From the NCBI GenBank assembly GCA_016185125.1, contig JACPOC010000025.1:1-64000 (forward strand): a stretch of 64,000 nucleotides of DNA, written 5' to 3'. Position 1 is the first letter of the stretch. Each line of letters starts with the position of its first letter. The notes below the pieces were generated by a model. That model was not told the origin of the DNA. It ran no database searches and saw only the letters and a program-made list of their open reading frames with translations. Made by a program: the position numbers and the translations under genes. Below are positions 1-64,000 of this stretch, piece after piece. This DNA comes from Bacteroidota bacterium. Lineage in GTDB: Bacteria > Bacteroidota > Bacteroidia > B-17B0 > Aurantibacillaceae.

Positions 1-1
1 A

Positions 2-49
2 CAAGATGTCAAAGAACAGTTAAGTACGTCGAAATACCGCACCGTTTGA
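2..49 (+). CDS. C-terminal end of an upstream gene (partial)
   Basis: The window opens inside an open frame that reads QDVKEQLSTSKYRTV and stops at TGA (47-49). Of the three plus frames this is the one whose stop lies just before the strong terminator at 57-85, which suggests a real gene end. The other two frames either stop earlier or run through the hairpin. Fifteen residues are too few to name a product. Confidence 0.5.
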   Translation, partial: QDVKEQLSTSKYRTV

Positions 50-56
50 GACACCT

Positions 57-85
57 AATGAGGCAGCCACAAGGCTGCCTTCATT
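57..85 (+). terminator. Intrinsic terminator of the upstream gene
   Basis: A GC-rich hairpin with arms GGCAGCC (62-68) and GGCTGCC (73-79) and an ACAA loop is extended by AATGA/TCATT pairing and followed by GTTTT. It begins 8 bp after the stop at 49, as expected for a Rho-independent terminator reading left to right. Confidence 0.75.
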
Positions 86-202
86 GTTTTAATAAGTTTT
101 AAAGCTTTATAAAATTAATGTCTCGGGGCAAACTTAAAAAAAAGTTAAGCCGCAAGAATAAAAAAAGAATTTATTGTTAAATATTAAAGAAACAGCTTAA
201 AA

Positions 203-224
203 ACTACGGTTTACCGTAGTAAAC
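203..224. other. Overlapping inverted repeats in the intergenic gap
   Basis: Two palindromes overlap: ACTACGGT-TT-ACCGTAGT (203-220) and GTTTAC-CGTA-GTAAAC (209-224). They lie about 70 bp beyond the 3' end of the minus-strand adhesin gene and are not followed by a clear T-run on either strand, so a terminator is not obvious. A protein-binding site or an RNA hairpin are both possible. No function is assigned. Confidence 0.35.
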
Positions 225-293
225 TCAAGGACTTAATTGGATATTAAGAGGCAAAAAAAGCATAGCACATCAAGAGTGTGGGGAAAGTGTAGC

Positions 294-3200
294 CTATCGC
301 GTTAAAGTTACATGCCCCGTTTTTGCATGGAACTTTCCGTCCAGTCCTTTATATTTTACTTTGTAAACGTATACATCGTTTTTACACAAGGTTCCTTTGT
401 AAATACCGTTCCACCCTATTTTTTGATCGCCACTGGTGAAAAGTTTTTCGCCCCAGCGATCATAGATTTCCATATTCACATCTGAAATTGAATATCCGTA
501 AACCAAAAATACATCATTCAATCCATCGTCATTCGGGGTAAATGCATTTGGAATATACACTCCAAAATCAATTGTTACATCAATACAAACTTCATCCTTA
601 GCTTTACAGCCAAATTCGTTTATAGATTCAATAACATAACATCCCGAACGAGTGGCCTTAATCTTGGAATCCGGACAAACAGTACACAAAATATTTTCAC
701 CTTCCAGCCAGGTTAATGTTCCTGTGCCGGTTGCGTTAAGAAACATGGGTTCATCTAAATTATAAATGGTGTCTCTTCCGGCATTTACCTTAGGAAGAGG
801 ATTTACAATTACTGCCACCGTTGCATCCGTTCCGCAATAAACATTGTTAGCTACATGCACAGTATAAATAGTGGTAACAGTTGGGCCTGCCGTTACAGCT
901 TGAGTATTTGTATGATTTAATGCATACGAAGGCGTCCAACTGTAAGAATTACCTCCACCTGCCAATAAAGAAGCCCGGGCACCTAAACAAATAACCTGAT
1001 TATTGCTAACTGAAGGAGTAACCTGGGGCACTACTAAAATGGGCATTTGCTGAGTTACCGAACAAATTACCGAACCCGAAAAATTATAACTGACTATAGT
1101 GTAAGTTGTATTTACCGAAGGAGAAACAGTTACCAATGGCGCAGAAGTGGAAGTGATGGCGTAAGCCGGGCTCCAGATATACGCCTGTGCGCCGGATGCG
1201 TTTATGGTGGTTGAGTTTCCGTAGCATATCTCTTGATTAGGTGAACTAAGTCCGGGATTAGGATAAGGTATAACGCCAACCGTTACGGTGGTTACTCCTG
1301 TGCAAAATGAATTATTTCCTAAAATGGTATATACAGTTGTTACATTCGGCGTTGCAATTACAACCCCGCCGGAAGTTGTATTTAAACCGGAAGAAGGCGT
1401 CCATGAATAATTATTTGCTCCGTTGGCAATCAAACTAACAGATAAACCTTGACAAACATCTTTATTGGCGCATGTTAAAACAGGGTTAGTAATAAACGTT
1501 ACCGTTTTAACCGCAGTGGCTGTGCAGGTGTTTACGTCTAAAGCAATTATTGAATAACTATAAGTTCCGCCGGTAGTTTCAGCCATGGATGCAGTTGACC
1601 CCGTAGTGCCTGTAGACCATGAATAGGAATATGCCGAACCCGTGCCCCCTGTTGCGAGGCCTGTAAAATTAATTGAACTTCCTACGCAAACCTGAGTGGT
1701 ATTGGTTGAAATGGTTACAGACACATTAGGTGGCTGAATGATGGTAGTAGTGCCGGTAAAAATACAACCTATAGCATCTGTTAAGGCGCAAGTATACGTT
1801 CCGGCGCTTAAGCTGGAACTTTGAGCCGTGTTTTGAACAGGGTTGGTAGACCAGGTATAGGTATAAGGCGAGGTGTTGGCAATAGGCACAGCACTAACAC
1901 TGGCCGTTCCGTTAGAGCCATTGTTACAAGTTACAGATGTATTAGAAAGAGTTAAGAACGCTTGAGCAGGCTGGGCAATGGAAGTTGTAGCTGAGTATGT
2001 ACAACCCATGGCATCGGTTACTGCACAGGAATAGCTGCCTGCAACTAAACCCGAAGCCTGAACCGCATTTTGTACGGGCATGGTTGACCAGGTGTATGTA
2101 TATGGAGCCGTAGAAGTTCCGGTAATAGAACTAACTGTGGCTGTGCCATTAGACCCATTATAACAACTAACAGAAGCGCTTGAGATAACCGGAGTGAAAG
2201 AACTTGGCACAGTTACCTGCACTGTTCCGGTACCAATACAGGCCGGAGAATTAACCATTAAAGTATATACACCACTGGATGCAGTTGGCACAACTTGATT
2301 GGGAGTAGTAGAAGTAAAGCCTCCGGGACCCGTCCACGAATACGTTAATGGTGTAGTGGAAAATCCGGCGGTAGCCCCAAGGTTAAGAGTAGTTGAAATA
2401 CCGGTCGAGGTACAAGAGCTGCTTGCTACCGCCGTTACACTGCATACACAGTTTACATTAAATGTTTGTGAATTTACAGGGCCACAGGGTGCGTTTATTT
2501 GAGTAAATAATGTGTAGTTACCATTGGAAAGATTGGTAGCTGTATTAGTAAGTAAAGCCGAGTTTTGTGTTGTGCTTACTACAATGCCGCTTGAGTTTGT
2601 CCAGGAATAAGACACAATAGGGCTTGGAATGTTAGTTGTCATAGAAGCGATGGCCGAACCATTGCTGTTTCCCACACAAATAGGGGTTACAGATAGCTGA
2701 TTGATGGTGCAGGTTAGGCTGTTAATAGCCGAATAAATTCCGCCGAACCCGCTGCCGCTTGCATAAAGTTCGTTGGTAGCATCATAATATTTTATATCAA
2801 AAACATAATTATTAGGTGTAGTTGCACCTGTGGGAATTGTGCCGTTAGGTGTAAAAGTTGTTCCATTAAAATTAAAACAGCGAATTACGCCATTACCTCC
2901 AAGGTAAAGATTATCACAAGCGTCAACCGCAATACCGCCTTGTTGTTTTACCTGTTGACCGGGTATAATAGTAAAACCTATTTTTGCGCCTGTAACTTTG
3001 TTATAGGCTGCTAAATTTACTCCATCATAATAATAAAGGTAATTGGCACTTGCGGCCAGAGCATTATAACCATTGGAATAATTTCCGAAAGGCATTCCCC
3101 CGCCAATATAAGATTTGTTATCCGCTTCATTTAAGGTTGAATATGTACTTGGCTGCAACCAAACATTTCCATTAAAAGCTGCGTTAACACGCATTAATTT

Positions 3201-4532
3201 GTTATTAAGTAAACTCGTAAAGCTACTAGCAAATATAAAGAAAACATTTCCGGCAGGATCTATAGCATGTGATGCAATATCCTGTCCCGCAGAAGAGTTT
3301 CCTGAAAAATTTTGAGCTACGATATTTCCGGTTGTTTGATTGAGAATGCCGGCAGAGGGATTACTTGTAACTGAGCCGCCTATTCCAAAAACTGTGCCCG
3401 TGTTACAATAAAAACCCATATCCCATAATTCGTTCCAGTTAGGATTTCCGTTACTGATCATATTATCATAGATGCCGTTTGCATCAATTCTTACAATTCT
3501 TGTTCCTACAGCGCTATTAAATCCTTCTCCCATAAAAGATTTTCCGCTGAATTTATCTACTAAAAAATTACCAACATATTGGTTAGAAGGCAGGCTTCCT
3601 GCTGAATTCCAATTTTGAGAAGGAACCAAGCCTCCAAAAGTCCACAGCATAGTTCCTGCAGGTGAGTATTTGGTTATGACAAAAGGGCTGCTGCCTCCGT
3701 ACACAAAAAAGTTTCCTGCATAATCAAAATCAACATCAAAAGCGTAATTATTTGTAGCTAAAGTAACATTGGTAACCCAAGGGTCAATAATTAATTGTTC
3801 GTTTGAATTATAGCCATTAATAAGGTTAAAGCCAATTAAATCATCATTTAAAGTAAAGCCGGATGCTACAGAAACATTGCTCTGAAAACTTTCGGGAGCG
3901 TGCTCAATAATATCTTTAAGAGGAGTTCTGATAATTACATTTCCTTTCTTCAAAGAAATACCTTTAACAGCGCCGGAATATTTTATTTTAATATCGGCAG
4001 GGTTAGCACCAGGATTAAGAATTACATTGTATTTAATGCCATAATCTTTATCATTGGTAAAAACATATTCAATATCAATATTATTATAAACATTTTTATA
4101 GGTTATCTTTTTATAGCAATCAGATTTAAGTTCTTTATCTCCAAAAGAATGGTACCAGCTTTGTTTTTCGCTCTCTATAATGGCAATATTTGGATTAGAA
4201 TTTTCCCAAGACACATTCACGTAAAAGTTATCAATTGGCTTCACGTTAATTTTTTTTCCGTGCTCCAATTCTTCCTTTTGATGTTCGGTAAGTGGGTACT
4301 TTTTTTGAATAAGATAGGTTAAGCCCGTAGAAGTAAAAAATATTTGTTCTTCGCCGTTTACATAGCCGTATTGAATTTTATTTCCTTCGGGAATATCTGA
4401 ATTAAACTGCCCGTTGTTTTTTATAAAAACTCTTCTTCCAAAAATATCTCCAGAAGAAACAAATTTTCTATTTTGTGCAATTGATATAAATTGACAAAAG
4501 ATGAGCGTAAAACCAATAATAATTCTTTTCAT
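294..4532 (-). CDS. Large secreted adhesin-like protein with SprB repeats and type B T9SS sorting domain
   Basis: 1412 residues. The N-terminus (MKRIIIGFTLIFCQF...AQ) is a signal peptide. Residues about 30-250 begin FIKNNGQFNSDIPEGN, which resembles the DUF7948 domain that opens many Bacteroidota surface proteins. A middle region carries propeller-like repeats. Two SprB-type repeats (about 785-930) share SNGTA, PYTYTWST and a final QP. Three Ig-like repeats follow with a CxG...YxWTP core. The last 90 residues (PNAFTPNDDGLNDVF, then IYDRWGEKLF and GWNGIYKG) form the CHU_C/gliding-type T9SS sorting domain (type B). The protein should be exported by the SprA channel encoded at 28-36 kb and displayed on the cell surface. 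SprB repeats are known from a gliding adhesin of Flavobacterium, but motility here is only an inference. The gene stands alone. Confidence 0.85.
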   Translation of the reverse strand: MKRIIIGFTLIFCQFISIAQNRKFVSSGDIFGRRVFIKNNGQFNSDIPEGNKIQYGYVNGEEQIFFTSTGLTYLIQKKYPLTEHQKEELEHGKKINVKPIDNFYVNVSWENSNPNIAIIESEKQSWYHSFGDKELKSDCYKKITYKNVYNNIDIEYVFTNDKDYGIKYNVILNPGANPADIKIKYSGAVKGISLKKGNVIIRTPLKDIIEHAPESFQSNVSVASGFTLNDDLIGFNLINGYNSNEQLIIDPWVTNVTLATNNYAFDVDFDYAGNFFVYGGSSPFVITKYSPAGTMLWTFGGLVPSQNWNSAGSLPSNQYVGNFLVDKFSGKSFMGEGFNSAVGTRIVRIDANGIYDNMISNGNPNWNELWDMGFYCNTGTVFGIGGSVTSNPSAGILNQTTGNIVAQNFSGNSSAGQDIASHAIDPAGNVFFIFASSFTSLLNNKLMRVNAAFNGNVWLQPSTYSTLNEADNKSYIGGGMPFGNYSNGYNALAASANYLYYYDGVNLAAYNKVTGAKIGFTIIPGQQVKQQGGIAVDACDNLYLGGNGVIRCFNFNGTTFTPNGTIPTGATTPNNYVFDIKYYDATNELYASGSGFGGIYSAINSLTCTINQLSVTPICVGNSNGSAIASMTTNIPSPIVSYSWTNSSGIVVSTTQNSALLTNTATNLSNGNYTLFTQINAPCGPVNSQTFNVNCVCSVTAVASSSCTSTGISTTLNLGATAGFSTTPLTYSWTGPGGFTSTTPNQVVPTASSGVYTLMVNSPACIGTGTVQVTVPSSFTPVISSASVSCYNGSNGTATVSSITGTSTAPYTYTWSTMPVQNAVQASGLVAGSYSCAVTDAMGCTYSATTSIAQPAQAFLTLSNTSVTCNNGSNGTASVSAVPIANTSPYTYTWSTNPVQNTAQSSSLSAGTYTCALTDAIGCIFTGTTTIIQPPNVSVTISTNTTQVCVGSSINFTGLATGGTGSAYSYSWSTGTTGSTASMAETTGGTYSYSIIALDVNTCTATAVKTVTFITNPVLTCANKDVCQGLSVSLIANGANNYSWTPSSGLNTTSGGVVIATPNVTTVYTILGNNSFCTGVTTVTVGVIPYPNPGLSSPNQEICYGNSTTINASGAQAYIWSPAYAITSTSAPLVTVSPSVNTTYTIVSYNFSGSVICSVTQQMPILVVPQVTPSVSNNQVICLGARASLLAGGGNSYSWTPSYALNHTNTQAVTAGPTVTTIYTVHVANNVYCGTDATVAVIVNPLPKVNAGRDTIYNLDEPMFLNATGTGTLTWLEGENILCTVCPDSKIKATRSGCYVIESINEFGCKAKDEVCIDVTIDFGVYIPNAFTPNDDGLNDVFLVYGYSISDVNMEIYDRWGEKLFTSGDQKIGWNGIYKGTLCKNDVYVYKVKYKGLDGKFHAKTGHVTLTR

Positions 4533-4689
4533 ATGTTAATCTAAATTAACAAAAGAATTGCTAAAAAAAAGACCCTTTAATAGTTTAGAAGGTATATTCG
4601 CTCATTTAAACGACCTTTTTAAGAGATTGGACCAAGAATAATGTTAAAAATCAGATAAAATATAAAAATTTTAGGTGAAAAAAAGGCTG

Positions 4690-5064
4690 TTATCGCCATC
4701 CCAAATCATTCATGTCGCGGCGATCTTTTTTGGTTGGGCGGCCGGCACCTTTATTCCGCTTAATATTTACTTCAAAAAAAGCGGCGGCTTGTTTTTCTTC
4801 TTTGGTTTGTACCGGACTATGATCTTTATAAAATTGTTTCGCGGTTTCAAAATTTCCGCGCTTATCAATTAAGCCTGTTACTTCAATTATTTTTTTTAAT
4901 TCGCCAATGGATAGTGTATATAATTCTCCGATTTGAACAAGATGCGAAGGTTTAAAATTAACTTCCTTAAGCTTTATTTTTCCGCCCTTTATTGCTTCAG
5001 AGGCAAGTGTACGAGATTTATACATACGAATGGCCCATAAATAAGTATCGGCTCTTATTTGCAT
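4690..5064 (-). CDS. S4-domain RNA-binding protein, Hsp15 (HslR)-like
   Basis: 124 residues from ATG at 5064. The frame is open further upstream, but the S4 fold begins with MQIRADTYLWAIRMYKSRT, which matches the RLDKWLWAARFYKTR start of Hsp15 relatives, and this ATG overlaps the stop of the preceding gene as TAATG. The S4 region (residues 1-60) is followed by ELKKIIEVTGLIDKRG and a basic tail, GRPTKKDRRDMNDL, typical of the family. Hsp15 recognises free 50S subunits with a stalled nascent chain. That role is known for E. coli and inferred here. It is the last gene of a three-gene unit whose other members are exported proteins, an odd partnership. Confidence 0.85.
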   Translation of the reverse strand: MQIRADTYLWAIRMYKSRTLASEAIKGGKIKLKEVNFKPSHLVQIGELYTLSIGELKKIIEVTGLIDKRGNFETAKQFYKDHSPVQTKEEKQAAAFFEVNIKRNKGAGRPTKKDRRDMNDLGWR

Positions 5065-5663
5065 TACCGGTTTACTATAAACTTGGCAGAGTACACCTGC
5101 GTTCCATCGGTTAACCAAAGAACATATAAGCCATTTGCAAGATCATAAACATTCAGCATACCCGTATCCTTCACGGTAGTAACATCCAATTGTTTTAGGG
5201 GTTTGCCAAACTGATTATATAAAAAACCAATTACTCTTATGTTTGAAACATTAAATAATTTCATGCTAAGTACATCATAATTATACACCACGGGGTTAGG
5301 ATATACCAACATTTTAATTTTAGGCTGATTAGAAACATAAATACGATTTACGGGCGTAGTTTCTACCGGAATTAGTTCCACCTTGTAATAATTTACCTGA
5401 TTAAGGGCAGGGGAAGAATGCGTATAGCTGATATCCTGATTAACATTTTGATCGCCAACTATTCCCGTAAAATTATAAATTTGACTAAAATTAACAGAAT
5501 CAATGCTGTGATAAATGGTGTATCCGCTGCATTGCGGCCCTTTAACAACAGTAAATCTGATGCCTACACTGTTTCCGGCAACAAACGTATTGAAATTTTG
5601 AATGCGCTGCGAATAACTTCGGAGCGAAATTATAAGTAGAGTTATAAATAATATTTTTTTCAT
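5064..5663 (-). CDS. Small secreted protein with probable type A T9SS sorting domain
   Basis: 199 residues from ATG at 5663, which overlaps the stop of the upstream gene as TAATG. A start six codons upstream is possible but would add an unneeded MDNKRI before the signal peptide MKKILFITLLIISLRSYSQ. Residues about 25-110 look like a single beta-sandwich (YTIYHSIDSVNFSQIYNFTG). The C-terminal 75 residues, from MLVYPNPVV through NGLYVLWLTDG to AKFIVNR, have the YPNP...GxY.L pattern of type A sorting domains. The function of the N-terminal part is unknown. The gene sits between the BNR protein and the S4 protein and overlaps both by one base. Confidence 0.7.
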   Translation of the reverse strand: MKKILFITLLIISLRSYSQRIQNFNTFVAGNSVGIRFTVVKGPQCSGYTIYHSIDSVNFSQIYNFTGIVGDQNVNQDISYTHSSPALNQVNYYKVELIPVETTPVNRIYVSNQPKIKMLVYPNPVVYNYDVLSMKLFNVSNIRVIGFLYNQFGKPLKQLDVTTVKDTGMLNVYDLANGLYVLWLTDGTQVYSAKFIVNR

Positions 5664-7225
5664 TATTCTTTTATTATCCAAGTGAAACTGCTTTTATTGT
5701 TGTAGTACAAAGTTACTATGTAAGAATCTTTTAGCAACTCTAAATCTTTGGTTTTAATTTGAAGTGTGTTTTTACCGGTTTTAAATTTTTTATTTTTAAT
5801 TATTACTTTTTCAAATCCCGCTTCAAGAGGCTTGGTTATTACAGCCGTTATTTCAACATCTTTTTTTGCATTAAATTTTATATTAATCTCTTCAGAAAAA
5901 TTAAACGTTTTTTCCAATTCAATTTCATTTTCTCCTTCCGTATAATTCTGAAGACTTTTTTCATCAATAATGGCCGTGTAAACGTTAAGTTCTTTTTTCT
6001 TATCACGCTGCATCCATATTGGCCTTACTGTGCTATTAACAACGCTTATACCCAGATAATTGCCAAACGTTTCATCTTTATTTGGCTTAAACGGTTTATT
6101 ATTAATTTTATAATAATCGAATTTTTGTCCGCCGTTTTTACTAAGAGCTAAATAAACATCCGTTAATCCATTTTCAAAATAATTTTTTTGATCGTAATAC
6201 AAAATATATAAATAACCGTTACTTTGATCAATGGTCATACAGGGCATAAATTGTTCTTTATGATTTGGATGATAGGTAACAAGGATGGGTTCGCTCCAAT
6301 TCTCCCCTTTATCATCACTGTAAATTAAAAATACATCTTTATTTTTTTCACCATTTTTTTCATCGCTCCAGCTAATGTATATTCTTCCCCGATGCGCGCT
6401 TTTACTCAGATCGCAAAACGTAAAGGGCAAACCATTTGCTTTATGAGTTCCATTTACTTTATAATCCCATCCGTTTTTTTGCGGAACAATAATTTTTTCT
6501 TTCGGCAGCCAGGTTGCACCGTCGTTCCAAGATTTTTGAAAAACAATACCTTGCGCCCCAGCCCAAGCAACGTACACATCTCCATCAGGGCCCACACATG
6601 GCACGGCGCCCATTAACGTACTGTCGCTATTACTGCAGTTTCCCGGAAGTAAACTTATTTTTTTTGGATCGGACCAACGCTTACCTCCATCTGTTGATTT
6701 CGAATAGCGAATAATGGAAGAATCTTTTATTAAGTTACTTTCAAATTTATTAAACTGCGTCCATGTTGCATGAAATACATTTGTTTTGGGATCTACATTT
6801 ACAAAATGCCTGTACTGAACTTTTTTTTCGTTCTTTCCAAAATCTTCGCAATTACTATACGTTTTCCCAAAATCATCTGACTTATTTAAAATAACGCGAT
6901 CTACCCAACTGCCATCCGTAAGCACGTTTGGATTTAAATAGGCGAGGTCGGTAAAAAAAGCTTTTTGCGCCGTATCCCAAAAAACCATAGGCTCTCCGAA
7001 TAAATTATAAGCTTCGCAAATACTACCATTTTTTTTCCAGGAAAGTCCCGAATCCTCGCTAAAATAAGCATTTGCCATTCCCGCCCCTGCTATCATTTGC
7101 TTTGTGTTTTTAGGATTAATAGCTATGGAAACACCTTTTGCCTCAAGCTGGCTGCTGATAAGAATATTTGCAAACTGAGAAAAGCCCACATTTGTAATAA
7201 ATATAAATATCAAGCTTAATTTCAT
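5663..7225 (-). CDS. Exported BNR/Asp-box beta-propeller (sialidase-like fold) protein
   Basis: 520 residues with a signal peptide MKLSLIFIFITNVGFSQ. At least five Asp boxes of the form SxDxGxxW are visible: SEDSGLSWKK, SDDFGKTYS, STDGGKRWSDP, WNDGATWLP and SDDKGENWSEP. These mark a six-bladed propeller like that of sialidases. The arginine triad and nucleophile tyrosine of true sialidases are not obvious, so enzymatic activity is unproven. The last 100 residues form a separate beta-rich domain ending TLYYNNKSSFTWIIKE, and no standard T9SS sorting motif is clear. It is the first gene of a coupled unit with the two downstream genes. Confidence 0.75.
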   Translation of the reverse strand: MKLSLIFIFITNVGFSQFANILISSQLEAKGVSIAINPKNTKQMIAGAGMANAYFSEDSGLSWKKNGSICEAYNLFGEPMVFWDTAQKAFFTDLAYLNPNVLTDGSWVDRVILNKSDDFGKTYSNCEDFGKNEKKVQYRHFVNVDPKTNVFHATWTQFNKFESNLIKDSSIIRYSKSTDGGKRWSDPKKISLLPGNCSNSDSTLMGAVPCVGPDGDVYVAWAGAQGIVFQKSWNDGATWLPKEKIIVPQKNGWDYKVNGTHKANGLPFTFCDLSKSAHRGRIYISWSDEKNGEKNKDVFLIYSDDKGENWSEPILVTYHPNHKEQFMPCMTIDQSNGYLYILYYDQKNYFENGLTDVYLALSKNGGQKFDYYKINNKPFKPNKDETFGNYLGISVVNSTVRPIWMQRDKKKELNVYTAIIDEKSLQNYTEGENEIELEKTFNFSEEINIKFNAKKDVEITAVITKPLEAGFEKVIIKNKKFKTGKNTLQIKTKDLELLKDSYIVTLYYNNKSSFTWIIKE

Positions 7226-7295
7226 TCATGTAAATTTAGTGAAAAGAAATAGTTATGAATGCTTAAAAAAGCTAAATTAGCTCCTGATTAAATTT

Positions 7296-8693
7296 ATGGA
7301 AAAAACTATTATTAACGCCTATATTGACCAAAACAAGGAGCGAATTTTAAATGAATTGCTTGAACTGTTAAAAATTCCTTCGGTGAGCGCGGACAGTAAA
7401 TACAAGAGCGATGTTTTAAAAACGGCGGAAGCAATTAAGAAACGGATACTGGAAGCAGGCGCCGACAAAGTAGAAGTGTCGCCCACCAAAGGATTTCCGG
7501 TTGTTTACGGAGAAAAAATAATTGACCCTAAAAAACCTACCATTTTAGTTTACGGACATTATGATGTTCAACCTGCGGATCCTTTAAATTTATGGCACTC
7601 TCCGCCCTTTGAACCTGTTATAAAAAAAACCGAGTTACATCCTGACGGAGCCATTTTCGCGCGCGGTTCATGCGATGATAAAGGGCAAATGTATATGCAC
7701 ATAAAAGCATTTGAACTGATGATGAAAACCAACACTTTGCCCTGTAACGTTAAGTTTATGATTGAAGGTGAAGAAGAGGTGGGTTCACCAAGTTTGGGTG
7801 AATGGATTATTAAGAATAAGGAAAAATTAAAAGCGGATGTAATTCTGATTTCAGACACCTCCATAATAGCTAACGATATTCCAAGCATTGATACGGGGCT
7901 TCGCGGGCTCGCTTACATGGAAGTAGAAGTTACAGGTGCTAACCGCGATCTTCACAGCGGTGTATATGGCGGCGGGGTGGCTAATCCCATCAATATTCTT
8001 TGCAAAATGATAGCGGGCTGTCATGATGAAAATAATCACATTACTATTCCAAATTTTTATGCAGATGTGATGGAACTTTCGGCATTAGAACGAAAAGAAT
8101 TAAACAAAGCGCCTTTTAATTTAGAAGCCTATAAAAAAGATCTTGGCATTGAAGACGTTTGGGGCGAAAAAGATTATAACAGCATTGAAAGAACGGGCGT
8201 TAGACCTACCTTAGATGTTAACGGCATTTGGGGAGGATATACCGGAGAAGGTGCTAAAACAGTTTTACCTTCAAAGGCTTTTGCGAAAATCAGCATGCGC
8301 CTTGTTCCTAATCAAAATTCAGAAAAGATTAGTAAAATTTTTCAAAAGCACTTTGAAACTACTGCTCCAAAATCAGTAAAAGTTTCAGTGAAGCCGCATC
8401 ATGGCGGAGAGCCTGTGGTAGTAAGTATTGATAGTCCGGGATACAAAGCAGCCAGTATGGCCATGGAACAAACTTATGGCAAAAAACCAGTGCCAACACG
8501 CGGAGGCGGAAGCATTCCTATTGTAGCTTTATTTAAAGAAGTTTTAGGTCTTGACAGTATTTTGTTTGGCTTTGGTTTAGATACTGATGCTTTGCATTCA
8601 CCCAACGAACATTATGGATTATTTAATTATTACAAAGGTATTGAAACCATACCATTATTTTACAAATATTATACTGAACTAACATCTAAATAA
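7296..8693 (+). CDS. M20-family metallopeptidase / dipeptidase
   Basis: 465 residues, the usual length for M20 dipeptidases of the carnosinase-like group (CNDP/DapE relatives). Metal-binding motifs are visible: VYGHYDVQPADP (HxD, near residue 90), RGSCDDKGQ with the bridging aspartate, and EGEEEVGS with the catalytic/ligand glutamate pair. The dimerisation insert carries GANRDLHSGVYGG, whose histidine reaches the partner active site in this family. The C-terminal ligand histidine is in LHSPNEHYG. It should cleave dipeptides or N-acyl amino acids in the cytoplasm with two divalent metals. The exact substrate cannot be read from sequence. The next gene begins after a one-base gap. Confidence 0.9.
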   Translation: MEKTIINAYIDQNKERILNELLELLKIPSVSADSKYKSDVLKTAEAIKKRILEAGADKVEVSPTKGFPVVYGEKIIDPKKPTILVYGHYDVQPADPLNLWHSPPFEPVIKKTELHPDGAIFARGSCDDKGQMYMHIKAFELMMKTNTLPCNVKFMIEGEEEVGSPSLGEWIIKNKEKLKADVILISDTSIIANDIPSIDTGLRGLAYMEVEVTGANRDLHSGVYGGGVANPINILCKMIAGCHDENNHITIPNFYADVMELSALERKELNKAPFNLEAYKKDLGIEDVWGEKDYNSIERTGVRPTLDVNGIWGGYTGEGAKTVLPSKAFAKISMRLVPNQNSEKISKIFQKHFETTAPKSVKVSVKPHHGGEPVVVSIDSPGYKAASMAMEQTYGKKPVPTRGGGSIPIVALFKEVLGLDSILFGFGLDTDALHSPNEHYGLFNYYKGIETIPLFYKYYTELTSK

Positions 8694-8694
8694 A

Positions 8695-8940
8695 ATGACA
8701 TTAAGCGATTGGATAGGAACTATTGGCGTAACACTTTTATTAATTGCCTTTGCACTGAACATTTCCAAAAAAATGAGCGCAACATCAAAGCCGTATTTGA
8801 TATTGAACATTTTGGGCGCAGGATTAGCGGGCGTGTCGAGCTACATGATTCATTTCTGGCCTTTTGTTGTTCTTGAAAGCGTTTGGGTTATTGCCACCTT
8901 GCTTGCTTTATTTAAGCCCGCTGCAGATGAAAAAGTTTAA
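8695..8940 (+). CDS. Small membrane protein of the CBU_0592-like family
   Basis: 81 residues with three hydrophobic segments (about 7-22, 34-52 and 54-72). The phrases LSDWIGTIGVTLLLIAFALN and YLILNILGAG are typical of the small CBU_0592-like integral membrane proteins, whose function is not known. It starts one base after the dipeptidase stop and overlaps the start of the lipoprotein gene by 14 bp, so the three genes are probably co-transcribed. Confidence 0.75.
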   Translation: MTLSDWIGTIGVTLLLIAFALNISKKMSATSKPYLILNILGAGLAGVSSYMIHFWPFVVLESVWVIATLLALFKPAADEKV

Positions 8941-9379
8941 ACTTCTGTTCCTGATATCAGGGCTTGTTTTATTTATTTCTTGTAAAGATTTTAAAGAATT
9001 GCAGGTAACGGGCGTAAAGGGTTTTAAAATAAATAAAATAGATACAAAAGGAATTGATGCTGATATTTTATTAGGAGTAAAAAATCCAAACTCCATTGGC
9101 TTTTCAGTTTATCGCAGCGAATTTGATGTAGTTTACAATGGCATTAACCTTGGAAAAGCGCGCTCCTCAAAAAGAGTGCATATTGACGGCAATGCTGATA
9201 AAACTTATTCTTTTAATTTAAAAAGCGATTTTAAAGATATAAATCTGATGGACATTATGAAGCTCGTTCAGGGCGGAGGCAATGGCATGGTTCAGGTAAA
9301 GGGAGATTTGAAAGCAGGGAAATTCTGGCTAAAAAAGAAAATCCCGGTTGACGTTAAAGAACGCGCAAAGTTAAATTAA
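8927..9379 (+). CDS. LEA14-like (LEA type 2) lipoprotein
   Basis: 150 residues from ATG at 8927. The frame is open upstream, but this start gives a lipoprotein signal, MKKFKLLFLISGLVLFISC, with Cys19 as the lipidated residue. The body, with IDADILLGVKNPNSIGFSVYRSEFDVVYNGINLG, matches the LEA type 2 / WHy domain: a beta-sandwich with the NPN motif after an alternating hydrophobic stretch. Such lipoproteins are common in Bacteroidota and their role is unknown; in plants the domain belongs to desiccation-related proteins. The gene overlaps the preceding one by 14 bp and ends one base before the convergent yqgE-like gene. Confidence 0.75.
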   Translation: MKKFKLLFLISGLVLFISCKDFKELQVTGVKGFKINKIDTKGIDADILLGVKNPNSIGFSVYRSEFDVVYNGINLGKARSSKRVHIDGNADKTYSFNLKSDFKDINLMDIMKLVQGGGNGMVQVKGDLKAGKFWLKKKIPVDVKERAKLN

Positions 9380-9919
9380 TTAGTTCATAGAAGGATCAAA
9401 TCCTATATTCGCGAAAATCTCGTAACTCTGCTTTATTTCCGATAATTGCTGTTTCCAAAGATCTTCAGAATTCCAAAGAAACAATTCGGCGGAGGGTTGC
9501 TCATTTATCAACCAGTTTTTCGATGCTATTTCCGCATTAAGCTGCTCCGTTCCCCAGCCACTGTACCCGGCAAAAAAACGAACCTCGTGAGATTTTACTT
9601 TTCCATGTTCTATCAGATGAAGCATTTCTGTAAAATCTCCGCCAAAAAAAATATTGTCTTTTATTTCCACGCTGTCGCTAACGTCTTTTCCTAAAGTATG
9701 TAAAAAGAAAAGTTGATCCTTTGCTACAGGCCCTCCTTCATAAATGGGAAAATTTCCATTTTTAATCTGTGGCCTGACATCCCGCAATTTAAATTGTGTT
9801 TTAAAATTAAATATAAAACCCAGCGCTCCCTCATCATTACTACTGGTAAGGTATATGACTGAGCGATTGAAAAAACCATCGTTTAGCAACGGGTGGGCTA
9901 TTAAAAGATTTCCTTGCAC
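9380..9919 (-). CDS. YqgE/AlgH family protein (UPF0301)
   Basis: 179 residues, near the family length of about 185. Conserved features are the N-terminal GNLLIAHPLLNDGFFNRSVI, the EGALGFIFN segment, YEGGPVAKDQLFFLH, and FAGYSGWGTEQLNAEI. The start is GTG at 9919, because no ATG lies before the conserved QGNLLIAHP. The biochemical function of YqgE/AlgH is not established; AlgH was named from an alginate regulation phenotype in Pseudomonas. It is convergent with the lipoprotein gene and abuts it with no room for a terminator. Confidence 0.9.
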   Translation of the reverse strand: MQGNLLIAHPLLNDGFFNRSVIYLTSSNDEGALGFIFNFKTQFKLRDVRPQIKNGNFPIYEGGPVAKDQLFFLHTLGKDVSDSVEIKDNIFFGGDFTEMLHLIEHGKVKSHEVRFFAGYSGWGTEQLNAEIASKNWLINEQPSAELFLWNSEDLWKQQLSEIKQSYEIFANIGFDPSMN

Positions 9920-9994
9920 AGTGTAAATTTACAAAATCAACAGCTTTAATAATAAAAATTTTACACTTTTTACAGCTTGTTTTAATATGTTTAA

Positions 9995-10025
9995 TTGCGT
10001 TAGTTAATTATTTAAAATAGGTTTG
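9995..10025 (+). promoter_or_regulatory. Bacteroidota-type promoter for folA
   Basis: TTG at 9995-9997, a 20-bp spacer, and TAGGTTTG at 10018-10025 match the Bacteroidota primary sigma consensus (TTG around -33, TAnnTTTG around -7). Transcription would begin about 20 bp before the folA ATG at 10054. Confidence 0.65.
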
Positions 10026-10053
10026 CAATAATATTTTAGATTGATAGATAAAA

Positions 10054-10539
10054 ATGACAGTTGCCGCTATTGTAGCCACCGATTTAAATAATGCCATTGG
10101 CAAAGAGAACAAGTTGCTCTGGAATTTGCCGGCTGATCTTAAATTTTTTAAAACCACAACTATGGGCTGCCCAATAATAATGGGTCGCAAAACATATGAA
10201 AGTATTGGAAAATTATTACCGGGTAGAAAAAATATAATTATAACACGAAATAAATCTTTTAAAATTGAAGGTGCAGAAATATACCATTCGGCGGCTGAAG
10301 CTTTGCAAAGCTGCAAGGAAAATAAAGTATTTATTATAGGAGGTGCCGAAATTTTTAATATCCTATTACCCAAAACAGATATTATTTACCGCACTCTTGT
10401 AAAAGCAAGTTTTGATGCGGATGTGTTTATCCCGTCAATTAATGAACGTGAATTTAAATTAACGTGGGAAGAGTGCCATGCCGCCGATGAAAAAAACATG
10501 TTTGATTATTGTTTTCAAAAATGGGAACGTATCTTTTAA
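10054..10539 (+). CDS. folA: Dihydrofolate reductase
   Basis: 161 residues, the standard size. Reduces dihydrofolate to tetrahydrofolate with NADPH in the cytoplasm. Visible motifs: AAIVATDLNNAIGKENKLLW at the N-terminus, LPADLKFFK with the substrate-binding aspartate, GRKTYESIGKLLPGRKNI for NADPH and the inhibitor-contact region, and VFIIGGAEIF in the second nucleotide-binding loop. The C-terminus ends with the usual beta-hairpin (FDYCFQKWERI). It is a single gene with its own promoter. FolE, the first enzyme of pterin synthesis, lies 3 kb away. Confidence 0.97.
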   Translation: MTVAAIVATDLNNAIGKENKLLWNLPADLKFFKTTTMGCPIIMGRKTYESIGKLLPGRKNIIITRNKSFKIEGAEIYHSAAEALQSCKENKVFIIGGAEIFNILLPKTDIIYRTLVKASFDADVFIPSINEREFKLTWEECHAADEKNMFDYCFQKWERIF

Positions 10540-10592
10540 ATTTAATATATAAACATTTCGCAATTTATATTCGCGGCGATAATAAATTTAGG

Positions 10593-11429
10593 TTATAATT
10601 TTTTGAGAATAATTTCCTCATTATTGCATTCAAATAACCCAATATCTTTTGCCTTTTTAAACAATAAGTTTACGGCACTCTCCCCTTCCATTCCCAGATC
10701 AACTGAAAACTTGTTTACGTAAAGCGCAATGTGTTTTTTCATTACTTCCTCTTCCATTTCCTGTGCATGCGCTTTAACATAATCCATGCAACCTTCAGGG
10801 TTTGCAAAAGCGTACTCTACACTTTTTTTGATTAACCTGTTTACTTTTTGCAGTATGGAAATATCGGTATTTCGTTTCATAACAATTCCGCCTAAAGGTA
10901 TGGGCGCATGAATTAATGAATCCCAATATTCGCCAAGATCTATTATTTTTTTTAATCCTTTTTGTTCAAAGGTAAAACGGTTTTCATGAATCAATAATCC
11001 CGCATCTACTGCTCCGCTTAAAACAGCATTCTCTATTTCACTAAAAACGTATTCTACTTTATTTTTTAAATCAGCAAATGCAAGTGACAGTAAAAAATTA
11101 GCAGTGGTTAATCGTCCAGGAATGGCTATTCGCATATCTTCTACACGCATATCCTTAGTTGAGGCATTCGTAACTAAAAGTGGCCCACAATTGAAACCCA
11201 ACGCGCTTCCGGAGCGGAGTAAAATATATTTATCTAAAACATAACCATAAGCATGAAAACTTAATTTAGTAATATCCAACTCTCCTTTTAATGCTTTTTG
11301 ATTGAGTGTTTCAACATCGGCTAACTCAACTTCAAATTCCAATCCTTCAGTATCTATCTTATTATGAACCAAGGCATCAAAAATAAAGCAGTCGTTGGGA
11401 CAAGGAGAGTAACCGAGTGATAATATCAT
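10593..11429 (-). CDS. mqnD: 1,4-dihydroxy-6-naphthoate synthase (futalosine pathway)
   Basis: 278 residues, typical of MqnD. The N-terminus ILSLGYSPCPNDCFIFDALV and the segment GELDITKLSFHAYGYVLDKY are diagnostic for this family of periplasmic-binding-fold enzymes. MqnD converts cyclic dehypoxanthinyl futalosine to 1,4-dihydroxy-6-naphthoate, a late step of the alternative menaquinone route. It follows mqnB on the same strand with a 29-bp gap, so the two are probably co-transcribed. The remaining genes (mqnA, mqnC, mqnE) are not in the window. Confidence 0.93.
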   Translation of the reverse strand: MILSLGYSPCPNDCFIFDALVHNKIDTEGLEFEVELADVETLNQKALKGELDITKLSFHAYGYVLDKYILLRSGSALGFNCGPLLVTNASTKDMRVEDMRIAIPGRLTTANFLLSLAFADLKNKVEYVFSEIENAVLSGAVDAGLLIHENRFTFEQKGLKKIIDLGEYWDSLIHAPIPLGGIVMKRNTDISILQKVNRLIKKSVEYAFANPEGCMDYVKAHAQEMEEEVMKKHIALYVNKFSVDLGMEGESAVNLLFKKAKDIGLFECNNEEIILKKL

Positions 11430-11458
11430 TGACGATGTATTTATTTTCGATTTATAAT

Positions 11459-12121
11459 TTATTTATCCAGATGTTCAATTAATTTAATTGCAAAGTCATT
11501 AAGATTTTTAATGGCAAGCGGCATGTTCCATTTACTTTTATCCCGTTTTTCTACGTAATTTGAAACTGCCCGTAACTGTATATAATCACTAACTCTGCCT
11601 GCACAGCCCCTAAAAAAAGCCGCACCTTCCATGCTTTCAATATCTGCGTTCCATAGTTGCTTTAATTTAAGTATTGATGTTTCATTGCCATGCACCGTGT
11701 TAACCGTTATACCTGAGACTTTAGTTAATTTCTCTAAATCGCTATTTTTAAAATTGATATTGTTGCTGTATGCGTTAGTGCCTCCCAAATTAAGATTTCT
11801 GAATTGAATAAATTGATCATCATCTTCCGCACCCATTTCACTTAGAGTATCATCTATAATATTTAACACTTCACCCAGTTTAATATCCCTATTTATTGCA
11901 CCGCAAACACCTAAATTGACAATATATTTTGTATCGATATGCGAATATTTTCCCAAGAAAAAGGCTGTATTAACCATACCTACTCCGGTAATTAAAACCG
12001 AAATGTCAAGATTGCCCTCTGCAGAGAATAAACCTTCTTCATGAGTTAAACTAATTTTAAAATGATCCAGTAAGGGCTGAATTTCAAATTTGGTTGCACT
12101 AACTATTAAGAATTTTGGCAC
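11459..12121 (-). CDS. mqnB: Futalosine hydrolase
   Basis: 220 residues with the nucleoside phosphorylase/hydrolase fold: VSATKFEIQPLL at the start, YIVNLGVCGAI in the centre, and ESMEGAAFF as the ribose/base-binding motif. The pairing with mqnD and the family resemblance identify it as futalosine hydrolase, which releases the purine base in the menaquinone pathway. MTA/SAH nucleosidases share the fold but would not be expected in this context. The gene starts with ATG at 12121, 18 bp from an inverted-repeat element (12140-12227). Confidence 0.88.
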   Translation of the reverse strand: MPKFLIVSATKFEIQPLLDHFKISLTHEEGLFSAEGNLDISVLITGVGMVNTAFFLGKYSHIDTKYIVNLGVCGAINRDIKLGEVLNIIDDTLSEMGAEDDDQFIQFRNLNLGGTNAYSNNINFKNSDLEKLTKVSGITVNTVHGNETSILKLKQLWNADIESMEGAAFFRGCAGRVSDYIQLRAVSNYVEKRDKSKWNMPLAIKNLNDFAIKLIEHLDK

Positions 12122-12139
12122 GGTTAAAGTTAAGCTTTA

Positions 12140-12227
12140 GCCACTAATTACACTAATTACACTTATTTGACTTTCCTCGAATTCCTAAATTTTTGAATGC
12201 GCTAAGTTATTTAGTGGAATTCGTGGC
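12140..12227. repeat. Intergenic inverted-repeat element with GCCAC/GTGGC ends (copy 1)
   Basis: The element begins GCCACTAATTACACTAATTA and ends with a sequence whose reverse complement is GCCACGAATTCCACTAAATA, so about 17 of 20 terminal bases are complementary. A 9-bp direct duplication (ACTAATTAC twice) lies inside the left arm. It fills the gap between divergently transcribed mqnB and the first PTPS gene. A second element with matching ends lies at 21624-21672. No coding capacity is seen. Confidence 0.6.
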
Positions 12228-12255
12228 ATGAAACAAAATCACTAAATTTACGCCC

Positions 12256-12666
12256 ATGATTTATCTTTCGCGCCACGAGCATTTTAACGCCGCGCACAAA
12301 TTATATAATCCAGATTGGACAGAGGAAAAAAACGTAGAAGTTTTTGGGAAATGCGCTAACACAAACTGGCACGGCCATAATTACGAATTAATTGTAACAA
12401 TAAAAGGCGAAATAAATACTGAAACCGGCTTTTTAATGGACGCAAAAGTTCTTAGTAAAATTCTGCTGGAAGAGGTGTGTGAAAAACTGGACCACCGAAA
12501 TCTTAATATGGACGTATCATTTATGGCCGGGAAACTTGCCAGCACAGAGAATTTAACAATAGCAATATGGCATCAAATTGAGCCGCATTTACCCAATAAC
12601 GTTCAACTTCACTGCGTAAAACTCTATGAAACTCCGCGCATATATGTGGAATATTTCGGCAATTAA
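12256..12666 (+). CDS. 6-pyruvoyl-tetrahydropterin synthase / QueD-like protein, copy 1
   Basis: 136 residues. Zinc ligands are visible in EHFNAAHKL and WHGHNYEL; the catalytic cysteine is in FGKCANTNWHGHNY; LDHRNL supplies the Asp-His pair; and YETPRIYVEYF holds the terminal glutamate. The family either makes 6-pyruvoyltetrahydropterin (biopterin route) or 6-carboxytetrahydropterin (QueD, queuosine route). The FGKC...HGHNY form is also that of eukaryotic PTPS, so sequence alone does not decide. A paralogue lies 164 bp downstream, followed by folE, whose product dihydroneopterin triphosphate is the substrate of both activities. Confidence 0.85.
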   Translation: MIYLSRHEHFNAAHKLYNPDWTEEKNVEVFGKCANTNWHGHNYELIVTIKGEINTETGFLMDAKVLSKILLEEVCEKLDHRNLNMDVSFMAGKLASTENLTIAIWHQIEPHLPNNVQLHCVKLYETPRIYVEYFGN

Positions 12667-12830
12667 CATAAGATTATTTAACAGTTGTATGTCAATTATT
12701 TTCTTATTTTTACATCAGAGGAAAATTATTTTCTGAGTTTAAAGCCACTTGATCAGCAAACTTCTGACGCAGTGCTTTAATAAACAAAATCAAAAAACAC
12801 AGACGAGCGTTGTTTGATGATTAAGAAATT

Positions 12831-13244
12831 ATGAGCAACAAAATTGCCGTTTATAGAAAAGAGCATTTTAATGCTGCACATAGATTGCACAACCCTAATT
12901 TGAGCGATGCTGAAAACGCTTCTATTTTTGGAAAGTGCAATTACCCAAATTATCACGGCCATAATTATGAGTTAGTAGTTAAAGTTATTGGGGAAATAAA
13001 TCCGGAAACGGGATATGTGATAGATCTGAAATTACTCGGTGATCTTATAAAAAAAGAAATTATTGAAAGGTTTGACCATAAAAATTTAAACCTTGACACT
13101 TTAGAATTTAAATCTCTTAATCCTACTGCTGAAAACATTGCCATTGTTATTTATAATTTATTAAAGCCCAAGTTGGATAAATGTTACGATTTAAAAATTT
13201 TACTTTATGAAACAGAAAGAAATTTTGTTGAATTCCCTGCTTAA
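12831..13244 (+). CDS. 6-pyruvoyl-tetrahydropterin synthase / QueD-like protein, copy 2
   Basis: 137 residues, clearly paralogous to the gene at 12256: EHFNAAHRLHNPN, FGKCNYPNYHGHNYELVV, RFDHKNLNLDT and YETERNFVEF line up in order with the same zinc and catalytic residues. The 3' end overlaps folE by 38 bp, so this copy is the one coupled to GTP cyclohydrolase. All active-site residues appear intact in both copies, so they may have split roles (for example QueD versus biopterin-type synthase). The 164-bp gap between the copies has no gene. Confidence 0.85.
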   Translation: MSNKIAVYRKEHFNAAHRLHNPNLSDAENASIFGKCNYPNYHGHNYELVVKVIGEINPETGYVIDLKLLGDLIKKEIIERFDHKNLNLDTLEFKSLNPTAENIAIVIYNLLKPKLDKCYDLKILLYETERNFVEFPA

Positions 13245-13926
13245 AGAAAACACTCTTTCGTTAAGCGATCTTGGCAATGAGGAAATTGGTAACGAACATT
13301 TATTTACCAACATTGAAACGCCAATGAAAGCGAATGCATTTGATTTAAGCGACGATGAAAAAATTAAGAAAATCGAATCGCATTTTCGCTCCATAATGGA
13401 AACGCTTGGCCTTGACCTGAATGATGACAGTTTAAAAGGCACGCCGCAAAGGGTAGCTAAAATGTACATTAAAGAAATATTCAGCGGCTTAAATCCGGCC
13501 AATAAGCCCAAAGTTGCGCTGTTTGAAAATAAATATCAATACAATCAGATGCTGGTGGAAAAAAACATTACTTTTTACAGTAATTGCGAACACCATTTCG
13601 TTCCTATTTTTGGGAAAGCGCATGTAGCTTATATTTCCAGTGGAAAAGTTATTGGCTTATCTAAATTAAACCGTGTGGTTCAGTATTTTGCTAAACGTCC
13701 GCAAGTTCAGGAACGTTTAACTATTCAAATTGCCAAGGAACTACAGAATATTCTTGATACCGATGACGTGGCCGTTCTTATTGACGCGAAACATTTATGC
13801 GTCTCTTCAAGAGGAGTTCAGGATCATAATTCAGCTACAGTTTCTTCATTTTATGGAGGAAGATTTTCGCAAGAAGCAACACGACTAGAATTTTTAAAAT
13901 ACGTTGATTTACAAACCAATCATTAG
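13207..13926 (+). CDS. folE: GTP cyclohydrolase I
   Basis: 239 residues. Converts GTP to 7,8-dihydroneopterin triphosphate, entry to folate, queuosine and biopterin. Visible: DDSLKGTPQRVAKMYIKEIF, YSNCEHHFVPIFGKAHVAYI with the zinc Cys-His-His region, KVIGLSKLNRVVQYFAKRPQ and HLCVSSRGVQDHNS with the second zinc cysteine. The start at 13207 lies inside the PTPS gene. A later ATG (13324) would cut off EEIGNEHLFTN, a stretch conserved in Bacteroidota FolE, so the early start is preferred. The gene ends in TAG, showing that TAG is a normal stop codon in this genome. Confidence 0.93.
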   Translation: MKQKEILLNSLLKENTLSLSDLGNEEIGNEHLFTNIETPMKANAFDLSDDEKIKKIESHFRSIMETLGLDLNDDSLKGTPQRVAKMYIKEIFSGLNPANKPKVALFENKYQYNQMLVEKNITFYSNCEHHFVPIFGKAHVAYISSGKVIGLSKLNRVVQYFAKRPQVQERLTIQIAKELQNILDTDDVAVLIDAKHLCVSSRGVQDHNSATVSSFYGGRFSQEATRLEFLKYVDLQTNH

Positions 13927-13949
13927 TGAAGCAATCACGAGCTTAAGAT

Positions 13950-16900
13950 TTATTCATCTTTTTCCTCTTCTTTAAAACTTCCGTACTGTTTAATCTTTCT
14001 CAAAAAATCATCTTTTTTCTTTACATTTCCAATATCAAAACGGTAAGAAGGCCCTTTTTCAACATTCATCTTTTTATTTTTACTTTTCATTTCCTTTAGC
14101 TCGTTATTAAAAGCTGCGTTACTACTAACGCCTGTCATATTGCCGTTGAAATAATTAAAATAATACCAAGTGTTAGGGTCAGCCTCGAGATAAATATCTA
14201 ACACATCTCTACCACGCTTTTTTGTTATCTGAACATTCCCTTTCATATATCTGAAAATCTCATTCTTTTGAATATTGCCCACGCCTATCATCCCTTCAGA
14301 TAAATACGCTTTTAGTTTAGGATTGTAACTTAATTTCACATCATTCAACACCAGATTTTTTTCAAGTTCGTCAGGAAATTTTTTGTAATTGCCGTATAAA
14401 TTAAGTTCAGAAAGAGCGCGGTCGCCACGCTCTTTGCCCAATAACTCAATAATGCCATGGTTAAAAAGATCTCCTTCAAACGGAGTTGGACTCAAGCTTC
14501 CAAGATACAATTCAAAGTCCTTTGCCATCTTTTTTATGGAACTGCTTTCAAAGAAAAAATCAATAACCATCATCAAATTAAAATTCACGCTATCATTAAC
14601 AGTGCTGTGAGCAGCGTTACCAACACATTTTAGTTTCACCTGACCCAGATCGTTGCTGATATTATAACTTCCTTCGGTATTAACCACACAATTGTTGGTG
14701 TTTAGGTTAACATAGTTGCCGGGTAAGCTCATCTCAGCCAACTTTTCCTTATTAGAAATTTCGTATAAACCATTTTCTTTATCGTAAGTAAGCAATCCAT
14801 CCGCTTCAATTACATCTTTTGAACTTTTTGCACCTTGCAACGATAAAAAAGTAGAATAAACCATGTTGGTATCCTGATTATAAAACAATCCCGTGCCCAC
14901 TGCGGCGCCATTCATATCCACTGCTTTTTTAGGAATAGGAATAAGAATTTCTTTGGGGTTAATTTCTCCTTTAAATTTAAGATACGATTTTCCTATCCGA
15001 GCGCAGTTGTGTACTATTCTTGTCCCTCCCTCAAAAGTTAAAAACTGTTGTGTTGCCTGGAGATAAACTTTTCCTGCGAAACTAAAATAATCGTTGAATT
15101 TAAAATTTTCTTTTTCAGGAATTGCACCTTCAGAAATAGTCTGACCTCCTGTATCAGGTTTTATTGTGTTGAATTTTATAAGATAAGGTTTGTCATTCTC
15201 ATCCAAATATTGATATTCACCCGAAGCCAAATAACTTCTCCGACCAAAAATATTTGTTGTGGCATTTCTAATGTTATGATATTTAGTAACAGTGTTGGCC
15301 AGAATAGTTGACTTTTCGAGCGTGTCCATCACCGCATTTTTGAAAATTGTTACATCGCCATTAAAAGGAAAAATACGCGCATCAGCAACATCAATATAAG
15401 GAACATTCTTACAATTAATAATATATTTTCTTAAATTATACTTTGCGCCCGGAGCAAAAAATCGTAAAGAATCTTGTTTAGGATGCACACTTATAAACTG
15501 CGGCCCTTCCAAATCCAAACCCAGTTCCGACTTATCTGTATCCATTTTCTTTTGAGTATCACCCAACTCTATATCCTCAGCATCCATATACCATTTAAAG
15601 CGATCCATGTAAGCGATGTATTGATTCTTATCAAATTTAACATAAGAGCCTGCGCCATTTGTAAGAAACTCGCCTTCGCGTTTATCAAAATCAATTTTTG
15701 CATTTACATTCACAGTACTAAAGGTAAAACCCTCTTCTTCAAAAGCTTTTAAATGGAAATTACAGGTATCGCTAAAAAATCGACGTTTAACAAATAAAAT
15801 TCTTCCTGAAATTAAATCCGCCTTTTCAAAATCAACTTTGCCACTCCCTGTTAATTCTTTATTGGTAAGATCATATCTTCCGCTGAATTTTACTTTTTCC
15901 TTATATGAAATAAATGGGGATTTAATATCATAAGCCTGTAAGACTTCCTTATACGGCATAAAGTGTAATCGCACGGTATCGCCATGCGTTAAAGGGAATT
16001 CAGGACTATCGCCCTCCTTTACATCAAATGTATTCGCATTTCCATTGGCACTATCCGGAAAAAATATAAGGTCGGGAACAACAGAATGACTGGAACTAAA
16101 ATCAAGGTCGCCGCCCCCGCGCAAACCTTTATTACTTAAACGGATTTCTTGATTAAAATTACCTTTGCCGCCATATATAGGAAAACCTCCGGGTGGTGTT
16201 TGGCGAATAAATCCAAGTGAATAATCTTTTTGCAAAGTTAGTTTTTCTCTAAAGTCAGGGAAAATACCCGCTGAAGCAAACGTACCTTCAAAACGCAAAC
16301 GTTCATTGCGGAAGTTGTCCAAACTATCCACTACAAAGGGATCTAACTTAAAATAGAATTTGTCTCTTCCGTAAGCTCCTTTAAAAATTTTACGCTTATC
16401 GTAAAAAGCATAACTCTCTTTAAAACTTTGAAAGGTTGGAAAAGTTGGGGCTTTACCCCAGCCACTTTTGTTTTTTGGAGCGTCAATTCTTAACTCACCA
16501 TTTACATTTTCAATTAACGTTTGTACTTTTTTAAATGGGATATTTCCGTTAATATCAGGCTCATTTGCCTCCACATATATTTTTATAGAGTCAATGGTCT
16601 TCATTCTGATTTTAAATTGATCGTAATCAAATACAAAATCCTTTCCAACAAACTCAAATTTACCTGAAGCCACAGTGCCGTTAAACTCTAATTCACGATT
16701 TTTTTTGAGTTTTATATCGCCACGCTTAGGGAAAATAAAAACTTTTTGCGTATCGCTTAATAACACCTGCTTAACCCCGTGAACCGTTAGATCGTAATTT
16801 AAAAGGTTCATTGTAGCGTTATCCAGTTTTTTTCCGTTAACTGTATCCACCATGTTTCCTGTAACAGAATGTAGGGTTATAACATCATAATCATGTTTGT

Positions 16901-18461
16901 GTTTAACGTTATCCGCATAATCAAACAAGCGCTGCCTTACGGTAATCATATCTGTTTCAGGATCAAAATAAATAAGGCCGTAAATTGCCATTTTAAAAAT
17001 AATCGGTCTTAGATCATTTGCCAGATACTTAATATATTTAGCAAAGTCAACTACACTAAACGTTAAAAGTTTATTTGAAATATTATGATACTCAATCATT
17101 TTAGCAATAGGGCTTGCACTTTCGCTTCCTCTGATAATATCAATCTTTTGCTGAGTAAAAAAATCTGTAGATTCAAAGAAGGCTTCGCCCTGAAAATTAT
17201 TTGGAAGAAAATTAAATCTCATTAAAGGTTCGTCAATTTGCCAAACAATCTGCTCAAAATACATATCGTACTTATGATAAGAATTACTGAAGGGCACTTT
17301 TTGCAAACCGTCATCACCGCGCAAAATAGTTACCAAACGCTTATCAACTTGATAGGTAAAACTTAATCCCTGATGATAAATGGTATCTTTATTAAGAAAA
17401 AATTTAATAGCCCCCGGGTTGGCAACTATTTTTTCTTTACTCATTCCAAAAGCCCGCGCGCTGATTTCCAAAAACTTGGCGTTATTTCTTTTAAATACAA
17501 TTCGCGCAGGGTTAGTATTTGAGCCCGAACCCACAAATTTAGCTCCCCGCATTCCAAATCCGCCATCGTAATCCACATCGGGATAAATGTTTTTAACTAC
17601 TAAACGCTTACTGTAGGAATCAAAGCGTGGATAGGTTTTTTCTTGGTTTTCGGTAATGATTCTGTCAGTTACCCTACCAATTTGGGGCTTATCGAAAAAC
17701 TGCTTGCCTACAAAAGTAGCACTGTCGGTTCCGTAATTACCTGTTTTACAATCGATTGTATATCTTTTAATAGTTGCATAAACATCCTCCTCTAAACCTG
17801 CACGCGACCAATTAACCTTACCGCCCTTTCCTATAAACTTGCCATTGGTGGGATAAAAAATGCCGCCGGTAGATTCAATGGCCATGCTATCGCCACGCGG
17901 ATTGATTCCTACTAAAGTGATATTGCTAAAAATGACCTTCGGAATAGTATCATACTCAAACTTATAATTAGGTTCAACACTGTAATAGGAATAAGAAGAA
18001 GTCTTGTAAAAAACATTATTTCTAAAAATGTTCTCACTCATTTCAAAAAATTCCTGAACGCCCCGATTCGATTTGCCTTTTAAAATTTTTTCAACGCACT
18101 CCTGCCAATTCTCAAATTCATTCGTCGACTTTTTATTAACGATACTATTAATTAAGGTATTAAAATAGCCATAAAAAAAAGGATAAGGCTTCATTCGTTT
18201 AACAAACATAGCATTTGCGGTACGTATTGAAATATCTTTATAGTACCCGGAAATCACATTTTCTTTCCATAGTTTATCAAAGTTTTTCATGTAGGCCGCT
18301 GCTTCTTCTTTATTAACGGTATTATCATAAAAATAAGCCGCCAGGTCTTTTACAAATTTCCCCGTATCATTGGCAAATTGAGTGGTTTTTTGCCCCCTGC
18401 TTTGAAGTGTAAAAAAAAACGCTGTTATTACAGTTAAATATCTAAGAGAAAATAATGACAT
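13950..18461 (-). CDS. Very large exported protein of unknown function, conserved-looking Bacteroidota type
   Basis: 1503 residues with a signal peptide MSLFSLRYLTVITAFFFTL...GQ. I do not recognise a named domain. The first 150 residues are probably helical. The rest alternates short beta-strand phrases with repeated words such as GTVASGKFEFVGKDF, FDYDQFKIRMKTIDSIKIYV, LRFEGTFASAGIFPDF, KVKFSGRYDLTNKELTGSGK and YIAYMDRFKWYMDAEDIEL. This resembles a long beta-solenoid or beta-groove, as in OstA/LptA or AsmA-like envelope proteins, but that is inference. The C-terminus is strongly charged (KKKDDFLRKIKQYGSFKEEEKDE) and carries no T9SS sorting motif. It ends 24 bp from convergent folE. An outer-membrane or periplasmic structural role is plausible. 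Confidence 0.7.
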   Translation of the reverse strand: MSLFSLRYLTVITAFFFTLQSRGQKTTQFANDTGKFVKDLAAYFYDNTVNKEEAAAYMKNFDKLWKENVISGYYKDISIRTANAMFVKRMKPYPFFYGYFNTLINSIVNKKSTNEFENWQECVEKILKGKSNRGVQEFFEMSENIFRNNVFYKTSSYSYYSVEPNYKFEYDTIPKVIFSNITLVGINPRGDSMAIESTGGIFYPTNGKFIGKGGKVNWSRAGLEEDVYATIKRYTIDCKTGNYGTDSATFVGKQFFDKPQIGRVTDRIITENQEKTYPRFDSYSKRLVVKNIYPDVDYDGGFGMRGAKFVGSGSNTNPARIVFKRNNAKFLEISARAFGMSKEKIVANPGAIKFFLNKDTIYHQGLSFTYQVDKRLVTILRGDDGLQKVPFSNSYHKYDMYFEQIVWQIDEPLMRFNFLPNNFQGEAFFESTDFFTQQKIDIIRGSESASPIAKMIEYHNISNKLLTFSVVDFAKYIKYLANDLRPIIFKMAIYGLIYFDPETDMITVRQRLFDYADNVKHKHDYDVITLHSVTGNMVDTVNGKKLDNATMNLLNYDLTVHGVKQVLLSDTQKVFIFPKRGDIKLKKNRELEFNGTVASGKFEFVGKDFVFDYDQFKIRMKTIDSIKIYVEANEPDINGNIPFKKVQTLIENVNGELRIDAPKNKSGWGKAPTFPTFQSFKESYAFYDKRKIFKGAYGRDKFYFKLDPFVVDSLDNFRNERLRFEGTFASAGIFPDFREKLTLQKDYSLGFIRQTPPGGFPIYGGKGNFNQEIRLSNKGLRGGGDLDFSSSHSVVPDLIFFPDSANGNANTFDVKEGDSPEFPLTHGDTVRLHFMPYKEVLQAYDIKSPFISYKEKVKFSGRYDLTNKELTGSGKVDFEKADLISGRILFVKRRFFSDTCNFHLKAFEEEGFTFSTVNVNAKIDFDKREGEFLTNGAGSYVKFDKNQYIAYMDRFKWYMDAEDIELGDTQKKMDTDKSELGLDLEGPQFISVHPKQDSLRFFAPGAKYNLRKYIINCKNVPYIDVADARIFPFNGDVTIFKNAVMDTLEKSTILANTVTKYHNIRNATTNIFGRRSYLASGEYQYLDENDKPYLIKFNTIKPDTGGQTISEGAIPEKENFKFNDYFSFAGKVYLQATQQFLTFEGGTRIVHNCARIGKSYLKFKGEINPKEILIPIPKKAVDMNGAAVGTGLFYNQDTNMVYSTFLSLQGAKSSKDVIEADGLLTYDKENGLYEISNKEKLAEMSLPGNYVNLNTNNCVVNTEGSYNISNDLGQVKLKCVGNAAHSTVNDSVNFNLMMVIDFFFESSSIKKMAKDFELYLGSLSPTPFEGDLFNHGIIELLGKERGDRALSELNLYGNYKKFPDELEKNLVLNDVKLSYNPKLKAYLSEGMIGVGNIQKNEIFRYMKGNVQITKKRGRDVLDIYLEADPNTWYYFNYFNGNMTGVSSNAAFNNELKEMKSKNKKMNVEKGPSYRFDIGNVKKKDDFLRKIKQYGSFKEEEKDE

Positions 18462-18477
18462 AATAAATTTACTTAAC

Positions 18478-18485
18478 CAAATATA
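18478..18485 (-). promoter_or_regulatory. Putative -7 element of the 1503-residue protein gene
   Basis: On the minus strand this reads TATATTTG, a perfect match to TAnnTTTG, ending 17 bp before the ATG at 18461. No clear TTG is found at the right distance upstream, so the call rests on the -7 element and its position. Confidence 0.45.
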
Positions 18486-18553
18486 ATGAAAAGTGAAAGG
18501 TAAGATAGAATTGTGAATATATAATTCTAAGATCTTATGTTTTTATAAATAAA

Positions 18554-18578
18554 AAAGCCGGCTTTTCAGAGCGGCTTT
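18554..18578 (-). terminator. Intrinsic terminator after the cupredoxin gene
   Basis: Read on the minus strand: AAAGCCG, an 11-base loop region, CGGCTTT, then TTTATTTATAAAA. It starts 20 bp beyond the stop of the cupredoxin gene (18598) and fits a Rho-independent terminator, separating that gene from the large downstream gene. Confidence 0.75.
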
Positions 18579-18597
18579 AACTTATATTTTGAATTTA

Positions 18598-19224
18598 TTA
18601 TTTTAAAACAAGTATTTTTTTTGTTTCTGTCTTAGAATGAGAAACGATATGAAGTATATAAATACCATTGCTTAAACCTGTGGGCAACAATAAGTCAAGT
18701 GTAATTTCTCCGGTAATAGTCGCCAAATCTGCCGAAAGAACAGCAACCTCCCTGCCCGTTACAGAATATAATTTAAACGACATGTTTGCAGCGCGAAGTA
18801 TGTTATATGAAATACTTAATTTCTCGCTGGCCGGATTAGGAAAAACACTTAGGTTTTGAATATTTGAGAAACTTTGAACTAAACCATTTGGATTTGCAAC
18901 AGAAATCACACCTTTCATCCCCATGCTAACATGATTCTGACATACGTAATAAATATTACCTAGGTTAGAGACGGTGAATGTATACGCCGAAGCTTGTATT
19001 CCCCACCCACCGCTTACTGTTGCCGTTCCATTCGCGTTCCAAGTGGTTTGATCTACCTCGTTAGTTGGATGATTAGGAGTTGCTATTAAAGTTACCACAT
19101 CGCCCACATTTACTGTTAAAGTTGCCGGAGAATACGAAGTTCCAATAATAGTAATAGTGTAAGAGGCAGCCTTCATGCCTGCGAAAGCGACCATTGCAAA
19201 TAAAGTTAAGTGGATTTTTTTCAT
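18598..19224 (-). CDS. Secreted cupredoxin (plastocyanin-like) with type A T9SS sorting domain
   Basis: 208 residues: signal peptide MKKIHLTLFAMVAFAGMKAA, a blue-copper domain (about 21-115) and a type A sorting domain (about 120-208: LSVFPNPASEKLSISYNI ... GLSNGIYILHIVS ... KKILVLK). Copper ligands are all present: His52 in TPNHPTNE, Cys95 and His98 in YVCQNHVSMGM, and Met103. The protein should therefore bind one type I copper and act as an electron carrier or copper-holding protein outside the cell or on its surface. The domain resembles small single-domain cupredoxins rather than multicopper oxidases. A terminator follows at once and no electron-transfer partner is adjacent. Confidence 0.85.
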   Translation of the reverse strand: MKKIHLTLFAMVAFAGMKAASYTITIIGTSYSPATLTVNVGDVVTLIATPNHPTNEVDQTTWNANGTATVSGGWGIQASAYTFTVSNLGNIYYVCQNHVSMGMKGVISVANPNGLVQSFSNIQNLSVFPNPASEKLSISYNILRAANMSFKLYSVTGREVAVLSADLATITGEITLDLLLPTGLSNGIYILHIVSHSKTETKKILVLK

Positions 19225-19246
19225 ATTTAAAATTCAAATGATTAAT

Positions 19247-19254
19247 CAAATATA
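19247..19254 (-). promoter_or_regulatory. Putative -7 element of the cupredoxin gene
   Basis: On the minus strand this reads TATATTTG, fitting TAnnTTTG, and ends 22 bp before the ATG at 19224. A convincing -33 TTG is not present at 19-21 bp. Confidence 0.45.
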
Positions 19255-19369
19255 GCGGATTTTACCTAAAAATAAATTATTTCATCCGTGTTTATCAACT
19301 TATAAAATGTTTATTATTTCAACGCTTACTTAAATGTATAATATATAACTTTATTGCTTTATTTTATAT

Positions 19370-21601
19370 ATGTCAACAATTAATTTTAAAGAACAGTTAA
19401 CAACAGTTCAAACCGCTAAGGATCTTGGATTGTTACCCGAAGAATTCGAAAAAATAAAAACCACATTAGGACGTGTTCCTAATTTTACCGAATTATCCAT
19501 TTATTCTGTTATGTGGAGCGAACATTGTTCTTATAAAAATTCAATAACCTGGTTGAAAACCTTGCCAAAGGATGGTCCGCATATGTTGGCTAAAGCCGGT
19601 GAAGAAAACGCAGGCCTTGTGGATATTGGCGACGGATTAGCCTGTGCTTTTAAAATTGAAAGTCATAATCACCCAAGTGCCCTTGAACCTTATCAGGGAG
19701 CCGCAACCGGCGTGGGTGGTATCAACCGCGATATTTTTACGATGGGGGCCAGACCAATTGCACAGTTAAATTCCTTGCGTTTTGGCGATATCAATTCCGA
19801 AAAAACAAAATGGCTCATTAAAGGCGTTGTAAAAGGCATTGGCGATTATGGCAATGCATTTGGAATTCCAACAGTAGCCGGCGAAGTTTTTTTTGATGAC
19901 AGTTACAATGTAAATCCTTTGGTAAATGCCATGAGCGTTGGCATTGTAAAAAAAGGTGAAACGGTAAGCGCAACTTCCTATGGCGAAGGAAACCCTGTTT
20001 TTATCGTGGGCTCTTCAACCGGAAAAGACGGAATTGCAGGCGCCGCTTTTGCAAGTAAAGACCTAACTGAAGAATCTTCTAAAGATTTGCCGGCAGTTCA
20101 GGTAGGCGATCCTTTTCAGGAAAAATTATTATTAGAAGCAACGTTAGAAGTAATTACTACCGGCGCAGTAATTGGTATGCAGGATATGGGAGCGGCCGGC
20201 ATTACCTGCAGCACCAGCGAAATGAGCGCCAAAGGAGAGCACGGAATGGAAGTGTGGCTGGATAAAGTTCCAACTAGGCAAGCAGGGATGCTGCCTTTTG
20301 AAATTCTTTTAAGCGAATCGCAGGAGAGAATGTTGGTGGTGGTTAAAAAGGGAAGAGAAGAGGAAGTGAAAAAGGTTTTCGAGAAATGGGATCTTAATTG
20401 CGTTCAGATAGCTGTAGTTACCAAAGGAGATCGTTTAAAATATTTTTTTCACGGGGAGCTGGTGGCAGATGTGCCGGCAGGGTCTTTGGTTTTAGGTGGA
20501 GATGCTCCTGTTTATAAACGAGAATACAAAGAGCCTGCTTCGTATGCGGAATCTAAAAAATTTGATATTAAGTCGGTGAAAGATTGCGAAGATCTAAAAC
20601 ACGTAATGGTTCATTTAGCCGGCCATCCAAATTTGGCAAGTAAACGTTGGATCTACAATCAATATGACAGCATGGTTGGAACAGTTAACATGAGTACCAA
20701 TAAACCCAGCGATGCGGCCATCGTAAATATTAAAGGAAGTAAAAAAGCATTGGCCATGAGTGTGGATTGTAACAGCCGTTATGTAAATGCTGATCCGGAA
20801 ATTGGTTGTGCTATTGCGGTTTGCGAGGCTGCCCGTAACATCGTGTGTAGCGGTGGTGTTCCAAGTGCGGTTACCAATTGTTTAAATTTTGGAAATCCAT
20901 ACAACCCTGAAGTTTACTGGCAATTTGTGGGCGCTATTAAAGGAATGAGTGCCGCTTGTTTAAAATTACAAACGCCCGTAACAGGCGGAAACGTTAGCTT
21001 TTATAATCAATCAAGTTATGAAGGCCCGGTATTTCCAACGCCAACAATTGGTATGATAGGAATTGTGGAAGATAAAAAACATCAAACAACTTTAAATTTT
21101 AAAAATGAAGGTGATTTGATATATCTGATAGGTAAACAAGTAAATGATATTGCCTCTTCTGAATATCTTTTTTCATACCATAAAATAAAAAATACACCCG
21201 TACCTTATTTTAACCTGGATGAAGAACATGCTTTACAAAAAGGAATCATGTCCGTGATTCAAAAAGGTTTAATTCAAAGCGCGCACGATGTTAGCGATGG
21301 CGGATTATTTATAACGCTTTTGGAAAGCGCACTTCATGGCAATAGGGGTATTGAAATTAAAATGAATTCTTCTTTAAGAAAAGATGCGTATTTATTCGGA
21401 GAAGCCCAGAGCCGTGTGGTCATCAGTATTTCTAAAAATAATCAATCAGCTTTTGAATCGGAATTAAAAACATCTTCAATTCCATTTGAAAATATTGGAT
21501 TAGTAAAAGGAATTTCATTGGTAATTGATGGACAAGATTACGGCTCTGTTAAAGAGTTTGGTGACCTTTATAATACAAGTATCGAAAATAAACTTAACTA
21601 A
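19370..21601 (+). CDS. purL: Phosphoribosylformylglycinamidine synthase subunit PurL (small form)
   Basis: 743 residues, the size of the small PurL that works with separate PurQ and PurS rather than the 1300-residue fused enzyme. It makes FGAM from FGAR, ATP and glutamine-derived ammonia in purine synthesis. Motifs: [34 protein letters not shown] for ATP/metal binding, [34 protein letters not shown] and [10 protein letters not shown] in the second half. PurQ and PurS are not in the window. The gene appears monocistronic; an inverted-repeat element follows its stop by 23 bp. Confidence 0.96.
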
Positions 21602-21623
21602 AGGAATATATTTGTTGTTTTTT

Positions 21624-21672
21624 GCCACAGATTTCGCGAATTACCTCATATTAAATCTGTGTAATCTGTGGC
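21624..21672. repeat. Intergenic inverted-repeat element with GCCAC/GTGGC ends (copy 2)
   Basis: The element begins GCCACAGATTTCGCGAATTA and ends AATCTGTGGC, giving ten perfectly paired terminal bases (GCCACAGATT/AATCTGTGGC). The left end matches copy 1 (12140) in the pattern GCCACnnATTnCnCnAATTA. It lies between purL and trmB. The hairpin could act as a transcript-end structure, but no T-run follows. Confidence 0.6.
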
Positions 21673-21758
21673 GAATATTACACTAGTACCTATAGGCTCG
21701 GCCTCGACGGTATTCATTTTATCATCAAAGAGAAACAATGTTTCCACATTAATTATTT

Positions 21759-22427
21759 ATGCCCAGTAAACAAGAAAAATTTAAAGAGTTAGATACATTT
21801 AAAAATTGTTTTAAATTCTTTTTTGAAGATATTCCAAATGCTTTTAAACTTAAAGGGAAATGGCATGAACTAATGTTTGAAAACGATCATCCCATTGTAC
21901 TTGAGTTGGGCTGCGGCAAAGGCGAATACACCATTGGACTCGCGCAAAAACATCCTGAAAAAAATTTTATTGGTTTGGATGTTAAAGGCAATCGCATTTG
22001 GACCGGCGCAAAACAGGCTATTGACAATAAACTATATAACGTTGGATTTTTAAGAACAAGAATTGATTTTATAGATCATTGTTTTGAATCGAATGAGGTG
22101 GATGAAATATGGATTACCTTTCCGGATCCTCAGCCACAAAAAACAAGAGAAAGAAAACGTTTAACACACATGATGTTTTTAAACCGTTATAAAAAATTTC
22201 TTAAAGCTGATGGCTTGATTCATTTAAAAACAGACAGTACCGGCTTTTATGAATATACCTTAGAGGTAATTAAAGAAAATAAATTGCCCTTAATTTGGCA
22301 TACCAACCATCTTTATAAAAATTGCCCTGCCGATCGCCAGGAATTAACCTCCATCAAAACCTATTACGAAGGACTTTTTACAGCAAAAGGGGAGGATATT
22401 AAATACATTTGCTTTAAACTTTCTTAA
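21759..22427 (+). CDS. trmB: tRNA (guanine-N7-)-methyltransferase
   Basis: 222 residues. Methylates N7 of G46 in the tRNA variable loop using SAM. The SAM-binding motif is LELGCGKGEYTIGLAQ, followed by FIGLDVKGNRIW. The TrmB signature ITFPDPQPQKTRERKRLTH is complete, and the end shows LTSIKTYYEGLFTAKGE, corresponding to the conserved T-x-[YF]E-x3-L-x-G region of the family. Preceded by a 157-bp gap holding the inverted repeat. The following regulator gene has its own promoter. Confidence 0.95.
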   Translation: MPSKQEKFKELDTFKNCFKFFFEDIPNAFKLKGKWHELMFENDHPIVLELGCGKGEYTIGLAQKHPEKNFIGLDVKGNRIWTGAKQAIDNKLYNVGFLRTRIDFIDHCFESNEVDEIWITFPDPQPQKTRERKRLTHMMFLNRYKKFLKADGLIHLKTDSTGFYEYTLEVIKENKLPLIWHTNHLYKNCPADRQELTSIKTYYEGLFTAKGEDIKYICFKLS

Positions 22428-22457
22428 CAAAACCGTTATTTTAAACTCCATAAACTT

Positions 22458-22492
22458 TTGATATATTAAAAATTAGTTAGACATTTGTCTAA
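22458..22492 (+). promoter_or_regulatory. Promoter with embedded operator for the sdpR/sdpI-like pair
   Basis: TTG at 22458-22460, a 19-bp spacer and GACATTTG at 22480-22487 (seven of eight bases of TAnnTTTG) form a promoter. A perfect palindrome, TTAGACA-TT-TGTCTAA (22477-22492), covers the -7 element. It starts the transcript 12 bp before the ATG at 22505. The arrangement suits autorepression by the ArsR-type protein encoded directly downstream. Confidence 0.65.
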
Positions 22493-22504
22493 ATATCTAA
22501 TTAA

Positions 22505-22762
22505 ATGCAATCCGTTTTTAAGGCATTAAATGATGAAACGCGGCGCGAAATCCTTTTTCTGCTTCAAAAACAAGATATGACGGCAGGCGAAATAGCGGAT
22601 AACTTTAATATTTCAAAGCCAAGTATTTCGCACCACCTTGAAATTTTAAGGCAAGCAGATTTGGTGTGCAGCGAAAAATACGGTCAGTTTATAATTTACT
22701 CAGTCAACACCACAATAATTGATGATCTTTTACAATGGGTATTAACTTTAAAAAACAAATAA
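22505..22762 (+). CDS. ArsR-family winged-helix repressor, SdpR-like
   Basis: 85 residues, short for ArsR proteins but normal for the SdpR autorepressor group. The whole chain is the winged helix: FKALNDETRREILFLLQKQ, MTAGEIADNFNISKPSISHHLEILRQADLV (recognition helix), and a wing GQFIIYSVNT. No metal-binding cysteine pair of ArsR/SmtB sensors is present, so metal sensing is unlikely. In Bacillus, SdpR represses the sdpRI operon and is titrated by SdpI at the membrane when the SdpC toxin is bound. Here the next gene is SdpI-like, one base away, and a perfect palindrome overlaps the promoter. Confidence 0.88.
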   Translation: MQSVFKALNDETRREILFLLQKQDMTAGEIADNFNISKPSISHHLEILRQADLVCSEKYGQFIIYSVNTTIIDDLLQWVLTLKNK

Positions 22763-22763
22763 C

Positions 22764-23429
22764 ATGAACACAAAATTTTTAAAAGAGTCTGCCATCATTT
22801 TAATGGTGCTATCGCCGCTTATTTACTTATTAATAATTTGGAAGAGCTTGCCCGAACAAGTGCCTATGCATTATGATTTTCATGGCAACATTGATGATTA
22901 CGGTTCTAAAAATAGCTTACTTGCTATTTCAATCGCCATTCCGGCCTTTGTTTATGCGTTATTTACAATAATTCCCTTTATTGATCCTAAAGGAAAAATA
23001 AAAGCAATGGGCAACAAATTTTACCATCTAAAATTCATTATTGTTTTTTTCATTTCGGCAATTTCGTGTTATATTATTTATGCCGCACAACAAAATAAAA
23101 ACGGTTCTATGGATCATTTCTTATTTATTTTGCTTGGACTTTTGTTTTGTTTTTTAGGAAATTATTTTCAATCAATAAAACCAAATTATTTTATTGGGAT
23201 ACGAACTCCATGGACTTTAGAGAATGAAATTGTATGGAAAGAAACACATAAGTTGGCAGGAAAAATTTGGTTAGCTAGCGGATTACTAATTATTATTTTA
23301 AACTTCATTTTATCGCCTGAACTGTTTACAACAGTTTTTCTTGTCATTGTCTCTATAATGGTAATTATTCCCGTAATTTATTCATATAAACGCTTTAAGG
23401 CTCATAAAAACACTATTAATAATGGATAA
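22764..23429 (+). CDS. SdpI-like integral membrane protein (DUF1648 + SdpI domains)
   Basis: 221 residues with six hydrophobic segments. The N-terminal DUF1648 is marked by LPEQVPMHYDFHGNIDDYGSK and the SdpI domain by GNYFQSIKPNYFIGIRTPWTLENEIVWKETHK (shown in two parts: GNYFQSIKPNYFIGIRTPW and TLENEIVWKETHK). In Bacillus SdpI gives immunity to the SdpC toxin and relays its presence to SdpR. No SdpC-like toxin gene is visible nearby, so in this organism the pair may sense another membrane stress. It begins one base after the repressor gene. Confidence 0.88.
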   Translation: MNTKFLKESAIILMVLSPLIYLLIIWKSLPEQVPMHYDFHGNIDDYGSKNSLLAISIAIPAFVYALFTIIPFIDPKGKIKAMGNKFYHLKFIIVFFISAISCYIIYAAQQNKNGSMDHFLFILLGLLFCFLGNYFQSIKPNYFIGIRTPWTLENEIVWKETHKLAGKIWLASGLLIIILNFILSPELFTTVFLVIVSIMVIIPVIYSYKRFKAHKNTINNG

Positions 23430-23507
23430 AGCCTAAATTATCGAATCTTCCTTTTAATAATTGAAATAATACTGTATTTTTAATGCTTTGCATTACAAGC
23501 ACCCGAC

Positions 23508-25316
23508 ATGGAAAAACAGCCTCTACTGGAAGTAAAAAATTTAGTAACACAGTTTAAAACCGAAGATGAGTACGTTAAGGCTGTTAACGATATTTCATTT
23601 ACTCTTTATAAAGGCGAAACCATAGGCATAGTGGGCGAAAGTGGTTCAGGAAAATCTGTTACATCGCTTTCCATAATGCAGCTTATTCCAAATCCTCCTG
23701 GAAAAATTACGCACGGAGAAATCATTTATCATACAAAAGCCGGCAAAACGGTTGATCTTGCAAAAACCAAAAACGATGAAATGCGTCATTACAGAGGTAA
23801 TGAAATCGCCATGATTTTTCAGGAACCCATGACATCGTTGAATCCGGTTATAAAATGCGGGCAGCAGGTAATGGAAAGTATTATGTTGCACCGAAAAGTA
23901 TCTGCCAAAGAAGCCCGTGAAAGAACCATTCATTTATTTAATGAAGTGCAGTTGCCTACTCCTGAATTAATGCTGGAGCGGTATCCGCATCAATTGTCGG
24001 GGGGGCAAAAACAGCGTGTAATGATAGCTATGGCCATGGCCTGCGATCCTAATATTCTTATTGCCGATGAACCCACTACAGCGCTTGACGTTACAGTACA
24101 AAAAACCATATTAGATCTGATGCAGAAATTGCAGCAACAACATAATATGGGCATATTATTTATTACCCATGATCTTGGCGTTATTGCAGAACTCGCCGAT
24201 AAAGTGGTGGTAATGTATAAAGGTAAAATTGTAGAGCAAGGGCCCGTTCTTGAAATATTTTCAAATCCACAGCATCCTTATACAAGAAGTTTGCTGGCAT
24301 GCCGCCCGCCGTTAGATAAGCGATTAGTAAGGCTTCCGGTAGTGAGTGATTTTATGAGGCGTGGCGATGACGGTGAAATTGTTGAATTAAATAAAAATGT
24401 TTCGTCAGCCGTTAACAGCCTGGCCATTACAGATGCAGAACGAAAGCAACAGCATATTGAACTTTACCAGCGCGATAAACTTTTAGAAATACAAAATTTA
24501 AAAACTTGGTTTCCTGCTGAAAAAAATATTTTTGGTAAAGTATTATCTTATACCAAAGCGGTGGATGACGTTAGCTTTGATGTTTACGAAGGCGAAACCT
24601 TAGGTTTAGTGGGAGAAAGTGGCTGCGGCAAAACAACCTTGGGCCGCTCCATCTTAAAATTAAGCCATGCCCATGAAGGAAAAATATTTTACAAACGCGA
24701 AGAATTGCTGCGAATGAAAGAAAGTGATTTTCGCGAACGGCGCAGAAACATGCAAATTATTTTTCAGGATCCCTACTCTTCACTCAATCCGCGGATAACC
24801 ATTGGCGATGCTATTATGGAGCCCATGAAAGTTCATAATATTTTTCCCACATCAGCCCAGCGCCGGGATAAAGTTTACGATCTGCTTAAAAAAGTGGGTA
24901 TGGAAGAAAAATATTTTCACCGTTATCCGCATGAGTTTAGCGGCGGACAAAGACAGCGCGTTTGCATTGCGCGGGCTCTGGCACTCAACCCTGAATTTAT
25001 TATTTGCGATGAGAGTGTAAGCGCCCTGGATGTAAGCGTGCAGGCGCAAGTGCTCAATTTATTGAACGATCTTAAAAAAGAATTTAAATTCACATATATT
25101 TTTATCAGCCACGATCTTAGTGTTGTAAAGTTTATGAGCGACCGTATGGTTGTTATGCAAAAAGGCAAAATTGAAGAAATAGGCGACGCTGATGAAATTT
25201 ACAATTTTCCAAAAACAGAATATACCCGGAAGCTGATCAGCTCAATTCCTAAAGGCACTTTGGAAGATATTAAAGCAAGCATTTCTAAAAAAGAACTTAA
25301 TGCACTTCCATTGTAA
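23508..25316 (+). CDS. Oligopeptide/dipeptide-type ABC transporter ATPase with two fused ATP-binding domains
   Basis: 602 residues holding two complete nucleotide-binding domains, as in GsiA or YejF. Domain 1 (about 1-280): Walker A GESGSGKSVTS, signature LSGGQKQRVMIA, Walker B ILIADEPTTALD. Domain 2 (about 315-590): Walker A GESGCGKTTLG, signature FSGGQRQRVCIARAL, and FIICDESVSALD, where the usual DEPTSALD is DESVSALD, a common variant in this family. The oligopeptide-specific QHPYTRSLLACRPPLD tail follows domain 1. It would energise import (or, in some relatives, export) of peptides. No permease or binding-protein genes are adjacent, which is common in Bacteroidota. Confidence 0.92.
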   Translation: MEKQPLLEVKNLVTQFKTEDEYVKAVNDISFTLYKGETIGIVGESGSGKSVTSLSIMQLIPNPPGKITHGEIIYHTKAGKTVDLAKTKNDEMRHYRGNEIAMIFQEPMTSLNPVIKCGQQVMESIMLHRKVSAKEARERTIHLFNEVQLPTPELMLERYPHQLSGGQKQRVMIAMAMACDPNILIADEPTTALDVTVQKTILDLMQKLQQQHNMGILFITHDLGVIAELADKVVVMYKGKIVEQGPVLEIFSNPQHPYTRSLLACRPPLDKRLVRLPVVSDFMRRGDDGEIVELNKNVSSAVNSLAITDAERKQQHIELYQRDKLLEIQNLKTWFPAEKNIFGKVLSYTKAVDDVSFDVYEGETLGLVGESGCGKTTLGRSILKLSHAHEGKIFYKREELLRMKESDFRERRRNMQIIFQDPYSSLNPRITIGDAIMEPMKVHNIFPTSAQRRDKVYDLLKKVGMEEKYFHRYPHEFSGGQRQRVCIARALALNPEFIICDESVSALDVSVQAQVLNLLNDLKKEFKFTYIFISHDLSVVKFMSDRMVVMQKGKIEEIGDADEIYNFPKTEYTRKLISSIPKGTLEDIKASISKKELNALPL

Positions 25317-25321
25317 AATTT

Positions 25322-26632
25322 TTGGAGTTAACTTTCATAATAATTATTAGTTTTTTTATTTCTTTTACCTGGATTTACTATTTTAAATTAATAGATCTTT
25401 TTGAGCAGGAAAGAAAATATTACATTTTAATTACCTTTATTCTTGGCGCACTTACCCCCTATTGCATTTTTCTTTTTGATGACTACATCATTCACCCATT
25501 AGGTATAAGAGATAGCAGCAACCCGCTGTACAGCTTTTTGTATTTTACATTTGCCGTTGGATTAACTGAAGAAATTGTTAAATGCCTTCCATTACTGGCA
25601 CTGTTGTTCCTGTTTAAAATGGCCATCAATGAGCCCTTAGACTATGTAAAATACATTTGCATTTCCGCCCTAGGTTTCGCGTTTGGTGAAAATATTTTAT
25701 ATGGCGTTATGTATGGCCACTATGTTTTGGTTGGGCGTTCTATACTAACGGTTCCGGCCCATATGTTTTTTTCTTCGCTGTTCATATACGGCCTTGTTCT
25801 GTACAAATATCACAACAAACCTTTCTCTCATATATTTAAATATATCGTGGTGGGCGTGCTAGCACACGGCATTTACGATTTTTTGCTTGATTTTGAAATT
25901 GCCGTAATTGGCGTTATTCTAAATATTCTCTTCTTTTTTCTTATCGTTAGTGCTTTTAGTACCATTTTAAATAATAACATTAATACTTCGCCATTTTATA
26001 CACCCAAAAAAGTGATCGATCAGGAAAAAGTAAGAAAACATTTATTCGCCTTTTATATTCCTATTATCGTTATACTTTTAATAATTACAACAATTCATAA
26101 GGATACAGAAACCGCACTTTCTGTTTACATACCGCTTATTCTTTGGAAGTCGACTATATTATTTGTTTTGATAGTAAGGTTAAGCAGGTTTACTATTGTT
26201 CCGGGACTCAGAAAAAAAGTACGCTTTGAATTTCCTTTTTACTATAAATCTTCCCCTGATCGTAATGATTTTCATCTGCTGTTCGGCCTATTAACTGTTA
26301 GGGGCGAATCGTATAATGAAGCTGCCATTGCTGTTTTATATGAAGAAGAAATAAAAGTAATTCCCATAAGCTCAACAAAAGTGTACCTTTCAAAAAGCTA
26401 CGCGGGAATAATTGAGGGTAAACTTTTAGTTAATGAAACGCCGCTTTACCTTTTAAAGTTGTATTTGAATGAAACAAAAACTAAATTCAGACATTACATC
26501 GTTAAATCGAAGACGAGCGGGGTAAGCCATACAGAAGACGACGAACCAATTGTTTCGCTAAATAGTATTGATGAAAAAAATAACAATAAGCTCTTTTTTC
26601 AGGAATGGGTTATCTTAAAAAAGAAAAAATAA
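25322..26632 (+). CDS. PrsW-family intramembrane metalloprotease with extra C-terminal soluble domain
   Basis: 436 residues from a TTG at 25322. Eight or more membrane segments fill the first 290 residues. PrsW/CAAX-protease-like motifs are present: LTEEIVKCLP (EExxK), GFAFGENILYGV (FxxxE), PAHMFFSS, and LAHGIYDFLL (HxxxD). PrsW starts site-1 cleavage of the anti-sigma factor RsiW in Bacillus. The last 150 residues (from LRKKVRFEFPFYYKSSPDR) are hydrophilic and beta-rich and are not part of the core family. They may be a sensing or substrate-binding domain. It is 5 bp downstream of the ABC gene and abuts the DedA gene, so the three may share a transcript. Confidence 0.8.
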   Translation: MELTFIIIISFFISFTWIYYFKLIDLFEQERKYYILITFILGALTPYCIFLFDDYIIHPLGIRDSSNPLYSFLYFTFAVGLTEEIVKCLPLLALLFLFKMAINEPLDYVKYICISALGFAFGENILYGVMYGHYVLVGRSILTVPAHMFFSSLFIYGLVLYKYHNKPFSHIFKYIVVGVLAHGIYDFLLDFEIAVIGVILNILFFFLIVSAFSTILNNNINTSPFYTPKKVIDQEKVRKHLFAFYIPIIVILLIITTIHKDTETALSVYIPLILWKSTILFVLIVRLSRFTIVPGLRKKVRFEFPFYYKSSPDRNDFHLLFGLLTVRGESYNEAAIAVLYEEEIKVIPISSTKVYLSKSYAGIIEGKLLVNETPLYLLKLYLNETKTKFRHYIVKSKTSGVSHTEDDEPIVSLNSIDEKNNNKLFFQEWVILKKKK

Positions 26633-27265
26633 ATGTGGGAATTTTTAAAACAGCTAACTAACCCCGAAAGCATCATTCACTATGGGGGCTTATGGCTTTT
26701 GCTGCTTGTTATTTTTGCAGAAACGGGGCTTTTAATCGGCTTCTTTTTACCGGGAGATAATCTAATACTGTTAGCCGGAATTTTATGTAAAGCAAAGCCT
26801 GAATTGCTGAACGTTGATTTTTTCGCACTCGCATCCTCCATGATTTTAGCCGCTGTGTTTGGAAACATTGCAGGTTACTGGTTTGGAAGATTTACCGGAG
26901 AACGGCTATACAATAAAAAAGACAACCTTCTTTTTAAAAAAAAGCATCTGGAAGTAACCAGAAATTATTATATTAAATTTGGAGGAAATAGGATGCTGGT
27001 TATAGCCCGCTTTCTTCCCGTTATTAGAACATTTGCACCTATATTGGCAGGAGCAATAAAAATTGATTTCGCCAAATTTATGCTGTTTAATATTATAGGA
27101 GCCCTTGCTTGGATTTTGAGTTTAACGAGTATCGGATATTTTTTAGTTCAAATTTTTCCAAAAATAACAGAATACGTGGGCTATGTTTTTATTGCATTAA
27201 TTATTCTTACAGCACTGCCGGTTTTAAGATTGCTATTTAAGAAAAAAGAAAATAAATCCGCTTAA
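26633..27265 (+). CDS. DedA-family membrane protein
   Basis: 210 residues with about five hydrophobic segments. Family motifs: ETGLLIGFFLPGDNLILLAG near residue 30 and ARFLPVIRTFAPILAG near residue 125, the latter containing the essential arginines. DedA proteins are undecaprenyl-phosphate or phospholipid flippases needed for envelope integrity. The basic C-terminus LLFKKKENKSA lies in the cytoplasm. The gene starts directly after the PrsW-like stop. Its last 29 bp overlap the 3' end of the convergent VanZ-like gene. Confidence 0.92.
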   Translation: MWEFLKQLTNPESIIHYGGLWLLLLVIFAETGLLIGFFLPGDNLILLAGILCKAKPELLNVDFFALASSMILAAVFGNIAGYWFGRFTGERLYNKKDNLLFKKKHLEVTRNYYIKFGGNRMLVIARFLPVIRTFAPILAGAIKIDFAKFMLFNIIGALAWILSLTSIGYFLVQIFPKITEYVGYVFIALIILTALPVLRLLFKKKENKSA

Positions 27266-27641
27266 GTTTTTTATAAAAGAAACAGCCGGCCAAACATCCA
27301 AAGGTATTGGCAATAAAATCCAACGCATCGCCGCTGCGGTTACTAAATAAGTTAGCTTGCATCCACTCCAATAACCCACCGTAAAAAATGCAAAGTGCCA
27401 CATAAAAAATTACCCGCCTTAATGAGAGCGTATATTTAATGCATACGATCAAAATTAATACAACTAAAATAAAAAAAATGCTGGCGTGAACCAGTTTATC
27501 AAAACTCAATAATTCAAGCCATGACAAGGAGGGAATGTATTGGCCGGGCGTTGCGCACAACCCGAATATAACCATGACCCAGAGGATGACAAGGCAAACA
27601 CTATAAACGTATATAAATTTAAATATTGAATTTTTCATCAC
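27237..27641 (-). CDS. VanZ-like membrane protein
   Basis: 134 residues, four hydrophobic segments. The VanZ-like signature is visible: SFDKLVHASIFFILVVLI, FYGGLLEWMQANLFSNRSGDALDFIANTFGCLAG, where H, E, Q, R, D and N are the conserved polar residues within the membrane (quoted in full only as GLLEWMQ and SGDALDFIANTFG). VanZ of enterococci gives low-level teicoplanin resistance; the role of small VanZ-like proteins in Bacteroidota is unknown. It lies directly downstream of the gcvH terminator, so expression depends on read-through or an unseen promoter. The 3' end overlaps dedA by 29 bp. Confidence 0.85.
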   Translation of the reverse strand: MMKNSIFKFIYVYSVCLVILWVMVIFGLCATPGQYIPSLSWLELLSFDKLVHASIFFILVVLILIVCIKYTLSLRRVIFYVALCIFYGGLLEWMQANLFSNRSGDALDFIANTFGCLAGCFFYKKLKRIYFLFS

Positions 27642-27646
27642 AAAAA

Positions 27647-27673
27647 AACCCTTTCCGGCTTGCAGAAAGGGTT
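27647..27673 (-). terminator. Intrinsic terminator of gcvH
   Basis: On the minus strand: AACCCTTTC, a 9-base loop, GAAAGGGTT, then a run of seven T. The arms pair perfectly over nine bases. It lies 22 bp after the gcvH stop and just before the VanZ-like start codon at 27641. Confidence 0.9.
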
Positions 27674-27694
27674 ATGTTATTCACTTAAAAAAAA

Positions 27695-28075
27695 TTAAAC
27701 GCCTATTAACTTCTTATAATCTTCTACGCTCAACAACTGCTCTGCTTCTGAAGGATTGCTCATTTTTATTTTAATAAGCCAGCCCTTTCCATAAGGATCT
27801 GTATTTACACTCTCCGGTGCCGCGTCAATATCCTTATTTACCTCAAGCACTTCTCCGCTTACCGGCATAAAAAGATCGCTCACCGTTTTAACCGCTTCTA
27901 CGGTGCCAAACACCGCTTCTTTTTCAACCGACTCGCCAACCGTATTTACATCCACGTAAACAATGTCGCCTAACTCATGCTGAGCAAAATCAGTAATACC
28001 AACTAATGCTTCGTCGCCTGTAATTTTAACCCACTCGTGGTCTTTGGTGTATTTTAAATCTGCCGGAAAATTCAT
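27695..28075 (-). CDS. gcvH: Glycine cleavage system H protein
   Basis: 126 residues, the standard length. The lipoyl-lysine lies in the conserved context [20 protein letters not shown] (lysine of EAVKTVSD). The N-terminus [22 protein letters not shown] and the end [18 protein letters not shown] are typical. H protein shuttles the aminomethyl group between P, T and L proteins and is also the site where octanoate is first attached in lipoate synthesis. The other glycine cleavage genes are elsewhere. It has its own promoter (28094-28124) and a strong terminator and follows sprA on the same strand, 188 bp away. Confidence 0.97.
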
Positions 28076-28093
28076 ATTTTTTTATTTGTTATG

Positions 28094-28124
28094 CAAAGGT
28101 AATTGTTTGTTTTAATAATTACAC
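28094..28124 (-). promoter_or_regulatory. Putative promoter of gcvH
   Basis: On the minus strand a perfect -7 element TACCTTTG (28094-28101) lies 18 bp before the gcvH ATG. A GTG (28122-28124) stands 20 bp upstream in place of the usual TTG, so the -33 box is imperfect. Confidence 0.5.
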
Positions 28125-28263
28125 TTTTTTATAGGATTTTCCACTTCAATTTGCGTTTAACCCTTCCGGCTACAGTTAATGGCCCCTTAACGAATTTAAA
28201 AACAAAAGTCTTTTTACCGTTGTACCTTTACTTATAATAATTGATGTAGACACACAAAAATAT

Positions 28264-31200
28264 TTATTGGAAATTGATTCTTATACTAAAGCCACCCGTA
28301 GCATTGGCTGTAGGAAAAGAAGCGGAAGTTTGTGGCTTAGTGCGAATCCAATCATAAAACAAGCGTAAAGTGATGTTTGGAGTAAGCAAATAGTCGGCCG
28401 AAGATCGGAGGGTAATAATATTTGTTCCTGCCGTAGGTATACTTAGGCCGTTGCTTATGTTTCTTATAATAGTTAAGTTATTTCTGAAACTAACATCTAA
28501 TTTTACAGTTAAATTACTTTCAAGTACTTTGCCTTGAATTTGCAACTTTTTGAACCTCAACTTTGGATACATATAACCAATACCAATAATATATTCCTGG
28601 CCTTTGGTTTCAATTATTTGAAAACCTGTAATATTTAAACTGGTTGTTTTATCCCTTTTAGTCTCTAAATTTGCGGTCCATCCTTGCTTCACAAATTGAA
28701 AATCAAACTTTATTAATGGTGTAAATGCCTCAGTAATGGTTACCGCATTGATATTGTAATAAGGCACAAAGTTAGAATAAAGAGAAGTGCTTCCTGAGGT
28801 TACTGAAATGGGCTCTCTTTTATTTTGGGTTGAACCATCAGCATTAAATAATAAATTATTGGAGAAGCCGTTAACATTCATGCCACTACGGTAACTGTGC
28901 CTAACCGTTATACTCCTGAAAGTTTTTTTCAATACAGGTATTTTACCTAACCCATCCCAACTGATGGTCCAGTTTGGTAAAGGTATGGTAGGAAAAGGAT
29001 TTGCTGAGCGGTATCCTTTAATTTTTCGACCGGTGTATGTTTTATAAAATGCACCGAATAAAACATCCTGCTGATTATCCTGATATCCGTCTACGTAAGA
29101 TATTTTCTCACCTTTAGCGTTAATGTAGCTTTGTAATCCGTTTGAACTTGATCCCGGCGAAGATGCCAAGTCTGTTGCAACATTTCTTCTTTCAGATAAA
29201 AACTCACTAAATAATTTAGAATTAACGCCTTTTGACTGATCTCTAAAAGCACGGAAAAAAGTGAACGTGGATATATTAAAACTTCCAGTTTCATTTTGGC
29301 TCACATGAAAATCAAAACCTTTATATGTTTGCTTTGTACTTGTTGGATCATAGATCAGATACTCACTTTTGTTTTTGGAAAGTTTGTAATTACCATTCAA
29401 CTCCACTTTAAAACTGCCATGAGGTTCAATGCTTGATCTATAAGAAAAATCTTTACTACTAACAGAAGTATAAGGCGTGGTTTGTAATTCATTCTTTGCC
29501 AGCCAATCATTATCTGCGCTTCTTTCTCTTATGCGCGCATCATATAAACCGGTAGTAAATAAAAAACCTGGAGCCTGATTATTTCTGAAATCCATACCCA
29601 TGTATTGAGAATTTGGTTTAAAGTTGGGAAGACCTTGGCCGCCTGATAACTGATATGATAAAGAAATATTTTTAATCATTAATAATCCGCGCGCAAAAAA
29701 CTCAAGAACATCTTTTATATTTTCATCCTTTTTTGGATTAGTTGAATCGGTAACTGCTTTTTTATTTTTAGTGCCGGGAATTACTACAGGAACTTTGTTT
29801 TGTTTTGTTGGATTGTTTCTGGTAGTATTGGAAATGAGCCTTTTAAAATACGGTATCTTATTGTATAAGGTATTCATTTGAAAATTGGCAGTGTAATTAT
29901 GTGTATTTGTATTTTGAATAGTGTTGCCAATACCGTCAGCGGCGGCAAAAGGCCTTCGATTCCAAGTATAAGTTCCGCCATAACGGTATGTGAGTGTGGC
30001 AAAATCTAAAACAGGAATTTTTTGCAGGGGCACAGTAACATTTAAATTCATAGCTTGTCGGTAAACCACATTTTCACCATATTTACCATAATCTTTCTGT
30101 CCGTTAGAATTTTTTCCATTCAAAAAAGTTTTCAAAATTGAATCCCTATTCACCTTTTGTTTAGGGCCCACCTCTCCTAGTGGTTCAATTATACGGCCGT
30201 CGTTATTTGCTGAAAAATCGTACTTAATAGCCTTGCTTAAATCCCAACGTAAATTATAAGCCCTGCCCATTACAAAGTTTTTATTATACAAAACGGGATT
30301 TATAAAATCTGAATTTGAAGTATATAAACTAGTAATATCACGGTTTTTTAATGCTGAAAAAGTTCGGTTTATATCCAGAGAAGTTCCGAAGCTATTTGGC
30401 ACCAATTGCAGGTTAAAATCTTTTATTAGCGCAAACCATTTGCCACTGAATACTTTCATTTTACTAAAGGGTTTTATAGTAAGAGGATTTTGAATACTGA
30501 AAGCGTATTGAATATTGGCGCGGTATTGCCGGGTTGTATTCGCTTCAATACTAATATTACGCCGGTTTAATTCTGTATAAGCATAGGTAACAGAAAAATT
30601 ACGGATATCCCATGGCATTGGCTTTGCGCCTTTACGTTTTAAACCGTCAATGCGAACATTGGTTAAATTAAATCCTTTCCGCTCTTGATAATCTACAATT
30701 TGATCTAAAACTTTTTCGCGTGTTGCTCTATCAATTGCTGTGTTGGTTTTAGTATCCGTTGTTCTAACATCCGGATCAAGGGGATTAAACAATGGAGTTA
30801 TTTTTGTTTGCCCGAAATTATAAAACACGGGTAAACTCACCTTCCAATTGGTTGGAAAAAACTTCCCTGCATTAACCGTGGTACTTAAATCCCAGTTAAA
30901 CCTGGTTTCTTTTTGCCGGTCATTTATTTTCTGTTCAACACTTCCCCAAAAAGGTGTGCTGTAGGTTCCTGCTAATGAAACCATACCTAAATCCGCCAAC
31001 TTTGCCTGTACTTGGCCTGTAGCGGCCCATCCGCCCTGATTATTAAATTCCGTTAAGCGTAATTCATTTATCCATACCTCCACACAATGTGCTTGGTTAT
31101 CTGTTCCTTTCGGGTTTCGTATACCCACCATCACACTTTTAATTGTACCCAAATTTGGATTACCTACTACTGTAATTTTATAACCTCCCTCAAAATCTTG

Positions 31201-34200
31201 GCTAAACGGTACAGTTAACTGATTAAGGTTGGTATAATAGCCGAATTTATCACTTCTGCTTTTTCTTAACGCTGTTATGTCTTTAAATTTAAAATTAATC
31301 TCATTATCCCGAGGCCATACTGCGTATTTTGCGTCGATGCTGTTTGGATCATATACTCCTTTTGGAGTTAGTTTTAAGGGAATTTCATATTCATAATAGT
31401 TATTGTTGTAATCTGTTCCTACCCTAAAAAATAAATTTAGATCGCCGTCATTTAAGGGAATATTATTTAATTTTTCGGCATGCACATTCATTTTAATATT
31501 GTTAAACATACGGGTGTCCAAATCAACATTTTTAAATATGGCTCGGCTGTCGCCATCTTTTAAATTACAGGCACGCATTTGAAGAGCCTGTTCATTTTGA
31601 AGAACAAGGTTGGTGGTTTGAACATTTTGTTGCTGCTGAATATCCGGAGGCAAAATATAATTAACCGGTGTTTTTGTTCCGTTTTCCTGCAAGCTCACTG
31701 CAGATACATCAAAGGAGGTGGAGTTGTCATCTATAGCAATATATTCGCCATTTTGTTTCAGATCGAATTGATATCGTCTCCAATCGCTTCGCACCAATTC
31801 AAAGCGAGCCATACGTAACAAAACAGGACGTTCAAATCCTTTCATGTACACACGCATAAAACGTATAGAGTTAAAGCCTTCTATTCCACCAACAATATTT
31901 TCAAATTGTGAGATAGGAATTTTAAACTGATACCATTTTACTTTTTTATTTACACCACTAAAATCCGCAGTACCATCAAAGGCATCTACTATAAAATTTC
32001 TACCCACCGACCCCGGACTTACATCTTGAGGAGAAATTTTTACCCGGTACTGATAATAGTTTTCCGTTTCACTTAAGGTATTATCTCGGTTTACATCCTC
32101 AATGTTTGGCAAGGTATTGGCGTGGCCGGTATTATAATTTCCTCCGTTTGGATTAGCATTAGCGTATTGTTGTTGGGTAGGCTGATTACCTTCGGCATTA
32201 TTATATTTTGAATAACGGGTAAGTGTTTTTTCCTTTTGGTTATCCCAGTCATCCCCTCTAAAAAAATGATAATCGTCGGAGGAAGGGTCGTTTATAAATT
32301 TATTAAGAGCATCCGGTGTAATGCCCGGAATAGTTTGAATATCCGCAACCGCCCTTTTGAATCGACGTTTTTCAGCATCGTTGTTTAAACCGTCGTAACC
32401 AACATCCTGATAAGGCCTGTCGTTATTATCCTGAGAAAACGCATTTACAGTAGCGGGGATGATCGGAAAATTGCCTACGTTATTTGAATCGATTGGTAAA
32501 TTACTGGAAAAATTGGATTTACCGGGTAAACCATTTTCATATAACATCCTCCCGTCTTTAATAATATCTTCAGAAATATTACCGAGATTTATGTAGAGAT
32601 CACCAATCGGTGGTTTTGTTTTATCAAAATCAGGATGGGTTTGTGTGTCGTAATCATCATTATAAGGATCCATTAACCAAAACTGAATGTACTCCACGTT
32701 AGCCGCCTGAAAATCGTTAGTTTCAAGGCGGCGCATAATACCTCCCCAACGGTTTTGCGGATTCTTTAAAGTACCATCGGGATTAATGCCGGAGGATATG
32801 GCTGTTGGCTTCACATCGTAATTGTAAGGGCCGCGTTCGCTGGGATAAAAACCAAGATCTAACACCGGTAAAACAACCTGCTGACCGTTAGGAGGTGTTT
32901 TTCCCGGAAAAAGTTCCGTTTCAAAAACTTGGCGCCACATGTTGTTTGAAAAAACATTGTTGTTATAATCGGCCGGAGTAGTGCCGCTTTGTGGTCTGGT
33001 AAACATCGGGTCAATACTGTACCAATTAAAACGCGCGCGGTTTTTGCCGGTTGCAATTGAATCGGTAGTAGACGCTTCCGGAAATAAGGCCGGCTGCCCC
33101 TGTGGTATGCTTGCCATTACCCAAGCATTGGGGCTTCGTACATCTATTGCCGAAATAGATCCTTCAAAATCATCAATGTAAGAATTACCACTTTTACTAA
33201 TGGCTCTTGCGTTGCCGGGAAAAAGTTTCGCGCCTTCGCCTCTAAAGGTTAAAGAACTCATTTCTTTAGTGCTGTACAATGGGAGTTTATCTAATATACG
33301 AGTTATAAATGGAGCCTCTGTTTTGTAATTAAAATCCAATCCCGCCACAATATTGCTTACAGGCTCATCGCCAAAGCTTACTTTTTGTGTAATAGGGCGC
33401 TCATTGAAACGCAAAAAAGTACCTCCAAGTTTTAAATTTCTGCTGGCGTTGTAATCCAAGCGCGTACCCCATAAACTTTTTTGCTGCACGTTAAAAAGCG
33501 AATTACTTTCGAGGGAAACTTTTATTTGCGCGCCGGAGTTTAGAATACCTTCGTTAATAATCTTTACGCGCCCTAAAGTGTAATCTACTGTGTAATCTGT
33601 ATTTTCGGCAAGGGCTACGCCATTAGCGGTAACCATAACGCCGCCCTGAGGAATATTTAACGCGTTTAAAGCAATTTCGGAGCCGGAAGCGGATTTATAA
33701 CTTCCTTTAATTTTGTAGCGGTTTTTGTTTTGAATAAAAGTGGCTGCGGTTTTTGTGGAATCATAAAGTTCGGTAAAAATATATTTATCAGCGCCCGGGA
33801 AATCATTAGCAGAGAATTTAGCGGCAAGGCTCCGTCCAAAGGGCTCAACGGTGGGAAGGTACACCCTGCCGTTGTTTGGCAAAATGGTGTAATCTTTAAT
33901 AAAATCAAAAACCCCATCCGGAATTTTATCGCCATTAGAGCTGAGCCTGTCGCAACCAAGAACCCTTATTAATTGCTGTCCGTTAATGCTCCCAAAGGGA
34001 AGATAAGGAACATCCACTCCAGTTTCGATGTTGTTGTAAAAAACATCCAGCTTAAAATCCTGCGAATTTAAATTGTACGCGCCCAGCGAATAAACGTTTT
34101 TCATCATCAGCTTCCACATTGGATGCTTCACGCTAACGGAAACGGTTTTTAATAATTTACAAATAAGTAGTTTTGAATTATCCGGAACTTGATCGCTGAA

Positions 34201-35748
34201 CTCACCCACCTGATAGGTTTTGCCGCCAAAAGTATATTGGTAAGAAACAGCCACCGCCTGCTCGTTACCAATTTGCTGATTAAGGGAAATAAAACCGGTG
34301 CGGGCGTTAAAGAAATATTCTGTTGCATTTAATTTACGCGCGTTTTGAATAACATTGTAATCCCGAGAAGGATCCATGTAATTATTATTGGAATTATTTA
34401 TGTTGGAGGCTAACACATTGCTTGCCAGCACTGCCGAAGCTGCAGTAAAGGAGCGGGAAGCTAAAATCCCGGTGCCGGGATTAGCCATTAAATAATATAA
34501 ACTGTTAGCGCCGTTATGTGGATGAACACCGGCGCTATCCTTAATTGAATAATTCATAGGACTCACACCCCCATTAACCTGCAATCCCGGCCAAACATTC
34601 GCACTATCTTCACCTAAATCTTCAAAAGCTACAATGTTACGTGTTTGCTCGGCGTTACCATTAACATTTAAAATATATACCTCTACTTTATTTACAACAA
34701 TTGGCGTTTTAATTACAGGCAAAGTACTCATCCATTCATCATAATTATTACGGAAATAATGGCCTAAAAAATAATGCTTATTGGCTTCATAATTATCTGC
34801 ATTTACATTAAATAATTGAGTTTGAGCACCGCCTTGCACAGTTACTTCCTGCTTTTTTCCTTTTTGCTGTGAGAAAACGGTGGTCATCATCAAACGCCCA
34901 AACTGTAATTGAGTTTTGACGCCAAATAATGTTTGGCTTCCGCTTATTAAAGAGCTTTGTAAAGGCAGAGTTACGTTTCCTGCTTCTATTTTTTTAAGAA
35001 TTTCATCTTCGTATCCTGTGTAATCCAGTTTTACCTGATTTTCCCAATCAAAAGATGCTTCTGTATTGTAATTGGTAGTTACTTTTAATTTATCGCCAAT
35101 TTTTCCAATTAAGTTAAGCTGAATGCGCATGTTAAAGTCGAAGTTGGTTATCTTCTGCTGCTTTTGCGGAATAGCGGGATTAAAGTTTTTATTTCTGTTT
35201 AACCCAAAAATAAGTTCGGCGGTACCGGTTGGTTTAATATCCACGGTATTTCCCCCAAAAATGCGATCAAATAACTCGCTGTTTACCTGAAGTTTAGGAA
35301 CCATGCTTTTGCGGGGCTTGGTATTGGCGTCATCAGCCGCTACCCGCGAGCGCCAGTAATCGCGCATTGCTTTTTTGTACATGTAATTTTGGTACTCTTT
35401 CATGTTCATGTAAGTATCCGGACGGTAATCAATATTATCCCCAATACTTTGTTTTACATCATAAGTTCCGCTTTTAGGATTGTACTGAACATCCGTTTTT
35501 ATATTAGAAGGATTTTCGAGATAGAGTTTTGATTTAGGATCTAACTGCGGCGGCTTGCCATTATTATCACTGAAATTAAAAGGGAGAGGAACGCCGGGCG
35601 TTGGGCTATCTAAAGGCATTACGAATTTGGAATTATTAACGGCTAAATAATTGCCCTGATCAACAGGTGCTGATTTAGTAACCACGCCCATTAAGCAGGC
35701 CGTAGCACTTGTAACCAACACAAAATTTATCAGTCCGTTTACTCTCAC
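28264..35748 (-). CDS. sprA: SprA/Sov, outer-membrane translocon of the type IX secretion system
   Basis: 2494 residues, within the family range of about 2300-2500. An N-terminal signal region (MRVNGLINFVLVTSATACLMG) is followed by the SprA motility/secretion domains, with repeated cues such as QKQQKITNFDFNMRIQLNLIG, LKVTTNYNTEASFDWENQVK and YEDEILKKIEAGNVTLPL. The barrel occupies most of the chain and ends with alternating strands up to GGFSIRINFQ, closed by a terminal aromatic pair. SprA forms the 36-strand pore through which T9SS substrates with type A or B sorting domains leave the cell. Several such substrates are encoded in this window. It begins directly after ruvA. The 188-bp region beyond its stop holds the gcvH promoter and no clear terminator. 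Confidence 0.96.
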   Translation of the reverse strand: MRVNGLINFVLVTSATACLMGVVTKSAPVDQGNYLAVNNSKFVMPLDSPTPGVPLPFNFSDNNGKPPQLDPKSKLYLENPSNIKTDVQYNPKSGTYDVKQSIGDNIDYRPDTYMNMKEYQNYMYKKAMRDYWRSRVAADDANTKPRKSMVPKLQVNSELFDRIFGGNTVDIKPTGTAELIFGLNRNKNFNPAIPQKQQKITNFDFNMRIQLNLIGKIGDKLKVTTNYNTEASFDWENQVKLDYTGYEDEILKKIEAGNVTLPLQSSLISGSQTLFGVKTQLQFGRLMMTTVFSQQKGKKQEVTVQGGAQTQLFNVNADNYEANKHYFLGHYFRNNYDEWMSTLPVIKTPIVVNKVEVYILNVNGNAEQTRNIVAFEDLGEDSANVWPGLQVNGGVSPMNYSIKDSAGVHPHNGANSLYYLMANPGTGILASRSFTAASAVLASNVLASNINNSNNNYMDPSRDYNVIQNARKLNATEYFFNARTGFISLNQQIGNEQAVAVSYQYTFGGKTYQVGEFSDQVPDNSKLLICKLLKTVSVSVKHPMWKLMMKNVYSLGAYNLNSQDFKLDVFYNNIETGVDVPYLPFGSINGQQLIRVLGCDRLSSNGDKIPDGVFDFIKDYTILPNNGRVYLPTVEPFGRSLAAKFSANDFPGADKYIFTELYDSTKTAATFIQNKNRYKIKGSYKSASGSEIALNALNIPQGGVMVTANGVALAENTDYTVDYTLGRVKIINEGILNSGAQIKVSLESNSLFNVQQKSLWGTRLDYNASRNLKLGGTFLRFNERPITQKVSFGDEPVSNIVAGLDFNYKTEAPFITRILDKLPLYSTKEMSSLTFRGEGAKLFPGNARAISKSGNSYIDDFEGSISAIDVRSPNAWVMASIPQGQPALFPEASTTDSIATGKNRARFNWYSIDPMFTRPQSGTTPADYNNNVFSNNMWRQVFETELFPGKTPPNGQQVVLPVLDLGFYPSERGPYNYDVKPTAISSGINPDGTLKNPQNRWGGIMRRLETNDFQAANVEYIQFWLMDPYNDDYDTQTHPDFDKTKPPIGDLYINLGNISEDIIKDGRMLYENGLPGKSNFSSNLPIDSNNVGNFPIIPATVNAFSQDNNDRPYQDVGYDGLNNDAEKRRFKRAVADIQTIPGITPDALNKFINDPSSDDYHFFRGDDWDNQKEKTLTRYSKYNNAEGNQPTQQQYANANPNGGNYNTGHANTLPNIEDVNRDNTLSETENYYQYRVKISPQDVSPGSVGRNFIVDAFDGTADFSGVNKKVKWYQFKIPISQFENIVGGIEGFNSIRFMRVYMKGFERPVLLRMARFELVRSDWRRYQFDLKQNGEYIAIDDNSTSFDVSAVSLQENGTKTPVNYILPPDIQQQQNVQTTNLVLQNEQALQMRACNLKDGDSRAIFKNVDLDTRMFNNIKMNVHAEKLNNIPLNDGDLNLFFRVGTDYNNNYYEYEIPLKLTPKGVYDPNSIDAKYAVWPRDNEINFKFKDITALRKSRSDKFGYYTNLNQLTVPFSQDFEGGYKITVVGNPNLGTIKSVMVGIRNPKGTDNQAHCVEVWINELRLTEFNNQGGWAATGQVQAKLADLGMVSLAGTYSTPFWGSVEQKINDRQKETRFNWDLSTTVNAGKFFPTNWKVSLPVFYNFGQTKITPLFNPLDPDVRTTDTKTNTAIDRATREKVLDQIVDYQERKGFNLTNVRIDGLKRKGAKPMPWDIRNFSVTYAYTELNRRNISIEANTTRQYRANIQYAFSIQNPLTIKPFSKMKVFSGKWFALIKDFNLQLVPNSFGTSLDINRTFSALKNRDITSLYTSNSDFINPVLYNKNFVMGRAYNLRWDLSKAIKYDFSANNDGRIIEPLGEVGPKQKVNRDSILKTFLNGKNSNGQKDYGKYGENVVYRQAMNLNVTVPLQKIPVLDFATLTYRYGGTYTWNRRPFAAADGIGNTIQNTNTHNYTANFQMNTLYNKIPYFKRLISNTTRNNPTKQNKVPVVIPGTKNKKAVTDSTNPKKDENIKDVLEFFARGLLMIKNISLSYQLSGGQGLPNFKPNSQYMGMDFRNNQAPGFLFTTGLYDARIRERSADNDWLAKNELQTTPYTSVSSKDFSYRSSIEPHGSFKVELNGNYKLSKNKSEYLIYDPTSTKQTYKGFDFHVSQNETGSFNISTFTFFRAFRDQSKGVNSKLFSEFLSERRNVATDLASSPGSSSNGLQSYINAKGEKISYVDGYQDNQQDVLFGAFYKTYTGRKIKGYRSANPFPTIPLPNWTISWDGLGKIPVLKKTFRSITVRHSYRSGMNVNGFSNNLLFNADGSTQNKREPISVTSGSTSLYSNFVPYYNINAVTITEAFTPLIKFDFQFVKQGWTANLETKRDKTTSLNITGFQIIETKGQEYIIGIGYMYPKLRFKKLQIQGKVLESNLTVKLDVSFRNNLTIIRNISNGLSIPTAGTNIITLRSSADYLLTPNITLRLFYDWIRTKPQTSASFPTANATGGFSIRINFQ

Positions 35749-36348
35749 TTAAAAATTCTTTAAAGCGGCTTTAATCAATATTTCCACATTATCGGTGCTA
35801 ACGCCTTGCTGCTTAGTAGCTTTTTCGAGGGCTTTTTCGGCTGCAGGCTTTGGAAAACCCAATGTTATTAATGCTAATAACGCTTCATCTTTATTTTTAT
35901 TGTACGAAGTGCCTAAAATTTGTGAAATTCCTCCTTCGTGCTTACCCATTTTTCCTTTAAGGTCAACCACAATGCGCTGAGCAGTTTTATCGCCAATACC
36001 TTTTATGCTTTTTAACATGGTAACATTGGCGGTATTTATGGCACCCGCAATATCTCCGGCAGTATGGCTTGAAAGCATTAACATGGCACTTCCGCCTCCT
36101 ACTCCGCTTACAGAGATCAGCTTACGAAAAAGTTCGCGCTCTTCTTCATCAAAAAAACCATAAAATTTAGGATTGTCATCGCGCACATAAACGCTTTCTA
36201 TAAACAACTGTACTTCCTTTTGATCTCCTATTTTTGCGGATGTATTTAAAGAAATAAGTACGCCATAACCAATTCCTCCGGCTTCAATAACAGCGTGGGC
36301 GGGGTTTTTAGAGGTAATTATTCCTTTAATATAATTTATGAGCGACAT
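35749..36348 (-). CDS. ruvA: Holliday junction DNA helicase subunit RuvA
   Basis: 199 residues, normal length. Domain I (1-62) starts MSLINYIKGIITSKNPAHAVIEAGGIGYGV; domain II carries the helix-hairpin-helix phrases LFRKLISVSGVGGGSAML and IKGIGDKTAQRIVVDLKGKM; domain III (about 150-199) is the RuvB-binding helical bundle, ALLALITLGFPKPAAEKAL. (Longest motifs are named only by their first residues in the family literature.) RuvA tetramers hold the four-way junction while RuvB drives branch migration. The gene lies 20 bp after maeB and its stop abuts the sprA start, so maeB-ruvA-sprA form one transcription unit. Confidence 0.96.
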   Translation of the reverse strand: MSLINYIKGIITSKNPAHAVIEAGGIGYGVLISLNTSAKIGDQKEVQLFIESVYVRDDNPKFYGFFDEEERELFRKLISVSGVGGGSAMLMLSSHTAGDIAGAINTANVTMLKSIKGIGDKTAQRIVVDLKGKMGKHEGGISQILGTSYNKNKDEALLALITLGFPKPAAEKALEKATKQQGVSTDNVEILIKAALKNF

Positions 36349-36368
36349 GAGGGGAAGTATCGTAAAAT

Positions 36369-38636
36369 TTATTTTCTTGTTTGAGCATCCACTACCGAAA
36401 GGATGATCATGTTTACAATTTCGCGCACGCTGCTTCCAAGCTGCAGAACGTGTACGGGCTTGTTCAATCCCATTAACACCGGGCCTATAGCTTCTGCCCC
36501 GCCTAATTCTTGCATTAATTTATAAGCAATATTTCCGGAAGCAAGATTAGGAAAAATAAACGTATTCACATCTTTATCTACCAAAATGCTGAATGGAAAT
36601 TGCTCCTTTAACAAAACGTTATTAGCTGCAAAATTGGCCTGAATATCCCCATCCACAATGAGGCCGGGATAATTGGCATGCAGAATGCGTACAGCTTCGG
36701 CAACTTTATTCGGAACTTCGCCTTCGGCAGAACCAAAATTTGTGTAGGATAACATGGCAATGCGGGGCACAATGTTGTATTGCTTAACGGTATTTGCTGT
36801 AAGTACCGCAATATCAGCAAGTTCCTGAGCCGTTGGGTCGACATTCATTGTGGTATCCGCGAAAAAATAGGGTCCGCGTTTGGTCACCATCATGTATAAT
36901 CCGGCAACTTTGCTAACTCCTTTTTGAACTCCAATTACTTCGAGCGCGGTTTTAATAGGCTGACCGTATTTTCGGGTGAGCCCGCTGATCATGGCATCCG
37001 CAAGGCCATGCTCCACCATCATGGCTCCGTAATAATTTCGGTCGCGCATTAATTTACGGGCATCGTGCTGACTAAGGCCGCGGCGCTGACGTTTGCGCCA
37101 AAGCAGATCGCCAAAATCGTTACGACCGGCTTCATCCACCAAAGTAGGATCGAGGATGGGCATTTCGCCGAGTTCAATATGATGTTCTTCCGCTATGCGG
37201 TAGATTTTTTCTTTGTTTCCTAAAAGAATGGGCTTGGCAATACCTTCATCGCGCACTACCTGAGCGGCTTTGAGAATTTTATAAGTATCGGCCTCGGCAA
37301 AAACCACCCGCTTGGGATTGCTTTTCGCTTTGTTGGCCAGGCTTCTCATCAATTTATTATCCTTACCCAAACGGTTATCGAGTTCGGTTTTATAAGTTTC
37401 CCAATCGGTAATTCTGTATTTAGCCACGCCGCTATCAATAGCAGCTTTTGCTACCGCAGAAGATACCGCTGAAATTAAACGGCTATCGATGGGTTTTGGA
37501 ATAATATAATCAGAACCAAAACTTAATGTTTTAGAGCCATAAGCAAGATTTACATAATCAGGAACAGGCTCTTTGGCTAAAGCGGCAATTGCTTTTGTGG
37601 CCGCCAGTTTCATTTCTTCGTTAATACAGGTAGCGCGCACATCCATAGCACCTCTAAAAATAAATGGAAAACCCAGTACATTATTTACCTGATTAGGATG
37701 ATCGCTTCGTCCGGTGGCCATAATAATATCGGGGCGCGCGGCAATTGCATCTTCATAAGAAATTTCGGGAGTTGGGTTAGCAAGGGCAAACACAATACAT
37801 TTTTTATTCATGCTGCGAACCATATCCTGATTCAATATATTTCCTTTAGAGAGACCTACAAAAACATCGGCACCTTTAATGGCTTCCGCTAAGGTATTTA
37901 TATTGGTTTTTTCAGCCGCAAAAAATGATTTATACTCATCAAGATCGGTGCGACCTTTATGTAAAACGCCTTTACTATCGAGCATTAAAATATTTTCTTT
38001 TTTAACACCCACGGCAATGTACATTTTAGCGCAGGAATTAGCAGAGGCCCCGGCACCGTTAATAACAACTTTTACCCCGCTCATTTTTTTTCCTGAGATC
38101 TCAACTGCATTTAATAATCCGGCTGCGGAAATAATAGCGGTGCCATGCTGATCATCGTGCATAAGAGGAATATCCAACACTTCTTTTAAACGACGTTCAA
38201 TTTCAAAACATTCGGGAGCTTTTATATCTTCGAGGTTAATACCTCCAAAAGTAGGAGCAATGTTTTTTACGGTTTGAACAAATTCATCTATGTTTTTAGT
38301 GTCAATTTCAATATCGAATACATCTAGATCGGCAAAAATTTTAAAGAGCAATCCTTTACCTTCCATCACCGGCTTAGAGGCCAGAGCACCAATATCACCA
38401 AGGCCTAATACAGCAGTTCCGTTAGAAATAACAGCAACCAAATTGCCTTTGGCAGTATATTTATAGGCATCTTCCGGATTTTTTTCAATTTCCAGACAAG
38501 GTTCTGCAACGCCGGGAGAGTATGCCAGCGTAAGATCGCGCTGAGTACTGTAAGGTTTTGTAGGGATAACTTCAATTTTTCCGGGGCGACCTTGCGAGTG
38601 GTAATCCAGTGCGTCTTCTCTTCTAAATTTAGCCAT
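36369..38636 (-). CDS. maeB: NADP-type malic enzyme with C-terminal phosphotransacetylase domain
   Basis: 755 residues, the length of the MaeB fusion type. The malic enzyme half (1-430) shows [48 protein letters not shown] and [17 protein letters not shown] for NAD(P), plus [15 protein letters not shown]. The C-terminal half (about 430-755) is the phosphate acetyltransferase-like domain ([31 protein letters not shown]), known to be regulatory rather than required for catalysis in E. coli MaeB. It decarboxylates malate to pyruvate in the cytoplasm, yielding NADPH. It is the first gene of the maeB-ruvA-sprA unit, an assembly with no obvious metabolic logic. Confidence 0.95.
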
Positions 38637-38836
38637 AGGTTTTTTTAAAAACAGAACCCGAAAATACGAATAATTTTGCTTAGAACTGATATGTTAAAAG
38701 CTTGTTTATCAGGGAAATAAATATTAGGTTCTTTATGGGCGGCGGAGTGAGTTTATGTAACATAAATTGATAATTATCAGGTGGTTACACATTCGTAAGG
38801 ATCCCGATAAATTTAAATGAAATGGGTCATTTTGAT

Positions 38837-38891
38837 GAAGTATCCATGAAGTATCTATGGAGTATCGGTGGAGTATTCATAAAGTAGGGAT
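38837..38891. repeat. Five tandem 11-bp units
   Basis: Units at 38837, 38848, 38859, 38870 and 38881: gaagtatccat, gaagtatctat, ggagtatcggt, ggagtattcat, aaagtagggat. The core AGTA is kept in every unit at fixed 11-bp phase, about one helical turn. The array lies in the 348-bp gap between divergent maeB and uvrC, which otherwise holds no gene. It may be a protein-binding array or a simple drifted tandem repeat. Confidence 0.7.
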
Positions 38892-38969
38892 GTAATTGGA
38901 AAAAAATTCGAATTCAGTTAAGCTTGAAAGGAGGGACGCCTGGCTGGCTATTATTTGGCAGGATAAACT

Positions 38970-38977
38970 TACCTTTG
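38970..38977 (+). promoter_or_regulatory. Putative -7 element very close to the uvrC start
   Basis: TACCTTTG is a perfect TAnnTTTG match but ends only 7 bp before the uvrC ATG, which would give a nearly leaderless transcript. No TTG lies 19-21 bp upstream, so it may be fortuitous. Confidence 0.35.
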
Positions 38978-38984
38978 CTACTAG

Positions 38985-40793
38985 ATGGACAGTTATTCCG
39001 AGCATTTAAAAACACTGATAAAATCCTTGCCTGAAACTCCGGGTGTTTACCAGTATTTTGATGAAGAAGAAGTGTTGCTTTATGTTGGAAAAGCTAAAAA
39101 TTTAAAGAAAAGAGTTTCGTCTTATTTCTCAAAAGAGCAGGATAGCGCCCGTTTGCGGCTGATGGTTCGCAAGATTTTTGACATAAAAACAATTAAAGTT
39201 AATACGGAATTAGATGCGTTGATATTGGAAAACAACCTAATAAAAAGTTTGAAGCCCCGTTACAATGTTAATTTAAGGGATGATAAAACCTATCCCTGGA
39301 TCGTATTAAAAAAAGAGAGATTTCCGAGGCTGATGTATACCCGAAACAAGGTAAAAGACAAAAGTGAATATTATGGCCCTTATGCCTCTGTAAAATTAAT
39401 GCACACCTTGCTTGATCTTATACGACAGCTTTACCCCTTGCGCACCTGCAGTTACGATTTAAGTAAGGAAAACATTGATAAAGGAAAATTCAGGCCCTGT
39501 CTGGAATTTCATATTGGCCGATGCAAAGCCCCCTGCGTGAACAAGCAAGCAGTAGAGGAATATGATGAAAACATAATTGAAATAAAACAAATTCTAAAAG
39601 GGGAACTTGCATTTGCTTTGCGCGAACTTAAAGAAAAAATGCTGCAAGCCAGTAACCGTTATGATTTTGAAGCAGCGGAAAGCTTAAAAAAACGTATTGA
39701 TATTTTAAGTGTTTATCAGGGAAAATCAACAGTGGTGCACCCTTCAGTAACCAATACCGATGTGTTTAATATTATCAGTGATGAAAAGAATGCATATGTA
39801 CATTATTTTAAAATAAATAACGGCGCAATTATACATGCGCAAACCATTGAGCTTCGAAAAAAAATTGAAGAGACCGACGAAGAGCTTTTATTATTTGCCA
39901 TTCTTGAATTCAGAGGCCGTTTTAACAGCAACAGTAAAGATTTACTCGTGCCGTTTATTCCAACGATAGAATTGCCCGGCTGTGAATATATAGTGCCTAA
40001 AATTGGGGATAAAAAGCACTTGATGGATTTATGTTTACATAATGCAATGGCCTATAAATTGGAGCGCGACACACAAATATCCTTAACCGATCCCGACAGG
40101 CACACCGATCGCATTATGAATCAGATGATGAAAGATTTGAGGTTAAAAGAGCAACCCAGAAGGATAGAAGGCTTTGATAACAGTAATATTCAGGGAGCTT
40201 TTGCAGTGAGTGCTATGCCGGTTTTTATAGATGGGAAACCCGCGAAAAAAGAATACCGTCATTTTAATGTGAAAACAGTTGAAGGTCCTGATGACTTTGC
40301 CACCATGGAGGAAGTTATTTTAAGAAGGTATACCAGAGTGTTGGAAGAAAATTTGCCAATGCCGCAATTAATAGTGATAGACGGTGGAAAAGGGCAATTA
40401 GGGGCTGCGATGGAAAGTTTACGAAAGCTTGATTTAATTGGTAAAGTAGCCGTAATAGGAATTGCTAAAAGACTGGAAGAAATTTACTTTCCAGGAGATC
40501 CTTTGCCATTGTATCTTGATAAAAGAAGTGAGACTTTAAAAGTTATTCAGCATATAAGAGATGAGGCACATCGATTCGGAATAACCCATCATAGAAATAA
40601 GCGGAGCAGAGGAACTTTTAAAACAGAGTTAAGCGAAGTAAAAGGAATAAGCGAAAAAACGGCAGAAAAATTACTGCTCGAGCTTAAGAGTGTTAAATAC
40701 ATTAAAGAAGCGAGTTTAGAAGATCTGGAAAAAGTAGTGGGAAAAAGCAAGGCAGAGCTTGTTTTTAATTATTTTAAAGAAAAAAAAGAGTAA
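38985..40793 (+). CDS. uvrC: Excinuclease ABC subunit C
   Basis: 602 residues, standard length. Makes both incisions in nucleotide excision repair with UvrA and UvrB. Order of domains: GIY-YIG nuclease (ETPGVYQYFDEEEVLLYVGK, then AKNLKKRVSSYF), a cysteine cluster (RTCSY...RPCLEFHIGRCKAPC), UVR motif for UvrB contact (YDFEAAESLKKRIDIL, near 230), RNase H-like nuclease (IEGFDNSNIQGAFAVSAMPVF and VIDGGKGQL with catalytic aspartates), and C-terminal helix-hairpin-helix (LSEVKGISEKTAEKLLLEL). The start matches the usual family start. No ribosome binding site is visible upstream. Confidence 0.97.
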   Translation: MDSYSEHLKTLIKSLPETPGVYQYFDEEEVLLYVGKAKNLKKRVSSYFSKEQDSARLRLMVRKIFDIKTIKVNTELDALILENNLIKSLKPRYNVNLRDDKTYPWIVLKKERFPRLMYTRNKVKDKSEYYGPYASVKLMHTLLDLIRQLYPLRTCSYDLSKENIDKGKFRPCLEFHIGRCKAPCVNKQAVEEYDENIIEIKQILKGELAFALRELKEKMLQASNRYDFEAAESLKKRIDILSVYQGKSTVVHPSVTNTDVFNIISDEKNAYVHYFKINNGAIIHAQTIELRKKIEETDEELLLFAILEFRGRFNSNSKDLLVPFIPTIELPGCEYIVPKIGDKKHLMDLCLHNAMAYKLERDTQISLTDPDRHTDRIMNQMMKDLRLKEQPRRIEGFDNSNIQGAFAVSAMPVFIDGKPAKKEYRHFNVKTVEGPDDFATMEEVILRRYTRVLEENLPMPQLIVIDGGKGQLGAAMESLRKLDLIGKVAVIGIAKRLEEIYFPGDPLPLYLDKRSETLKVIQHIRDEAHRFGITHHRNKRSRGTFKTELSEVKGISEKTAEKLLLELKSVKYIKEASLEDLEKVVGKSKAELVFNYFKEKKE

Positions 40794-40802
40794 TTTTATA
40801 AT

Positions 40803-41891
40803 GTGCAAATTAGGTTACTTATATTTTTATTACTGGTATTTTCGGGTGTTCATGCACAAAACAACCTGCGTTTAATTTCTGAGAATGGGCGTCTGTTTAA
40901 AGCCTACGCAAATAACAAAGTATTAAATGAGAAACCGGAAGCCAGTATTTTAGTAGAAAACATTAAAGAAGATACACTGGTAATTAGAGTTGAATTTGAA
41001 GATAAAGAAATTGCTGAGGGTACTCTGTATTTTTTAGAAAAACGAAATAAAGTCGCCCATAAAGAGTTTAACTATTTATTGGACAATAAACATAATAAAG
41101 TAAAATTTACCTTTACCGGAATGTATCCCATAATAACATTACCGGAACCGTTAGTTCCTGTTAAGCCGGTAGTAGATACAAGTTATAAATTACGTAACAA
41201 TTTATTGGGTCATTATTGCGAGTTAAAAGAAGGAAAGGCTCTTTACTTCAATAACATTCCCTCGAAAGGTGACTGTAAAACACCTATGCCTAAAATTTAC
41301 CTTACTTACTATACGAATTTAGTAAAGCGGGCGCAAACAGAAGATGATAAATATGCCATTGCGGAGAATACTTGCAGAAATAATTGCATCAGCGTATCGC
41401 AATTAAATAAAATTTTAGCGCTTGTGCCGTATGAACTAGAGAAGTTAAAGCTTATCAGAACAGCGTATTATCACATAACAGATAAAAAGAATAAGTCGCA
41501 ATTGGACAGTAGTTTTAAACTGGAATCCTCTAAAAAAGAACTGAATGGTTTTTTAACAACGGCGGACGAGACAAAACAACAACTTGTAAACTGCACCAAA
41601 AGTTCGCCGGATAACGTTATAGGTTTATTTTGCGAAAAACTTAGCGTGTACGCCAACGACGCGGAACGTTACCAGATTTTTAAAAAGACTTATGCAGATT
41701 ATTGTTATTCCACAGCGCAGGTAAAGCAAGTATTAAAAACTTTTATTCACGATCGCGAAAAATTGGACGCAGCAAAAGCCTTGTATTATTATTGTACTGA
41801 AAAAGAAAAATTTGAAGACTTATCGGAGAGCTTTTCATATAATACAACCACGGCGGATTTAAAGGATTTTGTGAGTAAACAGAAGAATTAA
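40803..41891 (+). CDS. Exported DUF4476 protein
   Basis: 362 residues from GTG at 40803; an ATG two bases earlier is in another frame. Signal peptide: MQIRLLIFLLLVFSGVHAQ. The region 185-230 (EDDKYAIAENTCRNNCISVS, then QLNKILALVPYELEKLKLIR) and a second copy around 285-335 (CYSTAQVKQVLKTFIHDREKL) match the DUF4476 repeat, a helical module in Bacteroidota periplasmic proteins of unknown role. Several cysteines (CKTP, CRNNC, CEKL, CYS, YYC) suggest disulfides. The gene is 9 bp after uvrC and 13 bp before the flippase, so it may belong to either unit. Confidence 0.75.
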   Translation: MQIRLLIFLLLVFSGVHAQNNLRLISENGRLFKAYANNKVLNEKPEASILVENIKEDTLVIRVEFEDKEIAEGTLYFLEKRNKVAHKEFNYLLDNKHNKVKFTFTGMYPIITLPEPLVPVKPVVDTSYKLRNNLLGHYCELKEGKALYFNNIPSKGDCKTPMPKIYLTYYTNLVKRAQTEDDKYAIAENTCRNNCISVSQLNKILALVPYELEKLKLIRTAYYHITDKKNKSQLDSSFKLESSKKELNGFLTTADETKQQLVNCTKSSPDNVIGLFCEKLSVYANDAERYQIFKKTYADYCYSTAQVKQVLKTFIHDREKLDAAKALYYYCTEKEKFEDLSESFSYNTTTADLKDFVSKQKN

Positions 41892-41904
41892 TACGTTTTA
41901 TTAT

Positions 41905-43251
41905 TTGTCCTTAAACAAAAATATTTTTTATAGTTTTCTTACCCAAATCCCAACGCTTATACTTGGTATTGTTTCAGGGGTATTTATAACCCGGATACTT
42001 GGTGCCGAAGGAAAGGGCGTGTATGCCATTATTCAATCAGACTGCGAATTATTTTCTCTCGTTTTCAGTTTTAGTATCACAGGAGGCATGGTTTATTTTA
42101 TATCCTTGAATAAAATTTCTATTAATAAACTTTTAGGGTTGGGGGTGTTTATTTTACTGATTGGCGCGTTTTTAAGCGCCTCCATTCTGGTAATTTCAAA
42201 ATTATATTTCAGCACATCGCTTATTTTTCCACGAAACTATAACTCATGGTTTTATGTTATTTACGTTTTCGCTGCGTTTTGTTTTAGTCTTTTCAATTCC
42301 TTTATTTCAGCCATTTTCCAGGGAAAGTCACTTTTTAAATACGTGAATACTGTTTCATTACTCAACAGTATTTTTAACTTATCATTTTTCACTTTTGCCT
42401 TTCTTTATCATTATTACATTTCACCCATTGGCTTTAAAAGCGTGCTCGGTTTAGCTTTGATAGTATTTATTCTAAATGCCGTGATGTGGATTTATTTTTT
42501 TAAAAAACACATTGATATTTTACCTTCCTTTAATATTAGCTTAAAATACGATGTTAAACCACTTCTTAAATTTGTGGCATATGATCATATCGGACACATC
42601 ATTAACTTTTTAAATTACCGTCTTGACATCTGGATCATTAATAATTATGTGAAAGACTTAAAGCAGTTGGGTTATTATAATGTGGCGGTTACAACAGCAC
42701 AAATGGTGTGGCTCATCACAACCCCCATAGCCTCCGTTCTGATTCCTTACCTAGTTAAAAGCGGTGACGATGAAAAGAATAAAATTTTCCCATTCTTTTC
42801 AAGGTTTAATTTTACAGCGTCTCTTTTAATTGTTGTCATCTCTGTTATACTCGCCCCTGTTCTGCTACCCTTAATTTATGGAGCTGAATTTGTTAACTCG
42901 GTTCCTTTATTTATGGCGTTAACCGGTGGTGTTTTATTTTACTCGGTAAGCAAGATTTTTGCGACCTATATTTATTGCTCCGGTAAAATCGAGTTTAATT
43001 TAATGGTAGCTGCCATAGGGTTATTCTTTACTATTTTAATGAATTTAATTTTAATTCCTAAAATTGGTGTACTGGGTGCAAGTATTGCTTCAAGCCTCTC
43101 TTATTTTTGCATGTTTATCTCAACAAGTTATTTTGTGTTTAACAGGGTAAACCTTCCATTCGCTAGTTACTTTCTTTTAAACAAAGGAGATATTAAAGCG
43201 ATATCGCAAAAAGCAAAAGGAATGCTGGAAGCTATGCGGAAAGCCGATTAA
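41905..43251 (+). CDS. Polysaccharide flippase (Wzx/MOP superfamily)
   Basis: 448 residues, about 12-14 membrane segments. The N-terminus SFLTQIPTLILGIVSGVFITRILGAEGKGVYA is the classic start of Wzx-type lipid-linked oligosaccharide flippases (short form: GIVSGVFITRILGAEGKG). The start is probably TTG at 41905, as no in-frame ATG precedes the first helix. It would move undecaprenyl-linked repeat units across the inner membrane and marks the left edge of the polysaccharide locus. Its stop abuts the convergent glycosyltransferase stop. Confidence 0.85.
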   Translation: MSLNKNIFYSFLTQIPTLILGIVSGVFITRILGAEGKGVYAIIQSDCELFSLVFSFSITGGMVYFISLNKISINKLLGLGVFILLIGAFLSASILVISKLYFSTSLIFPRNYNSWFYVIYVFAAFCFSLFNSFISAIFQGKSLFKYVNTVSLLNSIFNLSFFTFAFLYHYYISPIGFKSVLGLALIVFILNAVMWIYFFKKHIDILPSFNISLKYDVKPLLKFVAYDHIGHIINFLNYRLDIWIINNYVKDLKQLGYYNVAVTTAQMVWLITTPIASVLIPYLVKSGDDEKNKIFPFFSRFNFTASLLIVVISVILAPVLLPLIYGAEFVNSVPLFMALTGGVLFYSVSKIFATYIYCSGKIEFNLMVAAIGLFFTILMNLILIPKIGVLGASIASSLSYFCMFISTSYFVFNRVNLPFASYFLLNKGDIKAISQKAKGMLEAMRKAD

Positions 43252-44193
43252 CTATAATTTACCTAGCAGCTTAGGGTGTTTTATTATAAGGCCTGCGAAA
43301 TGTAACCCCTTAACTATTTTTCGTTTAAAGTTTATTTTTCGTTTAGCAAAAGTATGATTAAAAAAGTCCAAATGCCTCATTAATATATATCTATTTGCAG
43401 CTTTAGATAATTTCTTGTCCAGCATAAACACAAACATTTTTTTCCAAAGTGGCACATTAAAGAATCTTGCCCTTTCATCGCCATGCGGTGTTAAGGTTCG
43501 ATTGCCTATATAAATACCACGCATAGCAACAGGTTCGGTTAATCGCCCTGCCATTAGTTTGCCATAATAACACAGTCGATAAAAAAACTCTGTGTCTTCG
43601 CTCCAAATAAATTCTTCATCGTGAAGCCCAGTTTTTACAAAAACCGTTTTCTTTAATGTGATGCCATTTACATGAAACCACCCGTTTTTTTCAAGTAAAA
43701 GAACTTCAAAAAGATCTTCTGGTTTTGCCGCAATATCCATCGTTGTTAATTCAAGCTGCGAGTGATTATATTTCCCGTCTTTCATCCTCTTCATATGAAT
43801 TTCCAAACTTTGCTGATCATAAGGAAATGTACCAATGGCTTCATAAACGCCATCAATTTCCGGATTATTCTCAAAAAGTTCTTTTGCTTTTGTAAAACGT
43901 CCAGGCAAATAAAAATCGTCATTATCTAAAAAAGAAACAAATTCACTTGTTGAATTAATAATGCCTAAATTTCTGCTAGCTCCAGTTCCCCGATTTTCTT
44001 TATTGGGATGAAATACAAGTTTAACTCTTGGATCTTTTTTAATGAAATTCTCTGCGATTGAAATGGAGCCATCCATTGAGCCATCATCTGCTAAAATTAC
44101 TTCGGCAGTTTCAGGTTGAATTAAACACGATTCAATAGCTTTCGCCAGGAATTTTTCAGCATTGAATATGGGAATAACCACAGAAACCCTCAT
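43252..44193 (-). CDS. Family 2 glycosyltransferase
   Basis: 313 residues with a GT-A fold. The N-terminus RVSVVIPIFNAEKFLAKAIE, then ILADDGSMDGS and FVSFLDNDDFYLPGRF, gives the nucleotide-binding DDGS and the metal-binding DxD (LDNDD). EFIWSEDTEFFYRLCYYG resembles the ED acceptor/catalytic-base region. Donor and acceptor sugars are unknown. It is the only glycosyltransferase on the minus strand and meets the flippase gene tail to tail with no gap. No transmembrane segment is evident; it should act at the inner face of the membrane. Confidence 0.88.
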   Translation of the reverse strand: MRVSVVIPIFNAEKFLAKAIESCLIQPETAEVILADDGSMDGSISIAENFIKKDPRVKLVFHPNKENRGTGASRNLGIINSTSEFVSFLDNDDFYLPGRFTKAKELFENNPEIDGVYEAIGTFPYDQQSLEIHMKRMKDGKYNHSQLELTTMDIAAKPEDLFEVLLLEKNGWFHVNGITLKKTVFVKTGLHDEEFIWSEDTEFFYRLCYYGKLMAGRLTEPVAMRGIYIGNRTLTPHGDERARFFNVPLWKKMFVFMLDKKLSKAANRYILMRHLDFFNHTFAKRKINFKRKIVKGLHFAGLIIKHPKLLGKL

Positions 44194-44574
44194 TTACTCT
44201 TTTTGCAGTAAATGTATAAAAAATGATGAATTGTTATATAAAAATCTTATCTTATGATCCTAAAGCAAGCAATTTTGCTTAACACCATAAATAACCTCGT
44301 CGATTTTTATTGCCAGCTTTAAGAAATTACTTCTAATTAATTCAACACCAACGGATTTACTTAAGTTAAACTTTTCTTTTATAAATTTACCAGTTCCGCC
44401 ATTGCCACCTTCCAGCATTGTATTAATTTTATTTAAAAACATTCTCGATTATTCATACTTCGTACAAAATTAAATTATAATAAAAGCTAAAGTTTAACCG
44501 CCAATACAAAAAAGCTGACTTTCTGCTTTGCTAATTACTTTTAAAACAATATCTTTAAATTCAAATTGTACTCC
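44194..44574. other. Gap between divergent polysaccharide genes, with one doubtful small reading frame
   Basis: The 381-bp gap separates the minus-strand glycosyltransferase from the amidotransferase gene. It contains a promoter candidate (44528-44557). A minus-strand frame of 60 residues (44260-44442, MFLNKINTMLEGGNGGTGKF...) is open, but I recognise nothing in it, it has no visible start signal, and its composition is that of local AT-rich DNA. It could be the remnant of a lost gene. I see no RNA gene. Confidence 0.4.
44528..44557 (+). promoter_or_regulatory. Putative promoter of the plus-strand glycan gene cluster
   Basis: TTG at 44528-44530 (part of TTTG), a 19-bp spacer and TATCTTTA at 44550-44557, seven of eight bases of TAnnTTTG. 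The transcript would begin about 10 bp before the ATG at 44575. The genes from 44575 to 50416 follow with small gaps or overlaps and could be read from here. Confidence 0.5.
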
Positions 44575-45702
44575 ATGACTCCAATATACCAAATGTGCTC
44601 TAATTGTATTTTGGATACCATTGATGACCCGGATATACAATTTGATAACAAGGGTATTTGCAATTATTGTAACGAATATTACCGTCTTCATACTGGTTCA
44701 GAAAATCAAAAGCCTGAAAGTAAAAAAGAAAAACTATCCGCGATTATCTCAAAAATGAAGGCTGCAGGAAGAGATAAGCCTTACGATTGTATTCTAGGAA
44801 TTAGCGGAGGTATTGACAGTTGTTATCTTGCCTATAAAGCAAAGCAACTTGGTTTAAGAGCCTTAATTGTTCATTATGACAATGGCTGGAATTCAGCGCT
44901 TGCTGTTAATAATATCGAAAAAATTATTAATAAATTAAATTTTGATTTATTTACTTACGTAAATGATTGGTCAGAGTTTAAAGATATCCAACTTTCGTTT
45001 TTAAAGGCTTCTGTTATCGATATTGAATTAATTACGGATCACGGAATATTGTCTGTTCTCTATAAAGCAGCGAAAAAAAATAAATGTAAATATATATTAT
45101 TAGGAAGTAACTCTGCTACAGAGAGTATTTTGCCCTCTCAATGGTATCATTGGAAAAATGACGCTTTAAATATAAAAGCAATTCATAAACATTTTGGAAC
45201 AATAAAAATTAAAACCTTTCCTTACATCAATTTTTATAATAGAATAAAAATTGATGTTTTAAAAAAAATTAGATTCGTCAGTATTCTTGATCTTATGGAT
45301 TATAATAAAGAAGAAGCTAAAAAAGAATTAATTTCACTTGGATGGAAAGATTATGGCGGCAAACATTTTGAATCTATCTTTACACGATTTTACCAAGGTT
45401 ATATTCTGCCTGTAAAATTTAAAGTTGATAAAAGAAAAGCTCATTTGTCATCAATTATTTTAGCCGGTCAAATAGATAGGGTGACTGCTTTAAAAATTAT
45501 GGAAAATAATGAATATACTCAAAAGCTGCAATTTGAAGATAAAGAATTTGTAATTAAGAAATTAGGAATTGGTCTAGAAGAATTTGAAAAAATTATGACT
45601 TTGCCAATAAAAAGCCATTTTGATTATCCTTCATACATCACAAGGCATTATAAATATATGAGTTTTTTAACAAAACTTTTTCGGCCTCTAAAAAGAAAAT
45701 GA
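44575..45702 (+). CDS. N-acetyl sugar amidotransferase (WbpG/PseA/LegG-type)
   Basis: 375 residues from ATG at 44575 (a TTG nine bases earlier is in frame but less likely, since the promoter ends at 44557). An N-terminal zinc site, CSNCILD...CNYCNEY, precedes the PP-loop ATP pyrophosphatase motif GISGGIDSCYLA near residue 80. ILLGSNSATE and YKYMSF at the end fit the WbpG group. These enzymes convert an acetamido group to an acetamidino group on UDP- or CMP-linked sugars, using ammonia from a HisH-like glutaminase and a HisF-like partner. Neither partner gene is in the window, so it may use free ammonia or partners elsewhere. It opens the plus-strand glycan operon. Confidence 0.85.
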   Translation: MTPIYQMCSNCILDTIDDPDIQFDNKGICNYCNEYYRLHTGSENQKPESKKEKLSAIISKMKAAGRDKPYDCILGISGGIDSCYLAYKAKQLGLRALIVHYDNGWNSALAVNNIEKIINKLNFDLFTYVNDWSEFKDIQLSFLKASVIDIELITDHGILSVLYKAAKKNKCKYILLGSNSATESILPSQWYHWKNDALNIKAIHKHFGTIKIKTFPYINFYNRIKIDVLKKIRFVSILDLMDYNKEEAKKELISLGWKDYGGKHFESIFTRFYQGYILPVKFKVDKRKAHLSSIILAGQIDRVTALKIMENNEYTQKLQFEDKEFVIKKLGIGLEEFEKIMTLPIKSHFDYPSYITRHYKYMSFLTKLFRPLKRK

Positions 45703-45736
45703 TAGTTTTGTTTATTATCCATAAGGATAATCTTAA

Positions 45737-46852
45737 ATGAAGTTTGAAAATCAAAATATACTTATTGTTTCTAATGAGCCATGGGGGGAGCTCTGGTTTA
45801 CTAAACATAATTATGCTAATGAATTATCAAAAAGAAATAATGTCATTTTTATTAATTCACCTTTCAAGTGGAAACCACAAAATATTTTTAAAAATAAAAT
45901 TAAAAAAGAAAAAGAAAAAGAAAATTTTTCAGTTCTATCAATCCAAAATTATCTTCCGGCCTTAAATACTTACTTTATAGCGTTTAATAATTTTATTGCA
46001 ACAAAAAGATTAAGAAAGTTTTTAAAAAGAAATAAATATAATGATTATATTTTATGGTCTTTTACCCCTCTATTTCTCTATAATCCAAAATTACTAAAGT
46101 GTAAATTAAGTATTTTTCATGTGGCTGATTTGCATTGGACTAAATTCCATGGCACAGATATTTTGAGTACCAACGCGGATTTTTTATTTTTTATTTCGAA
46201 GCATATATTACCTGAGTATAGTTTTACAAATAAACCTAAATTAATTCTTCATCATGGGATTTCTAGTGAAGAATATGAATTTGATAGTGCTATTGAAGCT
46301 AAAATTAAAGAGGAATTAATTTCTTATGGAAAATTTGGTCTTTTCATTGGCTCAATTGATAACCGATTAAATTTTGATTTAATTTACAAAATGTCTCAAA
46401 AATTTCAAAAAGTTAATTTTCTTTTTGTTGGACCTATTAAGGTAGAAACAACCCACAATTATTATCATTTGTTTAAAGCAACCGTCAATATTTATAATTT
46501 AGGTATAAAACCATATAAGATTCTTAAATATTATATCCAGAAAAGTCATTTCTGCATATCGCCCATGGACATTAATTACCCGGGTAATGACATTTCACAT
46601 CATAAAACTATTTCATACTTAGCTCAGGGAAAACCAATATTCAGTCCTGTTTTTAAAGAATATTTAAGTTTCGAGAACTTACTTTATATGAATAATTCTG
46701 ATGAGATACTTTTAAACTCACTTGATCAGTTTTTGAAAAATGGAGAAGATGATAGCTTATATACTAAAAGAATAGACCTATCTAAATATTTTTTATTTGA
46801 GAAACATATTGAAAGGGCAGAAAATTATATAAATGAAATATTTAAGGGATAA
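45737..46852 (+). CDS. Glycosyltransferase, TuaH-like
   Basis: 371 residues. The N-terminus ILIVSNEPWGELWFTKHNYA and the segment LSIFHVADLHWTKFHG resemble the TuaH group, which has a GT-B fold and is found in teichuronic acid and O-antigen loci. FGLFIGSIDNRLNFDLIYKM begins the second Rossmann domain, and HKTISYLAQGKPIFSPVF is the donor-binding region. The glutamate pair typical of classic GT4 enzymes is not clear. A run of three AAAAAG units at about 45902-45923 encodes KKEKEKE, a site where slippage would change length without shifting frame. It is very AT-rich, more so than genes outside the locus. Confidence 0.75.
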   Translation: MKFENQNILIVSNEPWGELWFTKHNYANELSKRNNVIFINSPFKWKPQNIFKNKIKKEKEKENFSVLSIQNYLPALNTYFIAFNNFIATKRLRKFLKRNKYNDYILWSFTPLFLYNPKLLKCKLSIFHVADLHWTKFHGTDILSTNADFLFFISKHILPEYSFTNKPKLILHHGISSEEYEFDSAIEAKIKEELISYGKFGLFIGSIDNRLNFDLIYKMSQKFQKVNFLFVGPIKVETTHNYYHLFKATVNIYNLGIKPYKILKYYIQKSHFCISPMDINYPGNDISHHKTISYLAQGKPIFSPVFKEYLSFENLLYMNNSDEILLNSLDQFLKNGEDDSLYTKRIDLSKYFLFEKHIERAENYINEIFKG

Positions 46853-46855
46853 TCT

Positions 46856-47977
46856 ATGATACATGTAACATGGATCCTTGCAAATAATAGTTCAGCCCCC
46901 TATTTTAATTGGTTCGCAGAAATAGCTGCCAAAAAGAAAGAAATGGAGTTTAGTGTGGTTTGTTTATATAAAGATCCACCAGAAATGATTGAGGATCTGA
47001 AAAAGTTCGGCATTAAATGTTATTGGATCAAATATGATTATAACAAAAGAAAAACAGGCATTTTCAAAAGTACAATCGCTTTATATTTTCTTTTCAAAAA
47101 AATTAAGCCCACCGTTATTCACTCTCATTTGTTTGATGATTCTCTTGCAGCATTAATCGCAGGAAAAATCGCAGGAATTAAACATAGAGTAATTACAAAA
47201 GGGGACGCCGGCTTTCACTACTTGTACACGCCTCAATGGGTAATATTTGATAAATTCAATAATTACATGGCAACTAGAATAGTAACGATTTCCTCAGAGA
47301 ATAAAACGTTCATATTAGAAAAGGAACGCGCCGATCCTTCCAAGGTTGTGGTCATTCATCATGGGCTACCTCTTTTGCAAATTACATCACAATTCGAAAA
47401 TTATAAAAACGAGTTTAGGGAACTATGGCAATTAGAAAACAAAATTGTTATTGGTACGCTAAGCCGCTTTATAGAATGGAAGGGCTATAAAAAAATAGTG
47501 AACGCGGTTGAAATACTGATCCAGACCCATCCAAAATTATTATTTTTATTTACGGGAGCCGGCCCGCAAAAATACGAGATAGAAAAAAGTGTAAAAGAAA
47601 AAGGGCTTGAAAAGCATATTGTATTTACGAACTGGATTAACCCGAAAAAAATACCATCTTTATTTGGAGTCATGGACATTTACTTACATGCCGCGGAAAA
47701 TGAACCCTTTGGGTTGGTAATAGCAGAAGCAATGCTTAACGGAGTGCCTGTGGTATCAACAAGCACAGGCGCGGCCGCCGATGCGATCAAACACAAAAAA
47801 AACGGGTATCTTTGCAGCCCTGCAAGTGCTTTAGAATTAGCTGGAGGTGTGAAATACATATTACAACATAATTTAAACAATTGTATCGGCGCTGCGGGTA
47901 AGGAAACTGCAGAACAATTATTTTCGATTGAAAGAATGTATTCAAACCATATTGCTTTATATAAACAACAATTATGA
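46856..47977 (+). CDS. Family 4 glycosyltransferase
   Basis: 373 residues with a GT-B fold. The acceptor-side domain holds VIHSHLFDDSLAALIAGKIA. The donor-side domain has TLSRFIEWKGYKKIVNAVEI, FLFTGAGPQKYEIEKSV and the E-x7-E motif ENEPFGLVIAEAM, followed by GVPVVSTSTGAAADAI. These are full GT4 hallmarks, so it should be an active retaining glycosyltransferase. Donor unknown. It starts 3 bp after the TuaH-like gene, and its stop overlaps the next start as ATGA. Confidence 0.9.
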   Translation: MIHVTWILANNSSAPYFNWFAEIAAKKKEMEFSVVCLYKDPPEMIEDLKKFGIKCYWIKYDYNKRKTGIFKSTIALYFLFKKIKPTVIHSHLFDDSLAALIAGKIAGIKHRVITKGDAGFHYLYTPQWVIFDKFNNYMATRIVTISSENKTFILEKERADPSKVVVIHHGLPLLQITSQFENYKNEFRELWQLENKIVIGTLSRFIEWKGYKKIVNAVEILIQTHPKLLFLFTGAGPQKYEIEKSVKEKGLEKHIVFTNWINPKKIPSLFGVMDIYLHAAENEPFGLVIAEAMLNGVPVVSTSTGAAADAIKHKKNGYLCSPASALELAGGVKYILQHNLNNCIGAAGKETAEQLFSIERMYSNHIALYKQQL

Positions 47978-48303
47978 ATTTGAAATCTGTCATAAAGCAT
48001 TTATATAATAAACTCCCTTTTAAAAAGGAATTTTTTTCTTTCATTAAATTTTTTATTGTTCCTCCAAAAAGCCTCTATCAGCATCTTTATTTTAAGGGGG
48101 TTTTTAATGTAAAAATAGACCATGCAACTAAATTCAAAATGCATCACCTTAGTTTTATTGTAGAGAACGAAATATTTTGGGAAGGACTTTATAATGGATG
48201 GAAAAAAAAGTCTATCAGAAAGACTGATAAAATCTCTAAAAGCGATCATTGGAATTTTTTGCTGTGTAATAAACAAAAAGCTTTACAGTTAAACCTGTTA
48301 TGA
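47974..48303 (+). pseudogene. FkbM-type methyltransferase remnant lacking its catalytic core
   Basis: 109 residues. The first 75 (LPFKKEFFSFIKFF, LYFKGVFNVKID, FIVENEIFWEGLYNGWKKKS) read like the N-terminal segment of FkbM-family methyltransferases, just upstream of where the SAM motif (DIGANxG) should come. Instead the chain jumps to SDHWNFLLCNKQKALQLNLL, which looks like a family C-terminus. So about 150 residues of core appear to be missing without loss of frame. An A8 run lies near the join (about 48203). The gene keeps 4-bp ATGA overlaps with both neighbours. It cannot bind SAM as it stands. It may be a dead gene kept for translational coupling, or a small protein with a new use. Confidence 0.65.
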
Positions 48304-49163
48304 CTCCTGAAACATCCATCATAGTTCCCCTTTTCAATGCTCAATCTTATATTGATGAAACAATTCTATCTGTCTTAAAGCAAGAGTATATCAACTGGGA
48401 ACTAATTATTGTGGATGACGGCTCTGTAGATAAGAGTGCTGATAAGGTAAACGCCTACCTTTACGATACAAGAATTAAGTATTGTTACCAAACCAATCAA
48501 GGAGTTTCTTCGGCCAGAAATCATGGTCTGATCAAAGCGAAAGGCAAGTATGTTGCGTTTTTAGATGCCGATGATGTGTGGTTACCCGATAACTTAAAAG
48601 AAAAAATCGCTGTTCTTGAGAACCGAGATGTGGACTGGGTTTTCAGCGACATGGGATTAATCGGGCGCGACTCTGTTTTTACGGGGACCATCCAGCGTGG
48701 CACCGATATCGATATTTTATCTCACTATTTGTTATGGGATCGACCCGTTGTTCCCGGGCCTTGCAGTAATATCGTTATTAAAAAAAAGTGCTTCGAGGGC
48801 GGTCTGAAATTCGACACTTCTTTTTCAACTGCTGCCGATCAGGATTTCTGTTTTAACTTAAGTTCAAAATATAAAGGAAAAAGAATACCAAAACCGCTAT
48901 GGAATTACAGGGTTCTTGAGCAGAGCATGAGTAGGAATGTAAACGTGATGGAGAAAGACCATATAGCTGTGTATAGAAAAGCCGCCAAGAACCAGCTGTT
49001 CAAAACAGAAAAATTCAGAAGACAATGTTTTTCTAATTTATATTTAATCCTGGCAGGAAGTTGGTGGAAGGATGGCAAAAATAAACCCAGAGCCATTTAC
49101 TTTATATTATCGGCGGCAGCAACATTCCCGCCTAATGTCACTAAAATTTTAAAAAAAATATGA
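48300..49163 (+). CDS. Family 2 glycosyltransferase
   Basis: 287 residues, GT-A fold. Motifs: SIIVPLFNAQSYIDETILSV, ELIIVDDGSVDKS, SSARNHGLIKAKGKYVAFLD and FLDADDVWLPDN with the DxD, then DQDFCFNLS in the catalytic-base region. The start overlaps the FkbM remnant stop by 4 bp and its own stop overlaps the next start (49160). Substrates unknown. It acts at the cytoplasmic face on lipid-linked glycan. Confidence 0.9.
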   Translation: MTPETSIIVPLFNAQSYIDETILSVLKQEYINWELIIVDDGSVDKSADKVNAYLYDTRIKYCYQTNQGVSSARNHGLIKAKGKYVAFLDADDVWLPDNLKEKIAVLENRDVDWVFSDMGLIGRDSVFTGTIQRGTDIDILSHYLLWDRPVVPGPCSNIVIKKKCFEGGLKFDTSFSTAADQDFCFNLSSKYKGKRIPKPLWNYRVLEQSMSRNVNVMEKDHIAVYRKAAKNQLFKTEKFRRQCFSNLYLILAGSWWKDGKNKPRAIYFILSAAATFPPNVTKILKKI

Positions 49164-50416
49164 GTGGCCCGATTCATAATATTTTGGTTATTACCAGTTG
49201 GAGTTTTAACGACGCCCTTATTCAAACTTATACCTTGCCTTACCTTCTTCTTATTAAGAAAAATTTATCGTCCCAAAGCAAAATTTTTCTTTATACACAG
49301 TCTCAGTATACACCTAAAACAAATATTGATGTTTACCAACAACAAAAAGAGGAACTTAAAAAGCAAAATATTTTTATAATTGAAAATAAATATAAACCTT
49401 TTGGTTTTCTCGCGCTGTTTAGCTACGTTGTTGTATTTTTTAGACTTTGGCATTTTTGCATCTCAAATAAAATTACCGTTTTACATACCTGGTGCACACC
49501 AGCCGGCGGAATGGGCTATCTTCTCGCGCGTGTTACAAATATTAAACTGATTCTCGACAGCTTCGAGCCTCACGCATTGCCAATGGTAGAAACAAACACC
49601 TGGTCACAAAATAGTTTTGCATTTAAACTCTTATCCTGGTTAGAAAAAAAACAATTACAAGGAGCTTCAGAGGTAATCTGTACTACTGAAGGAATGATAG
49701 AAAATTCAAAGCAAAAATACGGCGTAATTAAAAAAAGGTATTTTATAAAACCTGCATGTGTTGACCTGAATCACTTTTCAGTACAGAAAATAAAGAATCC
49801 TCTTTTAATAAAAGAATTCAATCTCGAAAATAAAATAACATGTGTTTATGCCGGCAAATTTGGCGGCCTGTATTTAAAACACGAGACTTTCGACTTTTTT
49901 AAATGTGCCTATGATTATTGGGGAGAGAAATTTAGAATTCTCCTTCTTACAAGTCATACGGACAAAGAGATTCAATCTTATTTAGAGTCAGCCGGGCTAC
50001 CCAATCATATTTTGATAAAAAAATTTGTGCCTTTTAAAGAAGTGGCTGAATATATGGGGTTGGCCGACTTTGCTATCTGTCCTACCCGGCCTGGGAAGTC
50101 GAGAAAGTATTGCACCCCCATAAAAACCGGGGAATATTGGGCAATGAGCCTGCCTGTGGTGATTACAAAAGACATTTCTACCGATTCGGATATTATTAAA
50201 CGATATGGGATAGGCAGCGTGTTAGAAGAGTTAAATGCAGAAGCCTATTTAAATGCCGTAAAAAGTATTGATGAGATTCTTACTAACGGTACACGCATGG
50301 ATATCTTTCATAAAATCAGGCCTATTGCCGAGAAATACAGAAATTTCGACATTGCCGACCAAATTTACCAAACGCTATACGGAAATACAGATATTAATGC
50401 CGCCGATAATTATTAA
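49160..50416 (+). CDS. Family 4-like glycosyltransferase
   Basis: 418 residues, GT-B fold. The first half has ILVITSWSFNDALIQTYTLP and TVLHTWCTPAGGMGYLLARV, and ILDSFEPHALPMVE. The second half shows KITCVYAGKFGGLYLKHETF, LLTSHTDKEIQSYLE, and FAICPTRPGKSRKYCTPIKT followed by EYWAMSLPVVIT, where the family's donor-binding EG...E is replaced by PTRPGKSRKYCTPIKTGEY. This is a divergent but recognisable group found in O-antigen loci. It overlaps the upstream GT2 gene by 4 bp and is the last intact gene before the remnant at 50424. Confidence 0.8.
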   Translation: MSGPIHNILVITSWSFNDALIQTYTLPYLLLIKKNLSSQSKIFLYTQSQYTPKTNIDVYQQQKEELKKQNIFIIENKYKPFGFLALFSYVVVFFRLWHFCISNKITVLHTWCTPAGGMGYLLARVTNIKLILDSFEPHALPMVETNTWSQNSFAFKLLSWLEKKQLQGASEVICTTEGMIENSKQKYGVIKKRYFIKPACVDLNHFSVQKIKNPLLIKEFNLENKITCVYAGKFGGLYLKHETFDFFKCAYDYWGEKFRILLLTSHTDKEIQSYLESAGLPNHILIKKFVPFKEVAEYMGLADFAICPTRPGKSRKYCTPIKTGEYWAMSLPVVITKDISTDSDIIKRYGIGSVLEELNAEAYLNAVKSIDEILTNGTRMDIFHKIRPIAEKYRNFDIADQIYQTLYGNTDINAADNY

Positions 50417-50423
50417 ATAAAAA

Positions 50424-50671
50424 ATGTATTCCTCACACGCAAAATGTTTATTGTGCAATTGCACCAACCTCAAAATTCTCAGGGATTATCAAAAAAATTA
50501 TCTTATAAAATGCACTGCATGTGGATTTGTTTTTTGCAGCAAAATTCCTACCGCCTACTACTCTCAATTTTAATTTTTGTTTGCCCTTTACTATTATCGC
50601 AAAAATGGAATATCGAATACCCGGAACCTCTCTCCTATTACACGCCAAAAACCATTATGAAACTTTTATAA
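50424..50671 (+). pseudogene. Zinc-ribbon SAM methyltransferase remnant with internal deletion and frameshift
   Basis: From ATG 50424 the frame reads MYSSHAKCLLCNCTNLKILR, then DYQKNYLIKCTACGFVFCSK and IPTAYYSQF before a TAA at 50571. CxxC...CxxCGFVF.xKIP is the N-terminal zinc ribbon of a large class of glycan-locus methyltransferases. In another frame, at about 50600-50668, comes KWNIEYPEPLSYYTPKTIMKLL, which matches the C-terminal phrase of the same class (WxxYPEHLxYFxxxTLxxLL). The SAM-binding core between them is absent. About 180 residues appear to have been deleted and a frameshift added. From 50672 to 50895 no further coding is recognised. Confidence 0.7.
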
Positions 50672-50895
50672 TAACACCTTCAAAAAATAAAGCAGCTCCT
50701 TCACGTTTCAGTTGCATTAACGCAAGTATTAATGAAACAAATATTACCAATTCTAAAGAGGTAATACGAGAGAAATACGAATTAAGCTTATTTTAAAATT
50801 TTAAAAAAAATAAATAAAGAGTTGATTTCAACCCATTATAATTTCTCTGGATTTCTGGAGGATTTCTAATGTTTCTTTATTATCTTTGCCCCCAC

Positions 50896-51048
50896 ATGAA
50901 AGATCTCATTACTCTATACATTGATCCGGGAACAGGTAGTCTTTTAGTTCAGGTTATTGTTGGGGGCATTGTTGCAGGCAGCTTGTTTTTTAAAAAAACA
51001 TTGGGATCTTTTTTAAATATATTCAAACGGAAAAGCGATAAATCGTGA
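50896..51048 (+). CDS. Small 50-residue membrane protein with YIDPGTGS motif
   Basis: Reads MKDLITLYIDPGTGSLLVQV, then IVGGIVAGSLFFKKTLGSFL and NIFKRKSDKS before TGA. It has a hydrophilic start with the phrase YIDPGTGSLLVQ, one membrane helix (about 16-32) and a basic tail. I recall similar short YIDPGTGS proteins beside methyltransferase and sulfatase-type genes in other bacteria, without known function. Its stop overlaps the GTG start of the methyltransferase as GTGA, so the two are translationally coupled. The conserved-looking motif and the coupling argue that this is a real gene despite its size. Confidence 0.75.
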   Translation: MKDLITLYIDPGTGSLLVQVIVGGIVAGSLFFKKTLGSFLNIFKRKSDKS

Positions 51049-52427
51049 CGCCCGCAAATCCCTCTTCTTTCAAAGATCCTGATGGCTCAATCATTTACAA
51101 AGACGGTTCTCTTTTTAGATTAATTTCGCAAACGTATAAAGGCCATTATAATACGTTAATTACATCAGGACTTTATAAAGAATTATCAGAGGCTCACATG
51201 CTGATCAATCACGAAGAAGTTGATCCTATTAATTTTAATACAGAATATAAAAATATTTACAAAGTACTTAAGCCGCAACTAATTCCCTTTATTTCTTATC
51301 CTTATGAATGGAGTTTCATGCAATTAAAAGCTGCGGCTTTGCTTACTCTCGACATTCAACTGAAAGCTCTTGAAAAAAACATGTGGCTAAAAGACGCTAA
51401 TTGTTCCAATATACAGTTTATCGGCGTGGATCCAATTTTTATAGACACGTCTTCTTTTGAAAATTATTCTGAAAATTCTCCGTGGCCCGCTTATGGCCAA
51501 TTTTGCAGGCATTTTTTAGGTCCCTTGTTATTATTCGCATACAAAAAACCGGAACTTTCTAATCTGTCGATTGCGTATTCGGATGGCATTCCCTTAAATA
51601 TAGTTTCGTACAGCCTACCTTCAAGAACGAAACTTAATTTTTTCATTTTCCTGCATATTCATTATCATGCAACTCTTGAAATGAAGTTTAATAGAGATGT
51701 GTCTTTCAGAAAAAAAAAGTTAATGCTAAGCAAAAGCAGGCTTATCGCATTAATTACGCATTTAAAAAGCGGAATACAAAAGTTGGATATTAAAATCGAT
51801 AAATCTGAATGGTCTGACTATTACAAAACATTTTCTTATAGCAACGAAAATTATAGTCAGAAACAAAAAGCAGTACTCTCCTTTATCGAGTCTGCTCATC
51901 CAAATATCTTATTGGATATGGGTTGTAACGAAGGTGAGTTTTCTCTTCTTTGCTCCCAAAAAGTAAAATACATTATAGCTACTGATTCAGATGCTGTGGT
52001 TGTAAACAACCTTGCCAAGAAACTATCTCACCTTAAAATAAAAAATATTTTGCCGTTAGCCGTTAACATGGCTCACCCAACTCCCGGAATAGGACTGTTC
52101 AATAAAGAGCACACCTCCTTTATCGAACGCGCCAGCTTTGACGCGATTCTTGCGTTGGCACTCATACATCACTTGGCGATAGGCCATAACATTCCTTTTG
52201 AATTAATTGCCGAACAGTTTGCGGCTTGGGCTCCGCAACTATTAATTGAGTTTGTTCCCAAAGAAGATTCTCAGGTTCAAAAATTATTAATTACCAAAAA
52301 AGACATTTATTCGCTATATACACAGGAACATTTTTTAAGGAGTTTTAATTTTTTCTACCGGATAAAAGAGCAATACCCGCTTGATAATTCAGGGAGAATT
52401 TTGTTTTGGATGGAAACTCATGCGTAA
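51045..52427 (+). CDS. NoeA-like class I SAM-dependent methyltransferase
   Basis: 460 residues from GTG at 51045. The N-terminal 270 residues (FKDPDGSIIYKDGSLFRLI, EWSFMQLKAAALLTLDIQL, LKDANCSNIQFIGVDPIFID) form an extra domain, slightly kinase-like in LKDANCSNIQF, seen in relatives of nodulation protein NoeA. The SAM domain follows at about 285: LLDMGCNEGEFSLLCSQ, IIATDSDAVVV and FDAILALALIHHL. NoeA methylates a sugar of the rhizobial Nod factor; here a lipid-linked glycan or polyprenyl substrate is plausible. It is coupled to the 50-residue protein upstream and overlaps the sulfatase-like gene by 8 bp. Confidence 0.85.
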   Translation: MTPANPSSFKDPDGSIIYKDGSLFRLISQTYKGHYNTLITSGLYKELSEAHMLINHEEVDPINFNTEYKNIYKVLKPQLIPFISYPYEWSFMQLKAAALLTLDIQLKALEKNMWLKDANCSNIQFIGVDPIFIDTSSFENYSENSPWPAYGQFCRHFLGPLLLFAYKKPELSNLSIAYSDGIPLNIVSYSLPSRTKLNFFIFLHIHYHATLEMKFNRDVSFRKKKLMLSKSRLIALITHLKSGIQKLDIKIDKSEWSDYYKTFSYSNENYSQKQKAVLSFIESAHPNILLDMGCNEGEFSLLCSQKVKYIIATDSDAVVVNNLAKKLSHLKIKNILPLAVNMAHPTPGIGLFNKEHTSFIERASFDAILALALIHHLAIGHNIPFELIAEQFAAWAPQLLIEFVPKEDSQVQKLLITKKDIYSLYTQEHFLRSFNFFYRIKEQYPLDNSGRILFWMETHA

Positions 52428-53877
52428 ATTTTTAAATAATTTTCCTCTTCACACTTTTCTTTTTATTTTCTTGATCTCCCTTTTCCTTTTTGCGCATAAT
52501 TACGGGCAGGTTGAAATTTTTATGATGAAGAGAACACTTGTGGTTGGCAGTGCAATCTCACTACTTCTATTCGCTATTCTCTACTTTTTCATTCGCAACA
52601 GGGTTAAGTCCGGAATTATAAGTACACTCCTTTTACTTTTACTTTTTAATTACGGAGTTTTGTACGACATGCTTGAAAACTTGTATTTCTCTGGTTATTG
52701 GCCTTTTAAAAATATACACCGTTACTTGACGGGTTCTACAATCTTAGCTTTTATTCTAATTATTTATATTATTCAAAAAAGAGTAAAAACCGGCTTTAAA
52801 ATAAATTATTTCCTAAACATCCTTGTACTGCTATTAATTCTTTTTAATATAACCAAGATTGTATATCTTAAAAGTAAACTCGTGACCACGCCTTTAGCTA
52901 ATAACGACAAAGTAACATCCGTAATTACCACAGACTCTTTGCCTAACTTGTATTTCATTATTCTTGACGGATACGCAAACCAACATATACTTAAAGAACA
53001 ATATAACTATGATAATTCTGAATTCATGGGGTTTCTTAAAAATAAACGGTTCTTTATAGCCGATAGTTCAATTGCCAACTATTACTCTACACCGCCTTCT
53101 TTAGCCGCCACGTTAAACATGGAATATCTTCCGGTGTTGTCGGGTGCGCAAATCAGGGCACTTGTATTAAACAATAAAATCCTTTCAGTTTTAAAAAACA
53201 ACGGTTACACCCTGTATAATTTACAATCAGGATATTCAGTTACCAATGGCTTTTCGCAGATCGATTCCACTATTGTTATAAACGGGCCCAACGAATTTGA
53301 AAGGGGCATTTTAAAATTTACCATTTTCAGGTTGGATGATCTTCTTGGAATGATACAGCATTTGAGATTAAAAAGCCAATTCGAAAAGCTGACTGATGTA
53401 GCCAATATTAAAAATAATAAAAAATTCACTTTTGTGCACATTGTCGCACCACATCCGCCTTTTGTTTTCAACAGTAAAGGTGAACATGTTTATAACGACA
53501 AACACTCTGATAACTCGTGGGAACCTAAAAAAAATTACATTGAACAATTGAAATATGTGAATAAAAAAGTAGAACCATTCATTTCACAAATAATAAAAAA
53601 TGATCCTAGCGGGATTATAATACTTCAATCGGATCATGGCCCATGGATCCAATCTAAAAACGAAAAAGAAGTTTTTGAAGCCCGCTCGATGATTTTAAAT
53701 GCAGTTCGTTATCCCGGAATTAATAACAGCACTTTTAAAAAATCGGCGAGTTCAGTTAACACTTTCAGATTTTTTATAAAACAGTATATTGATTCTACAT
53801 TTAAGTTATTGAAAGACAGTGCGGCCGGGAAAGAATATATCCTGCAAAACAGATTATTCATTGACCGCGTAAAATAA
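52420..53877 (+). CDS. Membrane-anchored sulfatase/alkaline phosphatase superfamily protein
   Basis: 485 residues from ATG at 52420; an earlier in-frame start would lengthen it by 13 residues into the upstream gene without adding conserved sequence. Five hydrophobic segments fill the first 150 residues. The C-terminal domain has the superfamily's metal sites: YFIILDGYAN (first Asp), IANYYSTPPSLAATLNM (nucleophile Ser/Thr region), HIVAPHPPF and LQSDHGPW (Asp-His). The layout resembles LtaS- or EptA-type transferases, which move phosphoglycerol or phosphoethanolamine from lipids to glycans on the outer face of the inner membrane. The substrate is unknown. The gene is convergent with the next gene, 7 bp apart. 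Confidence 0.8.
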   Translation: MRKFLNNFPLHTFLFIFLISLFLFAHNYGQVEIFMMKRTLVVGSAISLLLFAILYFFIRNRVKSGIISTLLLLLLFNYGVLYDMLENLYFSGYWPFKNIHRYLTGSTILAFILIIYIIQKRVKTGFKINYFLNILVLLLILFNITKIVYLKSKLVTTPLANNDKVTSVITTDSLPNLYFIILDGYANQHILKEQYNYDNSEFMGFLKNKRFFIADSSIANYYSTPPSLAATLNMEYLPVLSGAQIRALVLNNKILSVLKNNGYTLYNLQSGYSVTNGFSQIDSTIVINGPNEFERGILKFTIFRLDDLLGMIQHLRLKSQFEKLTDVANIKNNKKFTFVHIVAPHPPFVFNSKGEHVYNDKHSDNSWEPKKNYIEQLKYVNKKVEPFISQIIKNDPSGIIILQSDHGPWIQSKNEKEVFEARSMILNAVRYPGINNSTFKKSASSVNTFRFFIKQYIDSTFKLLKDSAAGKEYILQNRLFIDRVK

Positions 53878-53884
53878 AGAACAC

Positions 53885-55231
53885 TTATCTTCTCTTGAAA
53901 CTTTCTTTATTTAAATAATACAAAATAAATAGCGAGGAAATATAAAAAGGGATACAAGGTATTTTGAGCCTGGCTAAAGCCCCGTAATTTGCAGTTGTTA
54001 ACCCAACGGAAAAAGCAAAGAACAGCGCAAATAAAAAGGAGAATATAAGTAAAGGGTTACTAAATAGTGACGTAAAGAGGGTGGAAAATTTCACTTTGAA
54101 TAATATATATAAACTAAACCCAAGCATAAATAAGTTTTCTAGACCGGATAATAACATTACCGGGTTTCTAGCATCCCAAATATATGGTCTGAAAAATGCC
54201 ATGTTTAAAGCGGCAGGAATTTTAGAAGCAATGCCTCCAATAGTTGGCTCAAATACTCCAATATTATAACTATTGCCTCCGTACTGTACTTCTCTGATTA
54301 GATCCTGCTGAGTTTTAACCGCTTTATTAAGAATGTTATCCAAATTGTATTCCCCTAAATATTGGCCAAGATATTGCAGAGAAAACATGATGACACCTAT
54401 CAGACTAAGAAGTAAAAAAGGTACTACCATAACCTTAAAAATTTTGTTTTTCATTTTATTTAAACGCGAAAAAAAGATCCAAATTAAAGAGCCAGGCAAT
54501 AACGCAAAGAAAAAATAGGGTTTAACAAAAACAAAAATTAAAACCGGGAAGATAATCTGTAGCAAATACTTTATATTTCTCATTTTTAAAATCTGAAACC
54601 GGTACAATCCAAATACAAAAAAACCGATCGCACTTAAGGCATAAGTGTCTTTTAATATTCCGGAGCCCCAAAAAAACACTGACGGGATAAAAAAAATTGC
54701 GATAGCAAATTGTCTAGTCAGGCTCGGAAATTGATCTATAAAAACCAAGTATAACTTCCACATTCCAATAAAACTAACGCAACACAGTAAAATAGTTGTA
54801 CAAATAAACGATTTGCAACCTAATATGCAGAATGGAATAATAAGAGTAACAGTGAATAATGCATAGTAATCACTCGAACTGAATTGAATACTATCATATA
54901 TATTGTTTGATCCAAGAGTAGATGAAATATTATGGTTTTTATAATCAAGCATTTCAAAAAACTTTCTTAAATCTCCATCGTATAAAACATTCACAAAAGC
55001 ATTTGCAGAGATAAAGTAGTTGGTAACATCTCCACCAACTGTATAATAGTATGTGTAAACTAAGCACAAGCTTATTCCACCGATGAATTTGCACATTAGG
55101 CCTGGAACGAGATATTTATAATAAGGTTTTTGCCTTATGTATCTATTTGAAATATTTCGCGCGAAAAAAAAAGCTATAGCAAGGTAGAAGGGTGCTAACA
55201 ATAAATCAAAAATATCTACTGGTGAATCCAT
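53885..55231 (-). CDS. Polytopic membrane protein, possible polysaccharide polymerase
   Basis: 448 residues with about ten to eleven hydrophobic segments. A long periplasmic-type loop lies at about 300-345 (NKAVKTQQDLIREVQYGGNS). The segments IFFIPSVFFWGSGILKDTYA and FVKPYFFFALLPGSLIWIFF carry arginine/lysine-poor membrane helices with a conserved-looking WGSGILKD phrase. Position in the locus and topology suggest a Wzy-type polymerase or a GT-C-like transferase, but no family signature proves it. If it is the polymerase, it would link repeat units delivered by the flippase. It lies 94 bp downstream of the deacetylase gene on the same strand. Confidence 0.6.
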   Translation of the reverse strand: MDSPVDIFDLLLAPFYLAIAFFFARNISNRYIRQKPYYKYLVPGLMCKFIGGISLCLVYTYYYTVGGDVTNYFISANAFVNVLYDGDLRKFFEMLDYKNHNISSTLGSNNIYDSIQFSSSDYYALFTVTLIIPFCILGCKSFICTTILLCCVSFIGMWKLYLVFIDQFPSLTRQFAIAIFFIPSVFFWGSGILKDTYALSAIGFFVFGLYRFQILKMRNIKYLLQIIFPVLIFVFVKPYFFFALLPGSLIWIFFSRLNKMKNKIFKVMVVPFLLLSLIGVIMFSLQYLGQYLGEYNLDNILNKAVKTQQDLIREVQYGGNSYNIGVFEPTIGGIASKIPAALNMAFFRPYIWDARNPVMLLSGLENLFMLGFSLYILFKVKFSTLFTSLFSNPLLIFSFLFALFFAFSVGLTTANYGALARLKIPCIPFYISSLFILYYLNKESFKRR

Positions 55232-55325
55232 GAAGATTGATAAAATTAGAGAAAAAATTGTAAGATTAGTAAATTATGTCCTAAAATTGCACTAAACAAT
55301 TATTATTGTGGTTTTAAGAAGGTGA

Positions 55326-56333
55326 TTATGCATTTAATAAGCCTAACATCCGGGCGTGAAAACCATTTATCAGAAAGAATACTTCTTCAGCAGACGAATG
55401 ATGAACGCTATAACGATGAAGATTATAAATATACTCGGGATCAACCTTTAATTTATCTAAATCAACAGACCTGTTCATTCCGGTAAAACACAATTTATAA
55501 TATTTTTTTGCTTGATCTATGGCCAACCGATTACTTTTTCCAAATGGAAAGGCGAAATAAATAACCTTCCTGTTTACTTCTTTTTCAAGAAATATCTTTG
55601 ATTGGTTAAGTTCTTTTTCAATGAATTTCAAATCCGTTTCATCTTCAAAGCTTGGATGCGTGAAGCCATGGGACGCCACGCTGACAATTTCAGCATCCAA
55701 ATGTTTTATTTCGTCTAAAGAGAGTAATTCTTCCGGTAGAATTTTCTGATCCTTTGTAAGCTTATCCATTAATTCATTAATTAACATCAACCTATCATTT
55801 TGCGGAAGTTTGCATAAGCTTTTTGTTATGGACAGATTTAGCTCAAAAGCGTTCACCGAATTATATGAAATTTCATATTTGTAAAAATTAAAAAAAGCAA
55901 TTATTTCCTTCAAACTATAATTCTTTACAAAAAAGGAGATTGTTGAAGTCCAGATATGTCCCTTGTTTTCGGCATTCGGAGGAAGCGCAAACAACGTGGA
56001 ATGAATATTGTGTTTTTTCATTATCGGATAAGCGTATTGCAGATAATCTTTATAACCGTCGTCAAAAGTAATAAAACAAGCGTTTTTAAGTTCATCAACC
56101 TAAGCAGTTAATAACGCGTTAAGAGGCAGGATTTTATAATGTTGTTTTAACATTATAATTATTTTTTCAAATAATTCGGGATGTACTCCCGGCCAAACGT
56201 TATCGTACTCAGGTATTATTTTATGAAATACCAAAATAGGTATCCGCAAATTCTGTCTGTTTTTATTTAATAACAATTTACCTATACCAAGGTTATATAA
56301 AAATTTGAATAACAAAGCTCTTCCGCAAGCCAT
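55326..56333 (-). pseudogene. Polysaccharide deacetylase (NodB fold) interrupted by one in-frame TAG
   Basis: The two halves lie in one frame: residues 1-77 (from ATG 56333, MACGRALLFKFLYNLGIGKL...ILVFHKIIP), then TAG at 56100-56102, then VDELKNACFITFDDGYKDY and on to the stop at 55326, 336 codons in all. TFDDG (codons 89-93) is the catalytic/metal motif 1 and SHGFTHPSF is motif 2. The upstream fragment has no catalytic motif, and the internal ATG at 56021 begins after TFDDG, so neither piece alone could deacetylate. Other genes here end in TAG (folE), so TAG is not reassigned. It is either a fresh nonsense mutation or a site of suppression. The remaining codons show no other defect. Confidence 0.85.
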
Positions 56334-56390
56334 TTACCAAATTTATAAACTAAATTTACAATAAAAAAACTATCTTTATCTTTAAGCCAC

Positions 56391-57413
56391 ATGAAAACCA
56401 TCATTGTTACCGGAGGTGCAGGTTATATCGGATCACACACCCTTATTGAATTGCTTAATAAAACTGACTATAACATAGTTTCAATCGATAATTTTTCGAA
56501 CTCTGCCGCAAATTCCTACGATAGAGTAAAAGCGCTCACAAAAAGGGAGTTTCAAACTATAAACATAGACCTTTGCAACGAAAATGATCTGCGGCAAAAT
56601 TTATCTAATGTAAAAGATATTTTAGGCATTATTCATTTCGCCGCTTTTAAATCTGTTCCTGATAGTATGGCGGATCCAGTATTATATTATTGGAACAACA
56701 TTAATTCACTTACTAACCTTCTTAAATATGCCAAAGAAAAGCAAATAAAAAATTTTATCTTTTCTTCGTCATGCTCCGTATATGGAAATGCTGATGAACT
56801 GCCTGTAACAGAAGAAACCTTGTTAAAAAAAGCTGAAAGCCCATACGGACATACCAAACAAATTGGGGAAGATATTATCGAATTCTTTTCAAAATCTAAC
56901 CCCTGGCTTAATGCCGTCATCCTACGCTATTTTAACCCTGTGGGAGCGCATTTAAGCGGAACTAATGGCGAATCTCCAATTAATAAACCAAATAATCTGG
57001 TTCCTATCATTACACAAACTGCCGTGGGGAAAAATTCACTCACAGTTTTTGGAAATGATTATTCTACGCCTGATGGGTATTGTGTTCGGGATTATATTCA
57101 TGTAACCGATATTGCAGATGCACATATTAAAGCTTTTGAATACCTCGTTAAGCAAAAAAATAAAAAGAAGGTTTCGTTGTTTAATCTTGGTACTGGAAAA
57201 GGAGTAAGTGTTTTAGAGGTAATTAAGTCGTTCGAAAAAGTTTCTAAAACAAAACTGAATTATACTGTTGGTCCGCGGCGAGCAGGTGACGTGGTTGCTG
57301 TTTATTGCGATAATACGCTTGCCAGAACCGAACTCGGATGGACACCCGAATTTGATCTGGACAATATGATGTTAACTGCCTGGAAATGGCAACAAAATCT
57401 GGAAAATAATTAA
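56391..57413 (+). CDS. galE: UDP-glucose 4-epimerase
   Basis: 340 residues, standard. Interconverts UDP-Glc and UDP-Gal (and often the N-acetyl forms), supplying the glycan locus. N-terminal NAD motif GGAGYIGSHTLIELL; catalytic Ser in FSSSCSVYGNADELPV; YxxxK in SPYGHTKQIGED; LRYFNPVGAH and DYIHVTDIADAH are the substrate/cofactor signatures. It is divergent from the deacetylase (57 bp gap). Its last 4 bp overlap the 3' end of ppa. Common placement at the edge of an O-antigen-like locus. Confidence 0.96.
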   Translation: MKTIIVTGGAGYIGSHTLIELLNKTDYNIVSIDNFSNSAANSYDRVKALTKREFQTINIDLCNENDLRQNLSNVKDILGIIHFAAFKSVPDSMADPVLYYWNNINSLTNLLKYAKEKQIKNFIFSSSCSVYGNADELPVTEETLLKKAESPYGHTKQIGEDIIEFFSKSNPWLNAVILRYFNPVGAHLSGTNGESPINKPNNLVPIITQTAVGKNSLTVFGNDYSTPDGYCVRDYIHVTDIADAHIKAFEYLVKQKNKKKVSLFNLGTGKGVSVLEVIKSFEKVSKTKLNYTVGPRRAGDVVAVYCDNTLARTELGWTPEFDLDNMMLTAWKWQQNLENN

Positions 57414-58033
57414 TGGTGACCAGCTGATAGAGTACTGTAATCTCTTACGCTGCGCAAAATAACCTGATGCGCTTCTTCTCTGCCATAAGTATGTGTTATT
57501 TCCACCGCATTGTTATCACCACCTGGAATATTTTTATAAGTTAAAAAATAATGTTTTAATCTGTTTAATAAGGTTGCCGGACAATCTGAAACATCTTTTA
57601 TACTTCCGTAAATTTCATCTTTTCTAAATACCGCTATTATCTTATCATCGGCTTCACCCTTATCTATCATTCTGAATCCTCCAATAGGAATTGCTTCCAA
57701 AATAATATCACCACTTGTTATATTTCTTTCTGTTAAAACACAAATATCCAGAGGATCGCCATCGCCTTTTAAAACAGGCTTCCCAGCTTTCATTTCCGCA
57801 AACTCTCTCACTTGTTCGCCACAATAAGTTTGGGGAATAAACCCATAAAGCGCGGGAACAATATTCGAAAATTTTTGAGGCCTGTCAACCATTCGATAAC
57901 CTGTCACTTTATCAATTTCATATTTAACACTGTCGTTTGGTACCATTTCAATGTAAGCAGTAACAATTTCAGGGCATTTTTCGCCAATTGGAATTCCATG
58001 CCATGGATGCGGTTTGTAGATTTGAATTTTCAT
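57410..58033 (-). CDS. ppa: Family I inorganic pyrophosphatase
   Basis: 207 residues. Hydrolyses pyrophosphate with Mg. Conserved core: ALYGFIPQTYCGEQ, then DGDPLDICVLTERN with the three aspartates of the family (DxDPxD), and IGGFRMIDKGEADDKIIAV. The N-terminal GIPIGEKCPEIVTAYIEMVP and KYEIDK supply the phosphate-binding lysine and glutamates. The C-terminus is longer than in E. coli. It lies 6 bp after the TIMP-like gene, so it is the last gene of the hisS unit. Pyrophosphate removal pulls the aminoacylation reaction, though the link may be accidental. Confidence 0.95.
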   Translation of the reverse strand: MKIQIYKPHPWHGIPIGEKCPEIVTAYIEMVPNDSVKYEIDKVTGYRMVDRPQKFSNIVPALYGFIPQTYCGEQVREFAEMKAGKPVLKGDGDPLDICVLTERNITSGDIILEAIPIGGFRMIDKGEADDKIIAVFRKDEIYGSIKDVSDCPATLLNRLKHYFLTYKNIPGGDNNAVEITHTYGREEAHQVILRSVRDYSTLSAGHH

Positions 58034-58039
58034 ATTAAA

Positions 58040-58618
58040 TTAAAATTTAAAATATTTATTAAATAACCAGTAGAACAAAATAATAACAAGCAAAGAACAT
58101 ACCAAGATAAAAATGGTTTGATTGGTGGATGGCCTTAAGTTGCGATTTTCGGCAGCATTCTTAGTTTCCGCCAAAGCGCGGTGAAGTCCTAGATTTTTTC
58201 TCAAAAAAACAAGTTCTTCCTCATAATCATTTCCATAGGTGACAGTATAAAAATCCTCTTTAGCAAACTTAAAATATTTTCTGCTTCTTCCGCACCAATC
58301 AATTTTAGCGTTGCCAATCTGTTTAAAATTACTGTAAATTATCCACTCTTCTCCCACTCTAAAATTCATGGCGCAAGGCACACCGCATTCAAATAAAACC
58401 TTGAACGTTGCGGGGATATTTCCTTTATATAATTCACTTACTTTAAAAAACGCTTCGCCAAAATTCCGATTGCATGATTTTACAGAATCAACCTTTCCTC
58501 TAAAAATTATTTCATACTTATCACACTCGCCCAAACTCAAGCTTGTTAAGGGACATTGACAGGCATTTGACTGAAACGTGTAAACCAGCAACCAGAATAT
58601 GATTGTTATCGATCTCAA
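58040..58618 (-). CDS. Exported TIMP/netrin-like domain protein with C-terminal membrane anchor
   Basis: 192 residues. The signal peptide (MRSITIIFWLLVYTFQSNA) ends right before CQCP, so the mature chain starts with a CxC motif, as in tissue inhibitors of metalloproteinases and the wider NTR OB-fold family. Further cysteines (GECDKYEIIF, KSCNRNF, FECGVPCAMNF, IDWCGRS) fit the disulfide pattern, and GNIPATFKVLF resembles the family beta-strands. A membrane helix near the end (IFILVCSLLVIILFYWLF) anchors it. Bacterial members have no proven function. It overlaps the hutH stop by 4 bp, an unexpected partner. Confidence 0.7.
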   Translation of the reverse strand: MRSITIIFWLLVYTFQSNACQCPLTSLSLGECDKYEIIFRGKVDSVKSCNRNFGEAFFKVSELYKGNIPATFKVLFECGVPCAMNFRVGEEWIIYSNFKQIGNAKIDWCGRSRKYFKFAKEDFYTVTYGNDYEEELVFLRKNLGLHRALAETKNAAENRNLRPSTNQTIFILVCSLLVIILFYWLFNKYFKF

Positions 58619-60114
58619 AATACCAACGAGGGATTTTCTTTTATAAATTCAATAGAAGATTGCATTAATTCGTACATCACTTCGTCTTTTTGTATAAAGG
58701 GTACAGTTCTTCTGAAAGCCTTAAAAATGTTTTCTAGGTGAGCCGATGACTGTTTTGGTCTTCTGAATTCCAAAGCTTGCGCTGCATTTAGTAATTCAAT
58801 TGCCAAAACTTTGTGCGTGTTTTCTATTACAGTAAAACATTTGGTAGCCGCATTGGCGCCCATGCTTACATGATCTTCTTGGCCATTACTTGATACAATA
58901 CTATCCGCGCTGGCAGGAGTACACAATTGTTTGCTTTGACTAACAATACTGGCTGCGGTATATTGAGGAATCATAAAGCCAGAATTTAACCCTGCTTCAG
59001 GAGCCAGAAAAGGTGGCAAATCCCTCTGTCCACTTACCAGCAAATACGTTCGGCGTTCGGAAATGCTAGCCAGCTCAGACATGGCAATACATAAAAAATC
59101 GAGTGCCAAAGCTAAAGGCTGACCATGAAAATTACCACCGCTCAAAATCTCATCTTCTTCCGGAAAAATAGTGGGATTGTCGGTAACAGAATTTATTTCG
59201 GTTTCAAAAACGGAGGTTACATAATTAAGAGTATCCTTAGTAGCGCCATGAACCTGTGGCACACAACGAAACGAATAAGGATCCTGCACCTGCTTTTTTT
59301 GCTGTTTAATAATTTCACTGCCATCTAACAGTTTGCGAATTGTTACCGCTGTTTGCAATTGCCCGGGATGCGCTCTAATCGTATGCAGATGATCTTTAAA
59401 GGGATCAATTTTTCCGTCAAATGCATCCAACGAAAGTGCCGTAATAACATCGGCCCAGGCATTTAGTTCTTTTGAGCGAATGATGTTATAAACACCGTAA
59501 GCACTCATAAACTGAGTGCCATTCAATAAAGCCAGCCCTTCTTTAGAAGTAAGCGTAACGGGTTTAAGGCCTGCATTTTTTAAAGCTACATTCGAATTAA
59601 TTCGCGAACCGTTATGATACGCTTTTCCGAGGCCTAACAAAGTAAGACTTAAATGTGCCAGGGGAGCAAGGTCGCCACTTGCTCCAAGTGATCCCTGCTG
59701 ATAAACAACAGGATAAATTTTATGATTTATAAGTTCGCACAGCAAACTAACGGTTTGCAATTGTATACCACTCTTACCATAAGCCAATGATTGAATCTTT
59801 AAAAACAGCATTAATTTCACGATCTCCTGCGGAACCTCTTCACCCATTCCGCAAGCATGGCTTTTTACAAGGTTTTCCTGCAATTGCTCAATATCTTTAT
59901 CAGGAATTATTACGTTGCATAAAGACCCAAATCCTGTATTTATTCCGTAAATAGGTGCGCCGTGGTTCTTTAATTTATTATCGAGATAAGCCCGGCCGTC
60001 AATAATCACCCGTTCTGTTACCTTTGAAATATCCACTTTTGCATTCTCATCTATCATAAATTTTTCTAATTCATGAATGCTTAAGCGTTTTGTATGATCT
60101 ATAGTAAAGGTCAT
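58615..60114 (-). CDS. hutH: Histidine ammonia-lyase
   Basis: 499 residues, usual length. Deaminates histidine to urocanate. The MIO cofactor triad is in GSLGASGDLAPLAHLS (Ala-Ser-Gly near 143). YGINTGFGSLCN holds the active tyrosine, NLVKSHACGMG the HAL-type histidine, and QEDHVSMGANAATK the glutamate typical of histidine rather than phenylalanine or tyrosine lyases. It starts one base after the hisS stop. No hutU, hutI or hutG is in the window. Confidence 0.95.
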   Translation of the reverse strand: MTFTIDHTKRLSIHELEKFMIDENAKVDISKVTERVIIDGRAYLDNKLKNHGAPIYGINTGFGSLCNVIIPDKDIEQLQENLVKSHACGMGEEVPQEIVKLMLFLKIQSLAYGKSGIQLQTVSLLCELINHKIYPVVYQQGSLGASGDLAPLAHLSLTLLGLGKAYHNGSRINSNVALKNAGLKPVTLTSKEGLALLNGTQFMSAYGVYNIIRSKELNAWADVITALSLDAFDGKIDPFKDHLHTIRAHPGQLQTAVTIRKLLDGSEIIKQQKKQVQDPYSFRCVPQVHGATKDTLNYVTSVFETEINSVTDNPTIFPEEDEILSGGNFHGQPLALALDFLCIAMSELASISERRTYLLVSGQRDLPPFLAPEAGLNSGFMIPQYTAASIVSQSKQLCTPASADSIVSSNGQEDHVSMGANAATKCFTVIENTHKVLAIELLNAAQALEFRRPKQSSAHLENIFKAFRRTVPFIQKDEVMYELMQSSIEFIKENPSLVF

Positions 60115-60115
60115 T

Positions 60116-61486
60116 TTAATCTTTCTTTAAAAATTTTATAAGATCAGTAATATTGAATTGCTGCTGCTCGCCCTTATCCATATTTTTAACCGCGTATAAT
60201 TTATTCTGCATCTCATTACTTCCAACTGTACACACAAAAGGGATGTTTTTTTTATTAGCGTAATCAAATTGCTTGCCTAATTTTTTTGTTATGTCCGGAT
60301 AAACTTCACAGGAAATATTTTTATTTCTTAATTCAGCTGCAAGACTTACGCAATGTGTTTGCGACTCTATATCAAAATGAGCAAACATTAAAGTGGCAGC
60401 CGGTGATTTATCGGTTGATGCGGGAAATAAATTCAACTCCTCCATCACATCATAAATCCGATCTATACCAAATGAAATTCCCACGCCGCTCATGTTAGGC
60501 AATCCAAATATCCCTGTAAGATCGTCGTATCTTCCGCCACCCAGAATGCTTGATGAAAAAGTGCCTTCATTTGCTTTCACTTCAAAAATAGTTCCTGTAT
60601 AATAATTAAGTCCTCGCGCAAGTGTGATATCCAATTCTATTTCTGCCGTTGAAGTATTTAGCAGAAATTCTATTTCCTCTATTCCTTTTTTTCCCGCTTC
60701 AGTATTCCCCACCAGCTCTTTTAAAATTCCAACTTTCTGGGCATTAGTTCCTTTAAACTCGAGCAAGGGTTGCAGCTTTTGAATGGCCTCTTGTGAAATC
60801 CCGTTTTCTGCAAGTTCTTTATTTACGCCTTCTTTACCAATCTTATCCAGTTTATCAATAGCAACCGTTATGTTTACAATCTTAGAAGGCTCATGAATAA
60901 CCTCAGCAATTGCACTTAATATTTTACGATTATTAAATTTAATAATAACGGGTACTTTTAATTGGGAAAAAGATTTGTCAACTAAGGAAATCAGATCTAA
61001 TTCATTAATTAAAGAATTACTTCCTATTACATCCGCATCGCATTGGTAAAACTCACGGTATCTGCCTTTTTGAGGACGATCTGCGCGCCACACCGGCTGT
61101 ATCTGATACCGCTTAAAAGGAAAAGTAAGCTGATGCTGATTCATCACTACAAATCGCGCGAACGGAACAGTAAGATCATAGCGCAATGCCCTTTCCGTTA
61201 GTTCTTCTGAATTTCTGGATGCTTCCAGCGACAATTCAAATTCCTTTTTTAAAACATCTTTATTTTTACTTTCATGAATGCGGGAATTTAAAATTTTGAA
61301 AATCAATTGATCGCCTTCCTCGCCGTATTTACCGGTTAAGGTGGTGATGTTTTCCATAGCCGGAGTTTCTATAGGCTGATATCCGAACAACTCAAAGTTT
61401 TTACGGACAATATTTAAAATATACTGACGCTTTTGCATTTCTGCAGGCCCAAAATCTCGTGTGCCACGTGGAATTGATGGTTTCAT
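60116..61486 (-). CDS. hisS: Histidyl-tRNA synthetase
   Basis: 456 residues. Class II synthetase. Motif 1 region: PRGTRDFGPAEMQKRQYIL and YQPIETPAMENITTLTGKYG. Motif 2: RYQIQPVWRADRPQKGRYRE followed by FYQCDADVIG. Histidine-binding phrases: ALRYDLTVPFARFV, LARGLNYYTGTIFE, and motif 3 GGGRYDDLTGIFG with GISFGIDRI. The C-terminal anticodon-binding domain starts at about 365 (SPAATLMFAHFD) and carries ISCEVYPDITKKLGKQFDYA. It heads the unit with hutH, the TIMP-like gene and ppa. Confidence 0.97.
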   Translation of the reverse strand: MKPSIPRGTRDFGPAEMQKRQYILNIVRKNFELFGYQPIETPAMENITTLTGKYGEEGDQLIFKILNSRIHESKNKDVLKKEFELSLEASRNSEELTERALRYDLTVPFARFVVMNQHQLTFPFKRYQIQPVWRADRPQKGRYREFYQCDADVIGSNSLINELDLISLVDKSFSQLKVPVIIKFNNRKILSAIAEVIHEPSKIVNITVAIDKLDKIGKEGVNKELAENGISQEAIQKLQPLLEFKGTNAQKVGILKELVGNTEAGKKGIEEIEFLLNTSTAEIELDITLARGLNYYTGTIFEVKANEGTFSSSILGGGRYDDLTGIFGLPNMSGVGISFGIDRIYDVMEELNLFPASTDKSPAATLMFAHFDIESQTHCVSLAAELRNKNISCEVYPDITKKLGKQFDYANKKNIPFVCTVGSNEMQNKLYAVKNMDKGEQQQFNITDLIKFLKKD

Positions 61487-61499
61487 ATAATTAACGTTA

Positions 61500-61507
61500 C
61501 AAACTTA
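61500..61507 (-). promoter_or_regulatory. Putative -7 element of hisS
   Basis: On the minus strand this reads TAAGTTTG, a perfect TAnnTTTG match, 13 bp before the hisS ATG. The -33 region does not contain a clear TTG. Confidence 0.45.
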
Positions 61508-61698
61508 CTAAAAAGATGCGGCATAAACCTACCCGGTTATCTAATCAATTTATAAGCCAAAATTCTCTATAAATTATAAAAAATTAATTTAGCAGATTTA
61601 AATTTAACTTAAGGAAACTTGTAAGACATGCAAAGTTTCCATAGTTTTGCGCGGGATTTCCAACATAGGATAAACATCTCATAGAATATTTATTTAGT

Positions 61699-64000
61699 AT
61701 GAAAATAAAATTTTTCGCACTCCTTTTTATTATGGCACTAAATTTTTCGGCGCAGGAAAAATTTACGCTAAGCGGTTACATTAAAGATGCGAAAAACGGA
61801 GAAGCCTTAATTGGCGCCACCGTTTATAAACAAGGTTCTCAAATAGGCGGTTCCGCCAACGAATACGGATTTTTTTCGATAACTCTCCCTAAAGGGGTAC
61901 ATATTATCGGCGCATCTCTTATCGGTTATAAAACTTTTACAATTTCCGTTAATCTTAATCAGAATATCAATAAAACCATTGAATTGAATGAAGAAAGAAC
62001 ACAATTGGAGGAAGTGGAAGTTACCGCCGAACAAGAAGATAGGAATATTAAGAGCGTAGAAATGGGTGTTTCGCGGCTTGATATTAAGCAAATAAACAAA
62101 ATTCCCGCTTTATTTGGCGAGGTAGATGTGGTGCGCGTAATTCAATTGCTCCCGGGGGTTACAACGGTTGGAGAGGGCGCAAGTGGTTTTAATGTTCGCG
62201 GAGGAAATATTGATCAGAACCTGATTTTATTGGACGAAGCTCCGGTTTATAATTCCTCCCACTTGTTCGGATTTTTTTCAGTGTTTAATCCGGATGCGGT
62301 TAAAGATGTAAAGCTTATAAAGGGGGGAATTCCCGCACAATACGGAGGAAGGGTTTCTTCTATTCTCGACATCCGAATGAAAGAAGGTAACAGCAAAAAG
62401 CTTACTGTGTCGGGAGGCATAGGAACCATCTTTAGTCGCTTAAGCATAGAAGGCCCTATCATAAAAGACAAAATGAGTTTTATAATTGCCGGGCGAAGAA
62501 GCTATATAGATGCTCTACTGAAACCATTTTTAAAAAGCACCAACCCGCTTAAAAATTCTCAATTTTATTTTTATGATCTTACAGCAAAGATTAATTACCG
62601 TATTAATGAAAAAAACACGGTGTTTGCAAGTGGCTATTTTGGCCGCGATGTTTTTGGGTTAAGTGTTTTTGGCTTTAACTGGGGCAATGCTACGGGTACC
62701 GTAAGATGGAATCATATTATAAACAACAAACTTTTTATGAATGTTACGGGTTGTTACAGCAACTATAATTATTATCTGGAATTTAAATTGCAACAACTTA
62801 ATCAGAGTTTTAAATGGAAAAGTAATATTATAAACTACAGCATAAAACCTGATTTTACATACTATGCCGATAGTAAAAATACAATTCGTTTTGGTATGCA
62901 GGCGTTGATGTATGATTTTTTACCTTATAACGCCGTCGGGCAATTTGAGCAGGGTTCAAGTGTAACATTTAAATCTGCTAAACGTTATGGCATTGAATAT
63001 GCAGTATATGCAGGCAACGAAAATAAAATTCTTCCGAGATTAACTTTAGAATACGGCCTACGCATTAGCACCTACCAATATTTAGGAAAGGGAAAAGCTT
63101 ACTATTACGGAGATACACTTTTAAACGAACCTTTGCCTTTAGATTCGATAGCAAACTTTAAAAACGGACAAATAATAAAATCTTACGTTAATCCTGAGCC
63201 GCGTTTTTCTTTAAACTATGTGATTAATTCTCAAAGCTCATTTAAAGCAAGTTATAACAGAATGGCTCAATATCTTCAACTCATCAGCAATACAGCGGCC
63301 AGCACACCTCTTGATGTTTATACCATTGCTTCCAATAATTTAAAACCCCTTATTGCTGATCAGGGAAGCTTTGGCTACTTCCGTAATTTTAAAGATAATA
63401 TGTTTGAAACATCCATTGAAGTGTATTACAAATATTTACAAAACCAACTGGATTATGTGGACAACGCAAATTTATTTATTAATGAAACTGTTGAAGGTGA
63501 ATTGCTGCAAGGCTTAGGCAGGGCTTATGGCGCAGAGTTTTATATAAAAAAGAATAAAGGAAAACTAAACGGCTGGATAAGTTATACGCTTAGTAAAACA
63601 GAGCGTTTAATGAGGGGAATAAGTAATGATGATTGGTTTCTTAGTCGATACGACCGCACCCACTGCTTAAACACCAGTGTAAATTACGATCTTACAAAAC
63701 AATGGAATTTATCCGCTAATTTTGTTTATTTAAGCGGAGTTCCTGCCTCTTTCCCCAACTCAAGAATTCAAATTCAGAGTTATAATATCCCTTACAACAC
63801 CGATAATATCCGCAACAATTACCGCATTACACCCTATCACAGGCTCGATGTTGGCGCTACTTACAATGTTAATATGGAAAAGCACTGGGTGCGTAAATCA
63901 AAAAGGCGCGCTAAACTTTACCGCATTATTGGAAAAGATACCGATAACATTGATATTCCACGAAAAATTTTTAGAAACCATGAAAGTTCCTGGGTGTTTA
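61699..64000 (+). CDS. TonB-dependent receptor with carboxypeptidase-regulatory domain (3' end outside window)
   Basis: 767 codons from ATG 61699 run open to the window edge. Signal peptide: MKIKFFALLFIMALNFSAQ. Residues about 21-105 are a CarboxypepD_reg-like domain (TLSGYIKDAKNGEALIGATV, IGYKTFTI). The plug domain follows (about 115-225): RVIQLLPGVTTVGEGASGFN, VRGGNIDQNLILLDEAPVYN, PDAVKDVKLIKGGIPAQYGG. The rest is beta-barrel, with alternating strands such as NYRINEKNTVFASGYFG and ASYNRMAQYLQLISN. It imports a ligand across the outer membrane with TonB energy; the ligand is unknown. No SusD partner is seen upstream. About 50-100 more residues are expected. Confidence 0.92.
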   Translation, partial: MKIKFFALLFIMALNFSAQEKFTLSGYIKDAKNGEALIGATVYKQGSQIGGSANEYGFFSITLPKGVHIIGASLIGYKTFTISVNLNQNINKTIELNEERTQLEEVEVTAEQEDRNIKSVEMGVSRLDIKQINKIPALFGEVDVVRVIQLLPGVTTVGEGASGFNVRGGNIDQNLILLDEAPVYNSSHLFGFFSVFNPDAVKDVKLIKGGIPAQYGGRVSSILDIRMKEGNSKKLTVSGGIGTIFSRLSIEGPIIKDKMSFIIAGRRSYIDALLKPFLKSTNPLKNSQFYFYDLTAKINYRINEKNTVFASGYFGRDVFGLSVFGFNWGNATGTVRWNHIINNKLFMNVTGCYSNYNYYLEFKLQQLNQSFKWKSNIINYSIKPDFTYYADSKNTIRFGMQALMYDFLPYNAVGQFEQGSSVTFKSAKRYGIEYAVYAGNENKILPRLTLEYGLRISTYQYLGKGKAYYYGDTLLNEPLPLDSIANFKNGQIIKSYVNPEPRFSLNYVINSQSSFKASYNRMAQYLQLISNTAASTPLDVYTIASNNLKPLIADQGSFGYFRNFKDNMFETSIEVYYKYLQNQLDYVDNANLFINETVEGELLQGLGRAYGAEFYIKKNKGKLNGWISYTLSKTERLMRGISNDDWFLSRYDRTHCLNTSVNYDLTKQWNLSANFVYLSGVPASFPNSRIQIQSYNIPYNTDNIRNNYRITPYHRLDVGATYNVNMEKHWVRKSKRRAKLYRIIGKDTDNIDIPRKIFRNHESSWVF

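Follow-up and report, generated by a model that had tools for sequence, protein, structure and literature searches.

The stretch of 64,000 nucleotides of Bacteroidota DNA analysed here (the window) carries three genes which, judging from gene order and protein comparison, correspond to the nodulation host-range pair noeA–noeB, as relatives of it, together with an overlooked small gene (Table 1). The small gene appears to be a third component of the noeA/noeB unit, and its product belongs to a family without a model in the libraries searched. Its pairing with noeA recurs from Bacteroidota to Chloroflexota and in a methanogen, and such a pairing across distant microbes points to a widespread, little-studied modification of cell-surface sugars, on which the chemistry of NoeA would bear. 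It is quite possible, and tentatively proposed here, that the trio constitutes a noeA–noeB-type unit of envelope-glycan modification with a dedicated small membrane subunit.

Table 1. Genes and sequence elements of the noeA–noeB-like locus and its upstream surroundings
Feature	Position	Strand	Remarks
Weakly TuaH-like gene	45737-46852	+	Pfam and NCBIfam
Glycosyltransferase genes	46856-47977, 48300-49163, 49160-50416	+	Pfam and NCBIfam
TATCTTTG, possible Bacteroidota-type -7 promoter box	50881..50888	+	7 bases 5' of ATG 50896
Small single-span membrane protein gene, motif YIDPGTGSLLVQ, 50 aa	50896..51048	+	Without Pfam, NCBIfam or PHROGs match
NoeA homologue gene, 460 aa, GTG start	51045..52427	+	Kinase domain ~1-250, class I methyltransferase ~250-460
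NoeB-like membrane protein gene, 485 aa	52420..53877	+	N-terminal membrane helices and alkaline-phosphatase-superfamily domain

The genes at 45737..50416, upstream of the trio, form a polysaccharide cluster context. Within the trio, the overlaps of 4 bp (GTGA) between the small gene and the noeA homologue and of 8 bp between the latter and the third gene, described in the first-pass annotation, are correct to the base, and the YIDPGTGS motif, the single hydrophobic segment and the basic tail that it ascribed to the small protein are all present. An alternative start of the small gene, ATG 50869, has GGAGGA 6 bases 5' of it and would give a protein of 59 aa. In the nearest relatives (L181 and L182) a GTG lies 7 and 9 codons 5' of the motif Tyr, respectively, and the same GTG is found 6 and 3 bases 3' of a TAnnTTTR box, a putative Bacteroidota promoter element. 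Because of these GTG starts and boxes, and of the TATCTTTG sequence in the window, the start at 50896 seems better supported than that at 50869, and the 59-aa form less likely.

noeA is known from alfalfa-nodulating bacteria, and nodL–noeA–noeB is said to have been described by Ardourel in 1995 as a host-range operon of Sinorhizobium meliloti. On its pSymA replicon the order is nodL, an unnamed 71-aa YLDPGTGS gene, noeA and noeB, so that the trio stands in the same order as in the window; there, however, it is preceded by glycosyltransferase genes, without nodL in front. The NoeA homologue shows 30.5% identity to that of S. meliloti (98% of the query, E 1e-45), and the third protein is only weakly similar to NoeB. 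NoeA and NoeB both act in host range and are believed to modify the Nod factor (PMC9758233, among other sources), and no statement of their exact chemistry was found in the accessible portion of the literature on them. According to that 2022 publication, the NoeA/Lani_1194 family combines a kinase, in the N-terminal half, with a methyltransferase (PMC9758233); the earlier designation of the window protein as a NoeA-like methyltransferase was thus right about the methyltransferase but incomplete. The Lani_1194 family resembles the window in having a kinase with a class I methyltransferase and a NoeB-type neighbour of the alkaline-phosphatase fold, and its neighbours Lani_1193 and Lani_1195 are reported there to be conserved in 65% and 38% of 816 neighbourhoods. 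No identity is given in section 8 of the main text for the upstream neighbour, Lani_1193, which by gene order should be the small protein. The name "unnamed system", used earlier for the trio, does not hold for noeA–noeB and its conserved neighbours, which are already in print, and stands for the upstream neighbour, to which the available text assigns no identity. In the open-access main texts searched no description of the small protein was found; the supplementary tables of the 2022 paper may describe Lani_1193.

The kinase assignment of the window protein rests on invariant residues and the published family, and the methyltransferase assignment on a fold match. In alignment A2, comprising 73 of the 83 NoeA proteins from L036–L118 and that of the window, the kinase residues R25, D117, N122 and D134 are each present in 74/74 sequences; the family is described as having Arg (the K72 equivalent), Asp, Asn and Asp in atypical motifs (PMC9758233, available part), with R25 equated here with the published Arg by its place in the N-lobe, without a shared alignment. 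Equally constant (74/74) are D291, G293, N295 and G297 of the methyltransferase. In the structure model (pLDDT 92.9) fold matches to class I SAM methyltransferases span residues 251–460, among them a methylphosphate capping enzyme (Z 18.5), NodS (second, Z 18.4) and WbdD (Z 16.8); these ranks are near ties, NodS, an N-methyltransferase, standing above WbdD. Since the methyltransferase fills the match list, kinases do not appear in it, and the kinase fold is not contradicted. Hydropathy reveals no clear membrane span in the protein. A PADLOC mad2 match (E 2.7e-5) covers only methyltransferase residues 272–384 and was dismissed as generic.

A WbdD-type His-His-Arg phosphate site is newly recognised here in the NoeA methyltransferase. 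In WbdD of E. coli O9/O9a, H132, H133 and R203 are each required for phosphate methylation, and the C-terminal region brings the partner mannosyltransferase to the membrane (PMC3482155, available part). These three residues align with NoeA H375, H376 and R451, each kept in 74/74 sequences, the hhalign probability for the two methyltransferases being 95.7%; WbdD Y16 aligns to a gap, with the invariant NoeA Y259 nearby. The kinase domains show no profile similarity (hhalign probability 0.1%). Both proteins thus have a kinase and a methyltransferase on one chain and the phosphate site in common, but the domain order is reversed, with the methyltransferase preceding the kinase in WbdD and following it in the NoeA homologue. 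Moreover, WbdD possesses a C-terminal coiled-coil membrane-recruiting region, whereas the chain of the NoeA homologue stops at residue 460, where the methyltransferase is complete, and its membrane partner would be the separate small protein. Because the His-His-Arg site is kept throughout, NoeA is predicted to phosphorylate a glycan and then to methylate that phosphate, which makes methyl phosphate on the glycan a concrete prediction. Neither the match to the WbdD phosphate site nor the association of small-protein relatives with other enzymes was found in the available part of PMC9758233.

The third protein matches PF00884 (E 2.6e-9), as does S. meliloti NoeB, and a single, weak pairwise comparison of the two gives 22% identity over 130 residues (E 3e-5). 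Its hydrophobic stretches lie within residues 4–152. The structure model (pLDDT 89.5) has EptC and EptA as its top folds, with MCR-1 at rank 7, LtaS at rank 19 and many sulfatases between. In alignment A3, built of 40 of the 44 listed relatives (E < 1e-90) and the window protein, so that residue counts lean to close relatives, the likely nucleophile T224 is found in 40/41 sequences and replaced by Ser in one, H340, H345 and D405 occur in 41/41, D183 in 40/41 and H406 in 36/41; the roles of these residues are presumably those usual in the superfamily. The third protein thus appears to have an alkaline-phosphatase-type active site with a Thr nucleophile. The [CS]xPSR sulfatase signature is present in 0/41 relatives, and a formylglycine-type sulfatase was therefore rejected. 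The first-pass annotation had placed the protein in the sulfatase superfamily and likened it to LtaS and EptA; the latter half is the better one in view of T224, and the former finds no signature. Phosphotransferases of the EptA/EptC, MCR-1 and LtaS type likewise combine membrane helices with a Thr-nucleophile domain, but are only 11–13% identical to the window protein in the alignments.

The small protein of the window reaches its top 19-residue mean hydropathy (1.99) at residues 14–32. It gave 0 matches in Pfam, NCBIfam, PHROGs and PADLOC, and 67 family members compared with curated models gave nothing beyond sporadic matches, each involving one or two members (best E 0.0052). A viral scan gave 48 pattern matches, with 0 confirmed. 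In the family alignment A4 (67 sequences) Y1, S8 and Q12 are invariant and D3, P4, G5 and G7 are kept in at least 90%, the motif being the most conserved part. Among 85 small proteins, counted without L001, L029, L030, L034, L035 and the second L046 copy, the tail is net positive in 76, and a signal-peptidase-like triplet lies directly N-terminal to the motif Tyr in 50 (37 in the strict [AV]xA form). A topology with the motif outward and the basic tail inward is probable. The triplet and the conservation of the motif would also suit cleavage after a signal peptide, the resulting YLDPGTGS peptide then being the substrate for modification or display; this is very improbable, considering that the motif would then be outside and NoeA cytosolic, that the hydrophobic span and tail are kept, and that 35/85 proteins are devoid of a cleavage-like site.

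The claim of a conserved module is borne out by the distribution of the genes. Among 80 NoeA loci retained after a species-wide scan, the best 80 of 576 relatives, in which distant NoeA proteins are under-represented, the small gene is carried by 75 and a relative of the third gene by 59. The first small-protein model was seeded from the same 80 loci, and a model from 9 small proteins outside them recovers the identical 75. The small gene lies immediately upstream of noeA in 65, just downstream in 6, upstream at 1.0–1.7 kb in 3 and on the opposite strand in one; it is ~6 kb off, within the cluster, in L062 and elsewhere in the genome in L083, while in L091, L094 and L104, where it was not found, the sequence covered begins 49–305 bases before NoeA. 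Scans with the 46-position model, in which up to 24 candidates were scored in many genomes and misses are possible, gave a similar picture: in the window's phylum (296 genomes) 9/10 noeA genes have the small gene, 8 within ~120 bp and one 1.7 kb off, the tenth noeA being divergent, and in Longilinea's phylum it occurs in 30/32 genomes with NoeA. Among 60 relatives, the 5 genomes with strong small-protein matches (E ≤ 1.5e-4) are also those with NoeA matches, and the two adjoin each other. The pairing is far beyond chance. Scattered small homologues and NoeA without the motif, named beforehand as outcomes against a module, are few, comprising 3/34 small-protein places in one phylum and the divergent noeA genes G278 and G503, beside which the small gene was not detected. 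A weak small gene, YVDPTAGG (E 7.5e-4), directly precedes noeA in G495.

The patchy presence of the genes, with NoeA in 3/37 genomes of the window's genus, its own included, would agree with an operon merely co-transferred within surface-polysaccharide islands, the small protein having no direct functional link to the others. It is, however, improbable: in two phyla the small gene and NoeA occur almost one-to-one, the genes remain neighbours although their order varies widely, which argues against mere hitch-hiking, and two checked loci adjoin topoisomerase I.

Some small relatives with no neighbouring NoeA adjoin alkaline-phosphatase-superfamily genes. In L168 and L169 such a gene directly precedes a PF01663 phosphodiesterase gene, in L172 a sulfatase-like gene, and L171 has two tandem small/sulfatase-like pairs; in L178 sulfatase-like and small genes alternate and are followed by noeA. 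Across 148 genomes from the phylum of the Nitrospirota locus, the variant model A5 matched 9 times; 5 matches adjoin NoeA, and 4 adjoin a sulfatase-like gene, the 3 kb read there containing no NoeA. Two of these 4 are the L171 copies from which A5 was built. The small protein might, on these grounds, chiefly serve membrane enzymes of the alkaline-phosphatase superfamily, as their subunit or regulator, binding their extracytoplasmic domain via the outward motif, with the tie to NoeA secondary. We consider this unlikely, though worth weighing; 20/80 NoeA loci have no third-enzyme relative in reach and 18 of them still keep the small gene, which tracks NoeA better than the third gene does. A PF01663-type enzyme model run against L001–L005 and L029–L118 matched once and in part, where L040 ends.

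Anchoring of NoeA at the membrane by the small protein, suggested in the first-pass annotation, is plausible, and it is complicated by the probable topology, in which the motif faces outward and so away from NoeA in the cytosol, and by the relatives paired with alkaline-phosphatase-superfamily genes. The best reading of the sequence data is that the small protein may act as a two-sided membrane adaptor. Beyond what was computed (co-occurrence, gene order, domain content, active-site residues and probable topology), we infer a substrate, a reaction order and every protein contact of the proposed glycan-modification unit. The kinase domain of the cytosolic NoeA homologue would phosphorylate a sugar residue in a lipid-linked glycan of the cell surface, and the methyltransferase domain would methylate that sugar phosphate, as in WbdD. 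NoeA ends at the methyltransferase, without the recruiting C-terminal region of WbdD; the small protein would provide contact with the membrane in trans and keep NoeA at the inner face through its basic tail. Its outer-face YxDPGxGSxxxQ motif may meet either the glycan carrier or the enzyme of the alkaline-phosphatase superfamily, and this enzyme would then add or trim a phospho-group. Several observations tell against such a unit: the kinase dissimilar to that of WbdD and the reversed domain order, the near-tied structural ranks, the NoeA loci with no third-enzyme relative in reach, the two loci adjoining topoisomerase I, the divergent noeA genes of G278 and G503 with no small gene detected, and the small relatives paired with alkaline-phosphatase-superfamily genes alone. 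A bolder generalisation, rather doubtful at present, is that YxDPGxGS proteins make up a large family, so far unnamed, of two-sided adaptors coupling cytosolic NoeA, as sugar kinase and phosphate methyltransferase, to extracytoplasmic alkaline-phosphatase-superfamily enzymes. Surface glycans capped with methyl phosphate would thereby be made or processed in many phyla of bacteria and in one methanogen or more, and it is part of this reading that rhizobia adopted the unit as noeA/noeB, its third partner being overlooked.

Among the loci examined, 0 have the small protein fused with either NoeA or the third enzyme. In G470 a stop interrupts noeA. Model A5, run on 201 genomes from Longilinea's phylum, gave 20 places, comprising G407 and G367:C9, both recovered again, the two G578 copies, a partial match within an 801-residue frame (G416) and otherwise places known already from their position beside NoeA.

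The small gene of the window is followed by the genes of a full-length NoeA homologue and of an alkaline-phosphatase-superfamily protein which, like NoeB, matches PF00884. The three-gene arrangement of the first-pass annotation was confirmed, with both the GTGA junction and the 8-bp overlap in place, and upstream of the module Pfam and NCBIfam identify glycosyltransferases in three genes and, in a further one, a weak resemblance to TuaH. Two further genes converge on it from the opposite strand, one of them coding for a 448-aa protein without a Pfam match. A single copy of the small gene was found in the genome. Searches of Pfam, NCBIfam, PHROGs, and PADLOC returned nothing for its product, and for 67 members of the family NCBIfam and Pfam gave no more than sporadic weak hits.

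Genes of the module and those convergent on it in the window
Feature	Position	Strand	Remark
Small gene	50896-51048		ends in GTGA
Second gene, NoeA homologue	51045-52427		start is the GTG inside the terminal GTGA of the small gene
Third gene	52420-53877		8-bp overlap with the second gene
448-aa protein gene	53885-55231	-	convergent on the module
Polysaccharide deacetylase gene	55326-56021	-	convergent on the module

When the small protein was searched against translated plasmid sequences, a match, weak by itself (E 2-5), came up at the start of noeA on pSymA of S. meliloti. The annotated gene order there is nodL, a gene for a 71-aa "hypothetical protein", noeA, and noeB; the 71-aa protein contains YLDPGTGSMLVQ, preceded by a signal-peptide-like segment with an AHA end, and its pairwise alignment with the small protein of the window spans 45 residues with 33% identity (E 4e-8). 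In Rhizobium sp. T1473 and Ensifer canadensis the trio likewise follows nodL, while in Novosphingobium sp. PP1Y it adjoins polysaccharide genes and the small-protein motif is degenerate (YLDAASAS).

A one-genome-per-species scan with nine NoeA proteins as queries found at least 576 relatives, of which the best 80 were kept. The small gene is present in 75 of these 80 loci (model E <= 1e-7), immediately upstream of NoeA in 65, just downstream in 6, upstream at 1.0-1.7 kb in 3, and on the opposite strand in 1. Motif-bearing frames of those same 80 loci had served as seeds for the first small-protein model; a second one, built from 9 small proteins outside them, recovered the same 75 at E <= 0.01 and 74 at 1e-5, and the exact string [YF]xDPG[ST]G alone is found in 58 of the 80. 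Among the other five loci, the small gene lies ca. 6 kb off in one (L062) and elsewhere in the genome in another (L083), and the sequences of L091, L094, and L104 begin 49, 265, and 305 bases before NoeA, respectively. A relative of the third gene occurs in 59 of the 80 loci (in 36 as the next gene downstream, on the same strand, in 17 adjacent in some other way, and in 6 farther off), with none in reach in 20 and no room in 1. Record titles of the NoeA loci name Bacteroidetes, Chloroflexi, Aminicenantes, Zixibacteria, Omnitrophota, Patescibacteria, and Methanoculleus, whose locus (L102) also has the small gene. In two Chloroflexota loci (L049:2688-4835 and L070:2492-4798) a DNA topoisomerase I gene immediately precedes the small gene and noeA. 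Three IMG/VR viral contigs (L116, L117, and L118) each carry a NoeA homologue, the small gene, and a sulfatase-like gene, which may be either cargo or host sequence assigned to a virus by mistake.

The association was also followed in both directions in genomes not chosen for NoeA, the labels Bacteroidota, Chloroflexota, and Nitrospirota of the sets being read from the named loci that led to them. Among 60 genomes of relatives, NoeA was found in 5, and the small protein (E <= 1.5e-4) in the same 5, adjacent to it. The 296 genomes of the window's own phylum contain 10 NoeA genes and 11 small-protein places (E <= 0.01); 9 of the latter go with 9 of the former, 8 within ca. 120 bases and one (G309) at ca. 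1.7 kb with a sulfatase-like gene in between, and the remaining two matches are partial (E ~0.0085). The tenth NoeA gene (G278) matched model positions 4-164 in the phylum scan and is whole but divergent by a second NoeA model (E 9e-48); no small gene was detected within the 10 kb covered. In the Longilinea phylum (201 genomes), NoeA is present in 32 and the small gene alongside in 30; none was detected at the scan threshold in G495 and G503, but in the former noeA is immediately preceded by a weakly matching gene with YVDPTAGG. Conversely, 31 of the 34 small-protein places there (E <= 0.001) are near NoeA, 29 within ca. 240 bases and 2 at 1.1 and 2.3 kb. Of 42 small-protein places in 35 genomes or records chosen for holding NoeA, 34 are ca. 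2 kb or less from it; the other eight comprise one at 6 kb, two that resemble chance matches (E ~0.007), and a remainder of exceptions beside other genes or an extra copy near a contig end (L177), with neither NoeA nor a sulfatase-like gene in the 6 kb covered there. This tabulation upholds the claim of a conserved module.

All three Longilinea-phylum places without NoeA are close to alkaline-phosphatase-superfamily genes. At L168 and L169 a YIDPNTGG small gene directly precedes a PF01663 phosphodiesterase gene, and at L170 a sulfatase-like gene lies on the other strand ca. 0.4 kb from the motif. Outside these three places, at L172, such a gene directly follows the small gene. L169, a locus without NoeA, also has a sulfotransferase-like gene (6972-7637) between the phosphodiesterase and a sulfatase-like gene. 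In the phylum of the Nitrospirota locus (148 genomes), the variant model A5 gave nine matches, five next to NoeA and four beside a sulfatase-like gene and lacking NoeA within the 3 kb covered, two of these four being the L171 copies themselves. In L171 (6247-10664) a YIDPNTGG gene and a sulfatase-like gene form a pair that occurs twice in tandem, with a NoeA gene 4-6 kb away, and in L178 (1689-7578) the order is sulfatase-like, small, sulfatase-like, small, NoeA; both repeats look like a duplicated two-gene unit of a sulfatase-like and a small YxDPxxxG gene. By raw adjacency counts, then, the small family would have partners of two kinds.

The literature already covers the NoeA family and its gene neighbourhood in part: one report (PMC9758233) gives the kinase reading, the methyltransferase as kept in 94% of about two thousand homologues, and two gene neighbours as present in 65% and 38% of 816 neighbourhoods. 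The present analysis adds what the small protein is and how widely it occurs, the WbdD-type phosphate site of the NoeA methyltransferase, and a second class of partner. The structure of the window NoeA homologue was modelled confidently (pLDDT 92.9), and its kinase residues R25, D117, N122, and D134 are found in 74 of 74 NoeA sequences; the kinase half has no profile similarity to WbdD. The methyltransferase half resembles WbdD in both profile (probability 95.7%) and structure (Z 16.8, rmsd 3.0, 186 aligned). The methylphosphate capping enzyme heads its structural matches (Z 18.5, rmsd 2.7, 184 aligned), with NodS, an N-methyltransferase, just behind (Z 18.4), so that phosphate methylation cannot be read from the ranking by itself. 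H132, H133, and R203 of E. coli HS WbdD align with H375, H376, and R451 of the NoeA homologue, each present in 74 of 74 sequences, while WbdD Y16 falls in an alignment gap. No clear membrane span was found in the NoeA homologue by hydropathy, the best window (1.48) lying inside the methyltransferase core.

The third protein, also modelled confidently (pLDDT 89.5), is closest in fold to EptC and EptA, numerous sulfatases scoring only a little lower; the likely Thr nucleophile is present in 40 of 41 sequences and the formylglycine signature in none of the 41. The original observation was right, and stronger than sequence alone could tell. The interpretation, an envelope-modification system in which the small protein would anchor or recruit the methyltransferase at the membrane, was right in part, its mechanism and protein contacts being what we infer.

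In 50 of 85 small proteins (37 under the strict definition), the motif Tyr is immediately preceded by a signal-peptidase-like triplet; others, that of the window among them, have just a few residues ahead of the motif. In 76 of the 85, the 20-residue stretch following the span carries a net positive charge. By established topology rules, both designs are predicted to place the motif outside and the tail inside. In one locus (L052:4174-4974), the frame of a YLDPSSGS small protein continues into a long acidic tail, at whose end two CxxC pairs may form a zinc ribbon.
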